Part shown: positions 1 through 64,000 of the stretch, piece by piece
Position numbering within the stretch: the first letter of the stretch is position 1
Layout of the letters: each line of letters opens with the position of its first letter
Assembly (NCBI GenBank): GCA_016218155.1
Contig: JACREQ010000069.1
Coordinates: 1 to 64,000, forward strand
Source of the DNA: Bacteroidia bacterium
GTDB lineage: Bacteria; Bacteroidota; Bacteroidia; Bacteroidales; GWA2-32-17
Reading direction: 5' to 3'
DNA: 64,000 nucleotides
Program-made: the position numbers and the translations under genes
The notes under the pieces: generated by a model
What the model saw: only the letters and a program-made list of their open reading frames with translations
Told to the model about the DNA's origin: nothing
Databases searched by the model: none

Positions 1-8
1 TAGCAAAA

Positions 9-263
9 TCAAAATCTGAAATACACAAATATTCTCCCGAAGTTTTTACTGTCTTTTTCTAATCGGTGATAAAGTTTTTTTATTTCGGGTTGTTGTAAGA
101 AACGAATAACTTTCTTTTTTAACTGACCACTTCCTTTACCGGGAATAATTTCAACAGTTTCTATTTTGCAATCTATTGCTTCCTGAATAATATCGTGCAA
201 AAATTTATCAATATCTTTACTCTTATTGTATATTTCGTGAAGATCAAGCTTAAGTTTAGCCAT
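9..263 (-). CDS. Small Smr-domain protein
   Basis: This 84-residue protein is almost entirely one Smr domain, the module found at the C terminus of MutS2 and in stand-alone nucleases. The LDLHE motif lies near residue 7 and the GKGSG loop near residues 44-48. Both are Smr hallmarks linked to nucleic-acid binding or nicking in the family. I chose the ATG at 261-263 over a TTG just upstream. It lies 9 nt downstream of the SecD-like lipoprotein gene on the same strand, so the two are probably co-transcribed. No MutS core is attached, so its substrate cannot be told from sequence. The family call is secure; the activity is inferred. Confidence 0.85.
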   Translation of the reverse strand: MAKLKLDLHEIYNKSKDIDKFLHDIIQEAIDCKIETVEIIPGKGSGQLKKKVIRFLQQPEIKKLYHRLEKDSKNFGRIFVYFRF

Positions 264-272
264 CAAACACTA

Positions 273-1553
273 TTATTTCTTAACAGCTTCTTTTATGTCA
301 ACTGCAATCACCTTAAGTTTTACTGGACTACTACCGGCATTTAGAATGCTAACTAAATCATCAGCTTCTTCTTTAGTGAAATTTCCTGAGATTGATGAGT
401 TTCCACCTTTTATTTCCTGATTAACAATTGGAAAAGAATAAACATAATTGTCGAGTACAATTGCAATTTGTTTTCCAACATTGTCACGGGTTAATCTAGA
501 CCATATTTTAGCTCCCTCTGAATTCATTTTCATTGTAACTTCTGGACTGCCACTATAACCCATTTCTGTTTTAGCACTAGTAATTACACTTCCGTCTAAT
601 GGAGCACGCCCGTCACGATTTGAAACGCGAATACCTATTAACTGATATACTGTTGAGTTGTTATAAGGTTTTAATGACCACATAAAACGAATATTTGATG
701 GAAATAATAATTTAATCTGTCTTAATTCAAGATATTTATTAACCTGTGCTGTATCTTTTGCGTCGGCAAGGCCAACAACTGCACCGGGGATTAACTTTTG
801 CTGGTTATCAATATTAAGAAATAAAATAGACAATAATGGGTTTTCTGCACTGAACTTTTTATTTACTGAATCACTGCTTGATTTGATTTCATCTAAAAGT
901 GAATTATCATTTTTTTCTTCTTCAATTATTGGTTTTTCAATACCTAAACCTAATTCAAATATTTTTTTATTTGCAGCATCGATATATTGATAAACTTCAG
1001 AATTATCATAGGTTTCCCAAAAACCAAGGCTTCCGGTAGATTGAAGTAAATTGGAAATTCTTTCTTTTTGAAATAACCCTGGAACTTCAACAAGTATAAG
1101 ATTATATTCAAGTTGTTTAACATTAGCAGTCTGATCAGAAAATTTTTCCAATCTCTTAGTAACATTAGTCACTGTTTGCTCTATTCTCTTTTGTAGCTCT
1201 GATTTTAATACAGCTATAACCTGTTCATTTGTTGTAGTAAATGATATTTTATCTTTCAACTCAATTGATGCAAAATATGATGCTAACTGAATTGTAGGGT
1301 CAGTTTCTTGAATTGTTTTATTAAATACATCAAGAAATTCATCTAAACTATTATATTGACCACTACTTGTTTTTTGTAGGCAAAGATTAAATATTGAATC
1401 TTCCGGATTAACGCACATTTTCTTTAATAAATCTATATTATCAACTTCTAAATTTATTCTTATCCCACCAATCATCTCAACAGTTTTAACTTCGCTGTTG
1501 CAACCATATAAAGCCATTGCAAGCATTGATAATACAATTATTAGATTTTTCAT
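273..1553 (-). CDS. Lipoprotein consisting of a SecD P1 (head) domain only
   Basis: The N terminus is a lipoprotein signal with lipobox LYGC (Cys18). What follows resembles the first periplasmic region of SecD/SecDF: a GGIRINLEVD-like start, a middle region, and a C-terminal head subdomain (about residues 310-415) with the features GSVITSA, EVTMKM, GAKIW, IAIVLDNYVYSFP, NSSISG and ILNAGS. In full SecD the LNAG segment leads straight into the membrane helices; here the protein ends about 20 residues later with no transmembrane segment. It is therefore a lipid-anchored P1 domain and cannot be a working SecD on its own. It may assist export or folding at the outer periplasmic face, which is inference. 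It sits just upstream of the Smr gene. Confidence 0.8.
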   Translation of the reverse strand: MKNLIIVLSMLAMALYGCNSEVKTVEMIGGIRINLEVDNIDLLKKMCVNPEDSIFNLCLQKTSSGQYNSLDEFLDVFNKTIQETDPTIQLASYFASIELKDKISFTTTNEQVIAVLKSELQKRIEQTVTNVTKRLEKFSDQTANVKQLEYNLILVEVPGLFQKERISNLLQSTGSLGFWETYDNSEVYQYIDAANKKIFELGLGIEKPIIEEEKNDNSLLDEIKSSSDSVNKKFSAENPLLSILFLNIDNQQKLIPGAVVGLADAKDTAQVNKYLELRQIKLLFPSNIRFMWSLKPYNNSTVYQLIGIRVSNRDGRAPLDGSVITSAKTEMGYSGSPEVTMKMNSEGAKIWSRLTRDNVGKQIAIVLDNYVYSFPIVNQEIKGGNSSISGNFTKEEADDLVSILNAGSSPVKLKVIAVDIKEAVKK

Positions 1554-1655
1554 TGTTATAGTTTATATTTTTCCAAATATAGAAAATTAATTTAATCAGG
1601 GTAATAACATCTAATATCTTTAAAAACATAAAATTTAATTGTTTGTAAATTTTTA

Positions 1656-1685
1656 TTGACATATGTATATTTTAGTTTAAATTTG
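1656..1685 (+). promoter_or_regulatory. Bacteroidota-type promoter for the barrel/vWA/caspase operon
   Basis: TTG at 1656-1658 and TAAATTTG at 1678-1685 are separated by 19 nt. This matches the Bacteroidota -33/-7 consensus (TTG, TAnnTTTG). The expected start of transcription is near 1691, about 30 nt before the ATG at 1720. Confidence 0.7.
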
Positions 1686-1719
1686 GTCATAAATTTTTTA
1701 ATACAAAAAAATAGCAGAA

Positions 1720-2460
1720 ATGATTAAGAAAATTATTTTTTCATTATTGATTTTTGTTATACTTTTTCAATTATCTGCTAACTCACAGCGATTAAATTTT
1801 GGATTTGGCTTTAATTTTCTGGGTTTTTATACTACACATTTTAAAGAAAATATTGTTTTTGCAGATCATTCTTATAAAGCATATTATGTAAATAAAACTC
1901 AGTTTTCAACAGCAGGAGCTTACCAATTTAATTTTTTAACAAATTTAGATTACGGGAGATCTACATTTACACTTGAGCTTGGGTATTTTGTAATGAATGA
2001 TGGTTTAGTTACTAAGCTTTCATATCCTGTAGCAGGAAATAATTTTGAAAATTATTATTCAAAAATCTCATATGGTGGTTATTGTATAACACCAATAGTA
2101 AGTAATGTGTTTTCCTCACGCAGAATGTTTAAATTATATGCAGAAGCCGGTTTGCCATTTATGATTCTGAATAAAGCTCTTATGTCTGAAACTGTTTCAT
2201 ATGAATCAAGAAAGGGAGGTTCATTAACTTATTTGAAAGATAAAAATGAAATGATTAATGAATTTGGGATGACTCATGATTATTTTAACATATTAGTTGG
2301 AATAGGATTCAAATCATCAATGTTTTCAATTAGTTTACGTTATATTAATAAGATTAATAAAATTAATGATCCGGCAAATAATTTAGGTTATTTTACTTTA
2401 AATATGTCAGTATATACTAAGTTTTCTAAAATTAAAAAACATTATTTATATATTGAATAG
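1720..2460 (+). CDS. Secreted protein, probable outer-membrane beta-barrel
   Basis: I do not recognise a named family. The first 22 residues form a clear signal peptide ending in SANSQ. The rest is rich in Tyr, Phe, Gly and Asn with alternating hydrophobic strands (for example LGYFVMND, GIGFKSSMFSISLRYI, YFTLNMSVYTKF), the usual look of a small Bacteroidota outer-membrane barrel of 8-10 strands. It is first in a run of three tightly packed genes: the downstream vWA lipoprotein gene starts within 2 nt of its stop codon. It may be the outer-membrane partner of the vWA lipoprotein and the WD40-caspase protein. That role is inference from gene order. Confidence 0.6.
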   Translation: MIKKIIFSLLIFVILFQLSANSQRLNFGFGFNFLGFYTTHFKENIVFADHSYKAYYVNKTQFSTAGAYQFNFLTNLDYGRSTFTLELGYFVMNDGLVTKLSYPVAGNNFENYYSKISYGGYCITPIVSNVFSSRRMFKLYAEAGLPFMILNKALMSETVSYESRKGGSLTYLKDKNEMINEFGMTHDYFNILVGIGFKSSMFSISLRYINKINKINDPANNLGYFTLNMSVYTKFSKIKKHYLYIE

Positions 2461-2461
2461 T

Positions 2462-3517
2462 ATGGCTAGGAAAATTGTAAATATTGTTATGGTTTTTCTG
2501 ATTATATCAGTTTCTTCATGTAATAAAACAGAGCCAACTGATATTTTACCATACAGGTATGATGTTCCGGTTTTATATTCTGCAGAGAATACTAATTATC
2601 AATTAAGGGAAATAGATTTTAAACTTAAAATTGCTGTTCTTAGAGGTAATAATAAAACCGAAGCAGATATTGAGGAATATACCGGCATACCTGATACTTC
2701 ATTTAAATTTACAGATTATGAGTTTAATAATGGTTGGGTAAGATTTTATCTGAACAGTGTTAGCTATTCTAATGATGTACCTACAACACCTTATTATACT
2801 TCAGTAATGTTAGATCAGAGTTCTTCTCCTGAATCATTTGATATAAACGATAAATATAATGAACGTTTTGAAGCAATTAACGGATATCTTAGAAAACTTA
2901 ATGGAGATAATCAAGTATTGGTGTCTGGTTTTGCAAGAAATGGAAGTCTTTCAGGAAATATAGAATATTGTAACAACGAGCCAATTACTACATGGGATAA
3001 AACAACAGCAAAAAATTTACTCGATTTTACTCATAAGATTGGTGGTACCTCATGTTTGTTTGATGCTTTAAATTCAATGTTGGATAGGTTGATAACAGTA
3101 AATGCTGCAAATAAATCTATTGTTATTCTAATTATGAATAAGGATGACGGATCAAGTTCTTCAGATTTGGAAAGCGTTATTCAGAAAGCAAAAACAAATA
3201 ACATAAAAATAAACCTTATATGGCTTATTGATAATTATGAGAATGTTGATTTTGTTACACTAACACAGTTGCCTTGTCGTACCGGTGGTTTTCTTATTTA
3301 TATGGGAGATATTTATCAAGTATCAACAATTTTTTACGGACTGGACAAACTGCTCTCCAGAAAAGTAAATTATTATAATTTAGATGTTAAACTTGTAATA
3401 GATTCACCAAATTATTTCTTAGACAAGTATCGTAGCGGTGTTAAAATTTATTATCCTAACAGTAAATATTACGGTTGGAGTCATGTGCCATTTATGGTTT
3501 CGAAATATGGAAAATAG
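2462..3517 (+). CDS. Lipoprotein with a von Willebrand factor A domain
   Basis: The ATG at 2462 is preferred to a TTG three codons earlier because it starts directly at the signal peptide. The lipobox is VSSC with Cys20. From about residue 110 the protein has a vWA fold with an apparently intact metal-binding MIDAS: DQSSS (Asp118, Ser120, Ser122), a Thr in GGTS, and an acidic DDGSS loop after a hydrophobic strand. vWA domains bind protein ligands through a divalent metal, so this is probably a surface or periplasmic ligand-binding lipoprotein. It is coupled to the barrel gene upstream and overlaps the next gene by 11 nt. That overlap implies translational coupling with the WD40-caspase protein. 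Confidence 0.7.
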   Translation: MARKIVNIVMVFLIISVSSCNKTEPTDILPYRYDVPVLYSAENTNYQLREIDFKLKIAVLRGNNKTEADIEEYTGIPDTSFKFTDYEFNNGWVRFYLNSVSYSNDVPTTPYYTSVMLDQSSSPESFDINDKYNERFEAINGYLRKLNGDNQVLVSGFARNGSLSGNIEYCNNEPITTWDKTTAKNLLDFTHKIGGTSCLFDALNSMLDRLITVNAANKSIVILIMNKDDGSSSSDLESVIQKAKTNNIKINLIWLIDNYENVDFVTLTQLPCRTGGFLIYMGDIYQVSTIFYGLDKLLSRKVNYYNLDVKLVIDSPNYFLDKYRSGVKIYYPNSKYYGWSHVPFMVSKYGK

Positions 3518-6500
3518 TAAATGGATATTATTGTTTTTATTGCTGTTGTTATTTAATAGCAGTTGGTGCCAGAAATCTGAATTGTCCGTTCAAACAGGTC
3601 ATACATCGATGATTAAAGGACTTTCTTATTCACATGATGGAAAAATACTTGCCAGTGCAGATGGTCAGAATAATATTATTCTATGGGATATGGAAACCGG
3701 TTGCCAGATGGCAAAATTTTATTTTTCCGGTAAAAATAATTCTTATTCAAATATGTGTTTTAATGCTGATGATAATTTACTTATTGTTGGTACAACAGAT
3801 GGAAAAATATTTGGATTTGATTTAATTACATCTGAAATAGTTTTGCAAACTGAAATAATAAATCCTATTAGTGTTATTTGTCCTTCTGAATCACCTGATT
3901 CAATTTTTGTTATTACTAATCAACTGTATTCATATAATCTTAAAAGTAAAAAATTAACAAAACTTAGTGAAAATTATATAGTAAATCTTTTTCTTTCTAA
4001 AAACAAGCAATATTTTGCTTTAGGTAATTTTGGCGAGTTGTATAGTATAGATAACAGTGTGCTGAAAAGAGAGTCGTTTTGTATTGTTAAACCCGAAATT
4101 CTGGAAGAAAGGCAAAAAAGATATGAAATTATTTCGGCCAGAATGGATCAGAAAATTAGTCAGACTACCAAACAGAAAAAAATAAGTAATTATCAGGCAA
4201 GAAAATATTATTCAGGCTCATTTATGACCAGATCTACTATATCCAGAGCAGTAATATCTGAAGCCGGTGACAGAATGTACCTGATTCAGATGGGAAGTCG
4301 AATAGCAGGATACTCAATTACAAGCAAAGAACGATTATTTGTCAGATCGGGGATGTATTTTGATGATTACTTTACTTCAATGGTATTATGCCCAGATAAT
4401 AATTATTTATTGGCAGGTAATACTGATGGTAAAATTTATGTGATTAATAAGGAAAGTGGAAAGCTCGAGAAGTTATTAAAAGAACATAATTCAGAAGTAA
4501 ATAGCTTAGCAATATCACCAAATGGTAAATTCTTTGCTTCGGCAAGCACTGACAGATCAATAATTATCTGGAATAGTTTAACATTAGAGCCTGTAAAAAG
4601 ACTTTATTCAAGGGCTTTCCCAATTACTTCCCTTGATGTTTCGGAAGATGGTAGTAAGCTTGTAATTGGTGATGAGATTGGTTTTATTAAAAGTATTAAT
4701 CTTAATGATGCACTTTTAGGAATTAAATTTATGAAACCTCACAATCAGGAAGTATATGTAATTTCATTTCTAAATAATGATTCATTAGTATTTAGCTCAG
4801 GTAAGGATAACAGAATAATAAAATCTAACATTAATCAGATGTCTGTTATTCAGAAAACTGCTTTTAAGAGACTGTTTAAATTGAACCTGTTTGCATTTAA
4901 TATACTTGAAGCCATTGGTGTTTATATTCCTGAAAGAACTTATTTTAATAAATTTAATATAAAGACTGAAAATCATTTTGAAATAGTTGGAGGAAGATAT
5001 GCTTTCGGAAATGCAAGAAAATATCATTCTATTGAATTTAATATTTCTTTTAATGGAAATAACCTAAAAAAAGAAAAAATAGAAAAACTAAGAAAAATTA
5101 AATATGCTGAAAATTCTACTTGTTTATATGATTCGGCTGCTTCAATAGAAAGTAAAATTGATTTTTATAACAAATTAAACGGACATGCAGATAAAATTAC
5201 AGGATTTAAGACGATTAAAAATAAAAACCTTGTTGTTACATCCAGTCTGGATGCTACTATTAAAATATGGGATTTAAAATCTCATGCCCTTTTATTAACC
5301 TTAATTCCAATTGATAAAAATAAACTGATAAAATTAACTGCCGAAAATTATTATATGGCTCCTAAGTCAGCACTTACTGCTATTGGCTTCAAGTATGGCA
5401 AAGAGTTTTATCCTCCCGAGCAATTTGATGTCAGATTTAACCGACCAGACAAAGTGTTGTCTGTACTTGGCAACTCTGATCCTGAGTTATTACGGGCATA
5501 TGAAATAGCATACAATAAAAGAATTAAAAAGCTTAATTTTAATGATGAAATGCTGAGTGATGAATTTCATGTGCCAACTGTTACAATTACTAATGTTAGC
5601 GAAGAGAACGGAACTAATTCTTCAATTATTAAAGTTAATCTCTCAGTTAATGATACAAAGTATAATCTTAACAGAATAAATATTTTCAATAATGATATTC
5701 CGGTATTTGGTACAAGTGGTATAGAATTAAAAGATAAAAATACCGGTCAGTTTAATTCAACTGTTGAAATTCCTCTAATTCCTGGTAAAAATAAAATTCA
5801 GGTTTCAGGTTTAAACGAAAAAGGAGCTGAATCACTAAAGAAAACTATTGAAATAATAAGAGCCGAATCTAACGAGAAACCAAATTTGTATATTGTTTCT
5901 ATTGGAGTATCAAAGTATACAGACAAACGATTTGATTTAAATTATGCAGCAAAAGATGCAAAAGATGTTGCTAAATTGTTTTCAGAATCAAAAATGAATT
6001 ATGGAAGTGTAATATGTAAAACTTTAACAGATTCTGAGGTAACAAAAGATAATATAGAGAAGTTGAAAGATTTTTTAAAACAGTCAAAGCCAAATGATGT
6101 GGTAATAGTGTTTATTGCAGGTCATGGTATGCTCGACGAGCAGTTTAATTACTATTTTGGAACAAGTGATATTGATTTTAATAATCCTTCGTTAAAAGGA
6201 ATTGAATATGCTGAAATCGAGAATTTGCTAGATGGTATACCTGCAATGAAAAAAATACTTTTTATGGATACCTGTCATTCCGGTGAAGCAGATAAAGAAG
6301 ATCTTGAATTAACTTCTCAAACTGTTGTTGAAACAGGAAATGTGAAGTTCAGAAACGCAGGGGCAGGAGTTAGGAATAAAAAAGCATTTGGTATGTATAA
6401 TACCAGTGAAATGATGAAGGATGTTTTTGCTGATATTCGTAAAGGTACTGGATCTACCATTGTTTCATCAGCAGGTGCAGCAGAGTTTGCATTTGAAGGA

Positions 6501-6701
6501 AAGGACTGGAGTAATGGATTATTTACATATTGTTTAATTAAAGGCATAAAAGATAATGCTGCTGATTTAAATCGCGATAAAAAAATAGTAATTTCCGAGT
6601 TACAGGATTACATTCGAATGAAAGTTACAGAATTATCAAATGGTATGCAGGTTCCAAATGCACGTCTAGAAAATTTAAGTATGGATTTTAGGGTTTGGTA
6701 A
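3507..6701 (+). CDS. Secreted WD40-repeat caspase-family (C14-like) protein
   Basis: I start at the ATG at 3507 (1064 residues). It begins a signal peptide (MENSKWILLFLLLLLF...WCQ) and overlaps the upstream stop by 11 nt; an earlier ATG at 3438 would lie deep inside the vWA gene. Residues about 30-620 hold WD40-type repeats (for example GHTSMIKGLSYSHDG, HNSEVNSLAISPNG, DRSIIIW, DATIKIWD). A beta-rich linker of about 100 residues follows. The caspase-like domain covers about 790-1064, with catalytic His in FIAGHG (His873) and Cys in FMDTCHSG (Cys923). WD40-caspase fusions are known in bacteria, but the targets of secreted ones are not. Both catalytic residues are present, so it should be active. 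The WD40 propeller may sense a ligand or hold a substrate. Confidence 0.85.
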   Translation: MENSKWILLFLLLLLFNSSWCQKSELSVQTGHTSMIKGLSYSHDGKILASADGQNNIILWDMETGCQMAKFYFSGKNNSYSNMCFNADDNLLIVGTTDGKIFGFDLITSEIVLQTEIINPISVICPSESPDSIFVITNQLYSYNLKSKKLTKLSENYIVNLFLSKNKQYFALGNFGELYSIDNSVLKRESFCIVKPEILEERQKRYEIISARMDQKISQTTKQKKISNYQARKYYSGSFMTRSTISRAVISEAGDRMYLIQMGSRIAGYSITSKERLFVRSGMYFDDYFTSMVLCPDNNYLLAGNTDGKIYVINKESGKLEKLLKEHNSEVNSLAISPNGKFFASASTDRSIIIWNSLTLEPVKRLYSRAFPITSLDVSEDGSKLVIGDEIGFIKSINLNDALLGIKFMKPHNQEVYVISFLNNDSLVFSSGKDNRIIKSNINQMSVIQKTAFKRLFKLNLFAFNILEAIGVYIPERTYFNKFNIKTENHFEIVGGRYAFGNARKYHSIEFNISFNGNNLKKEKIEKLRKIKYAENSTCLYDSAASIESKIDFYNKLNGHADKITGFKTIKNKNLVVTSSLDATIKIWDLKSHALLLTLIPIDKNKLIKLTAENYYMAPKSALTAIGFKYGKEFYPPEQFDVRFNRPDKVLSVLGNSDPELLRAYEIAYNKRIKKLNFNDEMLSDEFHVPTVTITNVSEENGTNSSIIKVNLSVNDTKYNLNRINIFNNDIPVFGTSGIELKDKNTGQFNSTVEIPLIPGKNKIQVSGLNEKGAESLKKTIEIIRAESNEKPNLYIVSIGVSKYTDKRFDLNYAAKDAKDVAKLFSESKMNYGSVICKTLTDSEVTKDNIEKLKDFLKQSKPNDVVIVFIAGHGMLDEQFNYYFGTSDIDFNNPSLKGIEYAEIENLLDGIPAMKKILFMDTCHSGEADKEDLELTSQTVVETGNVKFRNAGAGVRNKKAFGMYNTSEMMKDVFADIRKGTGSTIVSSAGAAEFAFEGKDWSNGLFTYCLIKGIKDNAADLNRDKKIVISELQDYIRMKVTELSNGMQVPNARLENLSMDFRVW

Positions 6702-6740
6702 ATGCTTAATAAATGTAAATAATACGTAATTTAATTAAAC

Positions 6741-8987
6741 TTAAAATTTTATTCCCATAACAGTAATATCATCTGTTTGTTGATAGGTTGTGTTTTTAGC
6801 ATTTCTCCAGTTTTCAATAGCTTTATCCAGCAGTTCTCCTTGTTCTTTTAGGGGTTTATTACAGTTAGTTTGTAATAATTGCTTAAGTTGTTTAGAGTAA
6901 AATTTCTTTCCTGATTCTCCGCCAAACTGATCACTATATCCGTCTGATGCTAGATATATTGTATCACCCTGTTCAAGTTTTATAATGTGATTTGTGAAAG
7001 ATTTCATGTTAATATAAATAGAAACAGGCATTTTGTCTGGTTTTATTTCTTTAAGCTCATTTGTTTTACTGGAAATAATGTATAAAGGACTATTTGCACC
7101 TGAATATTGTAATGTATGTGTAATTGTATCATAAGCAATAATAGAGATGTCCATTCCGTCTTTTTGTTCACCAATTATACCTTTTTGCTGGAGCGAATTT
7201 ACAACGTGATTTCTTAACTCATTTAATACATGGTCAGCCTGTTTCATATTTTCTTTTGCAATGATTTCATTTAAAAATGAAACTCCAAGCATGCTCATAA
7301 ATGCTCCGGGTACACCATGTCCTGTGCAGTCTGCTACTGCTGCAATTATTATATTATTGCGTTTTGCAACATAATAAAAGTCACCGCTAACTATGTCCTT
7401 AGGCTTAAAAAGAATAAAATAATCCTTTAGTAGATTACCCATAAAATCAGGTGAAGGCAATACAGCTTTTTGAATCTTTTCAGCGTAATGAATACTATCA
7501 GTTAATTCACTGTAAATATTTTCAATTTGTTTTTTCTGTAATGATACTAAGTCTCGCTGTGCTTCAATTTCATCGCGTTGGGTAATAATTTCTTCAATTT
7601 GTTGATTTAGAATTACATTTTTTTCGTCAACAACCAATTTCTGATTTTCAATAATTAATTTTTGTTTGCGGGATATACGTAATCTATGAACAATAAATAT
7701 TGCAAAAATAACAACTAGCAATAATCCTCCGATTATAAATAAAATTGTTATTCTTTGTTTTTCGCCATGTTCCTTTTGAATAAATAACTCCGATAGATTT
7801 AATTCTTGTTCCTTATTAAGTTTATCAATTATTAACTGCTTTTTCTCACTCTCAAATCTTTTTTCTGCATCGGCTACAGATTTTGTTTTTTCCTCTTTAA
7901 ACATGCTGTCTTTTGTGGCAATATATATTTCTGCATACTCAAGACTTTTTTCAAAATTATTTAGCTTTTTATATGCCGACATAAGTGTAAAAGCAGTAGG
8001 GTTTTCAAGAGGTATGGCATTAATTTCATGTGCTATTTCAATTGCTTTTAAACCGTATCTTACAGCCGAAACCAGATGTTCATTTCTTTTGTTTTCTTTA
8101 TTGTTATAAATTGAATCTGCTATGAATACATGTAGCTGGGCTATATTAGCATTTACCATTGCAATTCCATATTTGTCTTCAAATTCTTCTTTTATTTTTA
8201 ATGATTTTATATAATAATTAAGAACCAGATTGTATTCACCCTGAAGTAAAAGAATATTTCCAATATTATTATAACATTTTGACATAGCTTTTTTATCTCC
8301 GAGTTTTTCGGCAATTTTTAATGATTTAAAATAGCAATCTGTTGCTTTATCGTTTAGCCCTTGATCAAAATATACATTCCCGATATTTACATAGCATCCC
8401 GAAATTTGTTGTGTATTATCGAGTTCTTCATGAATTTTTAAAGCCTTTAAGAAATAATTTAATGCGTTACCGAAGTTTCCCTGATCATACTGAATATTTC
8501 CCAAAGGAACGTAACATTGAGTCATTCCGTTCTTACAATCAATAATATGCTGCTCACTATCGTTAAAAGTAATAAGCTCATCATAAATTTTCAGTGATTT
8601 TAAAACAAATTGTATTGCTTTATCAAAAGCTCCTTGTTCATAATAAATTATACCTATATATCTGAGTGAATTTGCTTTTAGTTTTAGGTACCTGATTTTA
8701 AGAGAAGTTTTATTTTTACTTAATTCTAAAATATTTTTATTTGCAAGTTTAATGGCTTTTTGATAATAAAAAATCGCAGAATCAGGATTTTTTCTTTCAA
8801 AATAATATCCAATTTCTTCATTTAATAAAGAGATTCTTATTGAATCCTGGCTGGCATTTTTATAAAGAATATTTAAAGAATCAAGTATGTGGTCTTGTCG
8901 GGATGTTTTAATACTTGATTGTCCAAACACATTATTAACACTTAAAATAATAAGCGTTAAAATAAGTATATGTCTGGCAGAATTCAT
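6741..8987 (-). CDS. TPR-repeat membrane sensor with SpoIIE-type PP2C phosphatase
   Basis: The signal sequence ends near residue 23. Residues about 40-380 are tandem TPR units of roughly 40 residues (CYVNIGNVYFDQG, CYNNIGNILLLQG and similar). A transmembrane helix lies at about 412-435, then a coiled coil rich in EIEAQRD. A SpoIIE/PP2C domain occupies about 500-748, with SGDFYY, DCTGHGVPGAF and a C-terminal TDD metal motif. SpoIIE phosphatases dephosphorylate serine/threonine sites, classically on anti-sigma antagonists, in the cytoplasm. The TPR part would be periplasmic. The same coil plus SpoIIE module recurs in the protein at 55835-57790. The gene converges with the WD40-caspase gene. No anti-sigma or STAS partner lies nearby. 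Confidence 0.9.
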   Translation of the reverse strand: MNSARHILILTLIILSVNNVFGQSSIKTSRQDHILDSLNILYKNASQDSIRISLLNEEIGYYFERKNPDSAIFYYQKAIKLANKNILELSKNKTSLKIRYLKLKANSLRYIGIIYYEQGAFDKAIQFVLKSLKIYDELITFNDSEQHIIDCKNGMTQCYVPLGNIQYDQGNFGNALNYFLKALKIHEELDNTQQISGCYVNIGNVYFDQGLNDKATDCYFKSLKIAEKLGDKKAMSKCYNNIGNILLLQGEYNLVLNYYIKSLKIKEEFEDKYGIAMVNANIAQLHVFIADSIYNNKENKRNEHLVSAVRYGLKAIEIAHEINAIPLENPTAFTLMSAYKKLNNFEKSLEYAEIYIATKDSMFKEEKTKSVADAEKRFESEKKQLIIDKLNKEQELNLSELFIQKEHGEKQRITILFIIGGLLLVVIFAIFIVHRLRISRKQKLIIENQKLVVDEKNVILNQQIEEIITQRDEIEAQRDLVSLQKKQIENIYSELTDSIHYAEKIQKAVLPSPDFMGNLLKDYFILFKPKDIVSGDFYYVAKRNNIIIAAVADCTGHGVPGAFMSMLGVSFLNEIIAKENMKQADHVLNELRNHVVNSLQQKGIIGEQKDGMDISIIAYDTITHTLQYSGANSPLYIISSKTNELKEIKPDKMPVSIYINMKSFTNHIIKLEQGDTIYLASDGYSDQFGGESGKKFYSKQLKQLLQTNCNKPLKEQGELLDKAIENWRNAKNTTYQQTDDITVMGIKF

Positions 8988-9000
8988 ATTTTCTTTTTAC

Positions 9001-9008
9001 CAAATATA
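9001..9008 (-). promoter_or_regulatory. -7 element for the TPR/SpoIIE gene
   Basis: The minus strand reads TATATTTG here, matching TAnnTTTG, 13 nt before the ATG at 8987. No TTG was found at the expected -33 distance, so this is a tentative call. Confidence 0.4.
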
Positions 9009-9240
9009 ATGTTTTTTATGAAAAATAATTCTATATTATGTCATATAAGAGATATTAAAAATCACACTTGGTGTTGCAAGACATAAATAAAATTTAAAAA
9101 GTGACAGTTAATTAGTTTGGAACAATCAAACTCAAAACTTTATATTTTGAATAATTTAGAGTAATTTATTTCTAAAAAAGTCGTTAATAAAAATTAATAT
9201 GAATAAATTAGTTATATATTTATTAATTAAAGAATATTTT

Positions 9241-12200
9241 ATGAATAAAGCATTTTGTCTTATTTTGTCAGTCCTGCTTTTAACACAGTGTATAAACGCA
9301 CAGGTAACAAAAGATGATGTGACTGCAAGTGGTTTTTCTGAAACATTATTATTTGTTAAGGATAATTCACCTGTAAATATTCAGGATTTAGGAATAGATG
9401 TTAAGGTAATAGGTAATATTGCAGTAACAACTTTCGAAATTACATTTGCAAATCCAAACAACAGAGTACTTGAAGGTGAGCTTAATTTTCCTTTAGGTGA
9501 AGGTCAGACTGTAACAAGGTTTGCTATGGATATTAATGGTGTTTTGCGTGAAGCTGTTCCTGTCGAAAAAGAAAAAGGGCAATATGTTTTTGAAGATGTT
9601 ATTCGCCAAAAAGTAGATCCAGGATTACTTGAGAAAACAAAGGGTAATAATTATAAAGCACGTGTATATCCGATACCTGCAAATGGAACAAAACGTATAT
9701 TAATATCTTACGAACAGGAATTAAAACCTGTAAATGGTGGCTATTTATATTTACTTCCATTAGGGTTTAATAAACCAATAGGAAAGTTTTTAGTAAATAT
9801 TGAGGTACTAAAACAATCTATAGCACCCGTTATTGAGAAAAATGAATTAGAGAATTTTTCATTTCAGAAATGGAACGATTCATATAAGGCAAGTGTTATA
9901 AAAGAAAATTTTATAGCATCAGGTCCAATTGCATTTACTGTTCCCGGTGAATCAGGTTCATTAATAACGTTTGCTGAATCAGGAATGAAATCAATAAATC
10001 AGAAATATTTTTATGCTAGTATTAAGCCTGAAATTATTAAAAGAGACAAAAAATTACCAATTGATATTTGCCTTTTTTGGGATGCTTCTTCTTCAAATAA
10101 ATATATTAAATATGATAGAATATTTGAGGTTTTGGATGGATATTTTAAGAAAATTGGTAATACTAAAATTAAGTTTGTAACATTTAGTAACGAAATTCAA
10201 TCTGAAAAGGAATTTCAGGTTATTGCAGGTAATTGGGATGAGCTAAAATCTGTAATTACTAAATTAAATTATGATGGTGGGACTCAATTAGGGTGCTTAA
10301 ATCTTAAAAAATATAATAGTGAAGAATTTATTTTAATTAGTGATGGTATTTCAACTTTTGGCGATAAAGAAATTAAAACTTCAACTGTTCCTGTAATTGT
10401 TATAAATGAGAATCAGTCGGCGGATCATTCATATTTAAAATTTATTGCTTCTTCAACCGGTGGAGTATATCTTAATTTGCTTAAATATAATACAGAACAG
10501 GCATTGAGTGCAATGTTAAATCAACCCTTTCAATTTATTTCTGCAACATTTAATTCTAATGAAATTGAAGAAGTTTATCCTTCAATACTAACACCTGTTA
10601 ATGATGATTTTTCCATTTCGGGACTAATAAAAAGTACAACAGCAACAGTTACTTTAAATTTTGGTTTTGGAAACGAAATTGTAAAATCAGTTCCTGTTAC
10701 TTTAAATATAAATAACACTCAACCTTCAAGTGGTATTGCAGAAAGAATGTGGGCAGTGAAAAAAATAAACGAACTTGATATTCTTTATGATAAAAATAAA
10801 GCTGCTATTTCAGAAGTTGGAAAAAAGTATAGTATTGTTACAAGAAATACCTCGCTTATTATTCTTGATAATCTTGAAGATTATATAAAATATAAAATTG
10901 AGCCACCAACAGATTTACTGAAGGATTACATTGCTACCATTGATAGATCAAAGGAAGAAATAATTGAAAAGCAAAAAAAACAAATTGAAATTGTTGTTAA
11001 TGGTTTTAATCAAAAGAAAGAATGGTGGAACAGAGAGTATAATCCGGCAACTATTGCAAATACTGCATGGATAACTCAAAAGGGCGATAATATTGGAGTA
11101 ACAGGGGGAGTTATAACCGGCACATTATATTCTGCAATGGATAATAATCCTATATCAAATGCTACAATTGAAATTGGTAACACCGGAAATGGAATAGTAA
11201 CTGATAATGAGGGAAAATTTTCACTCGTATTGCCGGCAGGAAGTAATACTATAACATGTAAAGCAAATGAATATGTATCACAAATTGTAAAAGTAAATTC
11301 AAATATTCTGTATATATGGCTTAAAGAGAAATCAATTGCACAGACACAAAAAAATGTAAGATTTACTGCACCTGTTGTCGCTGATACGATGTATATTGAA
11401 GATGCAGAGTCATCAGAAATTGTTCAAAATGAGGAACGACTTCAATTTTTTTCAGTACAGGAAAATATTACAGAAACTAACGGAATTAGTGGAAATGGAA
11501 ACGGAAATTCTAATGCAAATATGAATACAAGTAATATTTTGCGAAAAAATAAATCTGATGTTAAAAGTAGCATTAAAATGGCAGCATGGAATCCTCAAAC
11601 GCCTTATTTGACTAAAATAAAAGCTGCTTTACCTGATAATATGTATAATGTATATATTGTTTTGAAAAATGAATATGGTAATGCTCCATCATTTTATATT
11701 GATGTAGCCGATTATTTTTTCGAGAAAGGAAGAAATAAAGAAGGACTAAGAATATTGTCAAACCTGGCTGAACTTGAAATGCAAAATCATCAGACTTTAA
11801 GAGTTTTGGCACATCGTTTAGAGCAATTAAAAAAGTACAATCTAGCAATCTCAGTATTTGAAGAAATATTGAAGATAAGAAGAGAAGAGCCTCAATCATT
11901 TCGCGATTTGGGATTAGTATATGCACAAGATGGACAATATCAACGTGCAATTGATACTTTGTATAATGTTGTAATAACAGAATGGAATACCCGTTTCCCT
12001 GAAGTAGGAGTTATCGTGGCAAATGAAATAAATGCAATTATTAATGAAGCAGCTAATAAAAACATTTTACTTAATACTGATAAAATAGATAAAAGGCTAT
12101 TAGCTGAAATGCCTGTTGATATTAGAGTTGTTCTTAATTGGGATTCCGATAATTGTGATATTGATTTATGGGTTACAGATCCAAGAAATGAGAAATGTTA

Positions 12201-12492
12201 TTATTCTTATAACTTAACCAGAACAGGTGGCACTATTTCCAAAGATTTTACAGGTGGATACGGACCTGAGGAATTTCAGATTAAAAATGCTTTAAATGGA
12301 AAATATCTTGTTCAGGCAAATTATTATGGCACCAGAACTCAGACAATAACAGGCCCTACAACAATTCAATTGGAGGTGTACACGCATTATATGAATAAAA
12401 CTCAGAAGAAAGAAACTGTAACACTTAGGTTGACTCAGAATAAAGAAGTAATTAAGATAGCAGATGTATTATTTGATAGAAATATAAAATAA
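9241..12492 (+). CDS. Secreted VIT/vWA protein with carboxypeptidase-D-like, TPR and DUF2135 domains
   Basis: The second ATG (9241) starts a clean signal peptide ending CINAQ; an upstream ATG at 9199 adds 14 residues without signal character. The order is as follows. A VIT domain comes first (about 40-190; GELNFPLGEGQ, YPIPANGTKR). A vWA domain with complete MIDAS follows (DASSS, GGTQ, SDG; about 275-420). Next is a carboxypeptidase regulatory-like beta-sandwich (about 615-690; NATIEIG, DNEGKFSL). Then come an Asn/Gly-rich linker, TPR units (about 800-910) and a C-terminal DUF2135-like domain (about 960-1070; DIDLWVTDP). This is the inter-alpha-trypsin-inhibitor heavy chain-like architecture common in Bacteroidota. 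It probably acts as an extracellular or periplasmic binding and assembly protein; the partner is unknown. Confidence 0.85.
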   Translation: MNKAFCLILSVLLLTQCINAQVTKDDVTASGFSETLLFVKDNSPVNIQDLGIDVKVIGNIAVTTFEITFANPNNRVLEGELNFPLGEGQTVTRFAMDINGVLREAVPVEKEKGQYVFEDVIRQKVDPGLLEKTKGNNYKARVYPIPANGTKRILISYEQELKPVNGGYLYLLPLGFNKPIGKFLVNIEVLKQSIAPVIEKNELENFSFQKWNDSYKASVIKENFIASGPIAFTVPGESGSLITFAESGMKSINQKYFYASIKPEIIKRDKKLPIDICLFWDASSSNKYIKYDRIFEVLDGYFKKIGNTKIKFVTFSNEIQSEKEFQVIAGNWDELKSVITKLNYDGGTQLGCLNLKKYNSEEFILISDGISTFGDKEIKTSTVPVIVINENQSADHSYLKFIASSTGGVYLNLLKYNTEQALSAMLNQPFQFISATFNSNEIEEVYPSILTPVNDDFSISGLIKSTTATVTLNFGFGNEIVKSVPVTLNINNTQPSSGIAERMWAVKKINELDILYDKNKAAISEVGKKYSIVTRNTSLIILDNLEDYIKYKIEPPTDLLKDYIATIDRSKEEIIEKQKKQIEIVVNGFNQKKEWWNREYNPATIANTAWITQKGDNIGVTGGVITGTLYSAMDNNPISNATIEIGNTGNGIVTDNEGKFSLVLPAGSNTITCKANEYVSQIVKVNSNILYIWLKEKSIAQTQKNVRFTAPVVADTMYIEDAESSEIVQNEERLQFFSVQENITETNGISGNGNGNSNANMNTSNILRKNKSDVKSSIKMAAWNPQTPYLTKIKAALPDNMYNVYIVLKNEYGNAPSFYIDVADYFFEKGRNKEGLRILSNLAELEMQNHQTLRVLAHRLEQLKKYNLAISVFEEILKIRREEPQSFRDLGLVYAQDGQYQRAIDTLYNVVITEWNTRFPEVGVIVANEINAIINEAANKNILLNTDKIDKRLLAEMPVDIRVVLNWDSDNCDIDLWVTDPRNEKCYYSYNLTRTGGTISKDFTGGYGPEEFQIKNALNGKYLVQANYYGTRTQTITGPTTIQLEVYTHYMNKTQKKETVTLRLTQNKEVIKIADVLFDRNIK

Positions 12493-12521
12493 GTATTTTG
12501 AATGTATTAATTATGTAAGTA

Positions 12522-12938
12522 ATGAATGATATATTTGCCTTTGTTTATAGTATTCTTGAGGGTATGTCAAAAATTACCGGATTAAGTTATAAAGAAATAA
12601 ATATTATTGTTTATTATATTGTTGTACCTTTTGTTTATTTATCTTTATTTGATAAGCTTTTAAAAAATCATTTCTTAAAAATAGGGTTTAGTATTGCTGT
12701 TATTTTATTTTTGATATTTGTTAAAGATTTCAGTCTTTTTTCAAATGATTTATTTGATAAATCTGTAAGGTTTTTACAGTGGTTTGAAATAATTGGATGG
12801 AATTATATTGTAGCATCTGTAATTATTTGTGTTGTAGTTCCATTTTTGATTTTCGCATTACTCTTGTACTTTGTTTATGAATCAAATATTAATTCATTTT
12901 TTAATAAATTTAGAAACAATAATGAAATTAAATATTAA
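12522..12938 (+). CDS. Small integral membrane protein of unknown function
   Basis: I do not recognise this 138-residue protein. It has three hydrophobic helices (about residues 27-45, 52-68 and 90-118) and a short, polar, Asn-rich C-terminal tail. There is no catalytic motif and no signal peptide. The gene lies 29 nt after the VIT/vWA gene and runs directly into the M23/L,D-transpeptidase lipoprotein gene, whose best start (12940) is 1 nt past this stop codon. The coupling suggests it works with that envelope enzyme, perhaps as a membrane partner. That is inference only. Confidence 0.6.
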   Translation: MNDIFAFVYSILEGMSKITGLSYKEINIIVYYIVVPFVYLSLFDKLLKNHFLKIGFSIAVILFLIFVKDFSLFSNDLFDKSVRFLQWFEIIGWNYIVASVIICVVVPFLIFALLLYFVYESNINSFFNKFRNNNEIKY

Positions 12939-12939
12939 T

Positions 12940-14157
12940 ATGAAGTCATATCTGTATGATATTGTACTTGTTGTTATATTTATATCTTGTGGTTTTAATG
13001 AACCCGGTAAGTCAAATGCCATAAAGAATTTAATTAATGATAATGTGCCAGAATTATCCACTGTTGATAATATCTTGGATACTTTAATTGCGGATGGTTT
13101 TGATTTTCCTGTTGGAAATGTTGATGGTAAAGGAAAGTATACATCCATAGCTGATGGAAAAGTTTACGATTCATGGTATATAGCTACAAAATTTGCCGAA
13201 AACTATAGTTTAGGAGTTCATCCCGGAATTGATTTAAATGGAACCGGAGGTGGTAACACAGATCAGGGACAACCTGTGTATACTATTGGTAAAGGTGTTG
13301 TTATAGATTCTGAGAACTTTGGTTCTCCATGGGGTAATGTTGTTTTAATTAAGCATTATTATCTCGAAAACGGAAAAATTATAAGTTGTTTTTCACTTTA
13401 TGCACATCTGGAGGAAATTTTTGTTTCTAAAGGTGATGTGGTTAAAAAACGGACAAAAATAGGAACCATAGGAACTGGAGGGGGGAGTTATCCGGCACAT
13501 CTTCATCTCGAAATCAGAAAAGATAAAATGAAAGATTATGAAACTACTTTCTGGCCTGGTTCAAATTCAAAAAATACAGAATGGGTAAAAGAATACTACG
13601 AAGCTCCTGATGAATTTATCAATTCACACAGAGTATTAACTTGTCCATATAAAGAAGATAGAATTATAGTTGCAGTAAAAAATAAATACAAACTATTTTA
13701 TTACGAAAAAGGTGAACTTAAAAATGAATATGTAATTGCCCTAAGCCAAAATCCAAATGGACCAAAGGAGAAAGAAGGTGATTTAAAAATGCCCGAAGGT
13801 GAGTATTTTATTTTTGGAAAACAGAAAGGTCCGTTTTATGGTGACTTTTCAGAGTATCTTGGAAATGAGTTGTTACGAATTAGTTATCCAAATACATTTG
13901 ATGCTGAAAAAGCTTATAGCAATGGAAATATAACAAAAGAAATAAGAGATAAAATAACATCTGCAAATAAAAAACAAATTGCACCACCACAAAGTACATT
14001 TTTAGGTGGTGGAATTGTTATACATGGCTGGTTTGGAGACTGGATAGCAGATGGTAATCAAAACCTTACATGGGGTTGTATTAGTATGCACAATTCTGAT
14101 TTGGAAAAATTCTACGATATAGTTCAATTAAAAACTAAAATAATTATTTTACCATAA
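12940..14157 (+). CDS. Lipoprotein fusing an M23 endopeptidase with an L,D-transpeptidase (YkuD) domain
   Basis: The ATG at 12940 is chosen because it begins a lipoprotein signal with lipobox FISC; two earlier ATGs at 12871 and 12922 lie inside the previous gene. The N-terminal half (about 70-215) is an M23/LytM metallopeptidase with its zinc residues: His94 and Asp98 in HPGID, and HLHLE at 187-191. The C-terminal half (about 235-405) is a YkuD domain of the YafK type (NPxGPKEKEGD, MPEGEY), with IHG (His362) and catalytic Cys380 in WGCISM. M23 enzymes cut peptide cross-links. YkuD enzymes make 3-3 links or act on lipoprotein-peptidoglycan links (YafK/DpaA). Both active sites look complete, so one protein could cut and re-join the wall. 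Its neighbours are a small membrane protein and another lipoprotein. Confidence 0.88.
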   Translation: MKSYLYDIVLVVIFISCGFNEPGKSNAIKNLINDNVPELSTVDNILDTLIADGFDFPVGNVDGKGKYTSIADGKVYDSWYIATKFAENYSLGVHPGIDLNGTGGGNTDQGQPVYTIGKGVVIDSENFGSPWGNVVLIKHYYLENGKIISCFSLYAHLEEIFVSKGDVVKKRTKIGTIGTGGGSYPAHLHLEIRKDKMKDYETTFWPGSNSKNTEWVKEYYEAPDEFINSHRVLTCPYKEDRIIVAVKNKYKLFYYEKGELKNEYVIALSQNPNGPKEKEGDLKMPEGEYFIFGKQKGPFYGDFSEYLGNELLRISYPNTFDAEKAYSNGNITKEIRDKITSANKKQIAPPQSTFLGGGIVIHGWFGDWIADGNQNLTWGCISMHNSDLEKFYDIVQLKTKIIILP

Positions 14158-14169
14158 TACTAGATAGTT

Positions 14170-15012
14170 ATGAAAAAACTATTTCTATTTGCCTTTACTA
14201 TTATTAATTGCGTTGGTTGTAATTCGCAAACTCCAAATTTTGTAAATAAACAAATGGAGGAAAACATTATTAATGTTCCTATACATAAGAATGTAAGTCA
14301 ATTTGATACGACAACAAAAACTATTCATGTGTTTGTTGCATTATGTGATAATAAATATCAGGGTATAGTACCTGTGCCCGAGAAAATAGGAAATGGCAAG
14401 GATCTTAATAATAATTTATATTGGGGTTGTGGGTATGGAATCAGATCTTTTTTTAAAAACAGTAAAGAGTGGAAACTTATTAGAAAATATAAAGTGGATA
14501 CTTTAATTCTGGAAAGATTGGTTTTTAAAAATGTCACAAAGAATATTTATTTAGTTGCCGATGCATATGATGGACAATATATTAAAACCTGTACTGAAGA
14601 CTTTTTTTATAGTTGTTCTGGCCAAACAAAAGATACATTAATTATAAAAAATATTATTATAGGTATATATGGTAATTCAAAACTAGTTTCATATATAGGA
14701 CATGATGGATTAATGGATTTTCAGCTTGACAAAACATTTGAAAATAGTGATGGTAAACAACGTGATTGTATAATACTTGCATGTATAAGTAAAAGCTATT
14801 TTGCAAATCATTTAAAAGAAGCTAAGGCAAATCCATTAGTTTGGACTACTGGTTTAATGTGTCCTGAAGCATATACATTGCATGATGCATTAACTGCTTA
14901 CATTAATAATGAGTCAAGAGAAAGCATTAGAACTAAAGCTGCTTTAGCTTATTCTAAATATCAAAAATGCAGTGAGAAAGCAGCTAGGAATTTATTAGTA
15001 ACTGGTTGGTAA
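14170..15012 (+). CDS. Lipoprotein of unknown family with a possible caspase-fold (clan CD) His/Cys pair
   Basis: I do not recognise a named family. The lipobox is CVGC (Cys17). Residues 170-240 carry two motifs typical in form of clan CD cysteine peptidases: a hydrophobic strand followed by His-containing GHDG (His178), and a hydrophobic strand followed by Ala-Cys in IILACISKSYF (Cys205). A conserved-looking WTTGLM...EAYTL stretch follows. The 27-residue His-Cys spacing is shorter than in caspases or legumain (about 40), so the assignment is tentative. A pair of Cys in LYWGCGYG and several others could instead be structural. The gene is 12 nt after the M23/L,D-transpeptidase gene, surely one operon, suggesting a role at the cell wall. 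Confidence 0.6.
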   Translation: MKKLFLFAFTIINCVGCNSQTPNFVNKQMEENIINVPIHKNVSQFDTTTKTIHVFVALCDNKYQGIVPVPEKIGNGKDLNNNLYWGCGYGIRSFFKNSKEWKLIRKYKVDTLILERLVFKNVTKNIYLVADAYDGQYIKTCTEDFFYSCSGQTKDTLIIKNIIIGIYGNSKLVSYIGHDGLMDFQLDKTFENSDGKQRDCIILACISKSYFANHLKEAKANPLVWTTGLMCPEAYTLHDALTAYINNESRESIRTKAALAYSKYQKCSEKAARNLLVTGW

Positions 15013-15101
15013 AAAAATATGAAATGAAAATTGCAATTATAGAAAAGAAAAAAATATTTACAATACGTATAATAAATAGAGTGAGTATGAAAAACTAAAT
15101 A

Positions 15102-17465
15102 TCAATAATTAACTTTTCCTAACACCTCAAATTTAATTTTAACAGAAATTCCATTTTCATCAATAAGCATAAGCCTATGTTTACCTGCTGAAGGATTTAA
15201 GGATATTTGATGAATTTCTTTTGTTTCACCAATATACTCTTCATCCATATGCCAGTATATTTTAGTGTTGTTATTTCTGTGAGTTGCTTCAAAAACTGTA
15301 CGACCCATTGTGCCATCAATCTCAACCGGGACATATATTTTACTATTTGGTTTTGGATATAATATTGCAATTGCCTTGTCAGAAATTTTTGCAAGGCACT
15401 CTGGTTTAAATTCAGGTAATGCTTTATAATTAGGGTGATTTGTTTTGTAGTATTTCTCGATTAATGGAGGTAGAATAAACCATGCAATATTTTTCATGTT
15501 ATAAATGGATTCACAATCGCTGTCAACTCTGTATTTACCGTTTTTAGTAAGATGCACTATTTGATGATATGGGCAAGCTGTTGTATTTAAGCATGTTTTT
15601 GGCATTTGTTTAGTTTCTTTTTTTTCGCATAAATCAGATGCACGGTAGCCACTTTCACTACAAATAGTTATTTCACATTGTTCCGAACGAGGTTCAATAA
15701 ACCAGCTTTCTGATTTTGGTAATTGTGAAAACAAATCAAATAACAATGGAGCAGCGGCTTTTATTCCTGTTAAACCAGGTCTTCCTTCGCCATCAGCATT
15801 GCCAATCCAGACAGAAACTACGTAGTCAGGTGTAATACCTGTAGCCCATGCATCGCGAAAACCAAAGCTGGTTCCTGTTTTCCATGCAATTTTTTGTGCA
15901 GATGTAAATGCTCTCCAGTTTCCATCATCATCGGGTCTGTTAACTTCTACCATTGCTTCAAATGTACTGTAAATGGATGCTGCATTATTTTTTTTATAAG
16001 AATAATTACATTCTTGCTTTTCTGTTTTTGACGATTCTAAAATATATTTTAATGGTTTTATTTTGTTATATTTTAACTCCTGAGCCATTTGTGTATATAT
16101 TTTATTTAAATCGTAAAGCTTTGCTTCTGCGCCTCCGAGAATCAAAGATAAGCCATAATGTCTGGCTGGTTTATTGAGCGTTGTTAAACCAAAGTTTTTT
16201 AAATCGAGATAGAATTTTTCAAGTCCATACTGATTTAATAAATTTACCATTGGTATATTTAAGCTTCTTGACAATGCAGAGTTTGCTGGTACTGCACCAT
16301 CATATTGTTGTGAAAAATTTTTTGGCGAAAAACTTCCATAATGTGACGGAATATCTGGTAACAGCATTGTTGGTGTAATAATACCATCCTCAAGGCATTT
16401 TTCATAAAGTAAGGGTTTTAATATGCTTCCTGTACTTCTTGGTGCAACTATACAATCCACATCACTGCTGTTTTCAATATCTGAATTTTTAGTATTACCA
16501 ACATAAGCCAGAATTTCTCCTGTTCTAACAGAACTGATTATTACAGCACCATTGTAAATTTTATTTTCTTTTAATAAGTCGTTATGAGCTTGTAATTGCT
16601 GAATTGCCTTTATTTGAATGTTGTTATCAATTGTGCTTTTTATAGTTTTTCCTGCATATCCGTTTTTTATTAATTTTTCCAATAAGTGTGGAGCTGACTG
16701 TGGCAGCTTTAATGGTTTATCTGGTAATGGCTCTGTTAAGGCTAATTGGTAAGTTGTTAAATCTATTTTTTTTCTATTGTATAATCTTTTTAATAATCTG
16801 TTTCGTTTATTTAAAAGCCTGTCATGATTTTTTCCCGGATAAATTAATCCTGGCGCGTTTGGTAAAACAGCTAAAGTTGCACTCTCTGCCCAGCTTAATG
16901 AATTTGAACTTTTTCCATAATATCTCCACGAAGCTGCCTCTAGTCCCACAACATTATTCCCAAATGGTGCGTGGGAAGCATAATATATTAAAATTTCTTT
17001 TTTACTGTATCTTATTTCCATTCTGGTTGCTAGAATCATTTCCAGAATTTTTTCATAGTAAGTACGGGGTGGATTTTTTCTCATTATTCTGGCTAACTGC
17101 ATTGTTAAGGTACTTCCGCCGCTTACAACTTTTTTATGTTTAAAATTTTGAATAAAAGCTCTTCCAATTCCATTTATGCTTATTCCATAATGACTATAAA
17201 ATGTTCTGTCCTCAAATTCAATTAAACATATTTTAAATTTATTAGGTACGCTATCGGCAGGACTAAATCGCCACTGCCCGTCAGAGGCTATTTTAGCACC
17301 CAATAAAACTCCGTTTCTATCTAAAAGCACAGTTGATGTGCTATCGTTAAAAAGTTTTTCAGGTAGGCATTGAGCATACCAAATAAGGAATATCAATAAA
17401 AATAAGATTAATAATCTGATGCTCCATTTTTTTATTAATCTCCATTGAATTTTTAATTTTTTCAT
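15102..17465 (-). CDS. pbpC: Penicillin-binding protein 1C (bifunctional glycosyltransferase/transpeptidase)
   Basis: This 787-residue class A PBP has an N-terminal membrane anchor (about 15-32). The GT51 glycosyltransferase has its catalytic Glu in EDRTFYSHYG (Glu85) and the GGSTLTMQL motif. The transpeptidase shows all three motifs: SILK (Ser347, Lys350), SLN (401-403) and KTGT (529-532). The C-terminal part from about 690 resembles the BiPBP_C domain that distinguishes PBP1C from other class A enzymes. It polymerises lipid II at the periplasmic face; the transpeptidase role of PBP1C is debated. In many bacteria pbpC adjoins the alpha-2-macroglobulin gene. Here that gene lies on the same strand but 4.7 kb upstream, beyond a two-component pair and a RAYT. 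Confidence 0.95.
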   Translation of the reverse strand: MKKLKIQWRLIKKWSIRLLILFLLIFLIWYAQCLPEKLFNDSTSTVLLDRNGVLLGAKIASDGQWRFSPADSVPNKFKICLIEFEDRTFYSHYGISINGIGRAFIQNFKHKKVVSGGSTLTMQLARIMRKNPPRTYYEKILEMILATRMEIRYSKKEILIYYASHAPFGNNVVGLEAASWRYYGKSSNSLSWAESATLAVLPNAPGLIYPGKNHDRLLNKRNRLLKRLYNRKKIDLTTYQLALTEPLPDKPLKLPQSAPHLLEKLIKNGYAGKTIKSTIDNNIQIKAIQQLQAHNDLLKENKIYNGAVIISSVRTGEILAYVGNTKNSDIENSSDVDCIVAPRSTGSILKPLLYEKCLEDGIITPTMLLPDIPSHYGSFSPKNFSQQYDGAVPANSALSRSLNIPMVNLLNQYGLEKFYLDLKNFGLTTLNKPARHYGLSLILGGAEAKLYDLNKIYTQMAQELKYNKIKPLKYILESSKTEKQECNYSYKKNNAASIYSTFEAMVEVNRPDDDGNWRAFTSAQKIAWKTGTSFGFRDAWATGITPDYVVSVWIGNADGEGRPGLTGIKAAAPLLFDLFSQLPKSESWFIEPRSEQCEITICSESGYRASDLCEKKETKQMPKTCLNTTACPYHQIVHLTKNGKYRVDSDCESIYNMKNIAWFILPPLIEKYYKTNHPNYKALPEFKPECLAKISDKAIAILYPKPNSKIYVPVEIDGTMGRTVFEATHRNNNTKIYWHMDEEYIGETKEIHQISLNPSAGKHRLMLIDENGISVKIKFEVLGKVNY

Positions 17466-17571
17466 GGCATTGGGGGTAAAATCTCATCAAAATTATAAGC
17501 TAATCTTAGCTTATTTTGGGTATTTTATTATTCGCTGCTATTTTAATGGGAAAAGTTTTTTAATTTTGATT

Positions 17572-20500
17572 ATGCGTGAAAACCTATTTTTTTATTCTAC
17601 TTTGAAGAAAACGACTTTTATATTATTCCTGATATTGCTGATATCCTTTACTGGGTTTTCACAGCAGTATAATTTTCATAATTACTCTGTAAAAGATGGT
17701 GTTGCTCAGTCGCAGGTGTATAGCTTATTACAGGATAGCAGAGGCTATTTGTGGATGGGAACACGTGGTGGCGGTTTATCAAAATATGATGGTGTTAATT
17801 TTAAAACGTATTCTGTAAATGATGGATTAATAAATAATTATATTTTCTGCATTAAAGAAGATAAAGAGCATAATTTATGGATTGGAACAAATAACGGACT
17901 TTCAAAATATAATGGAATATCATTTAAGAATTATCAGCCTTTTAATGATTCTGCACAGGTTTGGATACAGGATTTAGATATTGATATTAAAGGCAGAAAA
18001 TGGCTTGCAACAAATACGGGGGTATTGTTACTCGATAACGACAAATTTATTAATATAACCGATTTGATAAATGTAAAAAGAACAGTAATAAACTCTATTC
18101 TTGTTGATAAAAGTGGAGCAATATGGTATGGGAATGGAGAAGGCTTATTTAAAATAATAGAAAAAGATTCAAAATATAGTCTTGTAAGTTTTGATAAGTC
18201 TCAGGGTTTAATTAAAAATTCTATTACAAGCATTAAGCAGGATAAAAGTGGAAATATCTGGATTGGAACCTATGGTGATGGAGCTTATGTTTACGATGGT
18301 AAAAAGTTTTTCAGAATAGATTACAATCTTGAATTATATCGTAAGACTGTTTTGGATATTTATTTTGATACTCATAACAATGTGTGGTTTGCAACTTTAT
18401 CGCACGGTGTTGCGGAATATAATACAAGCTCAAAATCTTTTAGCTGGTTAACCGAAAATGAGGGGTTAAGCAATAATCATATTCAGTGTATTATTCAGGA
18501 CAGGAGCGAGAATTACTGGTTTGGCTCATCAGGTGGAGGTGTTTGTAATTATTTTGGAAAACAATTTACAAATTACGATAAATCGTCAGGATTAGCTGGA
18601 AATTTTATTTACAGCATTTTTCGTGATAGTGAAAATCGTTTATGGATAGGAACGTCAGACAAGGGATTAAGTGTTTCAGACAGCTCTGGTTTTTATAGCT
18701 ATAATACAGTAAATGGATTTTCTGAAGTTAAAGTAAAAGCTATAAATGAGGATAATAATGGAATATTATATTTTGGAACAGACGGACAAGGAGTATTTGA
18801 ATATAATGGGATTGATTTTAAGCCTGTAGCCGGATTAACATCTAAATATATTCGTGCAATAGTTAAAGATAGAAATGGTAATTTGTGGATTGCCACTGCC
18901 GGAACAGGCTTATTTAAGCTAAATATAAATGCAGGAAAAAACAAATTGCAGAATTTTACTACTTCAGATGGCTTGCTTCATAACCGTATTACCTGCCTGC
19001 ATTATGATAAACAGGGAAGGTTATGGTATGGGACCGAAAATAACGGAATTGGTATTATTGTAAATAATAAAGTTCAGAAGAGATTTTTCAGTAAAAAAGA
19101 CGGGCTTATTTCAAATACAATTCGTTGCTTAACCGAAGATGAAAGTGGTTATTTGTGGATAGGAACTGCAGGATACGGAATTGCAAGTTTTCCTTTATAT
19201 CAGGGAGATTTTAAAATAAATTGTTATGATTATAATAAAGGATTAACATCTTCAAATATTTATTTACTGACTTCCGATAATCAGAATAATTTGTTTGTTG
19301 GAACAGAAACAGGATTGGATTATATAACATTAGACAAAGGAAGAAATCCTACAGACATAAAACATTATAGTAAAGGAGAAGGTTTTACTGGTGTTGAAAC
19401 TTGTTTGAATTCTGTTTTTAAAGATAAAGATGGAACAATATGGTTTGGTACTATCAATGGTTTGTCAAAATATAATCCAGCAAATCTGGTAAGAAATAAT
19501 AATGAACCTATAACAAATATTAATGATGTTAAATTGTTTTATATTCCAATTTCCAAAACCGCATATAAAGAATTTGTTGGTGACTGGAATACAATCTCTT
19601 CTATTGATTTGCCTTATGATCAAAACCATTTAACATTTGATTTTTCGGCAATAAATTTTAGTAATCCTGATGCAGTAAAATACCAATGGAAGCTAGAGGG
19701 ATTTGATGAGGAATGGTCACCTGTTTCTAAAAATCATAGTATTTTATATTCAAACCTTGGTGCAGGCGATTACACATTTTTAGTGAAGGCTTGTAACGAG
19801 GATGGTGTTTGGAATAAAGAACCGGTTAAATTGCATTTTAAAATCTCAGCACCAATATGGTTGCGTTGGTGGTTTATAGCATTTATTGTGATTATTGTTT
19901 TTGGAATTGTATTTTATGTTTTTAAATGGAGAGAACAACGAATTACTGCAAAAGCCAACGAAGAACAGAAGAAACTTCAACTAGAGAAAGAAGTAGTGGA
20001 ACTTGAGCAAAAAGCCTTGCGGTTGCAAATGAATCCTCATTTTATTTTTAACGCGTTAAATTCTATTCAATCGCAAATTGGAAACGATAACGAGCAAGTT
20101 GCACGTTATTATTTAGCTAAGTTTTCTAGATTGATGCGTCAGATATTGGATAATTCACGTAATGCAACTATAAGCCTTGAAGATGAAGTAAGTACTTTGG
20201 AAAATTATTTGCTTATTGAGAAATTCTGTAATGGCGATAGGTTTGATTATAAAATTATTGTTGACACAAAAATTGAAATTGATTTTGTTAAGATACCTCC
20301 AATGTTATTACAACCTTTTATAGAGAATGCAATTAAGCATGGTCTGAAACATATGGATAATACAATTGATCCTCAAACAGGAGAGGTTAAAAGGGGTATA
20401 ATTGAAGTTGAATTTAAAGAAATAAATAATGTTTTAGAGTGCTCTGTTATTGATAATGGTATTGGTAGAATGAAGTCTGAGGAGTTGAATAAATTCAGTA

Positions 20501-20661
20501 AAGAAACTTACCATAAATCAACTGCACTAATTGTTACACAGGAAAGATTGGATTTATTAAAACTTGATGAAAATATTTTATCACTTGAGATATTAGATTT
20601 GTATGATGAGCAAGGCAATGCGAGTGGTACAAAAGTAATTTTAAGATTACCGGTAGTTTAA
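17572..20661 (+). CDS. Two-component sensor: periplasmic propeller, Y_Y_Y domain and LytS-type histidine kinase
   Basis: I start at the ATG at 17572, which begins a signal sequence ending TGFSQQ; an in-frame ATG at 17464 adds 36 residues overlapping pbpC. The periplasmic part contains about fourteen Reg_prop beta-propeller repeats (recurring LWIGT, IWFGT and DxxGxLW units, residues about 35-640), then a Y_Y_Y immunoglobulin-like domain (about 660-755). A transmembrane helix lies at about 763-785. The cytoplasmic kinase is of the LytS/His_kinase type with the phospho-site in NPHFIFNALNS (His823) and an HATPase with NAIKHG and DNGIG. The architecture resembles hybrid sensors of polysaccharide use, but it lacks REC and AraC domains and ends in a LytS kinase. 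Its partner is the LytTR regulator 14 nt downstream. Confidence 0.92.
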   Translation: MRENLFFYSTLKKTTFILFLILLISFTGFSQQYNFHNYSVKDGVAQSQVYSLLQDSRGYLWMGTRGGGLSKYDGVNFKTYSVNDGLINNYIFCIKEDKEHNLWIGTNNGLSKYNGISFKNYQPFNDSAQVWIQDLDIDIKGRKWLATNTGVLLLDNDKFINITDLINVKRTVINSILVDKSGAIWYGNGEGLFKIIEKDSKYSLVSFDKSQGLIKNSITSIKQDKSGNIWIGTYGDGAYVYDGKKFFRIDYNLELYRKTVLDIYFDTHNNVWFATLSHGVAEYNTSSKSFSWLTENEGLSNNHIQCIIQDRSENYWFGSSGGGVCNYFGKQFTNYDKSSGLAGNFIYSIFRDSENRLWIGTSDKGLSVSDSSGFYSYNTVNGFSEVKVKAINEDNNGILYFGTDGQGVFEYNGIDFKPVAGLTSKYIRAIVKDRNGNLWIATAGTGLFKLNINAGKNKLQNFTTSDGLLHNRITCLHYDKQGRLWYGTENNGIGIIVNNKVQKRFFSKKDGLISNTIRCLTEDESGYLWIGTAGYGIASFPLYQGDFKINCYDYNKGLTSSNIYLLTSDNQNNLFVGTETGLDYITLDKGRNPTDIKHYSKGEGFTGVETCLNSVFKDKDGTIWFGTINGLSKYNPANLVRNNNEPITNINDVKLFYIPISKTAYKEFVGDWNTISSIDLPYDQNHLTFDFSAINFSNPDAVKYQWKLEGFDEEWSPVSKNHSILYSNLGAGDYTFLVKACNEDGVWNKEPVKLHFKISAPIWLRWWFIAFIVIIVFGIVFYVFKWREQRITAKANEEQKKLQLEKEVVELEQKALRLQMNPHFIFNALNSIQSQIGNDNEQVARYYLAKFSRLMRQILDNSRNATISLEDEVSTLENYLLIEKFCNGDRFDYKIIVDTKIEIDFVKIPPMLLQPFIENAIKHGLKHMDNTIDPQTGEVKRGIIEVEFKEINNVLECSVIDNGIGRMKSEELNKFSKETYHKSTALIVTQERLDLLKLDENILSLEILDLYDEQGNASGTKVILRLPVV

Positions 20662-20675
20662 TTAAATTTGAAGAT

Positions 20676-21419
20676 ATGATAAAAGCAATAATAATCGATG
20701 ATATAGAGCAAGCCCGAATTACTTTAAAAAAAGATTTACAGGTTTATGCTTCAGATGTAATTGTTATTGGTGAAGCAAATGGAGTAGTAGAGGGAGCAAA
20801 ATTGTTAAAAACAACTTGTCCTGATGTTTTGTTTCTGGATATTCAAATGCAGGATGGCAGTGGTTTTGATTTGTTGGATATTTTAAAAGATATTCCATTT
20901 AAAATCATTTTTATTACTGCTTCTGATGCTCATGCAATAAAAGCTTTCAGATATGCGGCAATAGATTATTTGTTAAAACCTGTTGATCCTGATGAATTGA
21001 TTGCAGCATTGGATAAATTCAGAAATCAGAAGTTAAATGAAAATGAAAAATATAAATTACTAAATGAATCTTTAAAGAATAATTATAAGCCTCATGAACG
21101 CCTGGCTTTGCATACTCAGGATAAGATACATATTGTTAATATTAATGATATAATTCGTTGCGAGAGTAATGTTAATTACACTGAGTTTTATTTTAATAAT
21201 GGAAAAAAGCTTCTTGTTACAAAGACTTTAAAAGATTTTGAAGATTTGTTAAACGATCAGGGATTTTATCGCGTACATCAATCACATTTGATAAATACAA
21301 AATTTATAAAAGAATTTATCAAAACTGATGGTGGTTATTTGTTAATGACTGATGGCAGCAATGTGCCAGTTTCTACAAGAAAACGACCTGAGGTGATGAA
21401 GATGCTGGAGGAGTTGTGA
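20676..21419 (+). CDS. LytTR-family response regulator
   Basis: This 247-residue regulator has an N-terminal receiver domain with acidic pair DD (8-9), phospho-acceptor Asp55 in LFLDIQM, and the lysine in LLKPVDP. The C-terminal LytTR DNA-binding domain (about 145-245) contains the usual IIRCESNVNYTEFYF start and the FYRVHQSHLIN motif. LytTR regulators bind direct repeats upstream of target genes. The gene follows the LytS-type sensor by 14 nt, forming a standard cognate pair. The targets are unknown; pbpC or the alpha-2-macroglobulin gene on either side are obvious candidates, which is inference from location only. Confidence 0.95.
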   Translation: MIKAIIIDDIEQARITLKKDLQVYASDVIVIGEANGVVEGAKLLKTTCPDVLFLDIQMQDGSGFDLLDILKDIPFKIIFITASDAHAIKAFRYAAIDYLLKPVDPDELIAALDKFRNQKLNENEKYKLLNESLKNNYKPHERLALHTQDKIHIVNINDIIRCESNVNYTEFYFNNGKKLLVTKTLKDFEDLLNDQGFYRVHQSHLINTKFIKEFIKTDGGYLLMTDGSNVPVSTRKRPEVMKMLEEL

Positions 21420-21438
21420 AAAGCAAAATACGTTTTCT

Positions 21439-21460
21439 GGCGCAAGCATCTGCTTGTGCC
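21439..21460. repeat. Left REP-like palindrome flanking the RAYT gene
   Basis: A 22-nt imperfect palindrome with arms GGCGCAAGCA and TGCTTGTGCC. It is the inverted copy of the element at 22078-22099, differing from its reverse complement at one loop base. The pair flanks the RAYT transposase gene, as REP elements do in REP/RAYT systems. Confidence 0.85.
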
Positions 21461-21477
21461 TACATTGTATTTTGTTT

Positions 21478-21485
21478 TAAATTTG
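21478..21485 (+). promoter_or_regulatory. -7 element for the RAYT gene
   Basis: TAAATTTG matches TAnnTTTG, 23 nt before the ATG at 21509. A TTG at 21454-21456 lies 21 nt upstream inside the left REP arm, so the REP may supply the -33 half. The 21-nt spacing is slightly long. Confidence 0.45.
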
Positions 21486-21508
21486 TATTGTAGAATTTTT
21501 AAAATTAT

Positions 21509-22057
21509 ATGAGCAGAAAGTATAAGTTTGGTGATAAAAACGAATTGTATTTTGTGACTTTTACAGTTATTGAATGGATAGATGTTTTTACTAGAAACTC
21601 ATATAAAGATATATTGTTAAATAGTTGGGAATATTGTAAGAAAAATAAAGGGCTTGAAATTTATTCATGGTGTATAATGACTAATCATGTTCACATGATT
21701 ATTTCAAGTAAGCAAGACGAAGTACAAAATATAATGCGGGATATGAAAAGACATACATCAAGTATGTTAAAGAAGTCAATCGAGGAAAATCAGAACGAAA
21801 GCCGAAAAAAATGGATTTTAGATATGATGAAAAAAGCAGGTAGTTATAATAATAACAATAAGGGTTTTCAATTCTGGCAACAACATAATCATCCAATAAT
21901 TTTAGATAGTAATTTTTTAATTGATCAAAAACTTGGTTATATTCATAATAATCCTGTTAAAGCTGGGTTCGTAGATAAGCCTGAAGATTATTTATATAGC
22001 AGTGCAAGAGATTATGCTGGAATGAAGGGATTATTGGATATTATAATTATCGATTAG
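21509..22057 (+). CDS. REP-associated tyrosine transposase (RAYT, Y1/HUH family)
   Basis: A 182-residue single-domain Y1 transposase of the IS200/IS605-like RAYT branch. The HUH motif is NHVHMI (His60, His62) and the likely catalytic tyrosine is Tyr144 in LGYIHNNPVKAG, the RAYT-type signature. In the family, this enzyme nicks and joins single-stranded DNA at REP hairpins. It is flanked by two inverted REP-like palindromes (21439-21460, 22078-22099), so the whole unit is about 660 bp. All key residues are present and the frame is open, so it is probably active. It sits between a LytTR regulator and the terminator of the alpha-2-macroglobulin gene. Confidence 0.92.
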   Translation: MSRKYKFGDKNELYFVTFTVIEWIDVFTRNSYKDILLNSWEYCKKNKGLEIYSWCIMTNHVHMIISSKQDEVQNIMRDMKRHTSSMLKKSIEENQNESRKKWILDMMKKAGSYNNNNKGFQFWQQHNHPIILDSNFLIDQKLGYIHNNPVKAGFVDKPEDYLYSSARDYAGMKGLLDIIIID

Positions 22058-22077
22058 ATTAATTGTTTTTTAGGAAA

Positions 22078-22099
22078 GGCACAAGCAAATGCTTGCGCC
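22078..22099. repeat. Right REP-like palindrome flanking the RAYT gene
   Basis: A 22-nt palindrome with arms GGCACAAGCA and TGCTTGCGCC. It is the near-exact inverted counterpart (one mismatch) of the left element at 21439-21460. It lies 20 nt after the RAYT stop codon and just before the terminator of the opposite-strand gene. Confidence 0.85.
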
Positions 22100-22105
22100 A
22101 AATAT

Positions 22106-22135
22106 AAAAAAAAACCGGGTACCAAAGGCACCCGG
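22106..22135 (-). terminator. Rho-independent terminator of the alpha-2-macroglobulin gene
   Basis: Read on the minus strand, CCGGGT pairs with ACCCGG (22130-22135 with 22115-22120) around a short loop, followed by a run of about nine T. It lies 25 nt past the stop codon at 22160. Confidence 0.85.
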
Positions 22136-22159
22136 AAAACAATTAACCCCCATGAATAA

Positions 22160-25100
22160 TTATTTTTTTGCAGTTATTTCTTCTTTCACAACTTCAACCC
22201 ATCTGCCAGGAATACGTGCATTAATTGTGTTGTCATACATTGCTTCGCTATAAACTGTAGGCAAATAGAACCTACCCAGGTAAGTTGCATTTAATTGTAT
22301 CTCGAATGTTTTAGTTGCGTTCTGGTTTAAATTGTAATAGCTGTAAACTCTGTCATCTCTTATGTCTTGGTAACGTGCAGGATTTGTTGCCCCAGTTTCA
22401 TCCATTCGTGTATTATGGATTTCCCAGCCGGATGGGAAAATCTGATTTAATACCATTTCCTGCAGGTAACCTTTTGTTCCCGGATTTGTTATTGTAACAA
22501 CAGCTACAAAATCAGTTCCCTGAACTATTTTATCCAGTTGAATCAAATTTCCACTCATGTCCTGATATTTTACTTCCATTTTTAAATCTTTTGCAGCAGC
22601 TGTTTTATCACCAATTAATGGAGTACCTTCAACAATAAGTTTTGCAAAAAGAGTTGTTTGACCATTGTTTTTTACAGTGAAGTTTGCTGATTTTGCAAAA
22701 TCTTTTTCGTTATACTTAATCTGGTATATTGTTTTTTTTGTGTTCTTATCGTTATTTGCTGAGCCATTGAGCGAATATGAAAAATTAATTTCACAGTTAT
22801 TTTTAGCACCTGTATATTCACACATAGCTAATAAACAATATGCAGTTTCCTGAGTGTTCATCCATAACTGTGAACTAAGCGAAGCAGCTATCTCTTTTGC
22901 AACAGGCCATGCTTTTGTCTTTTCCTGCAATAAACTTAGTGATTCAAGAATCATAGCTTTATCTCTTATGTCTGAACCATAGCTATATGATAATTCTTTG
23001 TAGGCTACAACAGTTGTTGGTAATCCTTCAATTAATTTTAATGCAACTTCTTTTTGTCCAATAATTTTATATGCTGCAGCCAACCTCCATTTTGCAGAAG
23101 CAGAAAGTTTCTTTTCTTCAAGTAATCTGTTCATAGCACCAAGCTCAGGAGTATTAGCCATTGCCAAAACAAATAATCTGTATGCCTGCATGTTTTCGTT
23201 TGTTTCACCGCCATGAGGTCCACTGTATGCAGGAGTTACATTTGACCAGTTGCGAGCTTTTTCCTGCTGATATTTTACCCATTTTGCTTTCATATTTATG
23301 GGTAGATTGTAACCTTGCTTCTCTGCTTCAATAACAAAATGCCCTGCATAATTTGTTCCCCATTCGCTATCTGTTCCTTCGCCTGGCCAATATGAGAATC
23401 CGCCATTTGCAGTCTGAAATAATTGTAACCTTTTTAATGCAGCTTTAATGTTAAAAGAAATTTGATCTTTACGTTTATCTGTTAATTCTATTAAATTGCT
23501 AACAAATAACTGAGGAAATACTGAAGAAGTGGTTTGTTCAATGCATCCGTGAGGATATTGAATTAAATAATCAAGTCTTTTTTCCAAACTCATAGCAGGA
23601 ATGCTTGATAGTTCAATGGTTGCTTTATTTGTACCTTCAATACCTTTGAAATTAATATCTGTATTCCATTCTTTACCCGGTTCTAAAACCATATCAAAAC
23701 CATCAACTACTTTTGGATTTGGAGTGCGGATATCAATTTCAATTTCCTGATATGCTTTTTCTTTTCCACTTGTTGCAGTTATTTTTACTCTGGCAATTCC
23801 TACTTTCTGCACAGTGTTTAATTTAAAATTTATAACATCATCGCCAATCTCATTAAAGTGCATTATTTGTTGTTTACTGCCCTCAATAGTGAACATTTCG
23901 TTTACTTCTACATCTATTTTAACATCTTTTACATGCTTTTCCATTGCAAAAATATTTACAGGTAAAGCAACTGTTTCTCCCGGTCCTAAAACTCTTGGAA
24001 GAGTTGCCAGAACCATTAGTGGTTTTCTTACTGCTACAGTTTTTTCTGCATTTCCATATGTGCCATTATTTTCTGCAACAACCATTACACGAACAGAGCC
24101 TACATAATTAGGAATTTGAATTTTGTGCGATTTTTCCTGTCCTGCATTTAAAGTAAACGGACCAATAAATGTTACCATTGGTTTAAATCTGTTTGCTTTT
24201 AATCCTTTTCCATTTAATCCATCGCCATCGCCACCAATACTTAACAATTTGTCCAATTTTCCTGCATAAGCTCCAATTACAAAATCGTACATATCCCATG
24301 TTTTTACTCCAAGAGCTTCACGTGCATTAAATGTTGTCCATGGTTGTGGTGTGCTAAATCGCGTTAAGTCTAATAATCCATCATCAACTATTGCTAAGGT
24401 GTAAGTCATTTTCCTGCCGTTCTTTTCTTTAATTCTGATAGTTGTGCTTGTTTCAGGTTTAATAACATCGGGCATTTTTATTTCAGGATTTAAATGGGTG
24501 AGTGGGTCATCCACAATTATAGGAACAACGCCATACATTCTTATAGGAAGATCATTTATTGTATTTGCATGTGGTTGTAACAACGTGACATGTAAATATG
24601 CATTTGGTGCCATTTCAGGTGTTGCAGGAAATTCATAAATAGTTTCACCTTTCTTTGTTGGAATCCAGAATTTTTTAACCACTTTGGTTCCTGTCTCAAC
24701 ACTTACTAAAGCCATACCATTGGCAGGAGAGGGGATAGACAATTTAATATTCTGACCTGTTGTGTAGTTTTCTTTATCACAAGCGAAGTTTAACATGTTA
24801 GCATTTTCATTAGTGCTTCTGTTTGCTCTGCTCCAGTAAGGCCAGTCAATGTAGATTAATTTTCCGGTCTGATGACCACCTGTTAAATCTGTTACTGTAA
24901 TTAGGTAACGACCATATTCAGGATAATTTATTCCGAATTTGAATGCACCTTTTCCATCGGTTAATTTTATTAATGTGTCTTTTATTACAATTGTTCCTGC
25001 ACGCGAAATATATTGAGCCAAATCTTCTTCGTCTTTTTCATACCACCAGCGCCATTGTATTTTATAAACTTTTACCTGTAGTTTTCCTGTATTTACAAGA

Positions 25101-27814
25101 TTTCCTTTATTGTCAACTGTAACAACTTCAAACTTGTATTTATTTCCAACTTCTAGAGTGTTGTCATAATTTTTTGCTACTGGTGTATAAAGACCAACGT
25201 AATTTTTATAAGGAGAATAAGTAGTACTGTATCTGTCAATACTGAAATCGCCACCTTCTTCAAATACTTTGGTTGTGTATGTTGTTCTTAACATTCCCGG
25301 AGCTACCTGACCTATATTAAGTTTTGTTTTAATTGTAGCTTCACCTTTTTCATTAAGTTTTCCATCAAAAATGGCTTCTGTATTAGAACTGAATTTTCTT
25401 ATTGGTGAATCAAATTCGTAAGCGGTATATTTATCAAAAGATGTTTTAGTTTGAGAAACACTCACAGAAATCATTGCATTTAAATTCTTTGCAATTGCTC
25501 CATGCAGCCATTTTACTGATAATTTTGCTGTAGTATCATTGTTTTTTTCTTTGTCAAAATCGAGATAAATTTTTAAGCGGTTTGGTTTTACTGTTTCAAT
25601 CTTCAGAACTTTGTTAAAAACTCTGTTCCCAACTGTAACATATGCTAAATAGTTACCTGTATTAGCATCCGGACTTGTTGCTGTTCTAAAATCATATAAT
25701 CCATTTAAGTTTTTTGTTTTTGTAGTCTGACAAATTACCGTTCCTTCTGGGTCTTGCAACTCAAATTTTACAGGATGATTAGCCGGTAAACGTTTTTCTT
25801 TGTCCTCTAAAATGAAATTTATATAAAGTGAATCTCCCGGACGCCATACGCCACGTTCGCCATAAATAAAGCCTTTTACTCCTTTCTGAACAACTTCCCC
25901 CTCGATATCAAATTTACTTAACGAATTTGCATATCCATCAAGTAATTTTAAATATCCACGTTGTTTCCCGTATTTTGCAACCATTAAAAAAGGTTTGCGG
26001 TTTAATTTTAAATCAAGTATTCCATTACCATTTGTTATACCTGATGCAATCAATTGTTTGGTGTAATCATAATATTCAATTGTAGCACCTGCTACAGGTT
26101 GTGTTGTAATCATATTATTTACAAAAGCATGGGAAGTTTTATTTTCATCAAGTTTGTAAATTAAACCTAAATCTGATGCTAAAATATTTCTGCTAACTGC
26201 TTTTCCATAGTAATAGCCGTTATCACAGGGGGAAGCATTGTCATCGTAATAATAATCCCATGAATCGTAACCGTCATCAAAACCCCAGTAATCCCAGCCG
26301 TTTTCGTTCCAGTTTTTATCTTCAAGACTCTCTGTTATCTCGGCATTTTCATTCTCTTCATTTTCTTCTGCAGGGCAATCGCATAAAGCGTATTTCTTAG
26401 TGAACTTAATGCTTACACGATAAATAGCACCGGGATCAGGAGAAATCAGTTTACCTAAATCAATAACAAACGTGTTCCATTGTTTAAGGTTTATTTTTTT
26501 GTCTTTTCCGAGGTCAATTTTTTTCTCTATAATTTGTTTTCCAACTCTGGTTAGCTGTGATTGTCCATCTAAATCATTTACCTGTAAAAACTGATGTACA
26601 TTATTTGCATAAATTTTAATAATTCTAACATCAACAGCTTTTAAATATATAGCTTCAAAAGGAAATATTAATCCGTTGGAATTAGGTAAAATACTGCCTT
26701 TCCCTTTTATTCTTACCATTGGGTTAGGTTCTTCAAAATAAAGTTTTTCGCTATAAGCAATATTCATTTTATAACCTTTAAAGTTTTTAATGCCATTTGT
26801 TATTGAAATCATTTTTTCGCCCTGAATACGATTAGGCAAGAATATTTTCACCACATTATTCTCAATTGCATAAGTTAAATTTTCAATTCCTTGTAAAGTA
26901 ACAATCCCTTTTAAATTCTGATTATAATCAAGAGGATCGCTAAAAGTTAATTCAATATATTGGTCGCCATCATCTACTACTTTGGAATTTGTTACAGAAA
27001 AATCGCCTAATGCTTTAACCTCAATTTCCCTGCTACCGCTTGTGTTACTGTTTATACTTTCACCATCCCATGTAACAACAATTCTTCCAGGTTTATTTTT
27101 ACGCTCAATACTATCTACATAGAAATAAAATGTATTATCATAATAACTGGGATTTATAATTACAGGAATTTCTTTACCGTTTTGTGTAACTTTTAATACT
27201 TTTTTAATTGTTGCAGTATCTGCAAAATCTGATGTTTTAATACTTCCGGTGAGTTTCTGCCATTCAATATTATAATCATTATAACTACGCAGACCATCAA
27301 TCACTACACTTAAACTTTGAGGATAAATAGAAAATTGAAAATTGAAAGTCTCGAAATCACATTCTACATCAATTATCTGTTTTAAATTAAACTCTGCATT
27401 AAAAAACTGGTTTGAAGGCAACTCTTCATCTGGAATAAATTCAATAATTCTATCAGATATCCAAATGGCATGACCTTTAATATTTGGTTCAAAATTAAAA
27501 ATATCGTCTAATAAACTTGAATCGGGTAATGTTAACGCAGATACTGTTTCAACACCATTTGTTGTTTCCGGAATAGTTGTCTGAGCTACCGAATCGGTTG
27601 TCTGTGCAATAATATTTTTTTCGTTAATACTTCTCGCCAGTTCAATTCTGATAGTGCTTTTACGCGATATCATTCCGGAAGTGAATGCCGAAATGTATTT
27701 TACAAAAGCAGGATTTGTTTTAATAATTTGTGGTCTCGAGCTTATTGTTGAATAAATCAAAACCATTGCTATCACTACGACAGCTGTAATTAATAAATAC
27801 TTTTTTGTTTTCAT
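22160..27814 (-). CDS. Bacterial alpha-2-macroglobulin (YfhM type) with thioester
   Basis: The start at 27814 begins a signal-anchor (MKTKKYLLI...); an in-frame ATG 11 codons earlier adds only polar residues. The 1884-residue protein has many macroglobulin beta-domains, the family motif YGERGVWRPGDS, and a thioester motif GCIEQ with Cys1424, followed by the alpha-helical thioester domain and a receptor-binding-like C terminus. Bacterial homologues trap proteases in the periplasm by covalent capture and often work with PBP1C. Two oddities stand out. There is no lipobox Cys, so it seems held by a transmembrane anchor. There is also an acidic, Asp/Tyr/Trp-rich insert at about residues 475-535. 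A strong terminator follows. pbpC lies downstream on the same strand but not in the same operon. Confidence 0.95.
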   Translation of the reverse strand: MKTKKYLLITAVVVIAMVLIYSTISSRPQIIKTNPAFVKYISAFTSGMISRKSTIRIELARSINEKNIIAQTTDSVAQTTIPETTNGVETVSALTLPDSSLLDDIFNFEPNIKGHAIWISDRIIEFIPDEELPSNQFFNAEFNLKQIIDVECDFETFNFQFSIYPQSLSVVIDGLRSYNDYNIEWQKLTGSIKTSDFADTATIKKVLKVTQNGKEIPVIINPSYYDNTFYFYVDSIERKNKPGRIVVTWDGESINSNTSGSREIEVKALGDFSVTNSKVVDDGDQYIELTFSDPLDYNQNLKGIVTLQGIENLTYAIENNVVKIFLPNRIQGEKMISITNGIKNFKGYKMNIAYSEKLYFEEPNPMVRIKGKGSILPNSNGLIFPFEAIYLKAVDVRIIKIYANNVHQFLQVNDLDGQSQLTRVGKQIIEKKIDLGKDKKINLKQWNTFVIDLGKLISPDPGAIYRVSIKFTKKYALCDCPAEENEENENAEITESLEDKNWNENGWDYWGFDDGYDSWDYYYDDNASPCDNGYYYGKAVSRNILASDLGLIYKLDENKTSHAFVNNMITTQPVAGATIEYYDYTKQLIASGITNGNGILDLKLNRKPFLMVAKYGKQRGYLKLLDGYANSLSKFDIEGEVVQKGVKGFIYGERGVWRPGDSLYINFILEDKEKRLPANHPVKFELQDPEGTVICQTTKTKNLNGLYDFRTATSPDANTGNYLAYVTVGNRVFNKVLKIETVKPNRLKIYLDFDKEKNNDTTAKLSVKWLHGAIAKNLNAMISVSVSQTKTSFDKYTAYEFDSPIRKFSSNTEAIFDGKLNEKGEATIKTKLNIGQVAPGMLRTTYTTKVFEEGGDFSIDRYSTTYSPYKNYVGLYTPVAKNYDNTLEVGNKYKFEVVTVDNKGNLVNTGKLQVKVYKIQWRWWYEKDEEDLAQYISRAGTIVIKDTLIKLTDGKGAFKFGINYPEYGRYLITVTDLTGGHQTGKLIYIDWPYWSRANRSTNENANMLNFACDKENYTTGQNIKLSIPSPANGMALVSVETGTKVVKKFWIPTKKGETIYEFPATPEMAPNAYLHVTLLQPHANTINDLPIRMYGVVPIIVDDPLTHLNPEIKMPDVIKPETSTTIRIKEKNGRKMTYTLAIVDDGLLDLTRFSTPQPWTTFNAREALGVKTWDMYDFVIGAYAGKLDKLLSIGGDGDGLNGKGLKANRFKPMVTFIGPFTLNAGQEKSHKIQIPNYVGSVRVMVVAENNGTYGNAEKTVAVRKPLMVLATLPRVLGPGETVALPVNIFAMEKHVKDVKIDVEVNEMFTIEGSKQQIMHFNEIGDDVINFKLNTVQKVGIARVKITATSGKEKAYQEIEIDIRTPNPKVVDGFDMVLEPGKEWNTDINFKGIEGTNKATIELSSIPAMSLEKRLDYLIQYPHGCIEQTTSSVFPQLFVSNLIELTDKRKDQISFNIKAALKRLQLFQTANGGFSYWPGEGTDSEWGTNYAGHFVIEAEKQGYNLPINMKAKWVKYQQEKARNWSNVTPAYSGPHGGETNENMQAYRLFVLAMANTPELGAMNRLLEEKKLSASAKWRLAAAYKIIGQKEVALKLIEGLPTTVVAYKELSYSYGSDIRDKAMILESLSLLQEKTKAWPVAKEIAASLSSQLWMNTQETAYCLLAMCEYTGAKNNCEINFSYSLNGSANNDKNTKKTIYQIKYNEKDFAKSANFTVKNNGQTTLFAKLIVEGTPLIGDKTAAAKDLKMEVKYQDMSGNLIQLDKIVQGTDFVAVVTITNPGTKGYLQEMVLNQIFPSGWEIHNTRMDETGATNPARYQDIRDDRVYSYYNLNQNATKTFEIQLNATYLGRFYLPTVYSEAMYDNTINARIPGRWVEVVKEEITAKK

Positions 27815-28319
27815 GTGGTTGTTTTTTATTTTTATTAAATATGTCACATGGAATACGCCAAAAAAATATTTTATAGAATAAGAAATTATTTATTTTGGCG
27901 TAATTCATTAGGGGTTTAATTTTATGATACAAATTTGTATGCATAAAATTTTAAACTCTTTGCACTTTTATAAGACGAAGTACTTCATTTATTAAGTGCG
28001 TGTTTTTTTCAATTATTTGCAAAAAGAAGTTATATGTATCTATAATACTTAAAGTGCCTAAAGTTGAAATACAAAATTTTGATTAACATATTTCACTTAA
28101 ATTTTCTCATATCATTTAAAAAAAGATGTTATGAGTAAATTTTATAGCTCTTTTCTTTTTTTTAAAATTTACAAGAAACAATATTCTGCTAAAAAACACC
28201 TATGTATAAGGATATTTATATAAAAATAACTATATTTTTGTATATGCTGTATACTATTATGATTTGCAGTACATTTAAGAAAATTTATATTTGTCTAATT
28301 TGCAGGTAAAAACAAACAT
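27815..28319. other. 505-bp AT-rich divergent intergenic region
   Basis: This stretch lies between the divergent alpha-2-macroglobulin and hybrid kinase genes. I find the kinase promoter at 28264-28293 and no credible gene, RNA or strong hairpin. ORFs here are short and of low complexity. The promoter of the minus-strand gene should also lie here, but no clean match was found. Confidence 0.6.
28264..28293 (+). promoter_or_regulatory. Bacteroidota-type promoter of the PocR/multi-PAS kinase
   Basis: TTG at 28264-28266 and TATATTTG at 28286-28293 are separated by 19 nt. The ATG follows at 28320, so the leader would be about 20 nt. Confidence 0.65.
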
Positions 28320-31300
28320 ATGAACTATAGTTTAGAAGATTTAATTGACATTCCATTACTTCAGGAATTGCAAGATAAACTTAATAAAATATATTCTTTT
28401 CCTTCAGCAATTATTGATAATAATGGAAAAGTTCTTACGGCTGTTGCATGGCAGGATGTATGCACAAAATTTCACAGAACAAATCTACAATGTGAAAAAG
28501 AATGTATTAAGAGTGACCAGTACATTATAGAACATATTAAGGAAGCAAACCCTGCTGTAAGTTATAACTGTCCTCATGGATTAATTGATAATGCTACACC
28601 GATTATTATTGATGGAATGCATTTAGGGAATTTTTTTACAGGACAGTTTTTTCTTGAGAAACCAGACATAGAATTTTTTAAACAACAGGCAAAGAAATAC
28701 GGATTTAATGAAAAGGAATATATTGAAGCAGTAAATAAAGTTCCTATATGGACAAAAGAAAAACTTACACTTTATTTAGATTTTATTAAAGGTTTTATTG
28801 AAGTTATTGCAGGAATAGGATTAAAAAACCTTAAAGAAATTGAAACATCTAAGATTTTAAAAGAAAGTGAAGCACGAAACAATTCAATAATTCAAAGTAC
28901 TTCAGACTGGATTTGGGAAATTGATAAAAACGGTAAATATTGTTATTGTTCTGAAAGAGTTGAAAAAATTTTGGGATACACTTCTGCCGAAATGATTGGT
29001 AAATCTCCATTTGATTTCATGTCTAATGAAGAAAGTGAAAAGGTAAGTATCATTTTTAAAAAGATAATTGAAGCAAAAAGTAATATTGTTGATTTAGAAA
29101 ATTGGAATTTGCATAAAGATGGGCATAGGGTATGTTTATTAACCAATGGTTTTCCAATTTTTGATACTGAGCAAAATCTTATTGGCTATAGAGGAGCAGA
29201 TAAAGATATAACATATCGCAAACATATTGAGTATGAATTGCAGGAGAGTAATGCAAAATATCAGTTTATAGTTGAAAACACTAATGATATTTTATGGACA
29301 ATGACACCAGATTTTAATCTGGATTATGTTTCTACTTCTGTATTTAAATTTTTGGGTTATACTCAGGAAGAGCATCTAAAACAAACACTTGACGATTTTG
29401 TAACACCTGAATCTGCTAAATTAATAAGAGATGAATTTAGTATTGGAATGATGCATTTTCATAAAAAAGAATATGATAAACTAAGAAATTTTGCAGAATT
29501 AGAAATTGAATATATAAAAAAGGATAAAACACATGGATTTGCCATTATTTCTATGGTGTTTCTTCGGGATAAAAACTATAATCTTTTAAAAATAAACGGA
29601 AAAACAACAGATATAACAGAGCGCATAATTATTGAAAAGAAACTGAAAGAAAGTGAAGAAAAGTATCGTATACTTATTAATAACTCAGGAATTGGTGTAG
29701 GGGTATATGCTTTAGATGGAAAAATACTTTTTTTCAACCAAAAAGCAATTCAAAACTTAGGTGGAAAGGAAGAAGATTATATAGGGAAATCGTTAATTGA
29801 AGTTTTTGGTAATGAAGCCGGTTTAATATACCTTCAGCGTATTAAAGCAGCCTCAGAATCTAAGTCAAGTTTAGAATATGAAGATTATGTTGAAACAGAT
29901 ACAGGAAATTTTTGGTTTTTGTCAAATCATACAAAAATTAAAGATGGTGATGGGAAAATTATTGGAATTCAGGTTCTCGCAACTGATATAACAGAGCGCA
30001 AATTAGCAGAAAGAAAACTTTTAGAAAGTGAAGAAAAATTTCGTGCTGTTTCAGAATATTCTTTTAATTCAATTTGTATAATAAATGAAGTAGGGAAAAT
30101 TGTCTGGGCTAATCAGGCAATGGCTAAAATGGGAATGTTTACAATTGAAATGATTTATGCTGCCGATTCATTTACCGCTTTTATAGCTCCTGAATCATTA
30201 GAGTTTGTTGTCTCAAATTTTATGAAATTTGTTAAAGGTGAAGAATATGAACACCATTATGAATTTTATTTTATTCGTGCTGATGGTGAGAAACGCCTTT
30301 GTGAAAAACATATGTCGCATTTTAAAGATAGCAATGGTAAGCTTAACCTTGTTATTAGTATGTTAGATGTTACAGAAAAGCAACAATCTTTGGTATTATT
30401 AAAACATAGTGAAGAAAATTTTCGAGCAATATTTGAAAGCAGTTCATCTGCTATTGCAATTATTGAAACTGATACCACTATTTCAATGGTTAATGATGAA
30501 TATCTAAAAATCAGTGGATATACAAGAGACGAAGTAATAGGTTTAAGTTGGACTAAACAAATTCCACCGGAAGATCTTGAACGATTAAAAGAGTACAATA
30601 GAATCAGATTAATAAATCCAAAAGCTGCCCCAGATAAATATGAATTTACTTTTTATCGTAAGGATGGAGAAATAAGGCATTCGTTAATGTCTGTTTCAAT
30701 GATAGAAAATAAAAATAAAATAGTGGCATCTTTTGTTGATATTACAGAGCGTAAATTGTCAGAAAAGAAATTAATACAAAGCGAAGAAAAATTCAGATTG
30801 TTTTTTGAAAAATCCTCTGACCCTATTACTATTTCAAATAAAAATGGTGACTTTGTTGATTGCAATACAGCTACTTTAGAATTTCATGGAATAAAATCTA
30901 AAGAAGAACTTTTTAAATATAAAACAACTGATACTTATGAAGATCCTAATGAAAGAGATTTGTTGATTACAGATTTACTTAATAACGGTTATATTAATAA
31001 CAGAGAAATAAATTTTAAAACTATATCAGGTAATATAAAAACTGTGTTAGTTTCTATTGAAATAATAAATATTAATAATGTGCAATTATTTGTATCATGG
31101 TACAGGGATATAACTGATCGAAAACAAAATGAAAAACTATTAGAAATTCGTTATAAATTTGAAAAACTAATTTCAGAAATTCAGAATGATTTTCTGAAAA
31201 TATCTGTTGATAATCTTGATTCATTTATTATTTCAGCACAAAGAAAGTTCTGTCAATTATTGGGAATGGAGCGCTCTGCACTTTGGCAAGGTACAATAAC

Positions 31301-34300
31301 TGAACCAGAAGTAATGTATATGACTCATTTGTGCACACTTGATGAGATACCTCCTGTTCCTGAAAACGTTACTACAAATTCATTATTTCCATGGTTTACA
31401 AAGCAGCTGCTTGATGGAAAGATTGTAGCTGTAAATGATGTTAATTCCATGGCTATTGAATCTAAAGTAGATAAAGATAATTTACTTTATTATAATGATA
31501 AAGCTACACTTGCTATTCCTTTTTCATATGGAAATCCAATTGTTTACGGTACTATATCTTTTGCCTCAACAAAAAATGTAAGAGCATGGTCAGATGAAGA
31601 ATTTATGTATTGTCAAATTTTTGCTCAAATAATTTCCAATATTATTGCAAGAAGTAATGCAGAAAAGTTAGTGCGCAAAAGTGAAGAAACATACAAAGCT
31701 TTATTTGAAGGTATAAATGATGCGATATTTATTTCTGAATTTACCAATGAAACCAAAACAAACCGGTTTATTGAAGTTAATGATATTGCTTGTAAGAGAT
31801 ACGGATATTCTAGAGAAGAATTTTTAAACCTAACTCCTTTTGACATAAATTCTGAAAAAACAAAATTTTTATTACCCACATTACTAAAAGGGATTAAAGA
31901 GAAAAAACATGCTTTGATTGAAGTAGAACATGTTAAAAAGGATGGAAGCATAATACCTGTTGAAATTAGCACACATATAATCCAATATAAAAATAAAACT
32001 GTTTATCAATCTATTGCACGTGATATTACTGAACGCAAAGAATCAGAAAAAAAATTAAAAGAAATAGAAAAACTGTTTTCATTGTTTATGCATTATTCAC
32101 CTGTTTACACTTTTATAAAAGAAGTTACTCAAACTGAAAGCAGAGTGATACAGGCAAGTGAAAATTATAAAAACATGATTGGAATACCGGGAAGTGAAAT
32201 GATTGGTAAAACAATGGAAGAATTATTTCCACCTGAGTTTGCTTCTAAAATAACAGCTGATGATTGGTCAGTTGTTAAAAAAAGAGAAATTTTTCAGGAA
32301 GACGAATTTCTGAATGGATTTTATTATACTACAATAAAGTTTCCAATAGAATTTGATGGAAAAAATCTTCTGGCTGGTTTTACAATTGATATAACAGATC
32401 GCAAAAATACAGAAGAAAAAATAAAAGAAAGCGAAGAAAAATTCAGATATATAGCTGAGAATACATTTGATGGAATTCTTGGTTTTGGTCCAGATCAGAA
32501 AATTAATTATGTTTCTCCTTCTTATATTAAACAACTTGGATATACTATCGAAGAATCTTTAGGTAAAGATGCTGAAGAAATAGCCTTAAATATTCATCCA
32601 GATGATAAAGATGAACTTTTTGCTAAAATTTATAATGCAATAAAATTAAAATTGCCCGATTTGATTTATACCTATAGGGTAAAAAATAAAAAAGGAGAGT
32701 ATTTATGGAGAGAAGATCATGCAAAATTTAGTTACGATATTTATGATAACTATTCTGGATCTGTTGTTATATGTCGCGATATAACAGAGCGCAGGCAAAT
32801 TGAAGCAAAACTTCGTGAAAAAGATATAGAATTCAGAAAACTTTCTGCTAATGTTCCCGATCTTATTTTTCAATTTACAAGAAAACCTGATGGCTCATAT
32901 TGTGTACCGGTAGCTTCAGAAGGTATTGTAAATATTTTTGGCTGTTCTCCTGAAGATGTTTTAAATGATTTTACACCTATTGCAAAAGTTATATATCCCG
33001 AAGATGCAGAAAGAGTGATTGCTGACATTGAATTTTCTGCCAAAAATTTAACTTATTTTACTTGTGAATTCAGAGTGCAAATACCTGGAAAAGAAATACA
33101 ATGGATATATTCAAGATCCAATCCAGAAAAATTGCCTGATGGAAGTATTGCCTGGTATGGGTTTAATGTTGATATTACCAGACTTAAACAAATAGAAATT
33201 GAACTTATAAAAGCAAAAGAAAAAGCTGAAAAAAATGAGCGTAAATTAATTGAGGCACAAGCTGTTGCTAAAGTAGGAAGTTGGGAAACCAACTTAATTA
33301 CTATGGATGTTATTTGGTCAGACGAAACCTACAAAATTTTTGGTCTTAATAAAGAACAATTCAAAAACACACATATTTCTTTCTTAGACTATGTTCACCC
33401 TGATGATATCGACCGAATTGAAGATGTATTTACAAAATCCTTTTCATCAAAAGATTATAATAGTGTTCAACATAGAATAATAACACCTTTAGGAGAGATA
33501 AAACACGTAGAAGAACGATGGATTACTTTTCAAGATAGTAACAACAAACCCATAATGTCTTTTGGTACATGTCAGGATATCACCGAAAATAAAATCATCC
33601 AAACCCAATTAAAAAAAGCTAAAGAAAAAGCTGAAGAAAGTGAATCAGTTTTACAATTAATTATTGATAATTTTCCAAATGCAAATGCAACATTATTAGA
33701 TAATAACTTAAATATTGTTTTAACAGGAGGAAGCGAATATATTAAATATGGTTTTAATCCAAAGAATTTAAGAAATAAACATGTAAGTGAAATTTTATCA
33801 AAAGATAATTATGATAAATTAAAGTTCAATATCGATAAAGCAATTAAGGGAGAGACTTCAAATTATGAAGTTGAATATAAAGATGGAGTTTTTTATATGA
33901 ACTATGTTACACCTATTAAATTTAGCGAAGATATAATAAGTAATTTCTTAATTGCAAATATAAATATCACAGATTTAAAACAAACACAACTTGATTTAAT
34001 TAAAGCTAAAGAAAAAGCTGAAGAAAGTGATCGTTTAAAATCGGCATTTTTGGCAAATATGAGCCACGAAATTCGAACACCAATGAATGGAATATTAGGT
34101 TTTGCAGAACTTCTTAAATTGCCAGATCTTAAAACCGAGAAACAAAAGGATTATATTAAAATTATTGAAGAAAGTGGTAACAGAATGCTAAATATTATTA
34201 ATGACATTATTAACATTTCTAAAGTTGAAGCAGGTTTAATGGATTTAAATATTTCTGAAACAAACATTAATAAGCAGATTGATTATATTTATTCATTTTT

Positions 34301-35159
34301 TAAACCTGAAGCAGAATCAAAGGGACTAAAACTAATTCACAAAAAATCATTACAAAACAATGAATCAATAATAAAAACCGATAGTCAAAAATTAAATTCA
34401 ATATTAACAAACCTTTTAAAGAATTCTTTAAAATTTACCCCTGATGGAGTTATTGAAATAGGCTATGTGAAAAAGGAAAATATTTTGGAGTTCTATGTTA
34501 AAGATACCGGTATTGGCATTCCATTACATCAGAAAGAACTTATTTTTGAAAGATTCAGACAGGGCAGCGAACAATTAAATAGAAAATATGAAGGTTCTGG
34601 TTTGGGGTTGTCCATATCTAAAGCCTATGTAGAGATGATGGGTGGAAAAATATGGGTTAAAAAAGATTCTGAAGGTAATAGTAATGAAAAGGGCTCTGAG
34701 TTTTATTTTACTTTGCCATACAATCCAGTTTCAGAAGAAGAAATAGAGATTATTCACGAACCTGTTTCATCTATTAATAATAAAATAAATTCAAAAAAAC
34801 TAAAAGCATTAATTGTTGAAGATGATGAAGCATCAATGATCTTTAATAAAATTTCTGTCGAAGATTTCTGTCATGAAATATTATTTGCTGTAAACGGAAA
34901 TGAAGCTGTAACATATTGTAAACAGAATCCTGATATTGACTTAATATTGATGGATATTAAATTACCCGATCTTGATGGATATGAAGCCACTCAGCAAATA
35001 AGACATTTTAATAAAAAAGTTATTATTATTGCTCAGACTGCTTTTGCACTTGCCGGAGATAGAGAAAAAGCCATTGAAGCAGGATGCAACGATTATTTAA
35101 CCAAACCATATAATAAATCGATGTTAGGCGAGAAAATAATGAAATATTTTTTAAAATAA
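28320..35159 (+). CDS. Giant cytoplasmic hybrid histidine kinase: PocR, about 12 PAS, GAF, kinase, receiver
   Basis: The protein has 2279 residues and no transmembrane segment. The PocR sensory domain (about 5-170) has its conserved cysteines, including YNCPHG. Six PAS domains follow (about 180-935), then a GAF domain (about 945-1113) and six more PAS domains (about 1120-1890). Each PAS typically ends in a DITERK-like motif. The HisKA phospho-site is in NMSHEIRTP (His1916), followed by HATPase (DTGIGIP, GSGLGLS) and a C-terminal receiver with Asp2212 in LMDIKLPD. PocR domains bind small organic ligands. The many PAS units suggest integration of redox or ligand signals. The NarL regulator 42 nt downstream is the likely output. 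Linker DNA between PAS units is strikingly repetitive, which suggests internal duplication. Confidence 0.93.
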   Translation: MNYSLEDLIDIPLLQELQDKLNKIYSFPSAIIDNNGKVLTAVAWQDVCTKFHRTNLQCEKECIKSDQYIIEHIKEANPAVSYNCPHGLIDNATPIIIDGMHLGNFFTGQFFLEKPDIEFFKQQAKKYGFNEKEYIEAVNKVPIWTKEKLTLYLDFIKGFIEVIAGIGLKNLKEIETSKILKESEARNNSIIQSTSDWIWEIDKNGKYCYCSERVEKILGYTSAEMIGKSPFDFMSNEESEKVSIIFKKIIEAKSNIVDLENWNLHKDGHRVCLLTNGFPIFDTEQNLIGYRGADKDITYRKHIEYELQESNAKYQFIVENTNDILWTMTPDFNLDYVSTSVFKFLGYTQEEHLKQTLDDFVTPESAKLIRDEFSIGMMHFHKKEYDKLRNFAELEIEYIKKDKTHGFAIISMVFLRDKNYNLLKINGKTTDITERIIIEKKLKESEEKYRILINNSGIGVGVYALDGKILFFNQKAIQNLGGKEEDYIGKSLIEVFGNEAGLIYLQRIKAASESKSSLEYEDYVETDTGNFWFLSNHTKIKDGDGKIIGIQVLATDITERKLAERKLLESEEKFRAVSEYSFNSICIINEVGKIVWANQAMAKMGMFTIEMIYAADSFTAFIAPESLEFVVSNFMKFVKGEEYEHHYEFYFIRADGEKRLCEKHMSHFKDSNGKLNLVISMLDVTEKQQSLVLLKHSEENFRAIFESSSSAIAIIETDTTISMVNDEYLKISGYTRDEVIGLSWTKQIPPEDLERLKEYNRIRLINPKAAPDKYEFTFYRKDGEIRHSLMSVSMIENKNKIVASFVDITERKLSEKKLIQSEEKFRLFFEKSSDPITISNKNGDFVDCNTATLEFHGIKSKEELFKYKTTDTYEDPNERDLLITDLLNNGYINNREINFKTISGNIKTVLVSIEIININNVQLFVSWYRDITDRKQNEKLLEIRYKFEKLISEIQNDFLKISVDNLDSFIISAQRKFCQLLGMERSALWQGTITEPEVMYMTHLCTLDEIPPVPENVTTNSLFPWFTKQLLDGKIVAVNDVNSMAIESKVDKDNLLYYNDKATLAIPFSYGNPIVYGTISFASTKNVRAWSDEEFMYCQIFAQIISNIIARSNAEKLVRKSEETYKALFEGINDAIFISEFTNETKTNRFIEVNDIACKRYGYSREEFLNLTPFDINSEKTKFLLPTLLKGIKEKKHALIEVEHVKKDGSIIPVEISTHIIQYKNKTVYQSIARDITERKESEKKLKEIEKLFSLFMHYSPVYTFIKEVTQTESRVIQASENYKNMIGIPGSEMIGKTMEELFPPEFASKITADDWSVVKKREIFQEDEFLNGFYYTTIKFPIEFDGKNLLAGFTIDITDRKNTEEKIKESEEKFRYIAENTFDGILGFGPDQKINYVSPSYIKQLGYTIEESLGKDAEEIALNIHPDDKDELFAKIYNAIKLKLPDLIYTYRVKNKKGEYLWREDHAKFSYDIYDNYSGSVVICRDITERRQIEAKLREKDIEFRKLSANVPDLIFQFTRKPDGSYCVPVASEGIVNIFGCSPEDVLNDFTPIAKVIYPEDAERVIADIEFSAKNLTYFTCEFRVQIPGKEIQWIYSRSNPEKLPDGSIAWYGFNVDITRLKQIEIELIKAKEKAEKNERKLIEAQAVAKVGSWETNLITMDVIWSDETYKIFGLNKEQFKNTHISFLDYVHPDDIDRIEDVFTKSFSSKDYNSVQHRIITPLGEIKHVEERWITFQDSNNKPIMSFGTCQDITENKIIQTQLKKAKEKAEESESVLQLIIDNFPNANATLLDNNLNIVLTGGSEYIKYGFNPKNLRNKHVSEILSKDNYDKLKFNIDKAIKGETSNYEVEYKDGVFYMNYVTPIKFSEDIISNFLIANINITDLKQTQLDLIKAKEKAEESDRLKSAFLANMSHEIRTPMNGILGFAELLKLPDLKTEKQKDYIKIIEESGNRMLNIINDIINISKVEAGLMDLNISETNINKQIDYIYSFFKPEAESKGLKLIHKKSLQNNESIIKTDSQKLNSILTNLLKNSLKFTPDGVIEIGYVKKENILEFYVKDTGIGIPLHQKELIFERFRQGSEQLNRKYEGSGLGLSISKAYVEMMGGKIWVKKDSEGNSNEKGSEFYFTLPYNPVSEEEIEIIHEPVSSINNKINSKKLKALIVEDDEASMIFNKISVEDFCHEILFAVNGNEAVTYCKQNPDIDLILMDIKLPDLDGYEATQQIRHFNKKVIIIAQTAFALAGDREKAIEAGCNDYLTKPYNKSMLGEKIMKYFLK

Positions 35160-35167
35160 ATTATTAT

Positions 35168-35175
35168 TATATTTG
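35168..35175 (+). promoter_or_regulatory. Possible -7 element before the NarL-type regulator
   Basis: TATATTTG matches TAnnTTTG, 26 nt before the ATG at 35202. No TTG lies at the right -33 distance, so the gene could equally be read from the kinase transcript. Confidence 0.35.
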
Positions 35176-35201
35176 TATACCAAACTACAACATAATTACC
35201 T

Positions 35202-35846
35202 ATGATTAATGTTATAATTGTTGACGATCATCCTATTTTCAGAAAAGGAATCATTTTCCAATTAAATGCTATTGAAGGCATTAATGTTATTGGAGAAGCG
35301 TCAAACGGAAAAGAGTTCATTGATAATTATCTTAATATGAACCCCGACATAGTTTTTATGGACATTAATATGCCGGAAATGAATGGTATTGAAGCAACAA
35401 AAATTGCAACAACTAAAAATCCTCAATTAAAAATAATTGCAATAAGCACAAATGGAGATGAAGAATGTCTTGAAAGCATGCTGGAAGCTGGTGCAAAAGG
35501 ATTTTTATTGAAAACTGTAGATATTGAAGATATCTCAAATGCAATAAAAGCTGTAATGAGTGGCAAAAGTTATTTTTCAAATGAGCTTTTATCAATATTA
35601 ACTTCTAAATTTGTAGATAAGCCTTCACTAGATAATTCTAAAGAAAATATTCATTTTTCTAAAAGAGAAATTGAAGTACTCGAATTAATTACAAATGGCT
35701 TAAATAATCATGAAATTGCTGAAAAGCTTTTTCTGAGTGCCAGAACAATTGATGGGCATCGTGCCAATTTAATTGCAAAAGTTGGAGCAAAAAACACAGT
35801 TGGTTTAGTTACTTATGCCATAAAAAATAAAATCATAAAGATTTAA
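35202..35846 (+). CDS. NarL/FixJ-type response regulator
   Basis: A 214-residue regulator. The receiver has acidic residues DD (8-9), phospho-acceptor Asp54 in VFMDINMPEMNG, and the lysine in LLKTVD. A C-terminal LuxR-type helix-turn-helix (about 148-210) carries the SKREIEVLELITNGLNNHEIA-type start and the ARTIDGHRANL recognition helix. It follows the PocR/PAS hybrid kinase by 42 nt and is its most likely phosphorelay partner. A hybrid kinase would normally need a histidine phosphotransferase to reach a separate receiver, and none is encoded next to it. The regulon cannot be told from this window. Confidence 0.93.
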   Translation: MINVIIVDDHPIFRKGIIFQLNAIEGINVIGEASNGKEFIDNYLNMNPDIVFMDINMPEMNGIEATKIATTKNPQLKIIAISTNGDEECLESMLEAGAKGFLLKTVDIEDISNAIKAVMSGKSYFSNELLSILTSKFVDKPSLDNSKENIHFSKREIEVLELITNGLNNHEIAEKLFLSARTIDGHRANLIAKVGAKNTVGLVTYAIKNKIIKI

Positions 35847-35963
35847 TCAAGTAAAAATACCTGAATAAATCTTTTGTTTTATCACTATTATTACTGTGTA
35901 ATATTTATTTAATATTTAATTAAATAAAAGTATTCTTATCTTTATTAAACTCAATAAATAATA

Positions 35964-37565
35964 ATGATAACAGCTTTATTTACACGAAAATTTTTTCAGG
36001 CTATAATTTTTTGTTTGCTTATAATTCTGGGCTGCTTTTTTGTTTACTCAACATGGAAAAAAGCAGAAAAAGAACAATCCATTTGTATTTTAAAAATTGC
36101 AAGAACATGTGTTGCTTTAATGCCAATTGATGACATTAAAAAACTTAATGGAATTATTGATGATACAAGTAAATTGGAATATAAACGTATTAATCAACAT
36201 TTATTTGAAATTGTTCATGTAGATAACAATATACAGTTTGCATATATCTGGGTTAATAAGAAAAATAAAATATATTTTTTATCAGACTCTGAACTAAAAA
36301 ATTCAAAAGATTATTCTCCTCCAGGTCAGGAATATACCGAAGCTAAATTTGAAGATAAAAAACCTTTTTTGGACGGAAAAGAGTTTATTACTTCGGAATT
36401 AACAGACAGATGGGGAACCTGGAGAAGTATTTATGTGCCAATTAAAGATAAAACAACAGATAAAATAATTGCTGTTTTAGGTTTAGATTTCGATGCAAGT
36501 TCATGGAGAAATAATGTTATCTCAGCAGTTATAGAATCAGTAATATTAATAATCTTAATCATTGTTTTATTTTTAATTCTTATTAATGTTTTTGTTAAAA
36601 ACAATATGCTGAATAAAATTCTGACTGAAAGAAGAAATGCAGAAAAAGCTCTTGTTAATAGCGAACTAAAATTTAGAAATCTTGTTGAAGCCTCAAGTGA
36701 CATTATATGGGAAACCAATATTAATGGTGTGTACACATATATTAGCCCACAAATTGAAAATATTCTCGGTTATAAATCTTCAGATTTATTAGGCAAATCA
36801 CCATTCGAAAATATGCCACCTGATGAAGCAATAAGAGTAAAGAAAATATCTGATGAAATAATTTCTTCAAAAAAAGCATTTGATAGTTTAATAAATACTC
36901 TTATTGATAAAAACGGTAAATTAAAAATATTTGAGACAAGTGGAGTGCCAATATTTAACAATGATGGAAGTCTTATCGGATACAGGGGAGTAGACAGAGA
37001 TATTACAGAACGAAAACAAAATGAAGAATTAATAATTAATGCAAATAAAAAAGTAAATATAATATTAGATGTTGCTGGTGAAGGTATTTTAGGAATTGAT
37101 AAAAAAGGTGCTATTAGCTTTATAAATCCAATGGCATCTAATTTATTAGGTTATGATAGGGAAGAATTATTAGCACAGGATTGTCATTCTAAAATTCATC
37201 ATTCATATCAAAATGGCGATGTTTTTCCTAAGGAAAGTTGTCCGAATTATTCTACTTTAAAAAGTGCAAAGCAAATGAGTGGAGAGGATTACTACTGGAG
37301 GAAAAATGGTACAGGTTTCTATGTTGCTTATAGTACCTCTCCAATTATTGAAAATGATGTTATTACAGGCTCTGTTATTACATTTGTTGATATTACTGAA
37401 AGAAAAAAGGAGCAAAATGAAATTATTCGCAAATCAAATGAATTGGAAAGATTTAACAAGTTATTGATAAATAGGGAATTAAGAATGATTGAGCTGAAAA
37501 AAGAAATTAACGAATTATATTTAAAATTAGGAGGAAGTGAGAAATATAAAAACAAGATTGATTAA
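35964..37565 (+). CDS. Membrane PAS-domain protein lacking a kinase domain
   Basis: A 533-residue protein with a transmembrane helix at about 11-28, a periplasmic region of about 160 residues resembling a Cache-like sensor, and a second helix at about 188-213. Two cytoplasmic PAS domains follow (about 225-350 and 360-480), each closing with a DITERK motif. It ends with the linker ELERFNKLLINRELRMIELKKEI, which in many PAS kinases leads straight into HisKA, but a stop follows about 20 residues later. No kinase, cyclase or receiver domain is present. It may signal through protein contact with one of the neighbouring kinases, or be a natural truncation. The downstream 187 nt encode no missing kinase. 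Confidence 0.85.
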   Translation: MITALFTRKFFQAIIFCLLIILGCFFVYSTWKKAEKEQSICILKIARTCVALMPIDDIKKLNGIIDDTSKLEYKRINQHLFEIVHVDNNIQFAYIWVNKKNKIYFLSDSELKNSKDYSPPGQEYTEAKFEDKKPFLDGKEFITSELTDRWGTWRSIYVPIKDKTTDKIIAVLGLDFDASSWRNNVISAVIESVILIILIIVLFLILINVFVKNNMLNKILTERRNAEKALVNSELKFRNLVEASSDIIWETNINGVYTYISPQIENILGYKSSDLLGKSPFENMPPDEAIRVKKISDEIISSKKAFDSLINTLIDKNGKLKIFETSGVPIFNNDGSLIGYRGVDRDITERKQNEELIINANKKVNIILDVAGEGILGIDKKGAISFINPMASNLLGYDREELLAQDCHSKIHHSYQNGDVFPKESCPNYSTLKSAKQMSGEDYYWRKNGTGFYVAYSTSPIIENDVITGSVITFVDITERKKEQNEIIRKSNELERFNKLLINRELRMIELKKEINELYLKLGGSEKYKNKID

Positions 37566-37752
37566 TATTAAGATATGGTATTTTTTTAATTTTCTACTTT
37601 AAGGTTTGTATTTGTAATAATGTGAGTTAGATATAAAGTAATAGTATTCTTTGTTTTGTTAGTTCACTGCAGCAAATTAGCATCGTTTTCTTATATCGAA
37701 CTAACGTTATTTTATTATCTTTACTTTGTTAAAATATTTGAAAATAATATAT

Positions 37753-40700
37753 ATGACTTCAAATTCTGGTAATTTTAAAGGAAAAATATTGATTGTTGAT
37801 GATGTATTTCATAATTTGAAGTTATTAGGTGAAATTCTTCGTAGTGAAAATTATGAAATAAATTCTGCATTAAATGGTGCAGAGGCTATAGCATCTGTAA
37901 ATGCTGAGATACCTGATTTAATACTATTAGACATATTGTTGCCAGATATTAGTGGTTATGAAGTTTGCTCTATATTAAAAGCAGATATAAAATTTAATGA
38001 GGTACCTATCATATTTATAAGTGCGCTCGATGCCCCTACAGATAAAGTAAAAGGGTTAAAATTGGGAGGTGTAGATTACATTACAAAACCCTTTAACCGT
38101 GATGAATTACTATCCAGAGTAAATACACATATAGAATTAAAACATGCAAGAGAAAGGCTTAAAGAAAATAATACAATTTTAAGTATTGCCAATCAGGCTC
38201 TTAATAAAGAGATCGAAATTAGAAAAAGGGCTGAAATAGAATTACAAACATCATTTGCAGAGCTTAAAAAAAGTAAAATAGCAACTCTTAACTTATTAGA
38301 AGATTTAGAGAAAGAAGTTGAAAACCATAAAAATACCGAAAGAATACTTAAATTAAGTGAAGAAAAATATCGTTTAGTTTCTGATAATTCAGCTGATGTG
38401 ATTTTTACTTTAGATAACGAACTGAAATATAGTTTTATCAGTCCTTCAATTAAAAATCTGAGAGGATTTGAGGTGGATGAATTAATCGGTAAATCTGTTT
38501 TAAATACCTTAACAATTGAAGGGATAAATGTTATAAGAAATGCAGTTGAAGAGGAGATGAAACTTGAAATGTCTGGTATCGCTCCATTAATTAGAACCAG
38601 AACATTTGAACTCGAATTAATATGTAAAGATGGTAGTTATATCTGGACAGAAACAAAAGCCTCAATTTTAAGGGATGATAACAAAAAAATGATCGGTTTT
38701 TTAGGTATTACAAGAGATATTAGAGAACGTAAATATTCGCAGGAATTAATAAGAAAAAGTAATGAGACTTATAAGCTCATTTCTGATAAAATTACAGATG
38801 TTGTTTGGTTAATGGATTTAAACGGAAAAAGCCTCTATGTTTCACCATCTGTAGAAAAGTTTACAGGCTTTACAGTGGAAGAATACCTTAAACAAAGCAT
38901 TACAGATAGATTTACAAAAGAATCTGCCATTTATGGTATGAATACAATGCAACGTGAAATTCAGCTTTACCATAATAATTCTGATAAACTAGTTAATTAT
39001 GCTAATCGTCTTGAACTTGAATATTTATGTAAAGATGGTTCTACTAAATGGGGTGAATTAGTTATTACACCATTTTTTGACGAAAATAATGTACTTATTG
39101 GCATACATGGAGTTACGAGAAATATTGATGAAAGAAAAGGAGTAGAAACAAAATTAAAAGAAAGCGAGGAGCGATTAAGAGGCTATATTGAGAATGCTCC
39201 TGATGGTGTTTTACTTATTAATTCTGATGGAATATTTACTGAAGTAAATTCTGCAGGATGTAAAATGTTTGGTTATTCTAAAGAAGAATTCAAACAATTG
39301 CATTTATTGGATTTAAGTTTTGAAAAGGATAAAGAAATTAGGATTCATGCTTTTGAAACTCTTAATAAATATGGTAAGTATACAAATGAATTTATATATA
39401 AACGCAAAGATGGTTCTGCGTTCTACGGTTTGTTAAGTGCAGTTAAAATTTCAAATGATACTATATTAGGATTTGTTAAAGATATTTCTGACCGAAAAGT
39501 TCAGGAATTGCAGCTGGTTAAGCTGTCAAAAGTTGCAGAGCAAAACCCTGCTTCAATAGTAATTACAAATAAAAAAGGTGATATTGAATATGTTAATCCT
39601 AAGTTTACTAAAATTACAGGATATACATATACAGAAGCTATAGGTAAAAATCCAAGAATTCTAAAGTCAGGGCATACATCAGAAAATGATTATAAACTTT
39701 TATGGGCTACAATTAATGCTGGTAAGGATTGGAAGGGTGAGTTTTTAAATATAAAGAAGGATGGGTCAAAATACTGGGAATCTGCTTTTATCTCACCAAT
39801 TATACAATCAGATGGAAGTATATCCAATTTTATTGCTATTAAAGAGGATATAACAAAACAAAAAGAAATTGAGAATGAGTTGAATATTTACCAGGAAAAA
39901 CTTGAGCATCTTGTTGTAAAAAGGACTTCTGAACTTAAAAATACAATTTCAGTTCTTAACTCAACAATAGAATCAACAAGTGAAGGCATAGTAGTGGTAA
40001 ATTCAAATAATGTTATAACAAAGTATAATAAAAGATTTGTTGAATTCTGGAATCTAAAAGAAGACAATTTAAATTCATTAGATTGGAAAGTCATTATCGA
40101 ATATATTATAAACCAATCTATTAATCCTGAAAAGGGTAGGGAAAGAATTAAAATAATTGATCAAGCTAAAGAACTCTCAGATGTATATCAATTTGAGCTT
40201 AAAGACGGTCGCATTATTGAAAGAACTACAGTTCCACAGTTAATAGAAGGTAGTATAGTTGGTAGGGTGTGGAATTATAAAGATATTACTGAAAGAGCAA
40301 CTTTTGTTAAAGAATTGCAAAAAGCCAAAGAATTTGCCGAGAATGCAAATAGTGCAAAAGGAATCTTTTTAGCAAATATGAGTCACGAGATCAGATCTCC
40401 ATTGAACGCTGTTATAGGATTTTCAAGTTTATTGCATAATCAGTTGGAAAGAACCGATTTAAAGGAATATGTTGATTCAATAAAAACATCGGGTCAGACT
40501 TTACTTAATCTTATTAATGATATACTTGACCTTTCTAAAATTGAAGCAGGTAAAATGCGTATTCATAACGAACCTGTTAACATTAAATCATTAATTAATG
40601 AAACTGAACAGATTTTTACACTAAAAACAAATGAAAAGCAAATTAATGTAATAAATGATTTTCCAAAAGATTTTCCCGATTCATTGGAATTTGATGAATT

Positions 40701-41808
40701 AAGATTACGTCAGATACTTATTAACCTGATAGGAAACGCCGTTAAATTTACCGATTCCGGTTTTATTAAAATAAAATTAAGTCATAAATTTAAAAATGCA
40801 AGTATTGTAGATATTAGCATATCTATTCAGGATTCTGGTATTGGGATTCCTGCTGAACATTTGGATAAAATATTTGATAATTTTCAACAACAGGAAGATC
40901 AGGATACCAGAAAATATGGTGGAACTGGTTTAGGACTTGCAATTACAAAACGACTTATTGAATTGATGAATGGAAAAATAAGTTTAACCAGTTCAATAAA
41001 TAATGGAAGTAATTTTACAATTGTTTTTAAAGAAGTAAAAATTTCAAAACAAGCTGCACCCGAAATAACCTCTAAAATAATTAACATTAATCAGATTAAA
41101 TTTAAACCTGCAAAAGTTTTGGTTATAGATAATGATCCTATGATTTTGTTGATGTTTAAGAGCTTTTTTAAATCTTCCAACATTAAAATAATTACAGCTA
41201 AAAGTGGACAAAATGCAAATGAAGTTATTACTAAAGAAAATATTGACTTAATAATTTTAGATATTCTTATGCCCGATATGGATGGTTTTGAAACATTAGA
41301 ATTATTAAGAAAAAACCCAATGTTAAATAATATTCCTGTAGTTTCAATGACAGCATCATCAACATATCAAAAATTCTCTGATGATAAAAGAATACAATTA
41401 TTTAACGGACAGTTAAATAAGCCATTTATGCTGGAAGATATATATATCCAACTGATTAAATTCCTGCCTTTTAAAACTATAGATAATAATGAACTCGTAT
41501 TTGAAAAAAATATTTTTTCATTAGTTAGTAAAAATGATGTTAATTTTTTACCGGAAATAATTTCGATTTTAGAAGAATCAGTTTCGCCATTATGGGAGGA
41601 ATTACAAATCAGATTGTCCATGTCTAAGGCTGATGAACTGGCAAAAATAATTATGAAGATTGGAAATAAGTATAAATCTCAGGCTATTATTGCTTTTAGC
41701 AATGAAATATCTTATTGTGTTGTTAACTTTGATATTGAAAAATTGAAATTAACATTAAGCAAATATCCTGATTTACTTAAGCAGTTTAATACATTACTTA
41801 AAAAATAA
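37753..41808 (+). CDS. Hybrid histidine kinase: receiver, PAS repeats, kinase, receiver
   Basis: The ATG at 37753 is preferred to one nine codons earlier because the receiver fold begins right after it (1351 residues). An N-terminal receiver has Asp60 in LLDILLPD. A coiled coil and about five PAS domains with a final PAS-like unit follow (about 205-845). HisKA has NMSHEIRSP (His878), and the HATPase has DSGIGIP and GTGLGLA. A second receiver has Asp1170 in ILDILMPDMDG. The last 100 residues form a helical bundle like an Hpt domain but without a usable His motif. No membrane segment is present, so it is cytoplasmic. The neighbouring kinase-less PAS membrane protein and the convergent REC-kinase are possible partners. 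Confidence 0.92.
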   Translation: MTSNSGNFKGKILIVDDVFHNLKLLGEILRSENYEINSALNGAEAIASVNAEIPDLILLDILLPDISGYEVCSILKADIKFNEVPIIFISALDAPTDKVKGLKLGGVDYITKPFNRDELLSRVNTHIELKHARERLKENNTILSIANQALNKEIEIRKRAEIELQTSFAELKKSKIATLNLLEDLEKEVENHKNTERILKLSEEKYRLVSDNSADVIFTLDNELKYSFISPSIKNLRGFEVDELIGKSVLNTLTIEGINVIRNAVEEEMKLEMSGIAPLIRTRTFELELICKDGSYIWTETKASILRDDNKKMIGFLGITRDIRERKYSQELIRKSNETYKLISDKITDVVWLMDLNGKSLYVSPSVEKFTGFTVEEYLKQSITDRFTKESAIYGMNTMQREIQLYHNNSDKLVNYANRLELEYLCKDGSTKWGELVITPFFDENNVLIGIHGVTRNIDERKGVETKLKESEERLRGYIENAPDGVLLINSDGIFTEVNSAGCKMFGYSKEEFKQLHLLDLSFEKDKEIRIHAFETLNKYGKYTNEFIYKRKDGSAFYGLLSAVKISNDTILGFVKDISDRKVQELQLVKLSKVAEQNPASIVITNKKGDIEYVNPKFTKITGYTYTEAIGKNPRILKSGHTSENDYKLLWATINAGKDWKGEFLNIKKDGSKYWESAFISPIIQSDGSISNFIAIKEDITKQKEIENELNIYQEKLEHLVVKRTSELKNTISVLNSTIESTSEGIVVVNSNNVITKYNKRFVEFWNLKEDNLNSLDWKVIIEYIINQSINPEKGRERIKIIDQAKELSDVYQFELKDGRIIERTTVPQLIEGSIVGRVWNYKDITERATFVKELQKAKEFAENANSAKGIFLANMSHEIRSPLNAVIGFSSLLHNQLERTDLKEYVDSIKTSGQTLLNLINDILDLSKIEAGKMRIHNEPVNIKSLINETEQIFTLKTNEKQINVINDFPKDFPDSLEFDELRLRQILINLIGNAVKFTDSGFIKIKLSHKFKNASIVDISISIQDSGIGIPAEHLDKIFDNFQQQEDQDTRKYGGTGLGLAITKRLIELMNGKISLTSSINNGSNFTIVFKEVKISKQAAPEITSKIININQIKFKPAKVLVIDNDPMILLMFKSFFKSSNIKIITAKSGQNANEVITKENIDLIILDILMPDMDGFETLELLRKNPMLNNIPVVSMTASSTYQKFSDDKRIQLFNGQLNKPFMLEDIYIQLIKFLPFKTIDNNELVFEKNIFSLVSKNDVNFLPEIISILEESVSPLWEELQIRLSMSKADELAKIIMKIGNKYKSQAIIAFSNEISYCVVNFDIEKLKLTLSKYPDLLKQFNTLLKK

Positions 41809-41837
41809 CATTTTATTAAAAAAAGTAATATGTGAAA

Positions 41838-42929
41838 CTATTTAGGAAGACTTACAGAAAATGTACTTCCTTTTCCTTCTTCACTTTCTACTATAATTTT
41901 TCCGGAAATAAATTCTAAAATGTCTTTAATCAAAAATAAACCCAACCCCATTCCAGATTCTGTAAATGTATTTTTTTTGAAATTATCAGGATCAACAGAG
42001 AATAATTTATGCAATTTTTCCTTATTTATTCCTGAGCCAGTATCTTTAATGCTTATTAAATGTGAGTCAATATTGTTATAATTTATTGTTATTTCTCCAT
42101 TTATTGGTGTAAATTTAATTGCATTATTAAAAATATTTCTGATAACAATTTTTAATAATTCTTTATCAGTTTCAATAATAATATCTGAATTGATATTACA
42201 GTTTACTTTAATATTATTTTTTTCGGTAACAGTGGAAAAAGCGTATGTTATTTCTTTTATCAAATCAAATAAATTGAAAGATGTTTGATTAATTTTTATT
42301 TTACCAAGTTGAACCTTTCCCCAGGCAAGCAGATCGTTTACTATTAAAAAAGACTCTTTAATCGAGATATCTAATATTTCTAATATTTCCCCTAATTCAT
42401 TAAACTTTTGTTGTTCTTTTTTTAATGTTGCAACATTAATCATATTAGAAATAATTGATAACGGAGTTCTAAGATCGTGTGCAATAACTGACATTAGAAC
42501 ATTTTTAAATGAGTTTTGGTACAATAACTCTTTGTTTTGTGATTGAATTAATAAATGAGTAGAAACTCTTGCCAAAAGTTCATCAATATTAAATGGCTTT
42601 GTTATATAATCAATAGCTCCGGTTTTAAATCCCAGTGTTATGTCTTTTGAATCACTTTTAGCTGTTATGAAAATTATGGGAATATCTTTAGTTTCAGGAT
42701 TATCTTTTAATATCTTACAAACTTCAATGCCATTCATACCTGGCATCATTATATCGAGCAAAATAAGATCAAATTTACTCACCTTTACCCATTCTAATGC
42801 TTCCGGACCATTAGTTGCAAACTCTACATTGTAATTGGATTGTCTAAGAAGATTCCCAAGTACCTGAATATTCTTAGGCATGTCATCGACTATTAAAATA
42901 GAAGCCGGTTTATTTAAATTAGAATTCAT
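41838..42929 (-). CDS. Receiver-histidine kinase protein
   Basis: A 363-residue cytoplasmic protein. An N-terminal receiver has Asp59 in LLDIMMPGMNG, and Lys111 in ITKPFN. A short helix is followed by HisKA with the phospho-site in IAHDLRTPLS (His151), then HATPase with NNAIKF, DTGSGI and GMGLGLFL. This inverted order (receiver first) is typical of response regulator-kinases that take a phosphate from another kinase and pass it on. It converges on the large hybrid kinase with only 29 nt between the stops. A perfect AT-rich 13-bp inverted repeat lies just upstream (42943-42977). Confidence 0.92.
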   Translation of the reverse strand: MNSNLNKPASILIVDDMPKNIQVLGNLLRQSNYNVEFATNGPEALEWVKVSKFDLILLDIMMPGMNGIEVCKILKDNPETKDIPIIFITAKSDSKDITLGFKTGAIDYITKPFNIDELLARVSTHLLIQSQNKELLYQNSFKNVLMSVIAHDLRTPLSIISNMINVATLKKEQQKFNELGEILEILDISIKESFLIVNDLLAWGKVQLGKIKINQTSFNLFDLIKEITYAFSTVTEKNNIKVNCNINSDIIIETDKELLKIVIRNIFNNAIKFTPINGEITINYNNIDSHLISIKDTGSGINKEKLHKLFSVDPDNFKKNTFTESGMGLGLFLIKDILEFISGKIIVESEEGKGSTFSVSLPK

Positions 42930-42942
42930 TTTAAATTAAATT

Positions 42943-42977
42943 GACTTATTTAATAATTTCTATCTATTAAATAAGTC
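42943..42977. repeat. Perfect 13-bp AT-rich inverted repeat
   Basis: GACTTATTTAATA (42943-42955) is repeated inverted at 42965-42977 around a 9-nt centre. It lies between two minus-strand genes, 14 nt before the receiver-kinase start and 31 nt past the T9SS cargo stop. It could be an operator or a terminator; without a GC-rich stem or T-run the latter is less likely. Confidence 0.6.
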
Positions 42978-43007
42978 CAATTTACTATTATTTTTCTAAA
43001 CAAAAAA

Positions 43008-44069
43008 TTAACGGGATAAAAGTATTTTCTCAGAGTAAATATTTTCTTTATTAATAACACTTACAATGTATATTCCTTCATTAAAATTAAGTTGATTCAG
43101 TATAAATGAATTATCGCCGGATATTTTATTTTTATATATTTCTTTTGAAGTTAAATCGTAAATAACAAAATCGCTACCCTTCCAGATTTCGTTATAGTTA
43201 AAAATAATCTGGCTTCCATATGAATAAATATTAATGCCATTGGTTAATTGTTTTTCTGAATTGATATTTGTTATTCCTTCAGGAATCATAAAATAAATAG
43301 AATCAGATGAGTTATTAATTATCCATAAGCCTTCACCGTCATATGCAATACCATTTGGATATGCACCTCCAGGAGTTTTAAATGATTTTAGAACAGAGTG
43401 AGTAATTGGATCCATCATATTTGTGGCCTGACTAGGATTATCATTTATCCATATATGATTTCCATCAAATGCTATACCTGTAGGGAAAGCGCCAGCTGCT
43501 TCAAATGAATTGTTTAATAATAATTGTTGAGAGAATGAATATGTAGAGTCGTTTGTTGCTGAAGGATTAGGACCTTTAGTGTCATTATACCAGAATTCAT
43601 TTCCAGTATAGCATAATCCGGTAGGGTATACATGACTTGCTACATTTGAAAGGTTAAAACTATCTAATAAAGTGCCTGTTTCAGTATATTCAAATATATT
43701 TTTAGATATGTTATCTAAAATAAATACATTGTCATTTTTAAATGTAATACCATATGGTTTTTGAATTGAAACAGGGAATGTACCAACAACATTTCCTGTT
43801 ATTGTAGAAACCTTATAAACAACATAATCATTATAACCGGTTACCCATAATAATCCATCGTGATATGTAATTGATGTTGGCATTGAAGTAGGTGATGCAA
43901 ATTGTTTTAAAATAGGTATTATTACAGCATTTGTGTTTTTTACAGGAATATATTCATTTACTAATTGAGAATTTTGTTCAGTTGGTATTCCCATATAGTC
44001 TAATCCGTTTTGTGCAAATAAGCCTGAACTTATTAATATTACTGCAAAAATTAATGTAAGCGATTTCAT
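43008..44069 (-). CDS. T9SS-secreted beta-propeller protein
   Basis: A 353-residue protein with an N-terminal signal peptide ending GLFAQ. Residues about 50-270 form an NHL/YncE-like beta-propeller (recurring GLLWVTGYND, GITFKNDNVFILD, GIAFDGNHIWIND and GIAYDGEGLWIIN units). The last 75 residues look like a T9SS type A sorting domain (INIYSYG..., GSDFVIYDLTSKEIYK, NEGIYIVSVINKE, SEKILLSR). It should be exported by Sec, passed through the outer membrane by type IX secretion, and anchored or released at the surface. The ligand is unknown. Its 5' leader contains a long hairpin (44077-44114). Confidence 0.85.
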   Translation of the reverse strand: MKSLTLIFAVILISSGLFAQNGLDYMGIPTEQNSQLVNEYIPVKNTNAVIIPILKQFASPTSMPTSITYHDGLLWVTGYNDYVVYKVSTITGNVVGTFPVSIQKPYGITFKNDNVFILDNISKNIFEYTETGTLLDSFNLSNVASHVYPTGLCYTGNEFWYNDTKGPNPSATNDSTYSFSQQLLLNNSFEAAGAFPTGIAFDGNHIWINDNPSQATNMMDPITHSVLKSFKTPGGAYPNGIAYDGEGLWIINNSSDSIYFMIPEGITNINSEKQLTNGINIYSYGSQIIFNYNEIWKGSDFVIYDLTSKEIYKNKISGDNSFILNQLNFNEGIYIVSVINKENIYSEKILLSR

Positions 44070-44473
44070 GGCTCTGGTGTTTTAAGGTAATATGTAAAAT
44101 TACTTTCAAAACACTCCTCAAAATAGAGCGTAATAACCTGAAATTCTCAGGAAATTTACCTGATTAAAACAGGTATTTTTACTTATATTTCATATTAAAA
44201 CTTTAGATTTTAATAAATGCATTAAATGAACTTTATAAAATTTTATGTAACATCGTCAATTTGTGTAAGTTCCCCACATCAATTTTTAGTCTTTTTTGAA
44301 ATCCTATTTCATTACATAAAGTTTAAATAAAAAATGGAACAACTTTTAAAAATCTAAAAAAGTTCCATGAGGTGGAGTAGAAGATTTGCATATACTGCCT
44401 TAATAAATAGTCTAATTATCTGCATATTATACATAAGTGTAACCTGTTCGTGTTATCATAGAAAAAGAGAACT
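44070..44473. other. 404-bp divergent intergenic region with several inverted repeats
   Basis: No gene is seen. It holds a hairpin with arms GTGTTTT/AAAACAC (44077-44114), directly before the minus-strand start. Next come two spaced CCTGA...TCAGG-type inverted pairs (44137-44151 and 44159-44173). A further 7-bp stem ATGGAAC/GTTCCAT lies at 44334-44368. The last 100 nt lead to the plus-strand gene at 44474, but no clean promoter was recognised. Confidence 0.5.
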
Positions 44474-45244
44474 ATGAAAAACACATTTATTTTATTTCTG
44501 ATTTTTATAATATTTATAACAATACAGAAAACAGCAAAGGCTCAATTGGAATATTTGGGTTTTGGATGCTCATTTGGAGTTGTAAATTCAAAACAACCCG
44601 GTAGCAATGAAAATAATCTTTTAATTCGTAACCATCCTTCGTTTAGTTATTATAAGGGAGTTTTACTTCGAAGTAATAACGATCCTCCCATGGATTTTGG
44701 GATTGGTTTTACCACAGTTAATGCCGAACGTGAAATACAAGGAGTATTTCCTGAATCTAATCAATTTGGTGTTGCGGTAATTAATACTACTCTTAATTAC
44801 TGGTCAATACCAATATCGTTGCGTTTTGTTAGAAGAAATATGCCTGTGGTAAGTATTTCATATATCCCTTCATTTCTGGCATCTTCAAAACAATCTATAC
44901 AAAAGTATGGAGGTGCAACAGAAAGCAATTACATTAAAAAATACCCAAAAGACTTTTCCATTTTTCAACAATCTCTGATTTGCTCATTAAACATGGAATT
45001 TGGAGGTAGGCATAGCATCTTTTCACTAAATGTTAATCCTTATTTTGGAATGGGAACTGGGTTTTTAAGAGATCAGAAGCCTTTAATTTCAAATGTTATG
45101 TATGGGGTAGGAATGAGCATTTCATTTGATGTTACTGCAATACATATTACCAGAACAACGTATGATAATCCAACCTTAAAGAAAAAAGAAGAAGAATTAA
45201 AAAAGAAACAGGAAGAAATTGAAAAAAAACTAAATAAAAAATAA
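44474..45244 (+). CDS. Secreted probable outer-membrane beta-barrel with charged C-terminal tail
   Basis: No named family is recognised. A signal peptide ends at TAKAQ (about residue 23). The body is rich in Gly, aromatic and alternating hydrophobic residues (LEYLGFGCSFGVVN, DFGIGFTTV, YWSIPISLRFVRR, NPYFGMGTGF), consistent with a small barrel. The last 25 residues are an all-charged Lys/Glu helix (KKKEEELKKKQEEIEKKL), unusual for a barrel, which normally ends in an aromatic residue. The next gene, a vWA protein, starts 4 nt after its stop. This is probably the first gene of the vWA-sigma-FGE operon. Confidence 0.6.
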   Translation: MKNTFILFLIFIIFITIQKTAKAQLEYLGFGCSFGVVNSKQPGSNENNLLIRNHPSFSYYKGVLLRSNNDPPMDFGIGFTTVNAEREIQGVFPESNQFGVAVINTTLNYWSIPISLRFVRRNMPVVSISYIPSFLASSKQSIQKYGGATESNYIKKYPKDFSIFQQSLICSLNMEFGGRHSIFSLNVNPYFGMGTGFLRDQKPLISNVMYGVGMSISFDVTAIHITRTTYDNPTLKKKEEELKKKQEEIEKKLNKK

Positions 45245-45248
45245 TAAT

Positions 45249-46643
45249 ATGAAAACTCTAATTTTTTTAGCTCAAACATTATTAATTGTTATAATGTTTA
45301 CATCATTTATCCATGCACAGGAACATCATGGACCATTAACACCAAACGGTTCTCTATATTTAAGAGCAGAACCGGTAAATAATTTTATTATGGAAAATCA
45401 AAATAACAATGATGTTTATTATTATGTACACCTACAGGGAATAAAAAAGGAGAATACCGTAAACTCTAAACATGTACCATTAAACTTATCATTGGTGCTT
45501 GATCGTAGCGGATCTATGAGTGGAGAGAAACTTGAAAATGTAAAAAAAGCTGTAATTTATGTTATCAACCAGTTATCCAGTGAGGATATTCTTTCTATTG
45601 TATTTTATGATTCAAATGTTGAAGTTTTAATGGAGCCGCAACGATTAGAAAACAAAGAAAACATAATAAAAAAAGTGAGTGCTATCAATAGTGGTTCTTC
45701 AACAAATCTCGAAGGTGGAATAAGAAAAGGGTATGATTTGGTAAAAGGTGCAAAAAAACTGGTTGTTGGTGAAATGGTAAACAGAGTATTGTTACTATCT
45801 GATGGATTAGCTAATGTAGGAATTTCTGAGTCTGGAGCACTTGCGGAAATTACCAGTGGCTTTTTTGAGAATGATGGTATTTCAATTTCTACATTTGGAG
45901 TAGGTCTTGACTATAATGAAGATTTGATGGCTAAAATTGCTATTCAGGGTGGTGGTATGTATTATTTCATAAATTCAGTAGATAAGCTTCCTGATATTTT
46001 TAATATGGAATTGAAGGGGATTTCAAAGGTAGTTGCACAGAACACAAAACTCGAAATTTCTTTTCCTGAAGATATATTGGAATACAATAAAACATATGCA
46101 TATAACGGACTGTTAAAGGGTAATATATTAACAATAAGTTTCAATGATATATTTTCTGAGGAACAAAAAGCAATACTAATCCAATTTAAAACAAGGCATA
46201 AAATAGATTCTATCATAAATGTTGAATGTAAATTATCATATAGCAATAGTGCCAATGATAATGTGAACGATGTTATTTTTACAACAAAGTCAGCAGTTAC
46301 TGTTTCAAGAAACGCAGGTCAGTATAATTCAGGATACAATAAGGCTGCGAGTGAAGGATATGCACTTCAGGTTACCGGAGAAATATACGAAGATGCAGTA
46401 CAATCAGCTAATAACGGAGACTTTAAAAAATCAAGGGAGAAAATTGTCGAGGCAAAAGGTATATTAGAAAATCACTTTAAAAATATCGGTGATAATGTTT
46501 ACCTGAAAAGTCTTTACCAGGATTTTTCCGATTATGAAAAAATAATTGATGACCTTAAAACAATGGACAGAGAAAAGACAAGCTATCATATTAAAGGTTA
46601 TAAAGCAAAGAAATTCAGATCAATTTCATGTCCTAATTTTTAA
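45249..46643 (+). CDS. Secreted vWA-domain protein
   Basis: A 464-residue protein with a signal peptide ending IHAQ. The vWA domain (about 75-260) has a complete MIDAS: DRSGSMS (Asp85, Ser87, Ser89), a Thr in SSTNLEGG, and Asp in LLSDGLANVG. A beta-sandwich region and a C-terminal helical segment (about 370-460) follow, as in the TerF/YfbK-like group of Bacteroidota vWA proteins. It should bind a protein partner through a divalent metal in the periplasm or at the surface. It lies 4 nt after the barrel gene and 47 nt before an ECF sigma factor, so it may belong to that factor's regulon or sensing system. Confidence 0.85.
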   Translation: MKTLIFLAQTLLIVIMFTSFIHAQEHHGPLTPNGSLYLRAEPVNNFIMENQNNNDVYYYVHLQGIKKENTVNSKHVPLNLSLVLDRSGSMSGEKLENVKKAVIYVINQLSSEDILSIVFYDSNVEVLMEPQRLENKENIIKKVSAINSGSSTNLEGGIRKGYDLVKGAKKLVVGEMVNRVLLLSDGLANVGISESGALAEITSGFFENDGISISTFGVGLDYNEDLMAKIAIQGGGMYYFINSVDKLPDIFNMELKGISKVVAQNTKLEISFPEDILEYNKTYAYNGLLKGNILTISFNDIFSEEQKAILIQFKTRHKIDSIINVECKLSYSNSANDNVNDVIFTTKSAVTVSRNAGQYNSGYNKAASEGYALQVTGEIYEDAVQSANNGDFKKSREKIVEAKGILENHFKNIGDNVYLKSLYQDFSDYEKIIDDLKTMDREKTSYHIKGYKAKKFRSISCPNF

Positions 46644-46646
46644 GAA

Positions 46647-46687
46647 AATGGATATTTTGCGTACCTTCGTGACACAAAATATCCATT
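46647..46687. repeat. 13-bp inverted repeat enclosing the -7 element of the sigma factor gene
   Basis: AATGGATATTTTG (46647-46659) is repeated inverted at 46675-46687. The 15-nt centre contains TACCTTCG (46662-46669), a variant Bacteroidota -7 element, 21 nt before the GTG start. The right arm ends 3 nt before that codon. It may act as an operator or as an RNA hairpin masking the start. Confidence 0.6.
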
Positions 46688-46690
46688 ATA

Positions 46691-47263
46691 GTGAAGTTTC
46701 CGAAATTTGGAAAAAAAAATAGTCTTTCTAAAACCGATATCTATAACAAATACGGTAGAAAGCTATATGGATATGCAATTACAAAATGGAATATTAGTGA
46801 AGATGAAGCTTGGGATATAGTATACAAAACGATTGATAAAACAATTGAAACATATGAAAGGTATACTTTTGAATCAGAAGAAAAGTTCGCAAGCTTCATC
46901 TTTAAAATCTTTATTAATTATTTGCGGAATCATTATCGCGATACTAAAAACAAAAGATTGGAAACAGTGGCATTTGAAGATGGTGTTGAATATGTAGAGA
47001 ATGACTCTGATAGCACTAATGATGAAGATGAACATGAAAGCTCGAATATGAAATTATTGAATGAAGAGCTGTCTAAACTCGAAGATTGGCAGAGAGTGTT
47101 ATTACTGATGAGAGCACAAAATTATTCTTATGAAGAGATTTCAGTAATAATAAAAAGACCGGCAGATCAATTGAAAGTGTATTATCTTCGCTATAAACAA
47201 AAAATTCTGAAAAGCATAAATGATAAATTAGTACTACCACAAAGTGACAGAAGAGAAATATAA
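46691..47263 (+). CDS. ECF-type RNA polymerase sigma factor
   Basis: A 190-residue protein with GTG as the only sensible start. Region 2 covers about residues 20-85 (YNKYGRKLYGYAI, SEDEAWDIVY, FASFIFKIFINYLRNHYRD). Region 4 covers about 125-180 (LSKLEDWQRVLLLMRAQNYSYEEIS, LKVYYLRYKQKI). An acidic spacer (EYVENDSDSTNDEDEHESS) links them. It should direct polymerase to its own promoter set. It overlaps by 20 nt the next gene, a membrane protein whose cytoplasmic N-terminal stub could be its anti-sigma partner. The promoter region carries a perfect inverted repeat. Confidence 0.88.
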   Translation: MKFPKFGKKNSLSKTDIYNKYGRKLYGYAITKWNISEDEAWDIVYKTIDKTIETYERYTFESEEKFASFIFKIFINYLRNHYRDTKNKRLETVAFEDGVEYVENDSDSTNDEDEHESSNMKLLNEELSKLEDWQRVLLLMRAQNYSYEEISVIIKRPADQLKVYYLRYKQKILKSINDKLVLPQSDRREI

Positions 47264-48710
47264 TATTAATGACGACGAATTGAACGAATTGTTGCGCAAA
47301 ACATTTTTAAATGATAATGCAGGCAATTTCAATGATGATATTTCAAAGGTTGTTTTTAGTCAGGAATACAATGTAAAGATAGATCCTGAAAAAGAAAAAA
47401 ATCTATTGAAACGTTTTTCCGGTAAGGGTACTATGGGAACAGGAATGATTTATAGTGTTATTTTTATTTCAGTAATAGTAATTATTGGTTTTATTGCTCA
47501 TCTTGTTTACCATTCAGCCTTCGATTTTCAAACTTCTAAAAACACAAATCTTATTAATGAAGAAATAACAAAAATTGCAAGTAATTCTGATTTTAACATA
47601 GAAAAATTGGAAGGATTAGGTTACTATTCACAACAAAGTACAGATAAAAAGAAAAAAAATATTGAAATATCACGTGAAGTTAATGATCAAATAAAATCAT
47701 TCATTGCTTTACATGATACAAACCAGTTGTCTTTGAAAAAGCAGATAGCTGATACTAACCGGCAGGAGTTGTTTGTGCTTAATCCAAAGCTTATACAGCG
47801 CTATTGGAAGATTAAGCAGATGATGATGGATAAACTTCTTAACAAAGATAAAAAATTATATAGGTACATCGATGATGGAAGCGTTAACTACAAAGGGGAG
47901 GAGATTGGTATTACAGCATTTACAATTCACAATTGTGTTATTACAAACTTAGAATATAGAACATTTTTGATAGACCTTTTGATACAAGGACGATTTTCTG
48001 ATTATAGTAAAGCTAAAGTAAAGCCTGAAATCTGGAATAATTATAAATTTTCTAAACTGGCAGTAGATTATTTTAAGGCAGAAGAATATAATGATTTTCC
48101 GGTAGTAAACATTTCACAGGAAGGAGTTGAATTATTTTGTTCATGGTTTGAACAGGAAACAAAGAAGTATGCTAAAACAATAAAAAAGAGTATTGTAGAT
48201 TTCAAGTTGCGATTGCCTTATGATGCAGAATGGATGCTTCTGGCAGAATATGGCTATACCTCTTTACCAGATAATGGAGGGTATCTTACAATTTTTGATA
48301 TTAACGAAGGGTATATCGACAAATCACTTGATAGGCGAATAAAGTCGTTGCAGAAAAAATATAAAATAGAAAGTACTGTTGATGAGTTTTATGCTACAAA
48401 TCGTTATGGCATGAGCGAAAGCGAGGTAATAAATATTTTGAATAAAGGTTTTGAAGTTCGTTCTGTCGAACCTTTTGATACAATTTACCCTTCCAGGATG
48501 AAAGATTATACTGCAATTGGGCATGTAAGCGAAATGATTTTAGAACGGCAATCCGGAAAAAAGATTGTTTTTGGAGTCGGCTGGCGAAGTAAAGATGAGT
48601 TTAATGATATGCTGAAGGATTACACAAAGTTCTCAGGCTCTCCTTTTGTAGGGATGAGATTTGTTGTGGTTTATAACAATGCTCCCGAGTATAAAAATCC
48701 ATTTTGGTAG
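47244..48710 (+). CDS. Membrane protein with periplasmic FGE/SUMF1-like domain, possible anti-sigma factor
   Basis: A 488-residue protein starting at GTG, overlapping the sigma gene by 20 nt. Residues 1-65 are cytoplasmic and hydrophilic (NDDELNELLRKTF), a transmembrane helix spans about 68-90, and the rest is periplasmic. From about 200 it follows the formylglycine-generating enzyme fold: FTIHNCVITNLEYRTFL, FPVVNISQEGVELFCSWFE, LRLPYDAEWMLLA and the closing GSPFVGMRFVV. Bacteroidota use this fold for structural proteins such as GldK/GldJ as well as enzymes. The copper-site cysteines of true FGE were not clearly seen. Gene overlap and topology suggest an anti-sigma role with the FGE domain as sensor, which is inference. 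Confidence 0.75.
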   Translation: MTEEKYNINDDELNELLRKTFLNDNAGNFNDDISKVVFSQEYNVKIDPEKEKNLLKRFSGKGTMGTGMIYSVIFISVIVIIGFIAHLVYHSAFDFQTSKNTNLINEEITKIASNSDFNIEKLEGLGYYSQQSTDKKKKNIEISREVNDQIKSFIALHDTNQLSLKKQIADTNRQELFVLNPKLIQRYWKIKQMMMDKLLNKDKKLYRYIDDGSVNYKGEEIGITAFTIHNCVITNLEYRTFLIDLLIQGRFSDYSKAKVKPEIWNNYKFSKLAVDYFKAEEYNDFPVVNISQEGVELFCSWFEQETKKYAKTIKKSIVDFKLRLPYDAEWMLLAEYGYTSLPDNGGYLTIFDINEGYIDKSLDRRIKSLQKKYKIESTVDEFYATNRYGMSESEVINILNKGFEVRSVEPFDTIYPSRMKDYTAIGHVSEMILERQSGKKIVFGVGWRSKDEFNDMLKDYTKFSGSPFVGMRFVVVYNNAPEYKNPFW

Positions 48711-48867
48711 TAATGCATAATTTAGTAGTGTTATTATTGCAAATTATAGTAAGCATACGTATTTTACTTTATATTACTCAGAAAAACATTAGAAAGCAGA
48801 GTGTGTAAGATTAACAATGCTTTATCCATTAAAGTTCCTTAATAACTAAACATTGTTAATGTGATTT

Positions 48868-48906
48868 GAAAAAAAAAAGCCTCAGATGTTTCTTTTTGAG
48901 GCTTTT
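48868..48906 (-). terminator. Rho-independent terminator of tmRNA
   Basis: On the minus strand AAGCCTCA (48897-48904) pairs with TGAGGCTT (48877-48884) around a 12-nt loop and is followed by a run of T. It lies 26 nt past the tmRNA 3' end. Confidence 0.85.
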
Positions 48907-48930
48907 AGTTACTTTTTGAAGGATTCCCAG

Positions 48931-49320
48931 TGGAGCTGCCGGGAGTCGAACCCGGGTCCAAACAAGGCACCAAAATGCTTTCTACATGCTTATTACTTAT
49001 TAGATTGTCGGAATAATAAAAGCAAAGTACTGCCTATATTAAACTTAGTTCCTTTATTTCGCGCCGGTTCGGAACTTACCTTTGCTATCCCATGCGATTC
49101 GATACTCCATATACAGAAACAGCCGGGAGGAATTTCTGCGGAGCACTCGTTCTAAATGCCTTGCAAATAGAATTAAGCTTGTATCGCTAAGCGATTAAGC
49201 TGCGAGAGCGAAATTATTGTTGCCAGTTATTGGCGTGAGAATTCTGATTTACGAGAGGTACTCCCAAGTCTCGGCATGCTTACATTTCCACACTCTTGCT
49301 GTCAAAACCAGTTCAGCCCC
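48931..49320 (-). ncRNA. ssrA: Transfer-messenger RNA (tmRNA)
   Basis: The minus strand begins GGGGCUG at 49320 and ends with CAGCUCC plus the discriminator A at 48931. These ends pair as a seven-base acceptor stem with one G-U. The T-arm shows the usual GGGTTCGACTCCC core, and the 5' side has the TGGTTTTGACAGC segment typical of ssrA. The tag reading frame (49224 down to 49195) reads GNNNFALAA then stop, matching the ALAA-ending tags of Bacteroidota. The 3' CCA is not encoded and must be added. Length is 390 nt. tmRNA rescues stalled ribosomes with SmpB, which is not in this window. A terminator follows at 48868-48906. Confidence 0.97.
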
Positions 49321-49330
49321 ATAAGCACTG

Positions 49331-49338
49331 CAAAGATA
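49331..49338 (-). promoter_or_regulatory. -7 element of the tmRNA promoter
   Basis: The minus strand reads TATCTTTG, matching TAnnTTTG, ending 10 nt before the mature 5' end at 49320. It lies back-to-back with the promoter of the lipoprotein gene at 49412. No clear TTG was seen at -33. Confidence 0.6.
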
Positions 49339-49358
49339 AGCATTTCCAAGCTTATTTT

Positions 49359-49389
49359 TTGTTCTCTATTTAATTTTCTTGTATTTTTG
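49359..49389 (+). promoter_or_regulatory. Promoter of the small DUF6252-like lipoprotein gene
   Basis: TTG at 49359-49361 and TATTTTTG at 49382-49389 are separated by 20 nt, in line with the Bacteroidota consensus. The ATG at 49412 follows 22 nt later. Confidence 0.7.
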
Positions 49390-49411
49390 TAAAAAATTAA
49401 AATATAGAACA

Positions 49412-49891
49412 ATGAAAAAAATTACTTTTTTTGCAATAATATCAGTTCTTGCTTTCACATTTGCCTGTAAAAAAGACAGTAAAATTACAGATATCGTAAA
49501 CCTTGAAGCTTCAATGAAATGTAAAGTTAATGGTGTTTCCTGGTCAGCTTTAAGCAGAGTTACAACAAAACAAGGAAATAATTTTTTAATAAACGGTACA
49601 AAAGGGAGCGATGTATTAAATATTACTATTTTTGGTATTTCAACAGGTACATATACCTTGTCAACTTCTATTCCTATACAGACTCAGTTTTCTGCTACAT
49701 ATACAAATAGTACCGGTACTACCGATAGTTTATATACAGCATATGAAGGCACAGTAACATTATCTTCTGTTGATACAACTACAAAAAAAATAAGCGGTAC
49801 TTTTTCTTTTAAAGCTAAAAATCCAACAAATCTTTTATTACCTAATAAAAATATAACAGAAGGTACTTTCTCTCATCTTATTTATCAGTAA
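49412..49891 (+). CDS. Small lipoprotein, DUF6252-like
   Basis: The ATG at 49412 starts a lipoprotein signal with lipobox FAC (Cys19); an in-frame ATG at 49379 lies inside the promoter. The 159-residue protein has a beta-rich body with the pattern MKCKVNGVSWSA, NFLINGT, LNITIFG, GTYTL, and a closing KKISGTFSFKAKN...ITEGTF. That pattern is typical of the DUF6252-like lipoproteins of Bacteroidota. No function is known for the group. It is a single-gene unit, diverging from tmRNA and converging with the T9SS cargo gene downstream (3 nt between stops). Confidence 0.75.
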   Translation: MKKITFFAIISVLAFTFACKKDSKITDIVNLEASMKCKVNGVSWSALSRVTTKQGNNFLINGTKGSDVLNITIFGISTGTYTLSTSIPIQTQFSATYTNSTGTTDSLYTAYEGTVTLSSVDTTTKKISGTFSFKAKNPTNLLLPNKNITEGTFSHLIYQ

Positions 49892-49894
49892 ATT

Positions 49895-51376
49895 CTACCT
49901 TGTTATTATTAGTTTGTGATTTGAGCAAATCTTTTGATTTGTTATTCTTATAATATATACTCCTGCTGGTATCTCAGAAATATTGATATTTTCGAAATTT
50001 GTGTTTATGTCTTCAGCTTTTATGACTTTCCCTTGAATATCTAAGATTTCTACTGTTGTGTTTTGTAAATTGTTATTATTTTTTATAATTTCAATATAAT
50101 TGCTCGCAGGGTTTGGGTAAAATTTAATTTCAACAAATGAATTAATTATATTTAATCCTAATATTGTGTCGGCAAGTAAAGAATCGCAAATGTATGGTTG
50201 ACCCCATGAAATCCCATGTACATAATAATAGCTATAATTACTACCATAAGTAATATTCATAAAGCCATCGCTGGCAAAAGTTTTACCTAAGCTATTTTTA
50301 TAATAAATATAATTCCATCCATCAATTTGTAAGGGATAAAGAGTATCATTAATTTCCTGAAAAAACAGAGTACTACGATAGCCGGTACTATCATGCTTAT
50401 AATAATATCCGTAAAACCCTTCATCAAAAATGGGTTCTAATGGTAATTTGTTAAATTCTCCTGTTAAAGCGAAGTTTTCTATAACTGTATCACGAGAAGT
50501 CATTATCTGTAATATGTTTTGATTGTATTTTTCTATACGCCAAAAACATCTGTCAATTGTAAATTTTACTGTATCATGATTTGCATTTTCTACTCTTCCA
50601 ATATATTTGTTAATATACTTTTCGTTAAAATTATTCATGGTACCTGTACCGTTAAGAGCATCATAATAATTGACCGATAGATGAATCTCATCGCTTGTAT
50701 TCATGCTAAACACATCAGATAATGTAAAATTTTGCCATCCAATTGTTGGGTTCGATAAACCTATTAAATCCATTACTGGACTTGAAACATAAAAGAAATC
50801 TGCCGATCCAGGGTTAAAGGGGAAATCGTAAAAATTAAATATTTTAATAAATCCATAATTCTTACTTAGCTTCAACTGATAATTATTAATATTATCTGTT
50901 ATATTGTTACCGGCAGCATCTTTAACCTGAAATGAAATTGTTTTGATTGAATCAATTAAACCAAGAAAAGCTTCTGAATTATGATTTGAAATAGTTGCGT
51001 TAATGTAACTACCATTTGAATATGTATAAAACCTCCAACTGTCATTAATTAATGCATTAGTTTTAATGTGAATAGTATCATTCTCATAATTGAAAAATAA
51101 ATTAATCCCATTACCACAATCTGTCATTTTTTTTCCAATCCACGATGCTCCATTTTTTGTAAAATTATAATTTTCAATAGTCCTGATCATACAGAATGAA
51201 TAATAATCAGTACTATCACCATGAGTTTTAATGCTGTCAATTCTTATAGGGAAAACAGTCTCGTTATTCTGACCAAAATAATATGAGTTGGAATTTGGCT
51301 TAACTGTAAGATAATTCTGAGAAAAAGAAAATACAGAAATTAAAAATAGTAGCAAAGAAAAGTATAATATCTTCAT
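49895..51376 (-). CDS. T9SS-secreted protein of unknown function
   Basis: A 493-residue protein with a signal peptide ending SFSQ and a typical T9SS type A sorting domain over the last 85 residues: KFYPNPASNYIEI, VEILDIQGKVIK, EIPAGVYIIRI and the Lys-rich end HKLIITR. The middle 380 residues are Asn/Tyr-rich and beta-structured, and I do not recognise a catalytic domain. It should be exported by Sec and then type IX secretion and attached to the cell surface or released. It converges with the small lipoprotein gene and diverges from sucA. Confidence 0.85.
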   Translation of the reverse strand: MKILYFSLLLFLISVFSFSQNYLTVKPNSNSYYFGQNNETVFPIRIDSIKTHGDSTDYYSFCMIRTIENYNFTKNGASWIGKKMTDCGNGINLFFNYENDTIHIKTNALINDSWRFYTYSNGSYINATISNHNSEAFLGLIDSIKTISFQVKDAAGNNITDNINNYQLKLSKNYGFIKIFNFYDFPFNPGSADFFYVSSPVMDLIGLSNPTIGWQNFTLSDVFSMNTSDEIHLSVNYYDALNGTGTMNNFNEKYINKYIGRVENANHDTVKFTIDRCFWRIEKYNQNILQIMTSRDTVIENFALTGEFNKLPLEPIFDEGFYGYYYKHDSTGYRSTLFFQEINDTLYPLQIDGWNYIYYKNSLGKTFASDGFMNITYGSNYSYYYVHGISWGQPYICDSLLADTILGLNIINSFVEIKFYPNPASNYIEIIKNNNNLQNTTVEILDIQGKVIKAEDINTNFENINISEIPAGVYIIRITNQKICSNHKLIITR

Positions 51377-51476
51377 ATATAAATATATATTTTATGTTAA
51401 TAACAAAACTAACGAAACATTTTAATTAAAGACTTAACTCTTTTATCAAAGGTTGTTTAAATAGTGTATTTATAAT

Positions 51477-51507
51477 TTGTCTAAATAATAATAATTGTTT
51501 ACTTTCG
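51477..51507 (+). promoter_or_regulatory. Promoter of sucAB
   Basis: TTG at 51477-51479 and TACTTTCG at 51500-51507 are separated by 20 nt. The -7 element is the TTCG variant of TAnnTTTG. The ATG follows at 51546. Confidence 0.55.
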
Positions 51508-51545
51508 TATCATAAATTTTGTCATTAAATATTATTAAAACCAGA

Positions 51546-54302
51546 ATGAATAATTTCGATTATCTTGGTGATATTCAATATATAGAAGATCTTTACAAGG
51601 ATTATATAAGCAACCCCGAAAGTGTAGATGAAAGCTGGAAAAAGTTTTTTCAGGGCTTTGAATTTGCCAGAACAAATTTCAAACAAACTTCTGCAGGTGC
51701 AGAAATGTTATCTGATGAATTTAAAGTTTATAATTTAATTGATGGTTACCGTAAACGTGGTCATTTATTCACAAAGACTAACCCTGTTCATCCAAGACGA
51801 ACATATTCTCCTACTTTAGATTATATAAACTTTAAGCTGACTGAAAAAGACCTTGATAAAACTTTTCAGGCAGGAAACGAAATTGGAATAGGACCATCAA
51901 CATTAAGAAAAATAATTGAACATTTAGAACAAACTTATTGTCAGTCGGTAGGTGCAGAGTTTGTTTATATCCGCAAGCCAGAAATTGTTGATTGGCTTAC
52001 AAAGAAAATGGAGTCAGCTAAAAATTCCTTTCAGTTTTCAAACGAGCAGAAAAAAGATATTTATAAGATTCTTGTTAAATCTGTTGGTTTCGAACAGTTT
52101 TTACATAAAAAATTTGTTGGTCAGAAACGTTTTTCATTAGAAGGTGTAGAAGCATTAATTCCTGCACTTGGTTATGCTGTTGAAAAAGGTGCCGACATGG
52201 GAATAAAAGAATTTATTGTTGGCAATTCTCACAGAGGCAGACTTAACGTTTTAACAAACATTTTCAAGAAACCATTTGAAAGTATTTTTTCAGAGTATAC
52301 AGGTAAGTTTTATGACGATGAAAATATACTTGGAGATGTAAAATATCACCTTAGTTACGATACAAAAATAAAAACACAGAAAGGATTGGAAGTATTTCTT
52401 GCTATGTTGCCAAACCCTTCACATTTAGAAACTGTTGGACCTGTAACACAGGGACTTGCACGTACGAGAATCGATTGCGAATACAATGGCGATTTTAACA
52501 AAGTGTGTCCGGTCGTTATTCATGGAGATGCTGCTGTTGCTGCTCAGGGAATTGTTTACGAAACAATACAGATGTCTCAGTTACCGGGTTATCAAACCGG
52601 AGGTACTTTACATTTTGTAGTAAATAATCAAGTAGGTTTTACTACAAATTATCTTGATGCCAGATCAAGTACATATTGCACTGATATAGCAAAAGTAACT
52701 TTAGCACCGGTATTTCATGTTAATGGCGACGATGTGGAAGCAGTATTATACACAGTTAATCTTGCATTAGAGTACCGCGAAAAATTTCATACCGATGTTT
52801 TTATTGACTTATTAGGATATAGAAAATATGGTCACAATGAAGGTGATGAACCTCGTTTTACACAACCTATACTTTATAAAGAAATAGCTGCTCACCCAAA
52901 TGTAAGAGATATTTATTCAAAACATTTGATGGAAAGTGGTGTTATGACTCTTGATGAAATTGTAGAAAAACAAAGAGTATTTAACGACAAACTTGAATCA
53001 GAACTTTTAAAATCAAAACAAAGTGAAAAAGTTGAAATAAGACATTTCTTACAATCAAAATGGAGCACATTCAGATATGCCAATGAAAATGATTTTATTT
53101 CATCGCCAAAAACAGGAGTAAACAAAGAAATACTTTTAAATCTTTGCAATAAAATAAATTATTTGCCTTCCGATAAAAAGTTCTTTACTAAAATAGAGAA
53201 AATTGTAAACGACAGAAAAGCATTAGTCTCGGAAAACAAACTAGATTGGGCAATGGCAGAGCTATTAGCTTATGCAAGTTTAGTTTCAGAAAAACATTCT
53301 GTAAGAGTAAGCGGACAGGATTCAGAAAGAGGAACATTCAGTCATCGCCATTCTACATTTCATGTTGATGATACTGATGAAAAATGGTGTCCACTAAAGC
53401 ATATAAGCGATGATCAAGAAGAATTTCAGATATATAACTCATTACTTTCTGAATATGCTGTAATGGGATTTGAATACGGATATGCAATTGGCAGACCTGA
53501 AGGATTAACTATATGGGAAGCTCAGTTTGGCGATTTTCATAATGTGGCACAGGCAATAGTTGATCAGTATATTAGTTCTGCAGAAGATAAATGGGGATTG
53601 ATGAATGGTTTGGTTCTATTGTTACCACATGGATACGAAGGACAGGGGCCTGAGCATTCAAGTGCCAGAATTGAAAGATTTTTAGTTCTTGCTGCAAATT
53701 TAAATATGCAAATAGTAAATTGCACAACTCCTGCTAACATATTTCACGCACTTCGTCGCCAGGTATATACAGAATACCGTAAACCTTTAATTGTTTTTAC
53801 ACCGAAAAGTTTATTACGTCATCCGCAATGTATTTCAACAATTGATGAACTTTCTGAAGGATCATTTAAAGAAGTAATTGATGATATTTCAGTTGAAAAA
53901 AATAATATAACTCAAGTTGTTATATGCAGTGGCAAAATTTATTATGAAATTTTTGCCGAGAAACAAAAGATAAATGATACCCAAACTGCAATTGTTAGAT
54001 TAGAACAATATTACCCACTTCCATTAAATCAATTAAAAGAAGTTTTAGTAAAATATCCTAACTTCAAAAGAACTTTATGGGTTCAGGAAGAGCCTGCAAA
54101 TATGGGAGCCTGGCCATTTATTAAAACTCATTTTGATATTCCTGATTTATTTGTTGTTTGTCGTCCTATGAGTGGAAGCCCTGCTACTGGTTTGTTAGAA
54201 GTACACAAACAAAGACAACAGAAAATTCTTGATAAAATTTTTAAACGTTGCAAATGCGACAGCAGCGAAGTTTATTGTAGTATGAAATGCACTGAAATTT
54301 AA
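51546..54302 (+). CDS. sucA: 2-oxoglutarate dehydrogenase E1 component
   Basis: The ATG at 51546 gives 918 residues, close to the usual 930; a TTG nine codons earlier is less likely. The N terminus has the E1o-specific segment [17 protein letters not shown] with [10 protein letters not shown]. The thiamine diphosphate core shows [23 protein letters not shown] and VNNQVGFTT. The transketolase-like half follows, with [28 protein letters not shown] and a C-terminal [12 protein letters not shown]. It decarboxylates 2-oxoglutarate and passes the succinyl group to the lipoyl arm of SucB, whose gene starts 10 nt downstream. The C terminus carries an unusual Cys-rich tail ([16 protein letters not shown]). 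The E3 gene (lpd) is not in this window. Confidence 0.97.
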
Positions 54303-54312
54303 TAAATTTAAA

Positions 54313-55527
54313 ATGATAATCGAAGTAAAAGTTCCATCTCCCGGAGAATCTGTATCACAGGTTACAGTTGCTAACTGGCTGGTTACCGAAGGCAGTTTCG
54401 TAACAAAAGATTCTGAGTTAGCCGAACTTGAATCAGATAAAGCTACACTTCCATTAATAGCACCGGAATCAGGACAAATTAAAATAATGGTAGATGCAGG
54501 AAACAATATTGCAGTTGGTGCAGTAGCCTGTACAATAGACACCTCCGTAACAAATAGTGTGGTTGCTGAAACAAAACCAGGGAACGTTGTTAAGGAAGTA
54601 GAAATAAGTAATATTATTGAAGTAAGTAAAAATTCTGTGTCAGAAATTAAGACTACTCCACTTGCTCAGAAAATAATGGAAGAAAATAATTTAAATATTG
54701 ATGACATTATATCGGGTTTAAGAAAAATTACTGCAAAAGATGTTGAAATTGTTTTAGCAAATAAGCCTAAACAAAGTGCACAAAAAGAAACAATTTCACG
54801 CTCAGAAGAACGTATTGCAATGTCATCTTTAAGAAAAAAGTTAAGCGAGAGATTAGTTTCTGTAAAAAATCAAACAGCAATGCTAACAACTTTTAATGAA
54901 GTTGATTTAAGCGAAATTATTGGTATAAGAAATAAATACAAAGATGAGTTTTATAAAAAACATGGTGTAAAAATTGGCTTTATGTCCTTTTTTGCAAAGG
55001 CTGCAGCAATTTCTTTAAAACTTTTTCCTAATGTTAACTCCAGAATTGAAAATGAAGAATTTGTTTATCCAAATTTTGTAGATTTAGGAATAGCTGTTCA
55101 AACAGATAAAGGTTTAATGGTTCCTGTTTTAAGAAATGCCGACACCTCACCAATTTTTGAACTTGAATTATCTATTTACAATCTTGCAGAAAAAGCCAGG
55201 AAACATAAGATTTCATTGGAAGAAATGGCAGGAGGGACGTTCACTATTACTAACGGTGGTGTTTTTGGTTCGCTACTTTCAACACCTATTTTAAATCCCC
55301 CGCAATCTGCAATTTTAGGAATGCATAATATTGTTGAAAGACCAATTGCGGTAAATGGTAAAGTAGAAATCAGGCCTATGATGTATATTGCAATGTCATA
55401 CGACCACAGAGTTCTTGATGGAAAAGATTCAGTTTTATTTTTAAAGAAAATAAAAGAATTGCTGGAAAATCCTGTCCTATTAATTAATGATGGTTATAAT
55501 GCTATATATCATCAGCTTGGTTTGTAA
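54313..55527 (+). CDS. sucB: 2-oxoglutarate dehydrogenase E2, dihydrolipoyl succinyltransferase
   Basis: A 404-residue protein. The lipoyl domain (1-76) has the lipoylated lysine in ESDKATL (Lys43). A peripheral subunit-binding domain lies at about 117-150 ([13 protein letters not shown]...KITAKDVE). The catalytic domain follows, with the motif DHRVLDG (His365, Asp369), near the C terminus as in all E2 enzymes. It transfers succinyl from the E1-bound intermediate to CoA. It follows sucA by 10 nt, so E1 and E2 are made together. It is plainly of the succinyl rather than acetyl class given its partner. Confidence 0.96.
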
Positions 55528-55552
55528 ATAATAAAAATTTTATAAAAAAACA

Positions 55553-55583
55553 TTGACTTTATTTTTAAAATAAACTAATTTTG
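55553..55583 (+). promoter_or_regulatory. Promoter of the small Cys-containing lipoprotein
   Basis: TTG at 55553-55555 and TAATTTTG at 55576-55583 are separated by 20 nt, with the ATG at 55606. A clear match to the Bacteroidota consensus. Confidence 0.75.
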
Positions 55584-55605
55584 TAAAAAACAAAAACAAA
55601 CGAAT

Positions 55606-55833
55606 ATGAAAAAGATTGCTTTACTTACTTTGGCTTTATTTTTAGGAACATTTGTATTTACATCTTGTCAAAAGGACTGTAAAAGCTGTAAAACTGTTAC
55701 AACAAATAATTCAGATGGTTCTCAGGTTCAAGCTGGTTCTGATGCTGAATATTGTGATACTGCTTTAGATGAAAAAGAAAGTCAGGAACCTGTAAATGAT
55801 GGCAGTACAACTACAAAATGGGTTTGCGAATAG
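55606..55833 (+). CDS. Small lipoprotein with CxxC motif
   Basis: A 75-residue lipoprotein with a textbook signal and lipobox FTSC (Cys21). The mature part of only 55 residues holds four further cysteines: Cys25 and Cys28 form CKSC, then Cys50 and Cys74 near the C terminus. Two disulphides or a metal site are possible. I recognise no family. It has its own promoter and converges with the SpoIIE gene, the two stops being 1 nt apart. Confidence 0.75.
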   Translation: MKKIALLTLALFLGTFVFTSCQKDCKSCKTVTTNNSDGSQVQAGSDAEYCDTALDEKESQEPVNDGSTTTKWVCE

Positions 55834-55834
55834 C

Positions 55835-57790
55835 TTAAACCTTTACTCCAATTATAAGCATATCGTCGACCTGAAATAGGTCGCCTTGCCAATCCTCGAT
55901 TGTTTTTTCGAGGATTTTTTGTTGATCAGACATTTTTTCATCCTGAATATTTACAAGTAACTCTTTCATCTTTTTATACATGAATTTTTTACCTGAGGGT
56001 CCACCAAACTGATCAGGATATCCATCAGAGAAAATATAGAATGCGTCATCTTTCTGAAGCTGGAAAAGATTATTTGTAAATGGTTTATTCTCGTCATAAA
56101 GTCCGATAGGCATTTTATCGGCTTTTGTTTCAATAAGCTCCTTATTTCTTATTAAGTATAATGGATTATTAGCACCTGCAAACTGAAGTTCGTATGTGTT
56201 TAAATCTAAAACACATAAAGCTAAGTCCATTCCATCTTTGGTTATACCTTCTGTTCCTGCCTGATTTAAAGCATTTATAACTGATTCCCTCAATTTATCG
56301 AGTATATTGTTAGCATAAATTTCATCCATTTTATTAATTACCTCATTAAGAAATGAAACTCCAAGCAAACTCATAAATGCTCCGGGAACACCATGTCCAG
56401 TGCAATCTGCTGCTGCAATAATAGTTTTATTACCTTTTTGTGCCATCCAGTAGTAGTCGCCGCTAACAATATCTCTAGGTTTATTAAGTATAAAGAAATG
56501 ATCGGGTAATATTTTTGAAATAAATTTTGATGGGGGCAGAACTGCAGTTTGTATACGTCGTGCATAATGAATACTAGCCATTATTTCTTCTTTTTGTTCA
56601 GTAATTTCGTCACGCTGGTCTTCTGCTGTTTTCTTTTGAATTTCTAGTTCTGCATTTTGTTTCTCAATCTCATCGCGTTGTGCCTCAATTTCCTCTTTTT
56701 GCTGACGAATTTCTTCGTTTTGCTCCATTATCTCGAAATTCTTTTCTTTTAATAGCTTATTTGCACGTTTTTTAACTTTATATGCTTTAAAAATAAAATA
56801 TCCCATTACGGTAATTAAAAGTATTATAGCAATGAACAAATAAAGAATTAATTGTTGCATTTCTATTTTTGCAAGTTGTTCGTTAAGAACTTTTTTCTGT
56901 TCAGATATTTTACTTTCCTGTTCTGCTATAGATGTCTGCTGTTCTTCTAAAACCTTTGACTTTTTACTTATCTCATCATTCTTTGAAATAAGTTCTCTTT
57001 CTTTTGTGTTTAGCTCTTCTATTTTAAGTTTTAGTAATTTTTGTTGTGCACCAACCTGTGACATTACTTTAAATAATTCTGTTTTTTGTTTTTCAATTTG
57101 TTGTATTTGCAAAGCAATCTCTTCTCTTTGTTTGGCAATTTTCTCAGTTTGTTCTGCAATTTCTTTCTTTTGTTTTTCAATTTCTATGCTTTGAGCTTCT
57201 ACAATTTCTTTTTCTTTTTGAAGCTGTACATCGGTTTGTTTATATAAAGATTCCCAATCTGCCTGAGATTTTACTGCACCTGCAACAAATAATTCGTTAG
57301 CAGTAAACCCTTCTTCTTTTAGTTTTGAATCATTAAGCTCGTATCTTCTTACACCTTTTACCAAAATATAATTTACCATCGATTTGTGAAAGGGATAATT
57401 TTCAGTAACTAAAAGAGTGTGTTTTCCAGAAAGTTTTTTAAGAATTTTATCAATATCAAATCCATTATCATTATTGGCAAATAAAGTGGTACAGTTATTA
57501 ATATCCTCAATATTTGAAAATCTTATAACCTTAATAGGTTTCTTATGTAATAAAGGAGAGGTTTCTGCAAACTTTTTAAGCTCTGTTTCGAGGTAATAAT
57601 TCGGATCTAATACAGCTATTTTAAAAGTGTCTATATTTGCATCATTGGGCCAGGTAATATACTTTGAAATAGCAAAAATTGCTTCAGCTCTCTTTTTATC
57701 ATCAGAATTTTTTTGAGATACCGCATAAAACGATATAAACACTAAGGGTATGATTAGTAATAGTTTCACTGTTGTTGTTTTTTGTATCAC
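55835..57790 (-). CDS. YfiR-like sensor with coiled coil and SpoIIE-type phosphatase
   Basis: A 651-residue protein starting at GTG. A signal sequence (to about 25) precedes a YfiR-like (DUF4154) periplasmic domain (about 28-175; AIFAISKYITWP, FKIAVLDPN, LLVTENYP). A long Gln/Glu/Lys coiled coil follows (about 185-310; EIAEQTEKIAKQREEI), then a transmembrane helix at about 313-337 and a second coil (EIRQQKEEIEAQRDEI). The SpoIIE/PP2C domain (about 405-650) has SGDYYW, DCTGHGVPGAF and DDMLIIG. YfiR domains elsewhere restrain a diguanylate cyclase; here the output is a phosphatase. The last 250 residues closely match the TPR/SpoIIE protein at 6741-8987. Confidence 0.88.
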   Translation of the reverse strand: MIQKTTTVKLLLIIPLVFISFYAVSQKNSDDKKRAEAIFAISKYITWPNDANIDTFKIAVLDPNYYLETELKKFAETSPLLHKKPIKVIRFSNIEDINNCTTLFANNDNGFDIDKILKKLSGKHTLLVTENYPFHKSMVNYILVKGVRRYELNDSKLKEEGFTANELFVAGAVKSQADWESLYKQTDVQLQKEKEIVEAQSIEIEKQKKEIAEQTEKIAKQREEIALQIQQIEKQKTELFKVMSQVGAQQKLLKLKIEELNTKERELISKNDEISKKSKVLEEQQTSIAEQESKISEQKKVLNEQLAKIEMQQLILYLFIAIILLITVMGYFIFKAYKVKKRANKLLKEKNFEIMEQNEEIRQQKEEIEAQRDEIEKQNAELEIQKKTAEDQRDEITEQKEEIMASIHYARRIQTAVLPPSKFISKILPDHFFILNKPRDIVSGDYYWMAQKGNKTIIAAADCTGHGVPGAFMSLLGVSFLNEVINKMDEIYANNILDKLRESVINALNQAGTEGITKDGMDLALCVLDLNTYELQFAGANNPLYLIRNKELIETKADKMPIGLYDENKPFTNNLFQLQKDDAFYIFSDGYPDQFGGPSGKKFMYKKMKELLVNIQDEKMSDQQKILEKTIEDWQGDLFQVDDMLIIGVKV

Positions 57791-57821
57791 GAAATTAATA
57801 AAATATTTTTTACGAGGTTTA

Positions 57822-58529
57822 TTATTTTTTGTTTTCTAAATCATCATTTTGATTTTTAATTGCTTTACCATTCTCATCCCATTCAATATATTTTATAATT
57901 TTTCCATTTTCATAATAACCTTCAAATTTTCTTTTCCCGTTTTTATACCATCCTTCAAATTTCCCATTTTCAATACCTGATACATATCTTCTTTCATTCA
58001 TTTTTTGTCCGTTATCAAAATACCATATCTCTACACTGTCTTTTACTCCGTTGTCATAATATCGTTCAGTAATTTTACTTCCGTTATCGTTATAATACTT
58101 CCAATATCCATTTTCCTTACCATTATTAATGTTTCCCTCTCTTTCCAAAACTCCGGTTTCTGTCCAATAAATCCATTTACCGCTACCGGTTCCTTCCATA
58201 AAAGATCCTTCAGCTTTTTTAAATCCACTTTTATAGTACCATTTCCATTTACCGGTTTCCAAACCATTTAAATATTGGCCCTCACTTGCAAAATTACCTG
58301 ACTTGTCATAGAACAAGGCTTTGCCATTTTCAACACCATCAATTATAGTTTTTTTGTATTCTATAACTCCTTCAGAATTTTTCCCAACCATGATTCCTGT
58401 AAAAGGTTCTTTAGTTTTCTTTAGACAGATTAAGTAGTCATCTTTTTCAAATAAATCTTTTGTATCTACTTCCTGAGAAAATACAGAGCTGACATAAATA
58501 AATGAAAATATGATAAATAAATACTTCAA
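57822..58529 (-). CDS. Secreted MORN-repeat protein
   Basis: A 235-residue protein starting at TTG with a signal peptide ending SVFSQ. Seven or eight MORN_2-type repeats of about 22 residues follow (NGLETGKWKWYYKSG, EGTGSGKWIYWTETG, NGKENGYWKYYNDNG, SGIENGKFEGWYKNG). Such proteins are often labelled YwqK-like antitoxin by automatic annotation, but the signal peptide and lack of a toxin partner argue against that here. It probably acts as a periplasmic or surface binding protein; its ligand is unknown. It lies 31 nt upstream of the YfiR-like/SpoIIE gene and is likely co-transcribed, so it could supply the sensed signal. Confidence 0.8.
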   Translation of the reverse strand: MKYLFIIFSFIYVSSVFSQEVDTKDLFEKDDYLICLKKTKEPFTGIMVGKNSEGVIEYKKTIIDGVENGKALFYDKSGNFASEGQYLNGLETGKWKWYYKSGFKKAEGSFMEGTGSGKWIYWTETGVLEREGNINNGKENGYWKYYNDNGSKITERYYDNGVKDSVEIWYFDNGQKMNERRYVSGIENGKFEGWYKNGKRKFEGYYENGKIIKYIEWDENGKAIKNQNDDLENKK

Positions 58530-58642
58530 TTTTGATAAAAATGTTTGCTCTAAGTTATATTTTTTAGTATAATTTTATTAATTGTTCTGAAAAATATTTA
58601 ACCCTTTTGCTAACAATCTATATTATGTTAATTACAATTATA

Positions 58643-59296
58643 TTACTCGTTGTTATTTTGTACATTTGTTGAAAACCAGCTACAAATATTAGTAATTCCA
58701 CATTCTTCGCACAAGGGTTTTCTTGCTTTACAAACATATCTGCCGTGTAAAATAAGCCAGTGATGCGCATCAGGAATAATCTCCGGTGGAAAATATTTTA
58801 TCAATTGTTGTTCTGTCTGAAGTGGATTTTTAGCATTTGTACTTAATCCAATTCTTGCCGCAACACGAAATACATGTGTGTCAACAGCAAAAGCAGGCTT
58901 ATTAAATATTACAGCAGCTACTACATTTGCGGTTTTACGACCAACACCTGGAAGTTTTTGAAGTTCATTAATATCATCAGGCATTATTCCTTTAAACTCA
59001 TGATAAAGCATTTTTGACATTCCATGTAAATTGTGAGCTTTGTTATTAGGGTATGAACAGCTTTTTATTAATTCAAAAATTTCTTCTTCCTTAGCATCTG
59101 CCATTGATTTAGGATTTGGGAATCGTTTAAAAAGGGCAGGAGTAATAATGTTTACTCTTTTATCTGTGCACTGTGCCGATAAAATTACAGCTACTAATAA
59201 ATGAAATGGATTTTTATAATGTAATTCTGTTTCCGGCTTAGGCATTGACTTTGAAAAATATTCAATAACTCTTTCAAAAAGTTCTTTCTTGCTCAT
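58643..59296 (-). CDS. nth: Endonuclease III
   Basis: A 217-residue DNA glycosylase/AP lyase of base excision repair. The helix-hairpin-helix motif LPGVGRKTAN contains catalytic Lys121, and the catalytic acid is Asp139 in AVDTHVFR. The C-terminal iron-sulphur cluster has Cys189, Cys196, Cys199 and Cys205 with the standard x6-x2-x5 spacing. It removes oxidised pyrimidines. Length and all key residues match the family. It diverges from aroE with 72 nt between the start codons. Confidence 0.97.
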   Translation of the reverse strand: MSKKELFERVIEYFSKSMPKPETELHYKNPFHLLVAVILSAQCTDKRVNIITPALFKRFPNPKSMADAKEEEIFELIKSCSYPNNKAHNLHGMSKMLYHEFKGIMPDDINELQKLPGVGRKTANVVAAVIFNKPAFAVDTHVFRVAARIGLSTNAKNPLQTEQQLIKYFPPEIIPDAHHWLILHGRYVCKARKPLCEECGITNICSWFSTNVQNNNE

Positions 59297-59351
59297 AATA
59301 ATAAATTGAGCTGTGAAGATACATTTTTTTACATAAAGAAGATTTTGTAAT

Positions 59352-59359
59352 TATCTTTG
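59352..59359 (+). promoter_or_regulatory. -7 element of aroE
   Basis: TATCTTTG matches TAnnTTTG and lies 9 nt before the ATG at 59369, so the mRNA would have almost no leader. The alternative TTG start at 59357 falls inside this element, which supports the ATG. No -33 TTG was seen. Confidence 0.5.
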
Positions 59360-59368
59360 AAAAAAAAA

Positions 59369-60100
59369 ATGTACGGACTAATTGGAAAAAAGCTTTCTCA
59401 TTCATATTCTGCTATTGTTTTTCAAAAACAATTTGGTAATTCACATGAGTTTAAGTTAATTGAGTTAGAAAAGATTCAGGATTTTAATAATTATCTTAAG
59501 CATAATAATGATTTGAAAGGTTTTAGTATTACTATACCATATAAAAAATCAATTATACCATATTTATCATATCTGGATAATGTAACAAAGGAAATTCAGG
59601 CTGTTAATACAGTTAAAATTGTCAGGCAAAATGACAAGCTAGAATTATTTGGATATAATACAGACGTGTATGGTTTTACAGAAGCTTATAAACAATATTT
59701 TAATTCCAATATAAAAAATGCTTTAATTCTTGGCACAGGAGGAGCATCTGATGCAGTCAATTATGCTTTAAAGCAATTAGGAATTAAAACATTAAAAGTC
59801 TCAAGAGATAAAACAAACCGCGATACTATTACATATAGTCAACTAACAGATGAAATTATAATTGAAAATAAAATTATAGTAAATGCTACTCCACTAGGGA
59901 TGTTTCCAAATACTGAGACCTTTCCTGATATAAATTATACCGCAATTACAAAATATCACATTGCAATTGATTTAACTTATAACCCTGAAGAAACTGCATT
60001 TATGAAAAAAGCACAAGCAGAAAATGCAAGAACTTTTAATGGTTTTAAAATGTTAGAACTTCAGGCAAAAAAAGCTTGGGAAATATGGGGTTTAGTATAA
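59369..60100 (+). CDS. aroE: Shikimate dehydrogenase
   Basis: The ATG at 59369 gives 243 residues. The start MYGLIGKKLSHS brings the shikimate-binding SHS (10-12) to its usual place. Catalytic Lys59 lies in IPYKK and catalytic Asp99 in GYNTD. The NADP-binding loop is LGTGGAS (121-127). NATPLGM and NGFKMLELQ close the family pattern. It reduces 3-dehydroshikimate to shikimate with NADPH in aromatic amino acid synthesis. It is a little shorter than the E. coli enzyme (272), as is usual in Bacteroidota. No other aro gene is nearby. Confidence 0.95.
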   Translation: MYGLIGKKLSHSYSAIVFQKQFGNSHEFKLIELEKIQDFNNYLKHNNDLKGFSITIPYKKSIIPYLSYLDNVTKEIQAVNTVKIVRQNDKLELFGYNTDVYGFTEAYKQYFNSNIKNALILGTGGASDAVNYALKQLGIKTLKVSRDKTNRDTITYSQLTDEIIIENKIIVNATPLGMFPNTETFPDINYTAITKYHIAIDLTYNPEETAFMKKAQAENARTFNGFKMLELQAKKAWEIWGLV

Positions 60101-60193
60101 TATGAAATTATTTACTAAAATGATTATATAACATTTTAGGTCTTATTATTATTTACTAATATTGTAACCTTAAAATTTTAAATAAATTCTAAC

Positions 60194-61528
60194 ATGAGCG
60201 AGACCATGACGAAGAAGACACCTATAGATTATGAAGTTGTTAGCAACGTAATACAGGCAAGTGGAATTACTGATATTGGACGCGCTACTATCCGCGAATT
60301 AGTAAAAATGGTGAACGATATTGAACGTCTAACGGGCGAAAAATATGTTCGTATGGAAATGGGAGTCCCCGGATTACCAGCTCCTCAGATTGGAGTTGAA
60401 GCTGAAATTAAAGCATTAAATAGTGGTGTTGCTTCAATTTACCCAATGATTGATGGTATTCCTGAATTAAAAAACGAATGTGCAAGATTTCTTAAACTTT
60501 TTGCAAATATTGAAGCTTCTCCTGAATGTTGTATTCCTACTGTTGGATCAATGCAGGGTGGGTTTGCTTCATTTATGTTACTTAGTAAATGTAGAAAAGA
60601 AAGAAATACTACACTATTTATAGACCCAGGTTTTCCTGTTCAGAAACAGCAACATCGTGCATTAGGTATTCCTTATGAATCATTCGATGTATATAACTTC
60701 AGGGGAGAAAAACTTCGCGAAAAAATTGAGAGCTATTTAACAAAAGGTAATATATCATCTATTATTTATTCAACTCCTAATAATCCTTCTTGGATATGCT
60801 TTACAGAAGAAGAATTAAAAATCATAGGTGATTTAGCTACTAAATATAAAGTAGTGGTAATTGAAGATCTGGCTTATTTTGCTATGGATTTCCGTACTGA
60901 TTTATCTAAGCCTGGTGTGGCTCCTTATCAACCTTCTGTTTCTAAATATACAGATTTTTACATTTTGTTAGTGTCGGGTTCTAAAGCATTTAGTTATGCC
61001 GGACAAAGAATTGGAATGTTAGTAATTTCCAGTAAATTATTCGGAAGTGTATATCCCGATTTATATCCATATTTCCAAAGTGAGAAATTTGGTTATGCAA
61101 TGTTATACAGAGCTATTTATTCATTATCATCAGGTACAGCACATTCTGTTCAATACGGTTTTGCAGCAATGTTAAAGGCAGCTAATGATGGAAAATTAAA
61201 TTTTGTTGAAAATGTAAAAGAATATGGTAAAAGAGCTAATATAATGAAAAAGCTTTTTACTGATAATGGCTTTAAAATTGTTTACGATATGGACGATGAT
61301 AAGCCAATAGCTGATGGATTTTATTTCACAATTTCATATCCGGGTTTTGAAGGTGATGCCTTATTAAGAGAAATGTTATATTATGGAATCAGTGCAATTT
61401 CTTTAGTAATAACTGGAAGCGAGAGAATAGAAGGTCTCAGAGCATGTGTTTCTCAGGTTGGATTAGATAAAATACCTTTACTTGAAAAACGATTAAAACA
61501 GTTTAATTTAGATCATCCATTAAATTAA
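60194..61528 (+). CDS. PLP-dependent class I/II aminotransferase
   Basis: A 444-residue fold-type I aminotransferase. The PLP lysine is in SGSKAFSYAGQRIG, with STPNNPSW and VVIEDLAY as the cofactor-binding Asn and Asp/Tyr motifs. MGVPGLP is the substrate-loop region near residue 55. It has no signal peptide and is cytoplasmic. The substrate cannot be decided from sequence; aspartate- or aromatic-type amino acids are the likeliest. It lies 93 nt after aroE, which fits aromatic amino acid synthesis, but it has its own intergenic region. A clear terminator follows. Confidence 0.88.
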   Translation: MSETMTKKTPIDYEVVSNVIQASGITDIGRATIRELVKMVNDIERLTGEKYVRMEMGVPGLPAPQIGVEAEIKALNSGVASIYPMIDGIPELKNECARFLKLFANIEASPECCIPTVGSMQGGFASFMLLSKCRKERNTTLFIDPGFPVQKQQHRALGIPYESFDVYNFRGEKLREKIESYLTKGNISSIIYSTPNNPSWICFTEEELKIIGDLATKYKVVVIEDLAYFAMDFRTDLSKPGVAPYQPSVSKYTDFYILLVSGSKAFSYAGQRIGMLVISSKLFGSVYPDLYPYFQSEKFGYAMLYRAIYSLSSGTAHSVQYGFAAMLKAANDGKLNFVENVKEYGKRANIMKKLFTDNGFKIVYDMDDDKPIADGFYFTISYPGFEGDALLREMLYYGISAISLVITGSERIEGLRACVSQVGLDKIPLLEKRLKQFNLDHPLN

Positions 61529-61532
61529 CAAT

Positions 61533-61566
61533 AAAAAGGGTTAGTGTTATCACTAGCCTTTTTTTA
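61533..61566 (+). terminator. Rho-independent terminator after the aminotransferase gene
   Basis: GGTTAGTG (61539-61546) pairs with CACTAGCC (61551-61558), with one G-U, around a TTAT loop and is followed by a run of seven T. It lies 10 nt past the stop codon. Confidence 0.88.
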
Positions 61567-61648
61567 TATAATATTCTTAGTGTCCACTCTTAGAATATTG
61601 GATTTATTCCTTTATTGTAAATATCTTCAACAAATAATAAATTATAAT

Positions 61649-61656
61649 TAACTTTG
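61649..61656 (+). promoter_or_regulatory. -7 element of the YgiQ-type gene
   Basis: TAACTTTG matches TAnnTTTG, 29 nt before the ATG at 61686. The -33 position reads TTC rather than TTG. Confidence 0.45.
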
Positions 61657-61685
61657 CGATAATTATTTCGCAATAGTACTTCTAT

Positions 61686-63485
61686 ATGAATCGATGGTTA
61701 CCAATTACAAAAAAAGAAACCGAACAGCTTGGCTGGACCGAGGTGGACGTTATTCTTATTTCAGGTGATGCATATGTAGATCATCCTTCATTTGGTGCTG
61801 CAGTTATCGGAAGAGTTCTTGAAAGAGCCGGACTAAAAGTTGCTATTATTCCACAACCACAATGGAAAGATGATTTACGTGATTTTAAGAAGTTTGGCAG
61901 ACCTCGTTTGTTCTTTGCTATAACATCAGGCAATATGGATAGTATGGTAAATCATTATACTGCACATATTAGAAAACGCTCTGATGACGCATATACTCCG
62001 GGCGGTAGCGCCGGTTTTAGACCTGACTATGCTGTAACTGTATATTCGAATATTGTAAAAACTCTTTATCCTGATGTGCCTGTAATTATTGGTGGCATTG
62101 AAGCTTCACTTAGAAGACTGGCACATTATGACTATTGGTCAAATTCATTAAAACCATCAGTTTTAATTGATAGTAAAGCTGATATTCTTGTTTATGGAAT
62201 GGCTGAAAAACCTATGATAGAGATTGCCCGAAAACTTAAAGAAGGAGCAAAATTCAGCGATTTGAAAAATATTCCTCAAATTGCATATATTGAAGACAAC
62301 ATTATAGAAAATGCAAATAATATTGTAATTGCTTCATATGAAAAATGTCTTTCAAACAAAGATTCCTTTGGTGAAGCATTTAAGAGTATTGAAATTGAAA
62401 GTAATAAATTTCAGGCACAGGTAATTGTTCAGCCACATCAACACCGATTTGTAGTTGTTAATCCACCTTATCAACCGGTTACTACAAAAGAATTGGATAA
62501 TTATTATGACTTGCCTTTTACCCGTCTTCCACATCCTAAATACGCTAAAAGAGGTGCTATTTCTGCATATGAGATGATTAAATATTCTGTAACAATACAC
62601 CGTGGGTGTTTTGGTGGTTGTTCGTTCTGTTCACTGGCTATTCATCAGGGAAAATTTATTTCTAACCGTTCTGAAAAGTCAATTATAAATGAAGTTGAGA
62701 ACATTGTTAAGGAGCCGGAATTTAAGGGGCAATTAAGTGATTTAGGCGGACCTTCTGCAAATATGTACAAACTTGCAGGAGAAGATTTTGAAATTTGTAA
62801 AAAGTGCCTCCGCCCATCTTGTATTTTTCCTTCTGTATGTAATAATTTAAGTATAGATCCATCTGCAATGTTGCAGTTATATAGAAAAGTTAGAGCTATA
62901 TCAGGAATTAAAAAAGCAGCAATTGGCAGTGGAATAAGATATGATATTAATCTTGATAAAAAATCTAGATTCAGAAAACTTAATCTCGAATATCTTACAG
63001 AGGTAATTAAATATCATGTTTCCGGAAGATTAAAAGTTGCTCCCGAACATTCTGTACCACATGTTTTAAAACTAATGCGTAAACCATCATTTGAGTATTA
63101 TGCTGAAATGAAAGATTTTTTCGAAAGAACTAATCGTGAGAATAAAATAAATCAACAAATTATTCCTTATTATATTTCAAGTCATCCGGGATGCTCATTA
63201 GAAGATATGGCTGAACTTGCATTGGCAAATAAGCAAACATCAACACAGCCCGAACAGATTCAGGATTTCACTCCAACACCAATGACATTGGCTTCGGTAA
63301 TGTATTATACAGGAAAAGATCCTTATACCGGGGAAAAAGTATTTGTCTCAAAGTTAATGGATGAAAAAAGATTACAAAAAAGTTTTTTCTTTTATTATAA
63401 GCCAGAATTTAAGCATATTATAGCTTCAGCTTTATATAAAACCGGAAGGAAAGATTTAATAGCTAAACTTGGGTTGAAAAAATAA
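61686..63485 (+). CDS. YgiQ-family radical SAM protein
   Basis: A 599-residue protein matching YgiQ from end to end: the N-terminal MNRWLPITKKE and DVILISGDAYVDHPSFG, then GGIEASLRRLAHYDYWSN. The radical SAM 4Fe-4S motif is in HRGCFGGCSFC (Cys-x3-Cys-x2-Cys). A second Cys group (CKKCLRPSCIFPSVC) and the C-terminal QDFTPTPMTLASVMYYT also fit. The reaction of YgiQ is not established. It is a single-gene unit between a terminator and the next promoter. Confidence 0.93.
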   Translation: MNRWLPITKKETEQLGWTEVDVILISGDAYVDHPSFGAAVIGRVLERAGLKVAIIPQPQWKDDLRDFKKFGRPRLFFAITSGNMDSMVNHYTAHIRKRSDDAYTPGGSAGFRPDYAVTVYSNIVKTLYPDVPVIIGGIEASLRRLAHYDYWSNSLKPSVLIDSKADILVYGMAEKPMIEIARKLKEGAKFSDLKNIPQIAYIEDNIIENANNIVIASYEKCLSNKDSFGEAFKSIEIESNKFQAQVIVQPHQHRFVVVNPPYQPVTTKELDNYYDLPFTRLPHPKYAKRGAISAYEMIKYSVTIHRGCFGGCSFCSLAIHQGKFISNRSEKSIINEVENIVKEPEFKGQLSDLGGPSANMYKLAGEDFEICKKCLRPSCIFPSVCNNLSIDPSAMLQLYRKVRAISGIKKAAIGSGIRYDINLDKKSRFRKLNLEYLTEVIKYHVSGRLKVAPEHSVPHVLKLMRKPSFEYYAEMKDFFERTNRENKINQQIIPYYISSHPGCSLEDMAELALANKQTSTQPEQIQDFTPTPMTLASVMYYTGKDPYTGEKVFVSKLMDEKRLQKSFFFYYKPEFKHIIASALYKTGRKDLIAKLGLKK

Positions 63486-63560
63486 AAATTCTTTGTTCAA
63501 ACAAGTTTTTTAAACCAGATAAATCTTCTTTAAAAATCTACTTAATTTTTCTTAACTATA

Positions 63561-63591
63561 TTGTGTTTATATGAAATTTACATTAGGTTTG
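63561..63591 (+). promoter_or_regulatory. Promoter of the lipoprotein gene at the window end
   Basis: TTG at 63561-63563 and TAGGTTTG at 63584-63591 are separated by 20 nt, with the ATG at 63607. A close match to the Bacteroidota consensus. Confidence 0.7.
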
Positions 63592-63606
63592 TAAAAAAAC
63601 TTATAA

Positions 63607-64000
63607 ATGAGATTATTTTTATTATTTATTTTTCTTTCAGTAATTGTAATTAGCTGTAATACATCATCAACAACTACTAATATTGAAACTATTCCCGAAG
63701 ATACTATTATACCTCAGGGAATAAAGCGAGGAGTTATTAATGTTATCTCGGCTGTTACAGATGCATCTTGTAAGTATGCTTTATTTGTTCCTGAAGATTC
63801 ATTAAAATCTTATCCGTTAATTGTAATTTTTGACCCACATGCTTCCGGAAACCATGCAGCATCACAATATAAAGATCTGGCAAATAAATATAAAATAGTT
63901 TTAGCTGCATCTAACAACATTCAGAATAATATGCCTTCTGATCGATATACATACTATTCAAATTGTATAATAGATGATGTAATGCATAACACAGCTATTG
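63607..64000 (+). CDS. Lipoprotein, possibly an alpha/beta-hydrolase-like esterase (partial, runs off the window)
   Basis: The reading frame is open from the ATG at 63607 to the window end (131 residues seen). A lipoprotein signal has lipobox VISC (Cys17). After a Ser/Thr-rich stretch, CKYALFVPEDSLKSYPLIVIFDPHASG resembles the start of esterase or dienelactone-hydrolase-like alpha/beta hydrolases, where a strand and oxyanion HG-type turn follow the phrase YPLIVIFDPH. The nucleophile Ser would lie beyond the window, so the fold is a guess. A good promoter precedes it. Confidence 0.6.
   Translation, partial: MRLFLLFIFLSVIVISCNTSSTTTNIETIPEDTIIPQGIKRGVINVISAVTDASCKYALFVPEDSLKSYPLIVIFDPHASGNHAASQYKDLANKYKIVLAASNNIQNNMPSDRYTYYSNCIIDDVMHNTAI

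Follow-up and report, generated by a model that had tools for sequence, protein, structure and literature searches.

The M23-YkuD fusion encoded in the window, a 64,000-nucleotide stretch of Bacteroidia DNA, belongs to a real protein family with a patchy distribution across several phyla. The fusion is probably a membrane-anchored double peptidoglycan hydrolase, which would cut cross-links and then trim or detach the stems, with the genes on either side of it, P1 and P3, as accessories. If this one-chain reading is true, it joins steps that are split in Helicobacter and Campylobacter between M23 endopeptidases and Csd6/Pgp2. A single anchor would then couple cross-link cutting to stem trimming in several phyla, whereas known shape systems split them between proteins, and a compact enzyme would be available for direct testing of the order and coupling of both steps. 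M23-YkuD fusions were not described in the titles and abstract openings of the open-licence literature searched, and the term "M23" has no occurrences in the available part of a 2025 review (PMC12729407).

The fusion protein and its family

The fusion gene (positions 12940 to 14157, forward strand, ATG at 12940) encodes a lipoprotein-like product of 405 residues, delineated from its open reading frame, Pfam, a family alignment and an AlphaFold2 model. Two Pfam domains lie above their cut-offs, namely Peptidase_M23, spanning residues 94-196 (E 2.4e-18; 13219 to 13527, forward strand), and YkuD, spanning residues 241-403 (E 8.4e-17; 13660 to 14148, forward strand). In addition to its profile match, the first has the HxxxD ... 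HxH arrangement of LytM-type M23 peptidases, and the second the catalytic His and Cys of the YkuD family. An earlier note on this DNA had read the gene as such a fusion, and this is borne out by the domain matches and by H94, D98, HLHLE (187-191), H362 and C380, all found where it had placed them. The catalytic residues of both domains are intact, and the model is a confident two-domain fold (pLDDT 90.7, pTM 0.86). Structural matches on the M23 side include ShyA (Z 17.0) and Csd3 (Z 16.1). With the LytM/M23 DD-endopeptidases ShyA, DipM and H. pylori Csd1 and Csd3 the fusion shares the M23 fold and the metal/catalytic motif, although no YkuD domain is present among the aligned parts of their structures.

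Across the alignment of 34 fusions, the M23-side residues H94, H156, H187 and H189 are each conserved in 32 sequences and D98 in 31, while on the YkuD side H362 is conserved in 33 and C380 in 32. Within the same alignment, L151 and L153 are without the M23 catalytic residues, L154 is partly so, and the YkuD cysteine is altered in L149 and L155; neither activity is therefore needed everywhere. The fusion is predicted to be membrane-anchored. A signal peptide and a lipobox-like cysteine, C17 (12940 to 12993, forward strand), were recognised by eye and from the N-termini of relatives, the cysteine having an unusual Phe at position -3. Many relatives have a similar cysteine, and some (e.g. L128, L143 and L146) have none in their first 80 residues. 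The lipid anchors claimed previously for both the fusion and P3 thus stand as predictions, each protein having a lipobox-like C17 by eye.

A profile search of contigs found a single open reading frame across both domains in 34 of 80 loci, and the fusion loci come from records of Bacteroidota, Verrucomicrobia, Acidobacteria and Deltaproteobacteria. These relatives were recovered when the contigs were scanned with an eight-sequence alignment; a scan with the fusion sequence alone returned none. Fused domains cluster in both the M23 and the YkuD tree, each built with FastTree only, and the YkuD-only L077 and L078 and the M23-only L159 are nested among them, though support is weak (0.30 and 0.46). 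The trees hint at a single fusion event and later losses. A phage origin was considered for both the fusion and P3 and rejected, the fusion being unmatched in phage records and viral contigs and P3 in viral contigs.

Hydrolysis or re-linking by the YkuD half

In its sequence and its model, the YkuD half resembles the hydrolytic branch that comprises Csd6, Pgp2, Bd1075 and DpaA. A profile search of the PDB matched this side to Csd6 (E 5.8e-9), Pgp2 (9.1e-8), Bd1075 (3.4e-7) and B. subtilis YkuD (5.9e-5), and its sole NCBIfam match was LdtF_DpaA_YafK (E 8.2e-5, far below the cut-off of that family). The marker residues of this half are K276, YPN316-318, D321, H362, C380 and S382. K276, a lysine in 33 of the 34 fusions, aligns with Lys83 of DpaA and Lys107 of Csd6, which are described as lysines of the mDAP pocket in the available part of PMC10653827. 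The motif YPN..D is present in all 34, within the stretch aligned to Csd6 and DpaA. The residue two after the catalytic cysteine (C+2) is Ser in 21 fusions, Val in 11, Thr in one and Pro in one; the Arg found here in E. coli LdtA, LdtB, LdtC and LdtE (LdtD was left out of this comparison) does not occur in any fusion, and DpaA has Ala. In the AlphaFold2 model, strand 310-314 is followed by helices 319-327 and 333-344 and then by strand 360-362, which gives a long, helix-bearing loop 3, and the accessible text of PMC10653827 describes a helix in loop 3 for LD-carboxypeptidases and DpaA and not for LD-transpeptidases.

The likeness to known carboxypeptidases has limits. Csd6 (H. pylori), Pgp2 (C. 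jejuni) and Bd1075 (B. bacteriovorus), the YkuD-fold LD-carboxypeptidases, share with the fusion the fold and the lack of a C+2 Arg, and Csd6 also shares the pocket lysine and YPN..D. However, this group carries a C-terminal NTF2-like domain, according to the parts of PMC4599014 and PMC8938487 available, whereas neither Pfam nor the model revealed one in the fusion, which ends with its YkuD domain, has an M23 domain and is without an equivalent of Csd6 Trp158. At that position 31 of the 34 fusions have Gly and none has Trp, and the Tyr133 position is Leu in 15, Tyr in 11, Phe in seven and Glu in one; the family thus does not have the aromatic D-Ala pocket of Csd6 (Trp158, Tyr133), and an LD-carboxypeptidase step is for this reason uncertain. 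An invariant tryptophan of the fusions, W364 (34/34), is a different residue from that at the Trp158 position.

According to the favoured mechanism, the M23 half would cut D-Ala4-mDAP3 (4-3) cross-links and leave tetrapeptide stems, after which the YkuD half would act at the L-centre of mDAP on the same or neighbouring stems. It may do so as an LD-carboxypeptidase, removing the terminal D-Ala and converting tetra- to tripeptides, or as a DpaA-like amidase, freeing a protein attached to mDAP. A trimmed stem would no longer be usable as a donor by LD-transpeptidases, and for this reason cutting with trimming is proposed rather than cutting with re-linking.

The second of these options, in which the YkuD half would free mDAP-bound outer-membrane proteins and the fusion would both remove tethers and open the wall, is a tentative sub-case and somewhat unlikely; it corresponds to the tether removal that the earlier note gave as its alternative. 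DpaA (YafK/LdtF, E. coli) is the best of five E. coli YkuD proteins against the fusion (27.3 bits, with LdtA at 18.3, LdtC at 17.6, LdtB at 16.6 and LdtE at 13.1), and the two have in common the GPK lysine equivalent to Lys83, (F/Y)PN..D and the absence of a C+2 Arg. The lack of a Csd6 Trp158 equivalent also fits an amidase, as does the report of DpaA-like proteins in Bacteroidetes, Acidobacteria and Deltaproteobacteria in the part of PMC8263019 available. Nevertheless, the DpaA score is low and the top PDB sequence match is Csd6, and DpaA differs from the fusion in having no M23 partner domain and in its Ala at C+2, where the fusions mostly have Ser or Val.

The earlier note had proposed cutting plus re-linking, and a true LD-transpeptidase would indeed allow the fusion to cut 4-3 cross-links and re-link the stems as 3-3 or attach protein to them. 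The YkuD fold and its His/Cys pair, which LdtA, LdtB, LdtC and LdtE share, are intact, and the Pfam name of the domain is that of an LD-transpeptidase catalytic domain. Moreover, structural similarity is tied, with Z scores of 15.9 for Csd6, 15.4 for Pgp2 and 15.2 for B. subtilis YkuD, and sequence similarity to Csd6 and DpaA comes mostly from the domain's first half, whereas B. subtilis YkuD and LdtA-E match its second half. Re-linking is nevertheless very doubtful because the C+2 Arg of LD-transpeptidases is missing throughout while the DAP-binding Lys and YPN..D of Csd6 and DpaA are kept, and the helix in loop 3 of the model also argues against it; this part of the earlier proposal is consequently unsupported, and a double hydrolase is the better reading. 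The automatic label "LD-transpeptidase" for such fusions is probably wrong.

P1, P3 and the layout of the locus

P1 (12522 to 12938, forward strand) encodes 138 residues, hydrophobic by eye, and is probably an integral membrane protein; its relatives are patchy (3 of 80 and 7 of 395 genomes, its own included). P3 (14170 to 15012, forward strand; 280 residues), defined from its open reading frame and column counts, is putatively secreted and here lipoprotein-like. The earlier statement that neither gene has a recognised family agrees with our searches, in which P1 and P3, each searched as a single protein, gave no Pfam family above cut-off and no NCBIfam match. P3 nonetheless represents a widespread and conserved family of predicted secreted proteins without a convincing relative in the libraries searched. 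It was found in 60 of 395 genomes of the class, its own included. Among 36 family sequences H53 is invariant and H178 is present in all, C59 is nearly invariant and C205 is present in 35. The family profile gave no PDB match up to an E of 10, and Pfam matches, confined to at most three of the 36 members (best E 0.0027), were disregarded. A model of P3 from its single sequence (pLDDT 31) was not used further. The GH(D/N)GL and AC.S motifs of P3 resemble those of caspase-like (clan CD) cysteine peptidases, for which H178 and C205 would be the candidate His and Cys. This idea found no support when hhalign gave Peptidase_C14 a probability of 0.05 on a 0-100 scale, against 0.03-0.07 in six shuffled controls; of clan CD, the comparison covered 24 C14 domains from relatives, with rows shorter than 150 residues, L269 and L286 dropped.

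In two phyla P3 tends to occur in the same genomes as the fusion, strongly in the raw counts and less so once genome size is considered, so that the association is partly confounded. Leaving out the genome of the window, P3 is present in 6 of the 7 other fusion genomes of the 395-genome class set versus 53 of 387 (p 5.6e-5), and in an acidobacterial class of 162 genomes in 8 of 12 versus 17 of 150 (p 3.6e-5). It is also present in 26 of 39 fusion-locus genomes, six of these with a partial or broken copy. The three sets overlap, and the p values are Fisher tests on counts read by hand from genome lists. On these figures the fusion and P3, usually unlinked and adjacent here, could serve one envelope process, in which P3 would act with or be regulated by the hydrolase. 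This is unlikely: the statistics ignore kinship, P3 occurs in 9 of 19 genomes with the M23 half only and in none of 87 fusion-type regions, and among listed acidobacterial genomes of 5 Mb or more the difference is reduced to 8 of 12 versus 10 of at least 29 (p 0.087), the latter number being a lower bound as some genomes without matches are absent from the lists. Still more doubtful is the wider proposition that cross-phylum, one-chain cut-and-trim enzymes make cross-link removal irreversible for LD-transpeptidases and work with P3 as a new secreted His/Cys hydrolase family that tracks the fusion.

A conserved, dedicated wall-remodelling operon, which the tight spacing and common orientation of the three genes would favour, is exceedingly improbable, as the neighbourhood survey set as its refutation test found neither the trio nor any pair of its genes in the 79 relatives searched, nor any two together in the flanks available for 87 fusion-type, 48 P3 and 8 P1 regions. 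Both P1 and the fusion are absent from all 48 P3 regions, in one of which an M23-only match (L241, 37.5% identity) lies some 5 kb away from P3, and the fusion and P3 are absent from all eight P1 regions. P1 and P3 look like chance neighbours of the fusion, probably accessory genes that share its transcription unit by chance in this genome. The three-gene layout itself is as had been described, with co-oriented reading frames separated in the ORF list by 1 nt (P1/fusion) and 12 nt (fusion/P3). No terminator-like site was found between 9000 and 15300, where 1.7 were expected from shuffles, and co-transcription of P1, the fusion and P3 is therefore plausible, possibly together with a VIT-domain gene whose end lies 29 nt upstream of P1.

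The M23-YkuD fusion and its relatives

The M23-YkuD fusion is a real family. Both of its domain families are already known; no description of the combination, or of its probable double-hydrolase role, was found in the literature searched. The window covers the opening 64 kb of a contig of 241,612 bases, in a 4.78-Mb, 113-contig assembly that, judging from gene content and the closest named relatives, probably belongs to the Bacteroidota. It encodes the fusion on the plus strand from an ATG at 12940 to 14157 (Pfam M23 2.4e-18, YkuD 8.4e-17). Searching named genomes with an alignment of eight sequences produced 81 loci, and in the best 80 a single ORF covers M23 and YkuD up to residue 403-405 in 34, eight carry partial, broken or uncalled-ORF fusions (L132, L136, L144, L145, L150, L156-L158) and the other 38 match chiefly the M23 half. 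By record titles, as named by the submitters, carriers belong to Bacteroidetes, Verrucomicrobia, Acidobacteria and Deltaproteobacteria. Loci L140 and L141 are apparently near identical, and six loci (L119, L122, L123, L125, L129, L138) share contigs with matches from the 395 genomes of the window's class. Two fusion-bearing MAG records (L126, L133) are titled Akkermansia muciniphila, a species label that we judge to be probably wrong.

In an alignment of the window protein with 33 others (n=34; L141 excluded), the M23 residues are kept in 31-32 sequences, and the YkuD catalytic His and Cys in 33 and 32, respectively. M23 catalytic residues are gone from two Verrucomicrobia members that retain the YkuD His/Cys (L151, 184-1356; L153, 5875-6993) and are altered in part in L154; the YkuD Cys is replaced in L149 and the YkuD motifs are changed in L155. 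The AlphaFold2 model from this alignment (pLDDT 90.7, pTM 0.86) superposes on ShyA over its M23 half (Z 17.0), and over its YkuD half on Csd6, Pgp2 and B. subtilis YkuD (Z 15.9, 15.4 and 15.2, effectively tied) and Bd1075 (13.8). In a weakly supported tree, the YkuD-only proteins L077:6286-6969 and L078:7192-7902 sit inside the fusion YkuD domains; loss of the M23 half is suggested for both.

Probable activity of the YkuD half

LD-transpeptidases are described as having Arg two positions downstream of the catalytic Cys, with mostly Ala or Asn there in DpaA-like proteins (a passage of PMC8263019), and a part of PMC8938487 gives Ala for Csd6/Pgp2 and Val for Bd1075. The E. coli sequences agree, with Arg in LdtA, LdtB, LdtC and LdtE and Ala in DpaA. 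Fusion members have Ser (21), Val (11), Thr (1) or Pro (1) and Arg in 0/34, so that re-linking by the YkuD half, which the earlier note had entertained, is unlikely; that interpretation is supported in part, in that the fusion itself stands and the trio does not. K276 of the window protein, aligned with the mDAP-pocket lysine (Lys83 in DpaA, Lys107 in Csd6, according to a section of PMC10653827), is kept in 33/34, and all 34 sequences share the YPN..D motif that lines up with Csd6 and DpaA. Profile matches to Csd6 (5.8e-9), Pgp2 (9.1e-8) and Bd1075 (3.4e-7) are ahead of B. subtilis YkuD (5.9e-5) in the PDB, and DpaA (27.3 bits) outscores LdtA, LdtB, LdtC and LdtE (13.1-18.3; L155 excluded from the profile), although these comparisons are not strictly like for like because Csd6 and DpaA match the first half of the domain and B. 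subtilis YkuD and the four Ldt proteins the second. A hydrolase is therefore favoured for the YkuD half.

This hydrolase may be an LD-carboxypeptidase or a DpaA-like amidase. Against a straightforward LD-carboxypeptidase count the Csd6 Trp158 position, which is Gly in 31/34, the Tyr133 position (Leu 15, Tyr 11, Phe 7, Glu 1) and the lack of the NTF2-like domain that Csd6-type enzymes possess. If the YkuD half were DpaA-like, tether removal by the fusion is possible.

Lipid-anchor cysteines, judged by eye, occur in many members, which would be membrane-anchored. The M23 half would open 4-3 cross-links and leave tetrapeptides, the substrate trimmed by Csd6-type enzymes (as described in part of PMC8938487), and a single chain would couple cross-link opening with stem trimming, yielding a product unusable by LD-transpeptidases. 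Wall trimming and helical shape in H. pylori and C. jejuni have been attributed to separate M23 and YkuD proteins, whereas the fusion carries both on one chain.

The locus and its conservation

The fusion gene is preceded at 1 nt by P1 (12522-12938, plus strand), encoding a protein that looks hydrophobic by eye, and followed at 12 nt by P3 (14170-15012, plus strand), an arrangement that the earlier note had described correctly. P1 and P3 matched no Pfam family above cut-off and no NCBIfam entry. A VIT-domain protein gene (9199-12492, plus strand; Pfam VIT, DUF2135, CarbopepD_reg_2) stops 29 nt upstream of P1, and penicillin-binding protein 1C (15102-17465, minus strand; E 1.4e-208 to TIGR02073) lies downstream, convergent with P3. 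A scan of 9000-15300 revealed no terminator-like site, and the four plus-strand genes may therefore share a transcript. Further upstream, some 6 kb from the trio, a 1087-aa ORF (3438-6701, plus strand) bears a Peptidase_C14 (caspase-type) domain (5901-6680; E 2.7e-17).

As a conserved unit the trio was not recovered, being seen together in none of the other regions or genomes searched. Among the matches listed for 80 genomes (own plus 79 relatives), the full-length fusion is confined to the own genome and the other fusion-query matches are single-domain M23 or YkuD stretches; P3 is present in 6/80 and P1 in 3/80, own included, and no other genome carries both. The 395-genome class set holds eight full-length fusions (own plus seven, 47-54% identity), with P3 in 60 and P1 in seven, own included. 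Neither P1 nor P3 was found near any of 87 fusion-type regions (the 80 loci from named genomes together with seven from the class set, which overlap) in flanks of up to about 6-7 kb, shorter at contig ends; neither P1 nor the fusion near 48 P3 regions, where the sole fusion-query match is M23-only (L241); and neither the fusion nor P3 near eight P1 regions. Clustering of neighbouring proteins gave no partner common to more than four P3 regions (the ORF filter left out P3 itself in L223 and L239), and the biggest cluster around the fusion, from the window and 42 loci, covers six loci. None of four genus mates, one of them 74% complete, has P1, P3 or a full-length fusion. Relatives of penicillin-binding protein 1C in genus and family mates are 43-50% identical, and four regions around them contain no relative of the VIT gene or of any member of the trio.

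The P3 family

P3 is widespread, also occurring in 25/162 genomes of the class to which the Chloracidobacterium record G494 belongs (presumably Blastocatellia, after the title of L147), and on plasmids recorded for Persicobacter, Bernardetia and Agarilytica. It is commoner in fusion-bearing genomes, namely 6/7 vs 53/387 others in the class set (own excluded), 8/12 vs 17/150 in the G494 class, where one of the 12 (G502) has a fusion that is truncated and contains an internal stop, and 26/39 genomes with a named fusion locus, six of these with a partial or broken fusion (L140, L157 and L158, sharing accession prefixes with included loci, are excluded). A specific link is weakened, since M23-only genomes also carry P3 (9/19) and P3 is more frequent in large genomes (among the genomes of at least 5 Mb listed for the G494 class, 8/12 with the fusion vs 10/29 others, the 29 being a lower bound, p 0.087).

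Profile searches gave P3 no PDB relative and only weak, scattered Pfam matches; a caspase-like fold, guessed from motifs, gained no support from profile comparison. Across 36 aligned sequences (some matches not included; L089, the same gene as L034, excluded), H53, H178 and E233 are invariant and C59 and C205 are kept in 35. The otherwise nearly invariant C205 is missing from a divergent relative on the plasmid of Agarilytica, a gammaproteobacterium (L040:7827-8708). One relative is split over two overlapping ORFs (L036:5942-6843), and another genome carries a tandem pair of P3 copies (L033:8349-10105).
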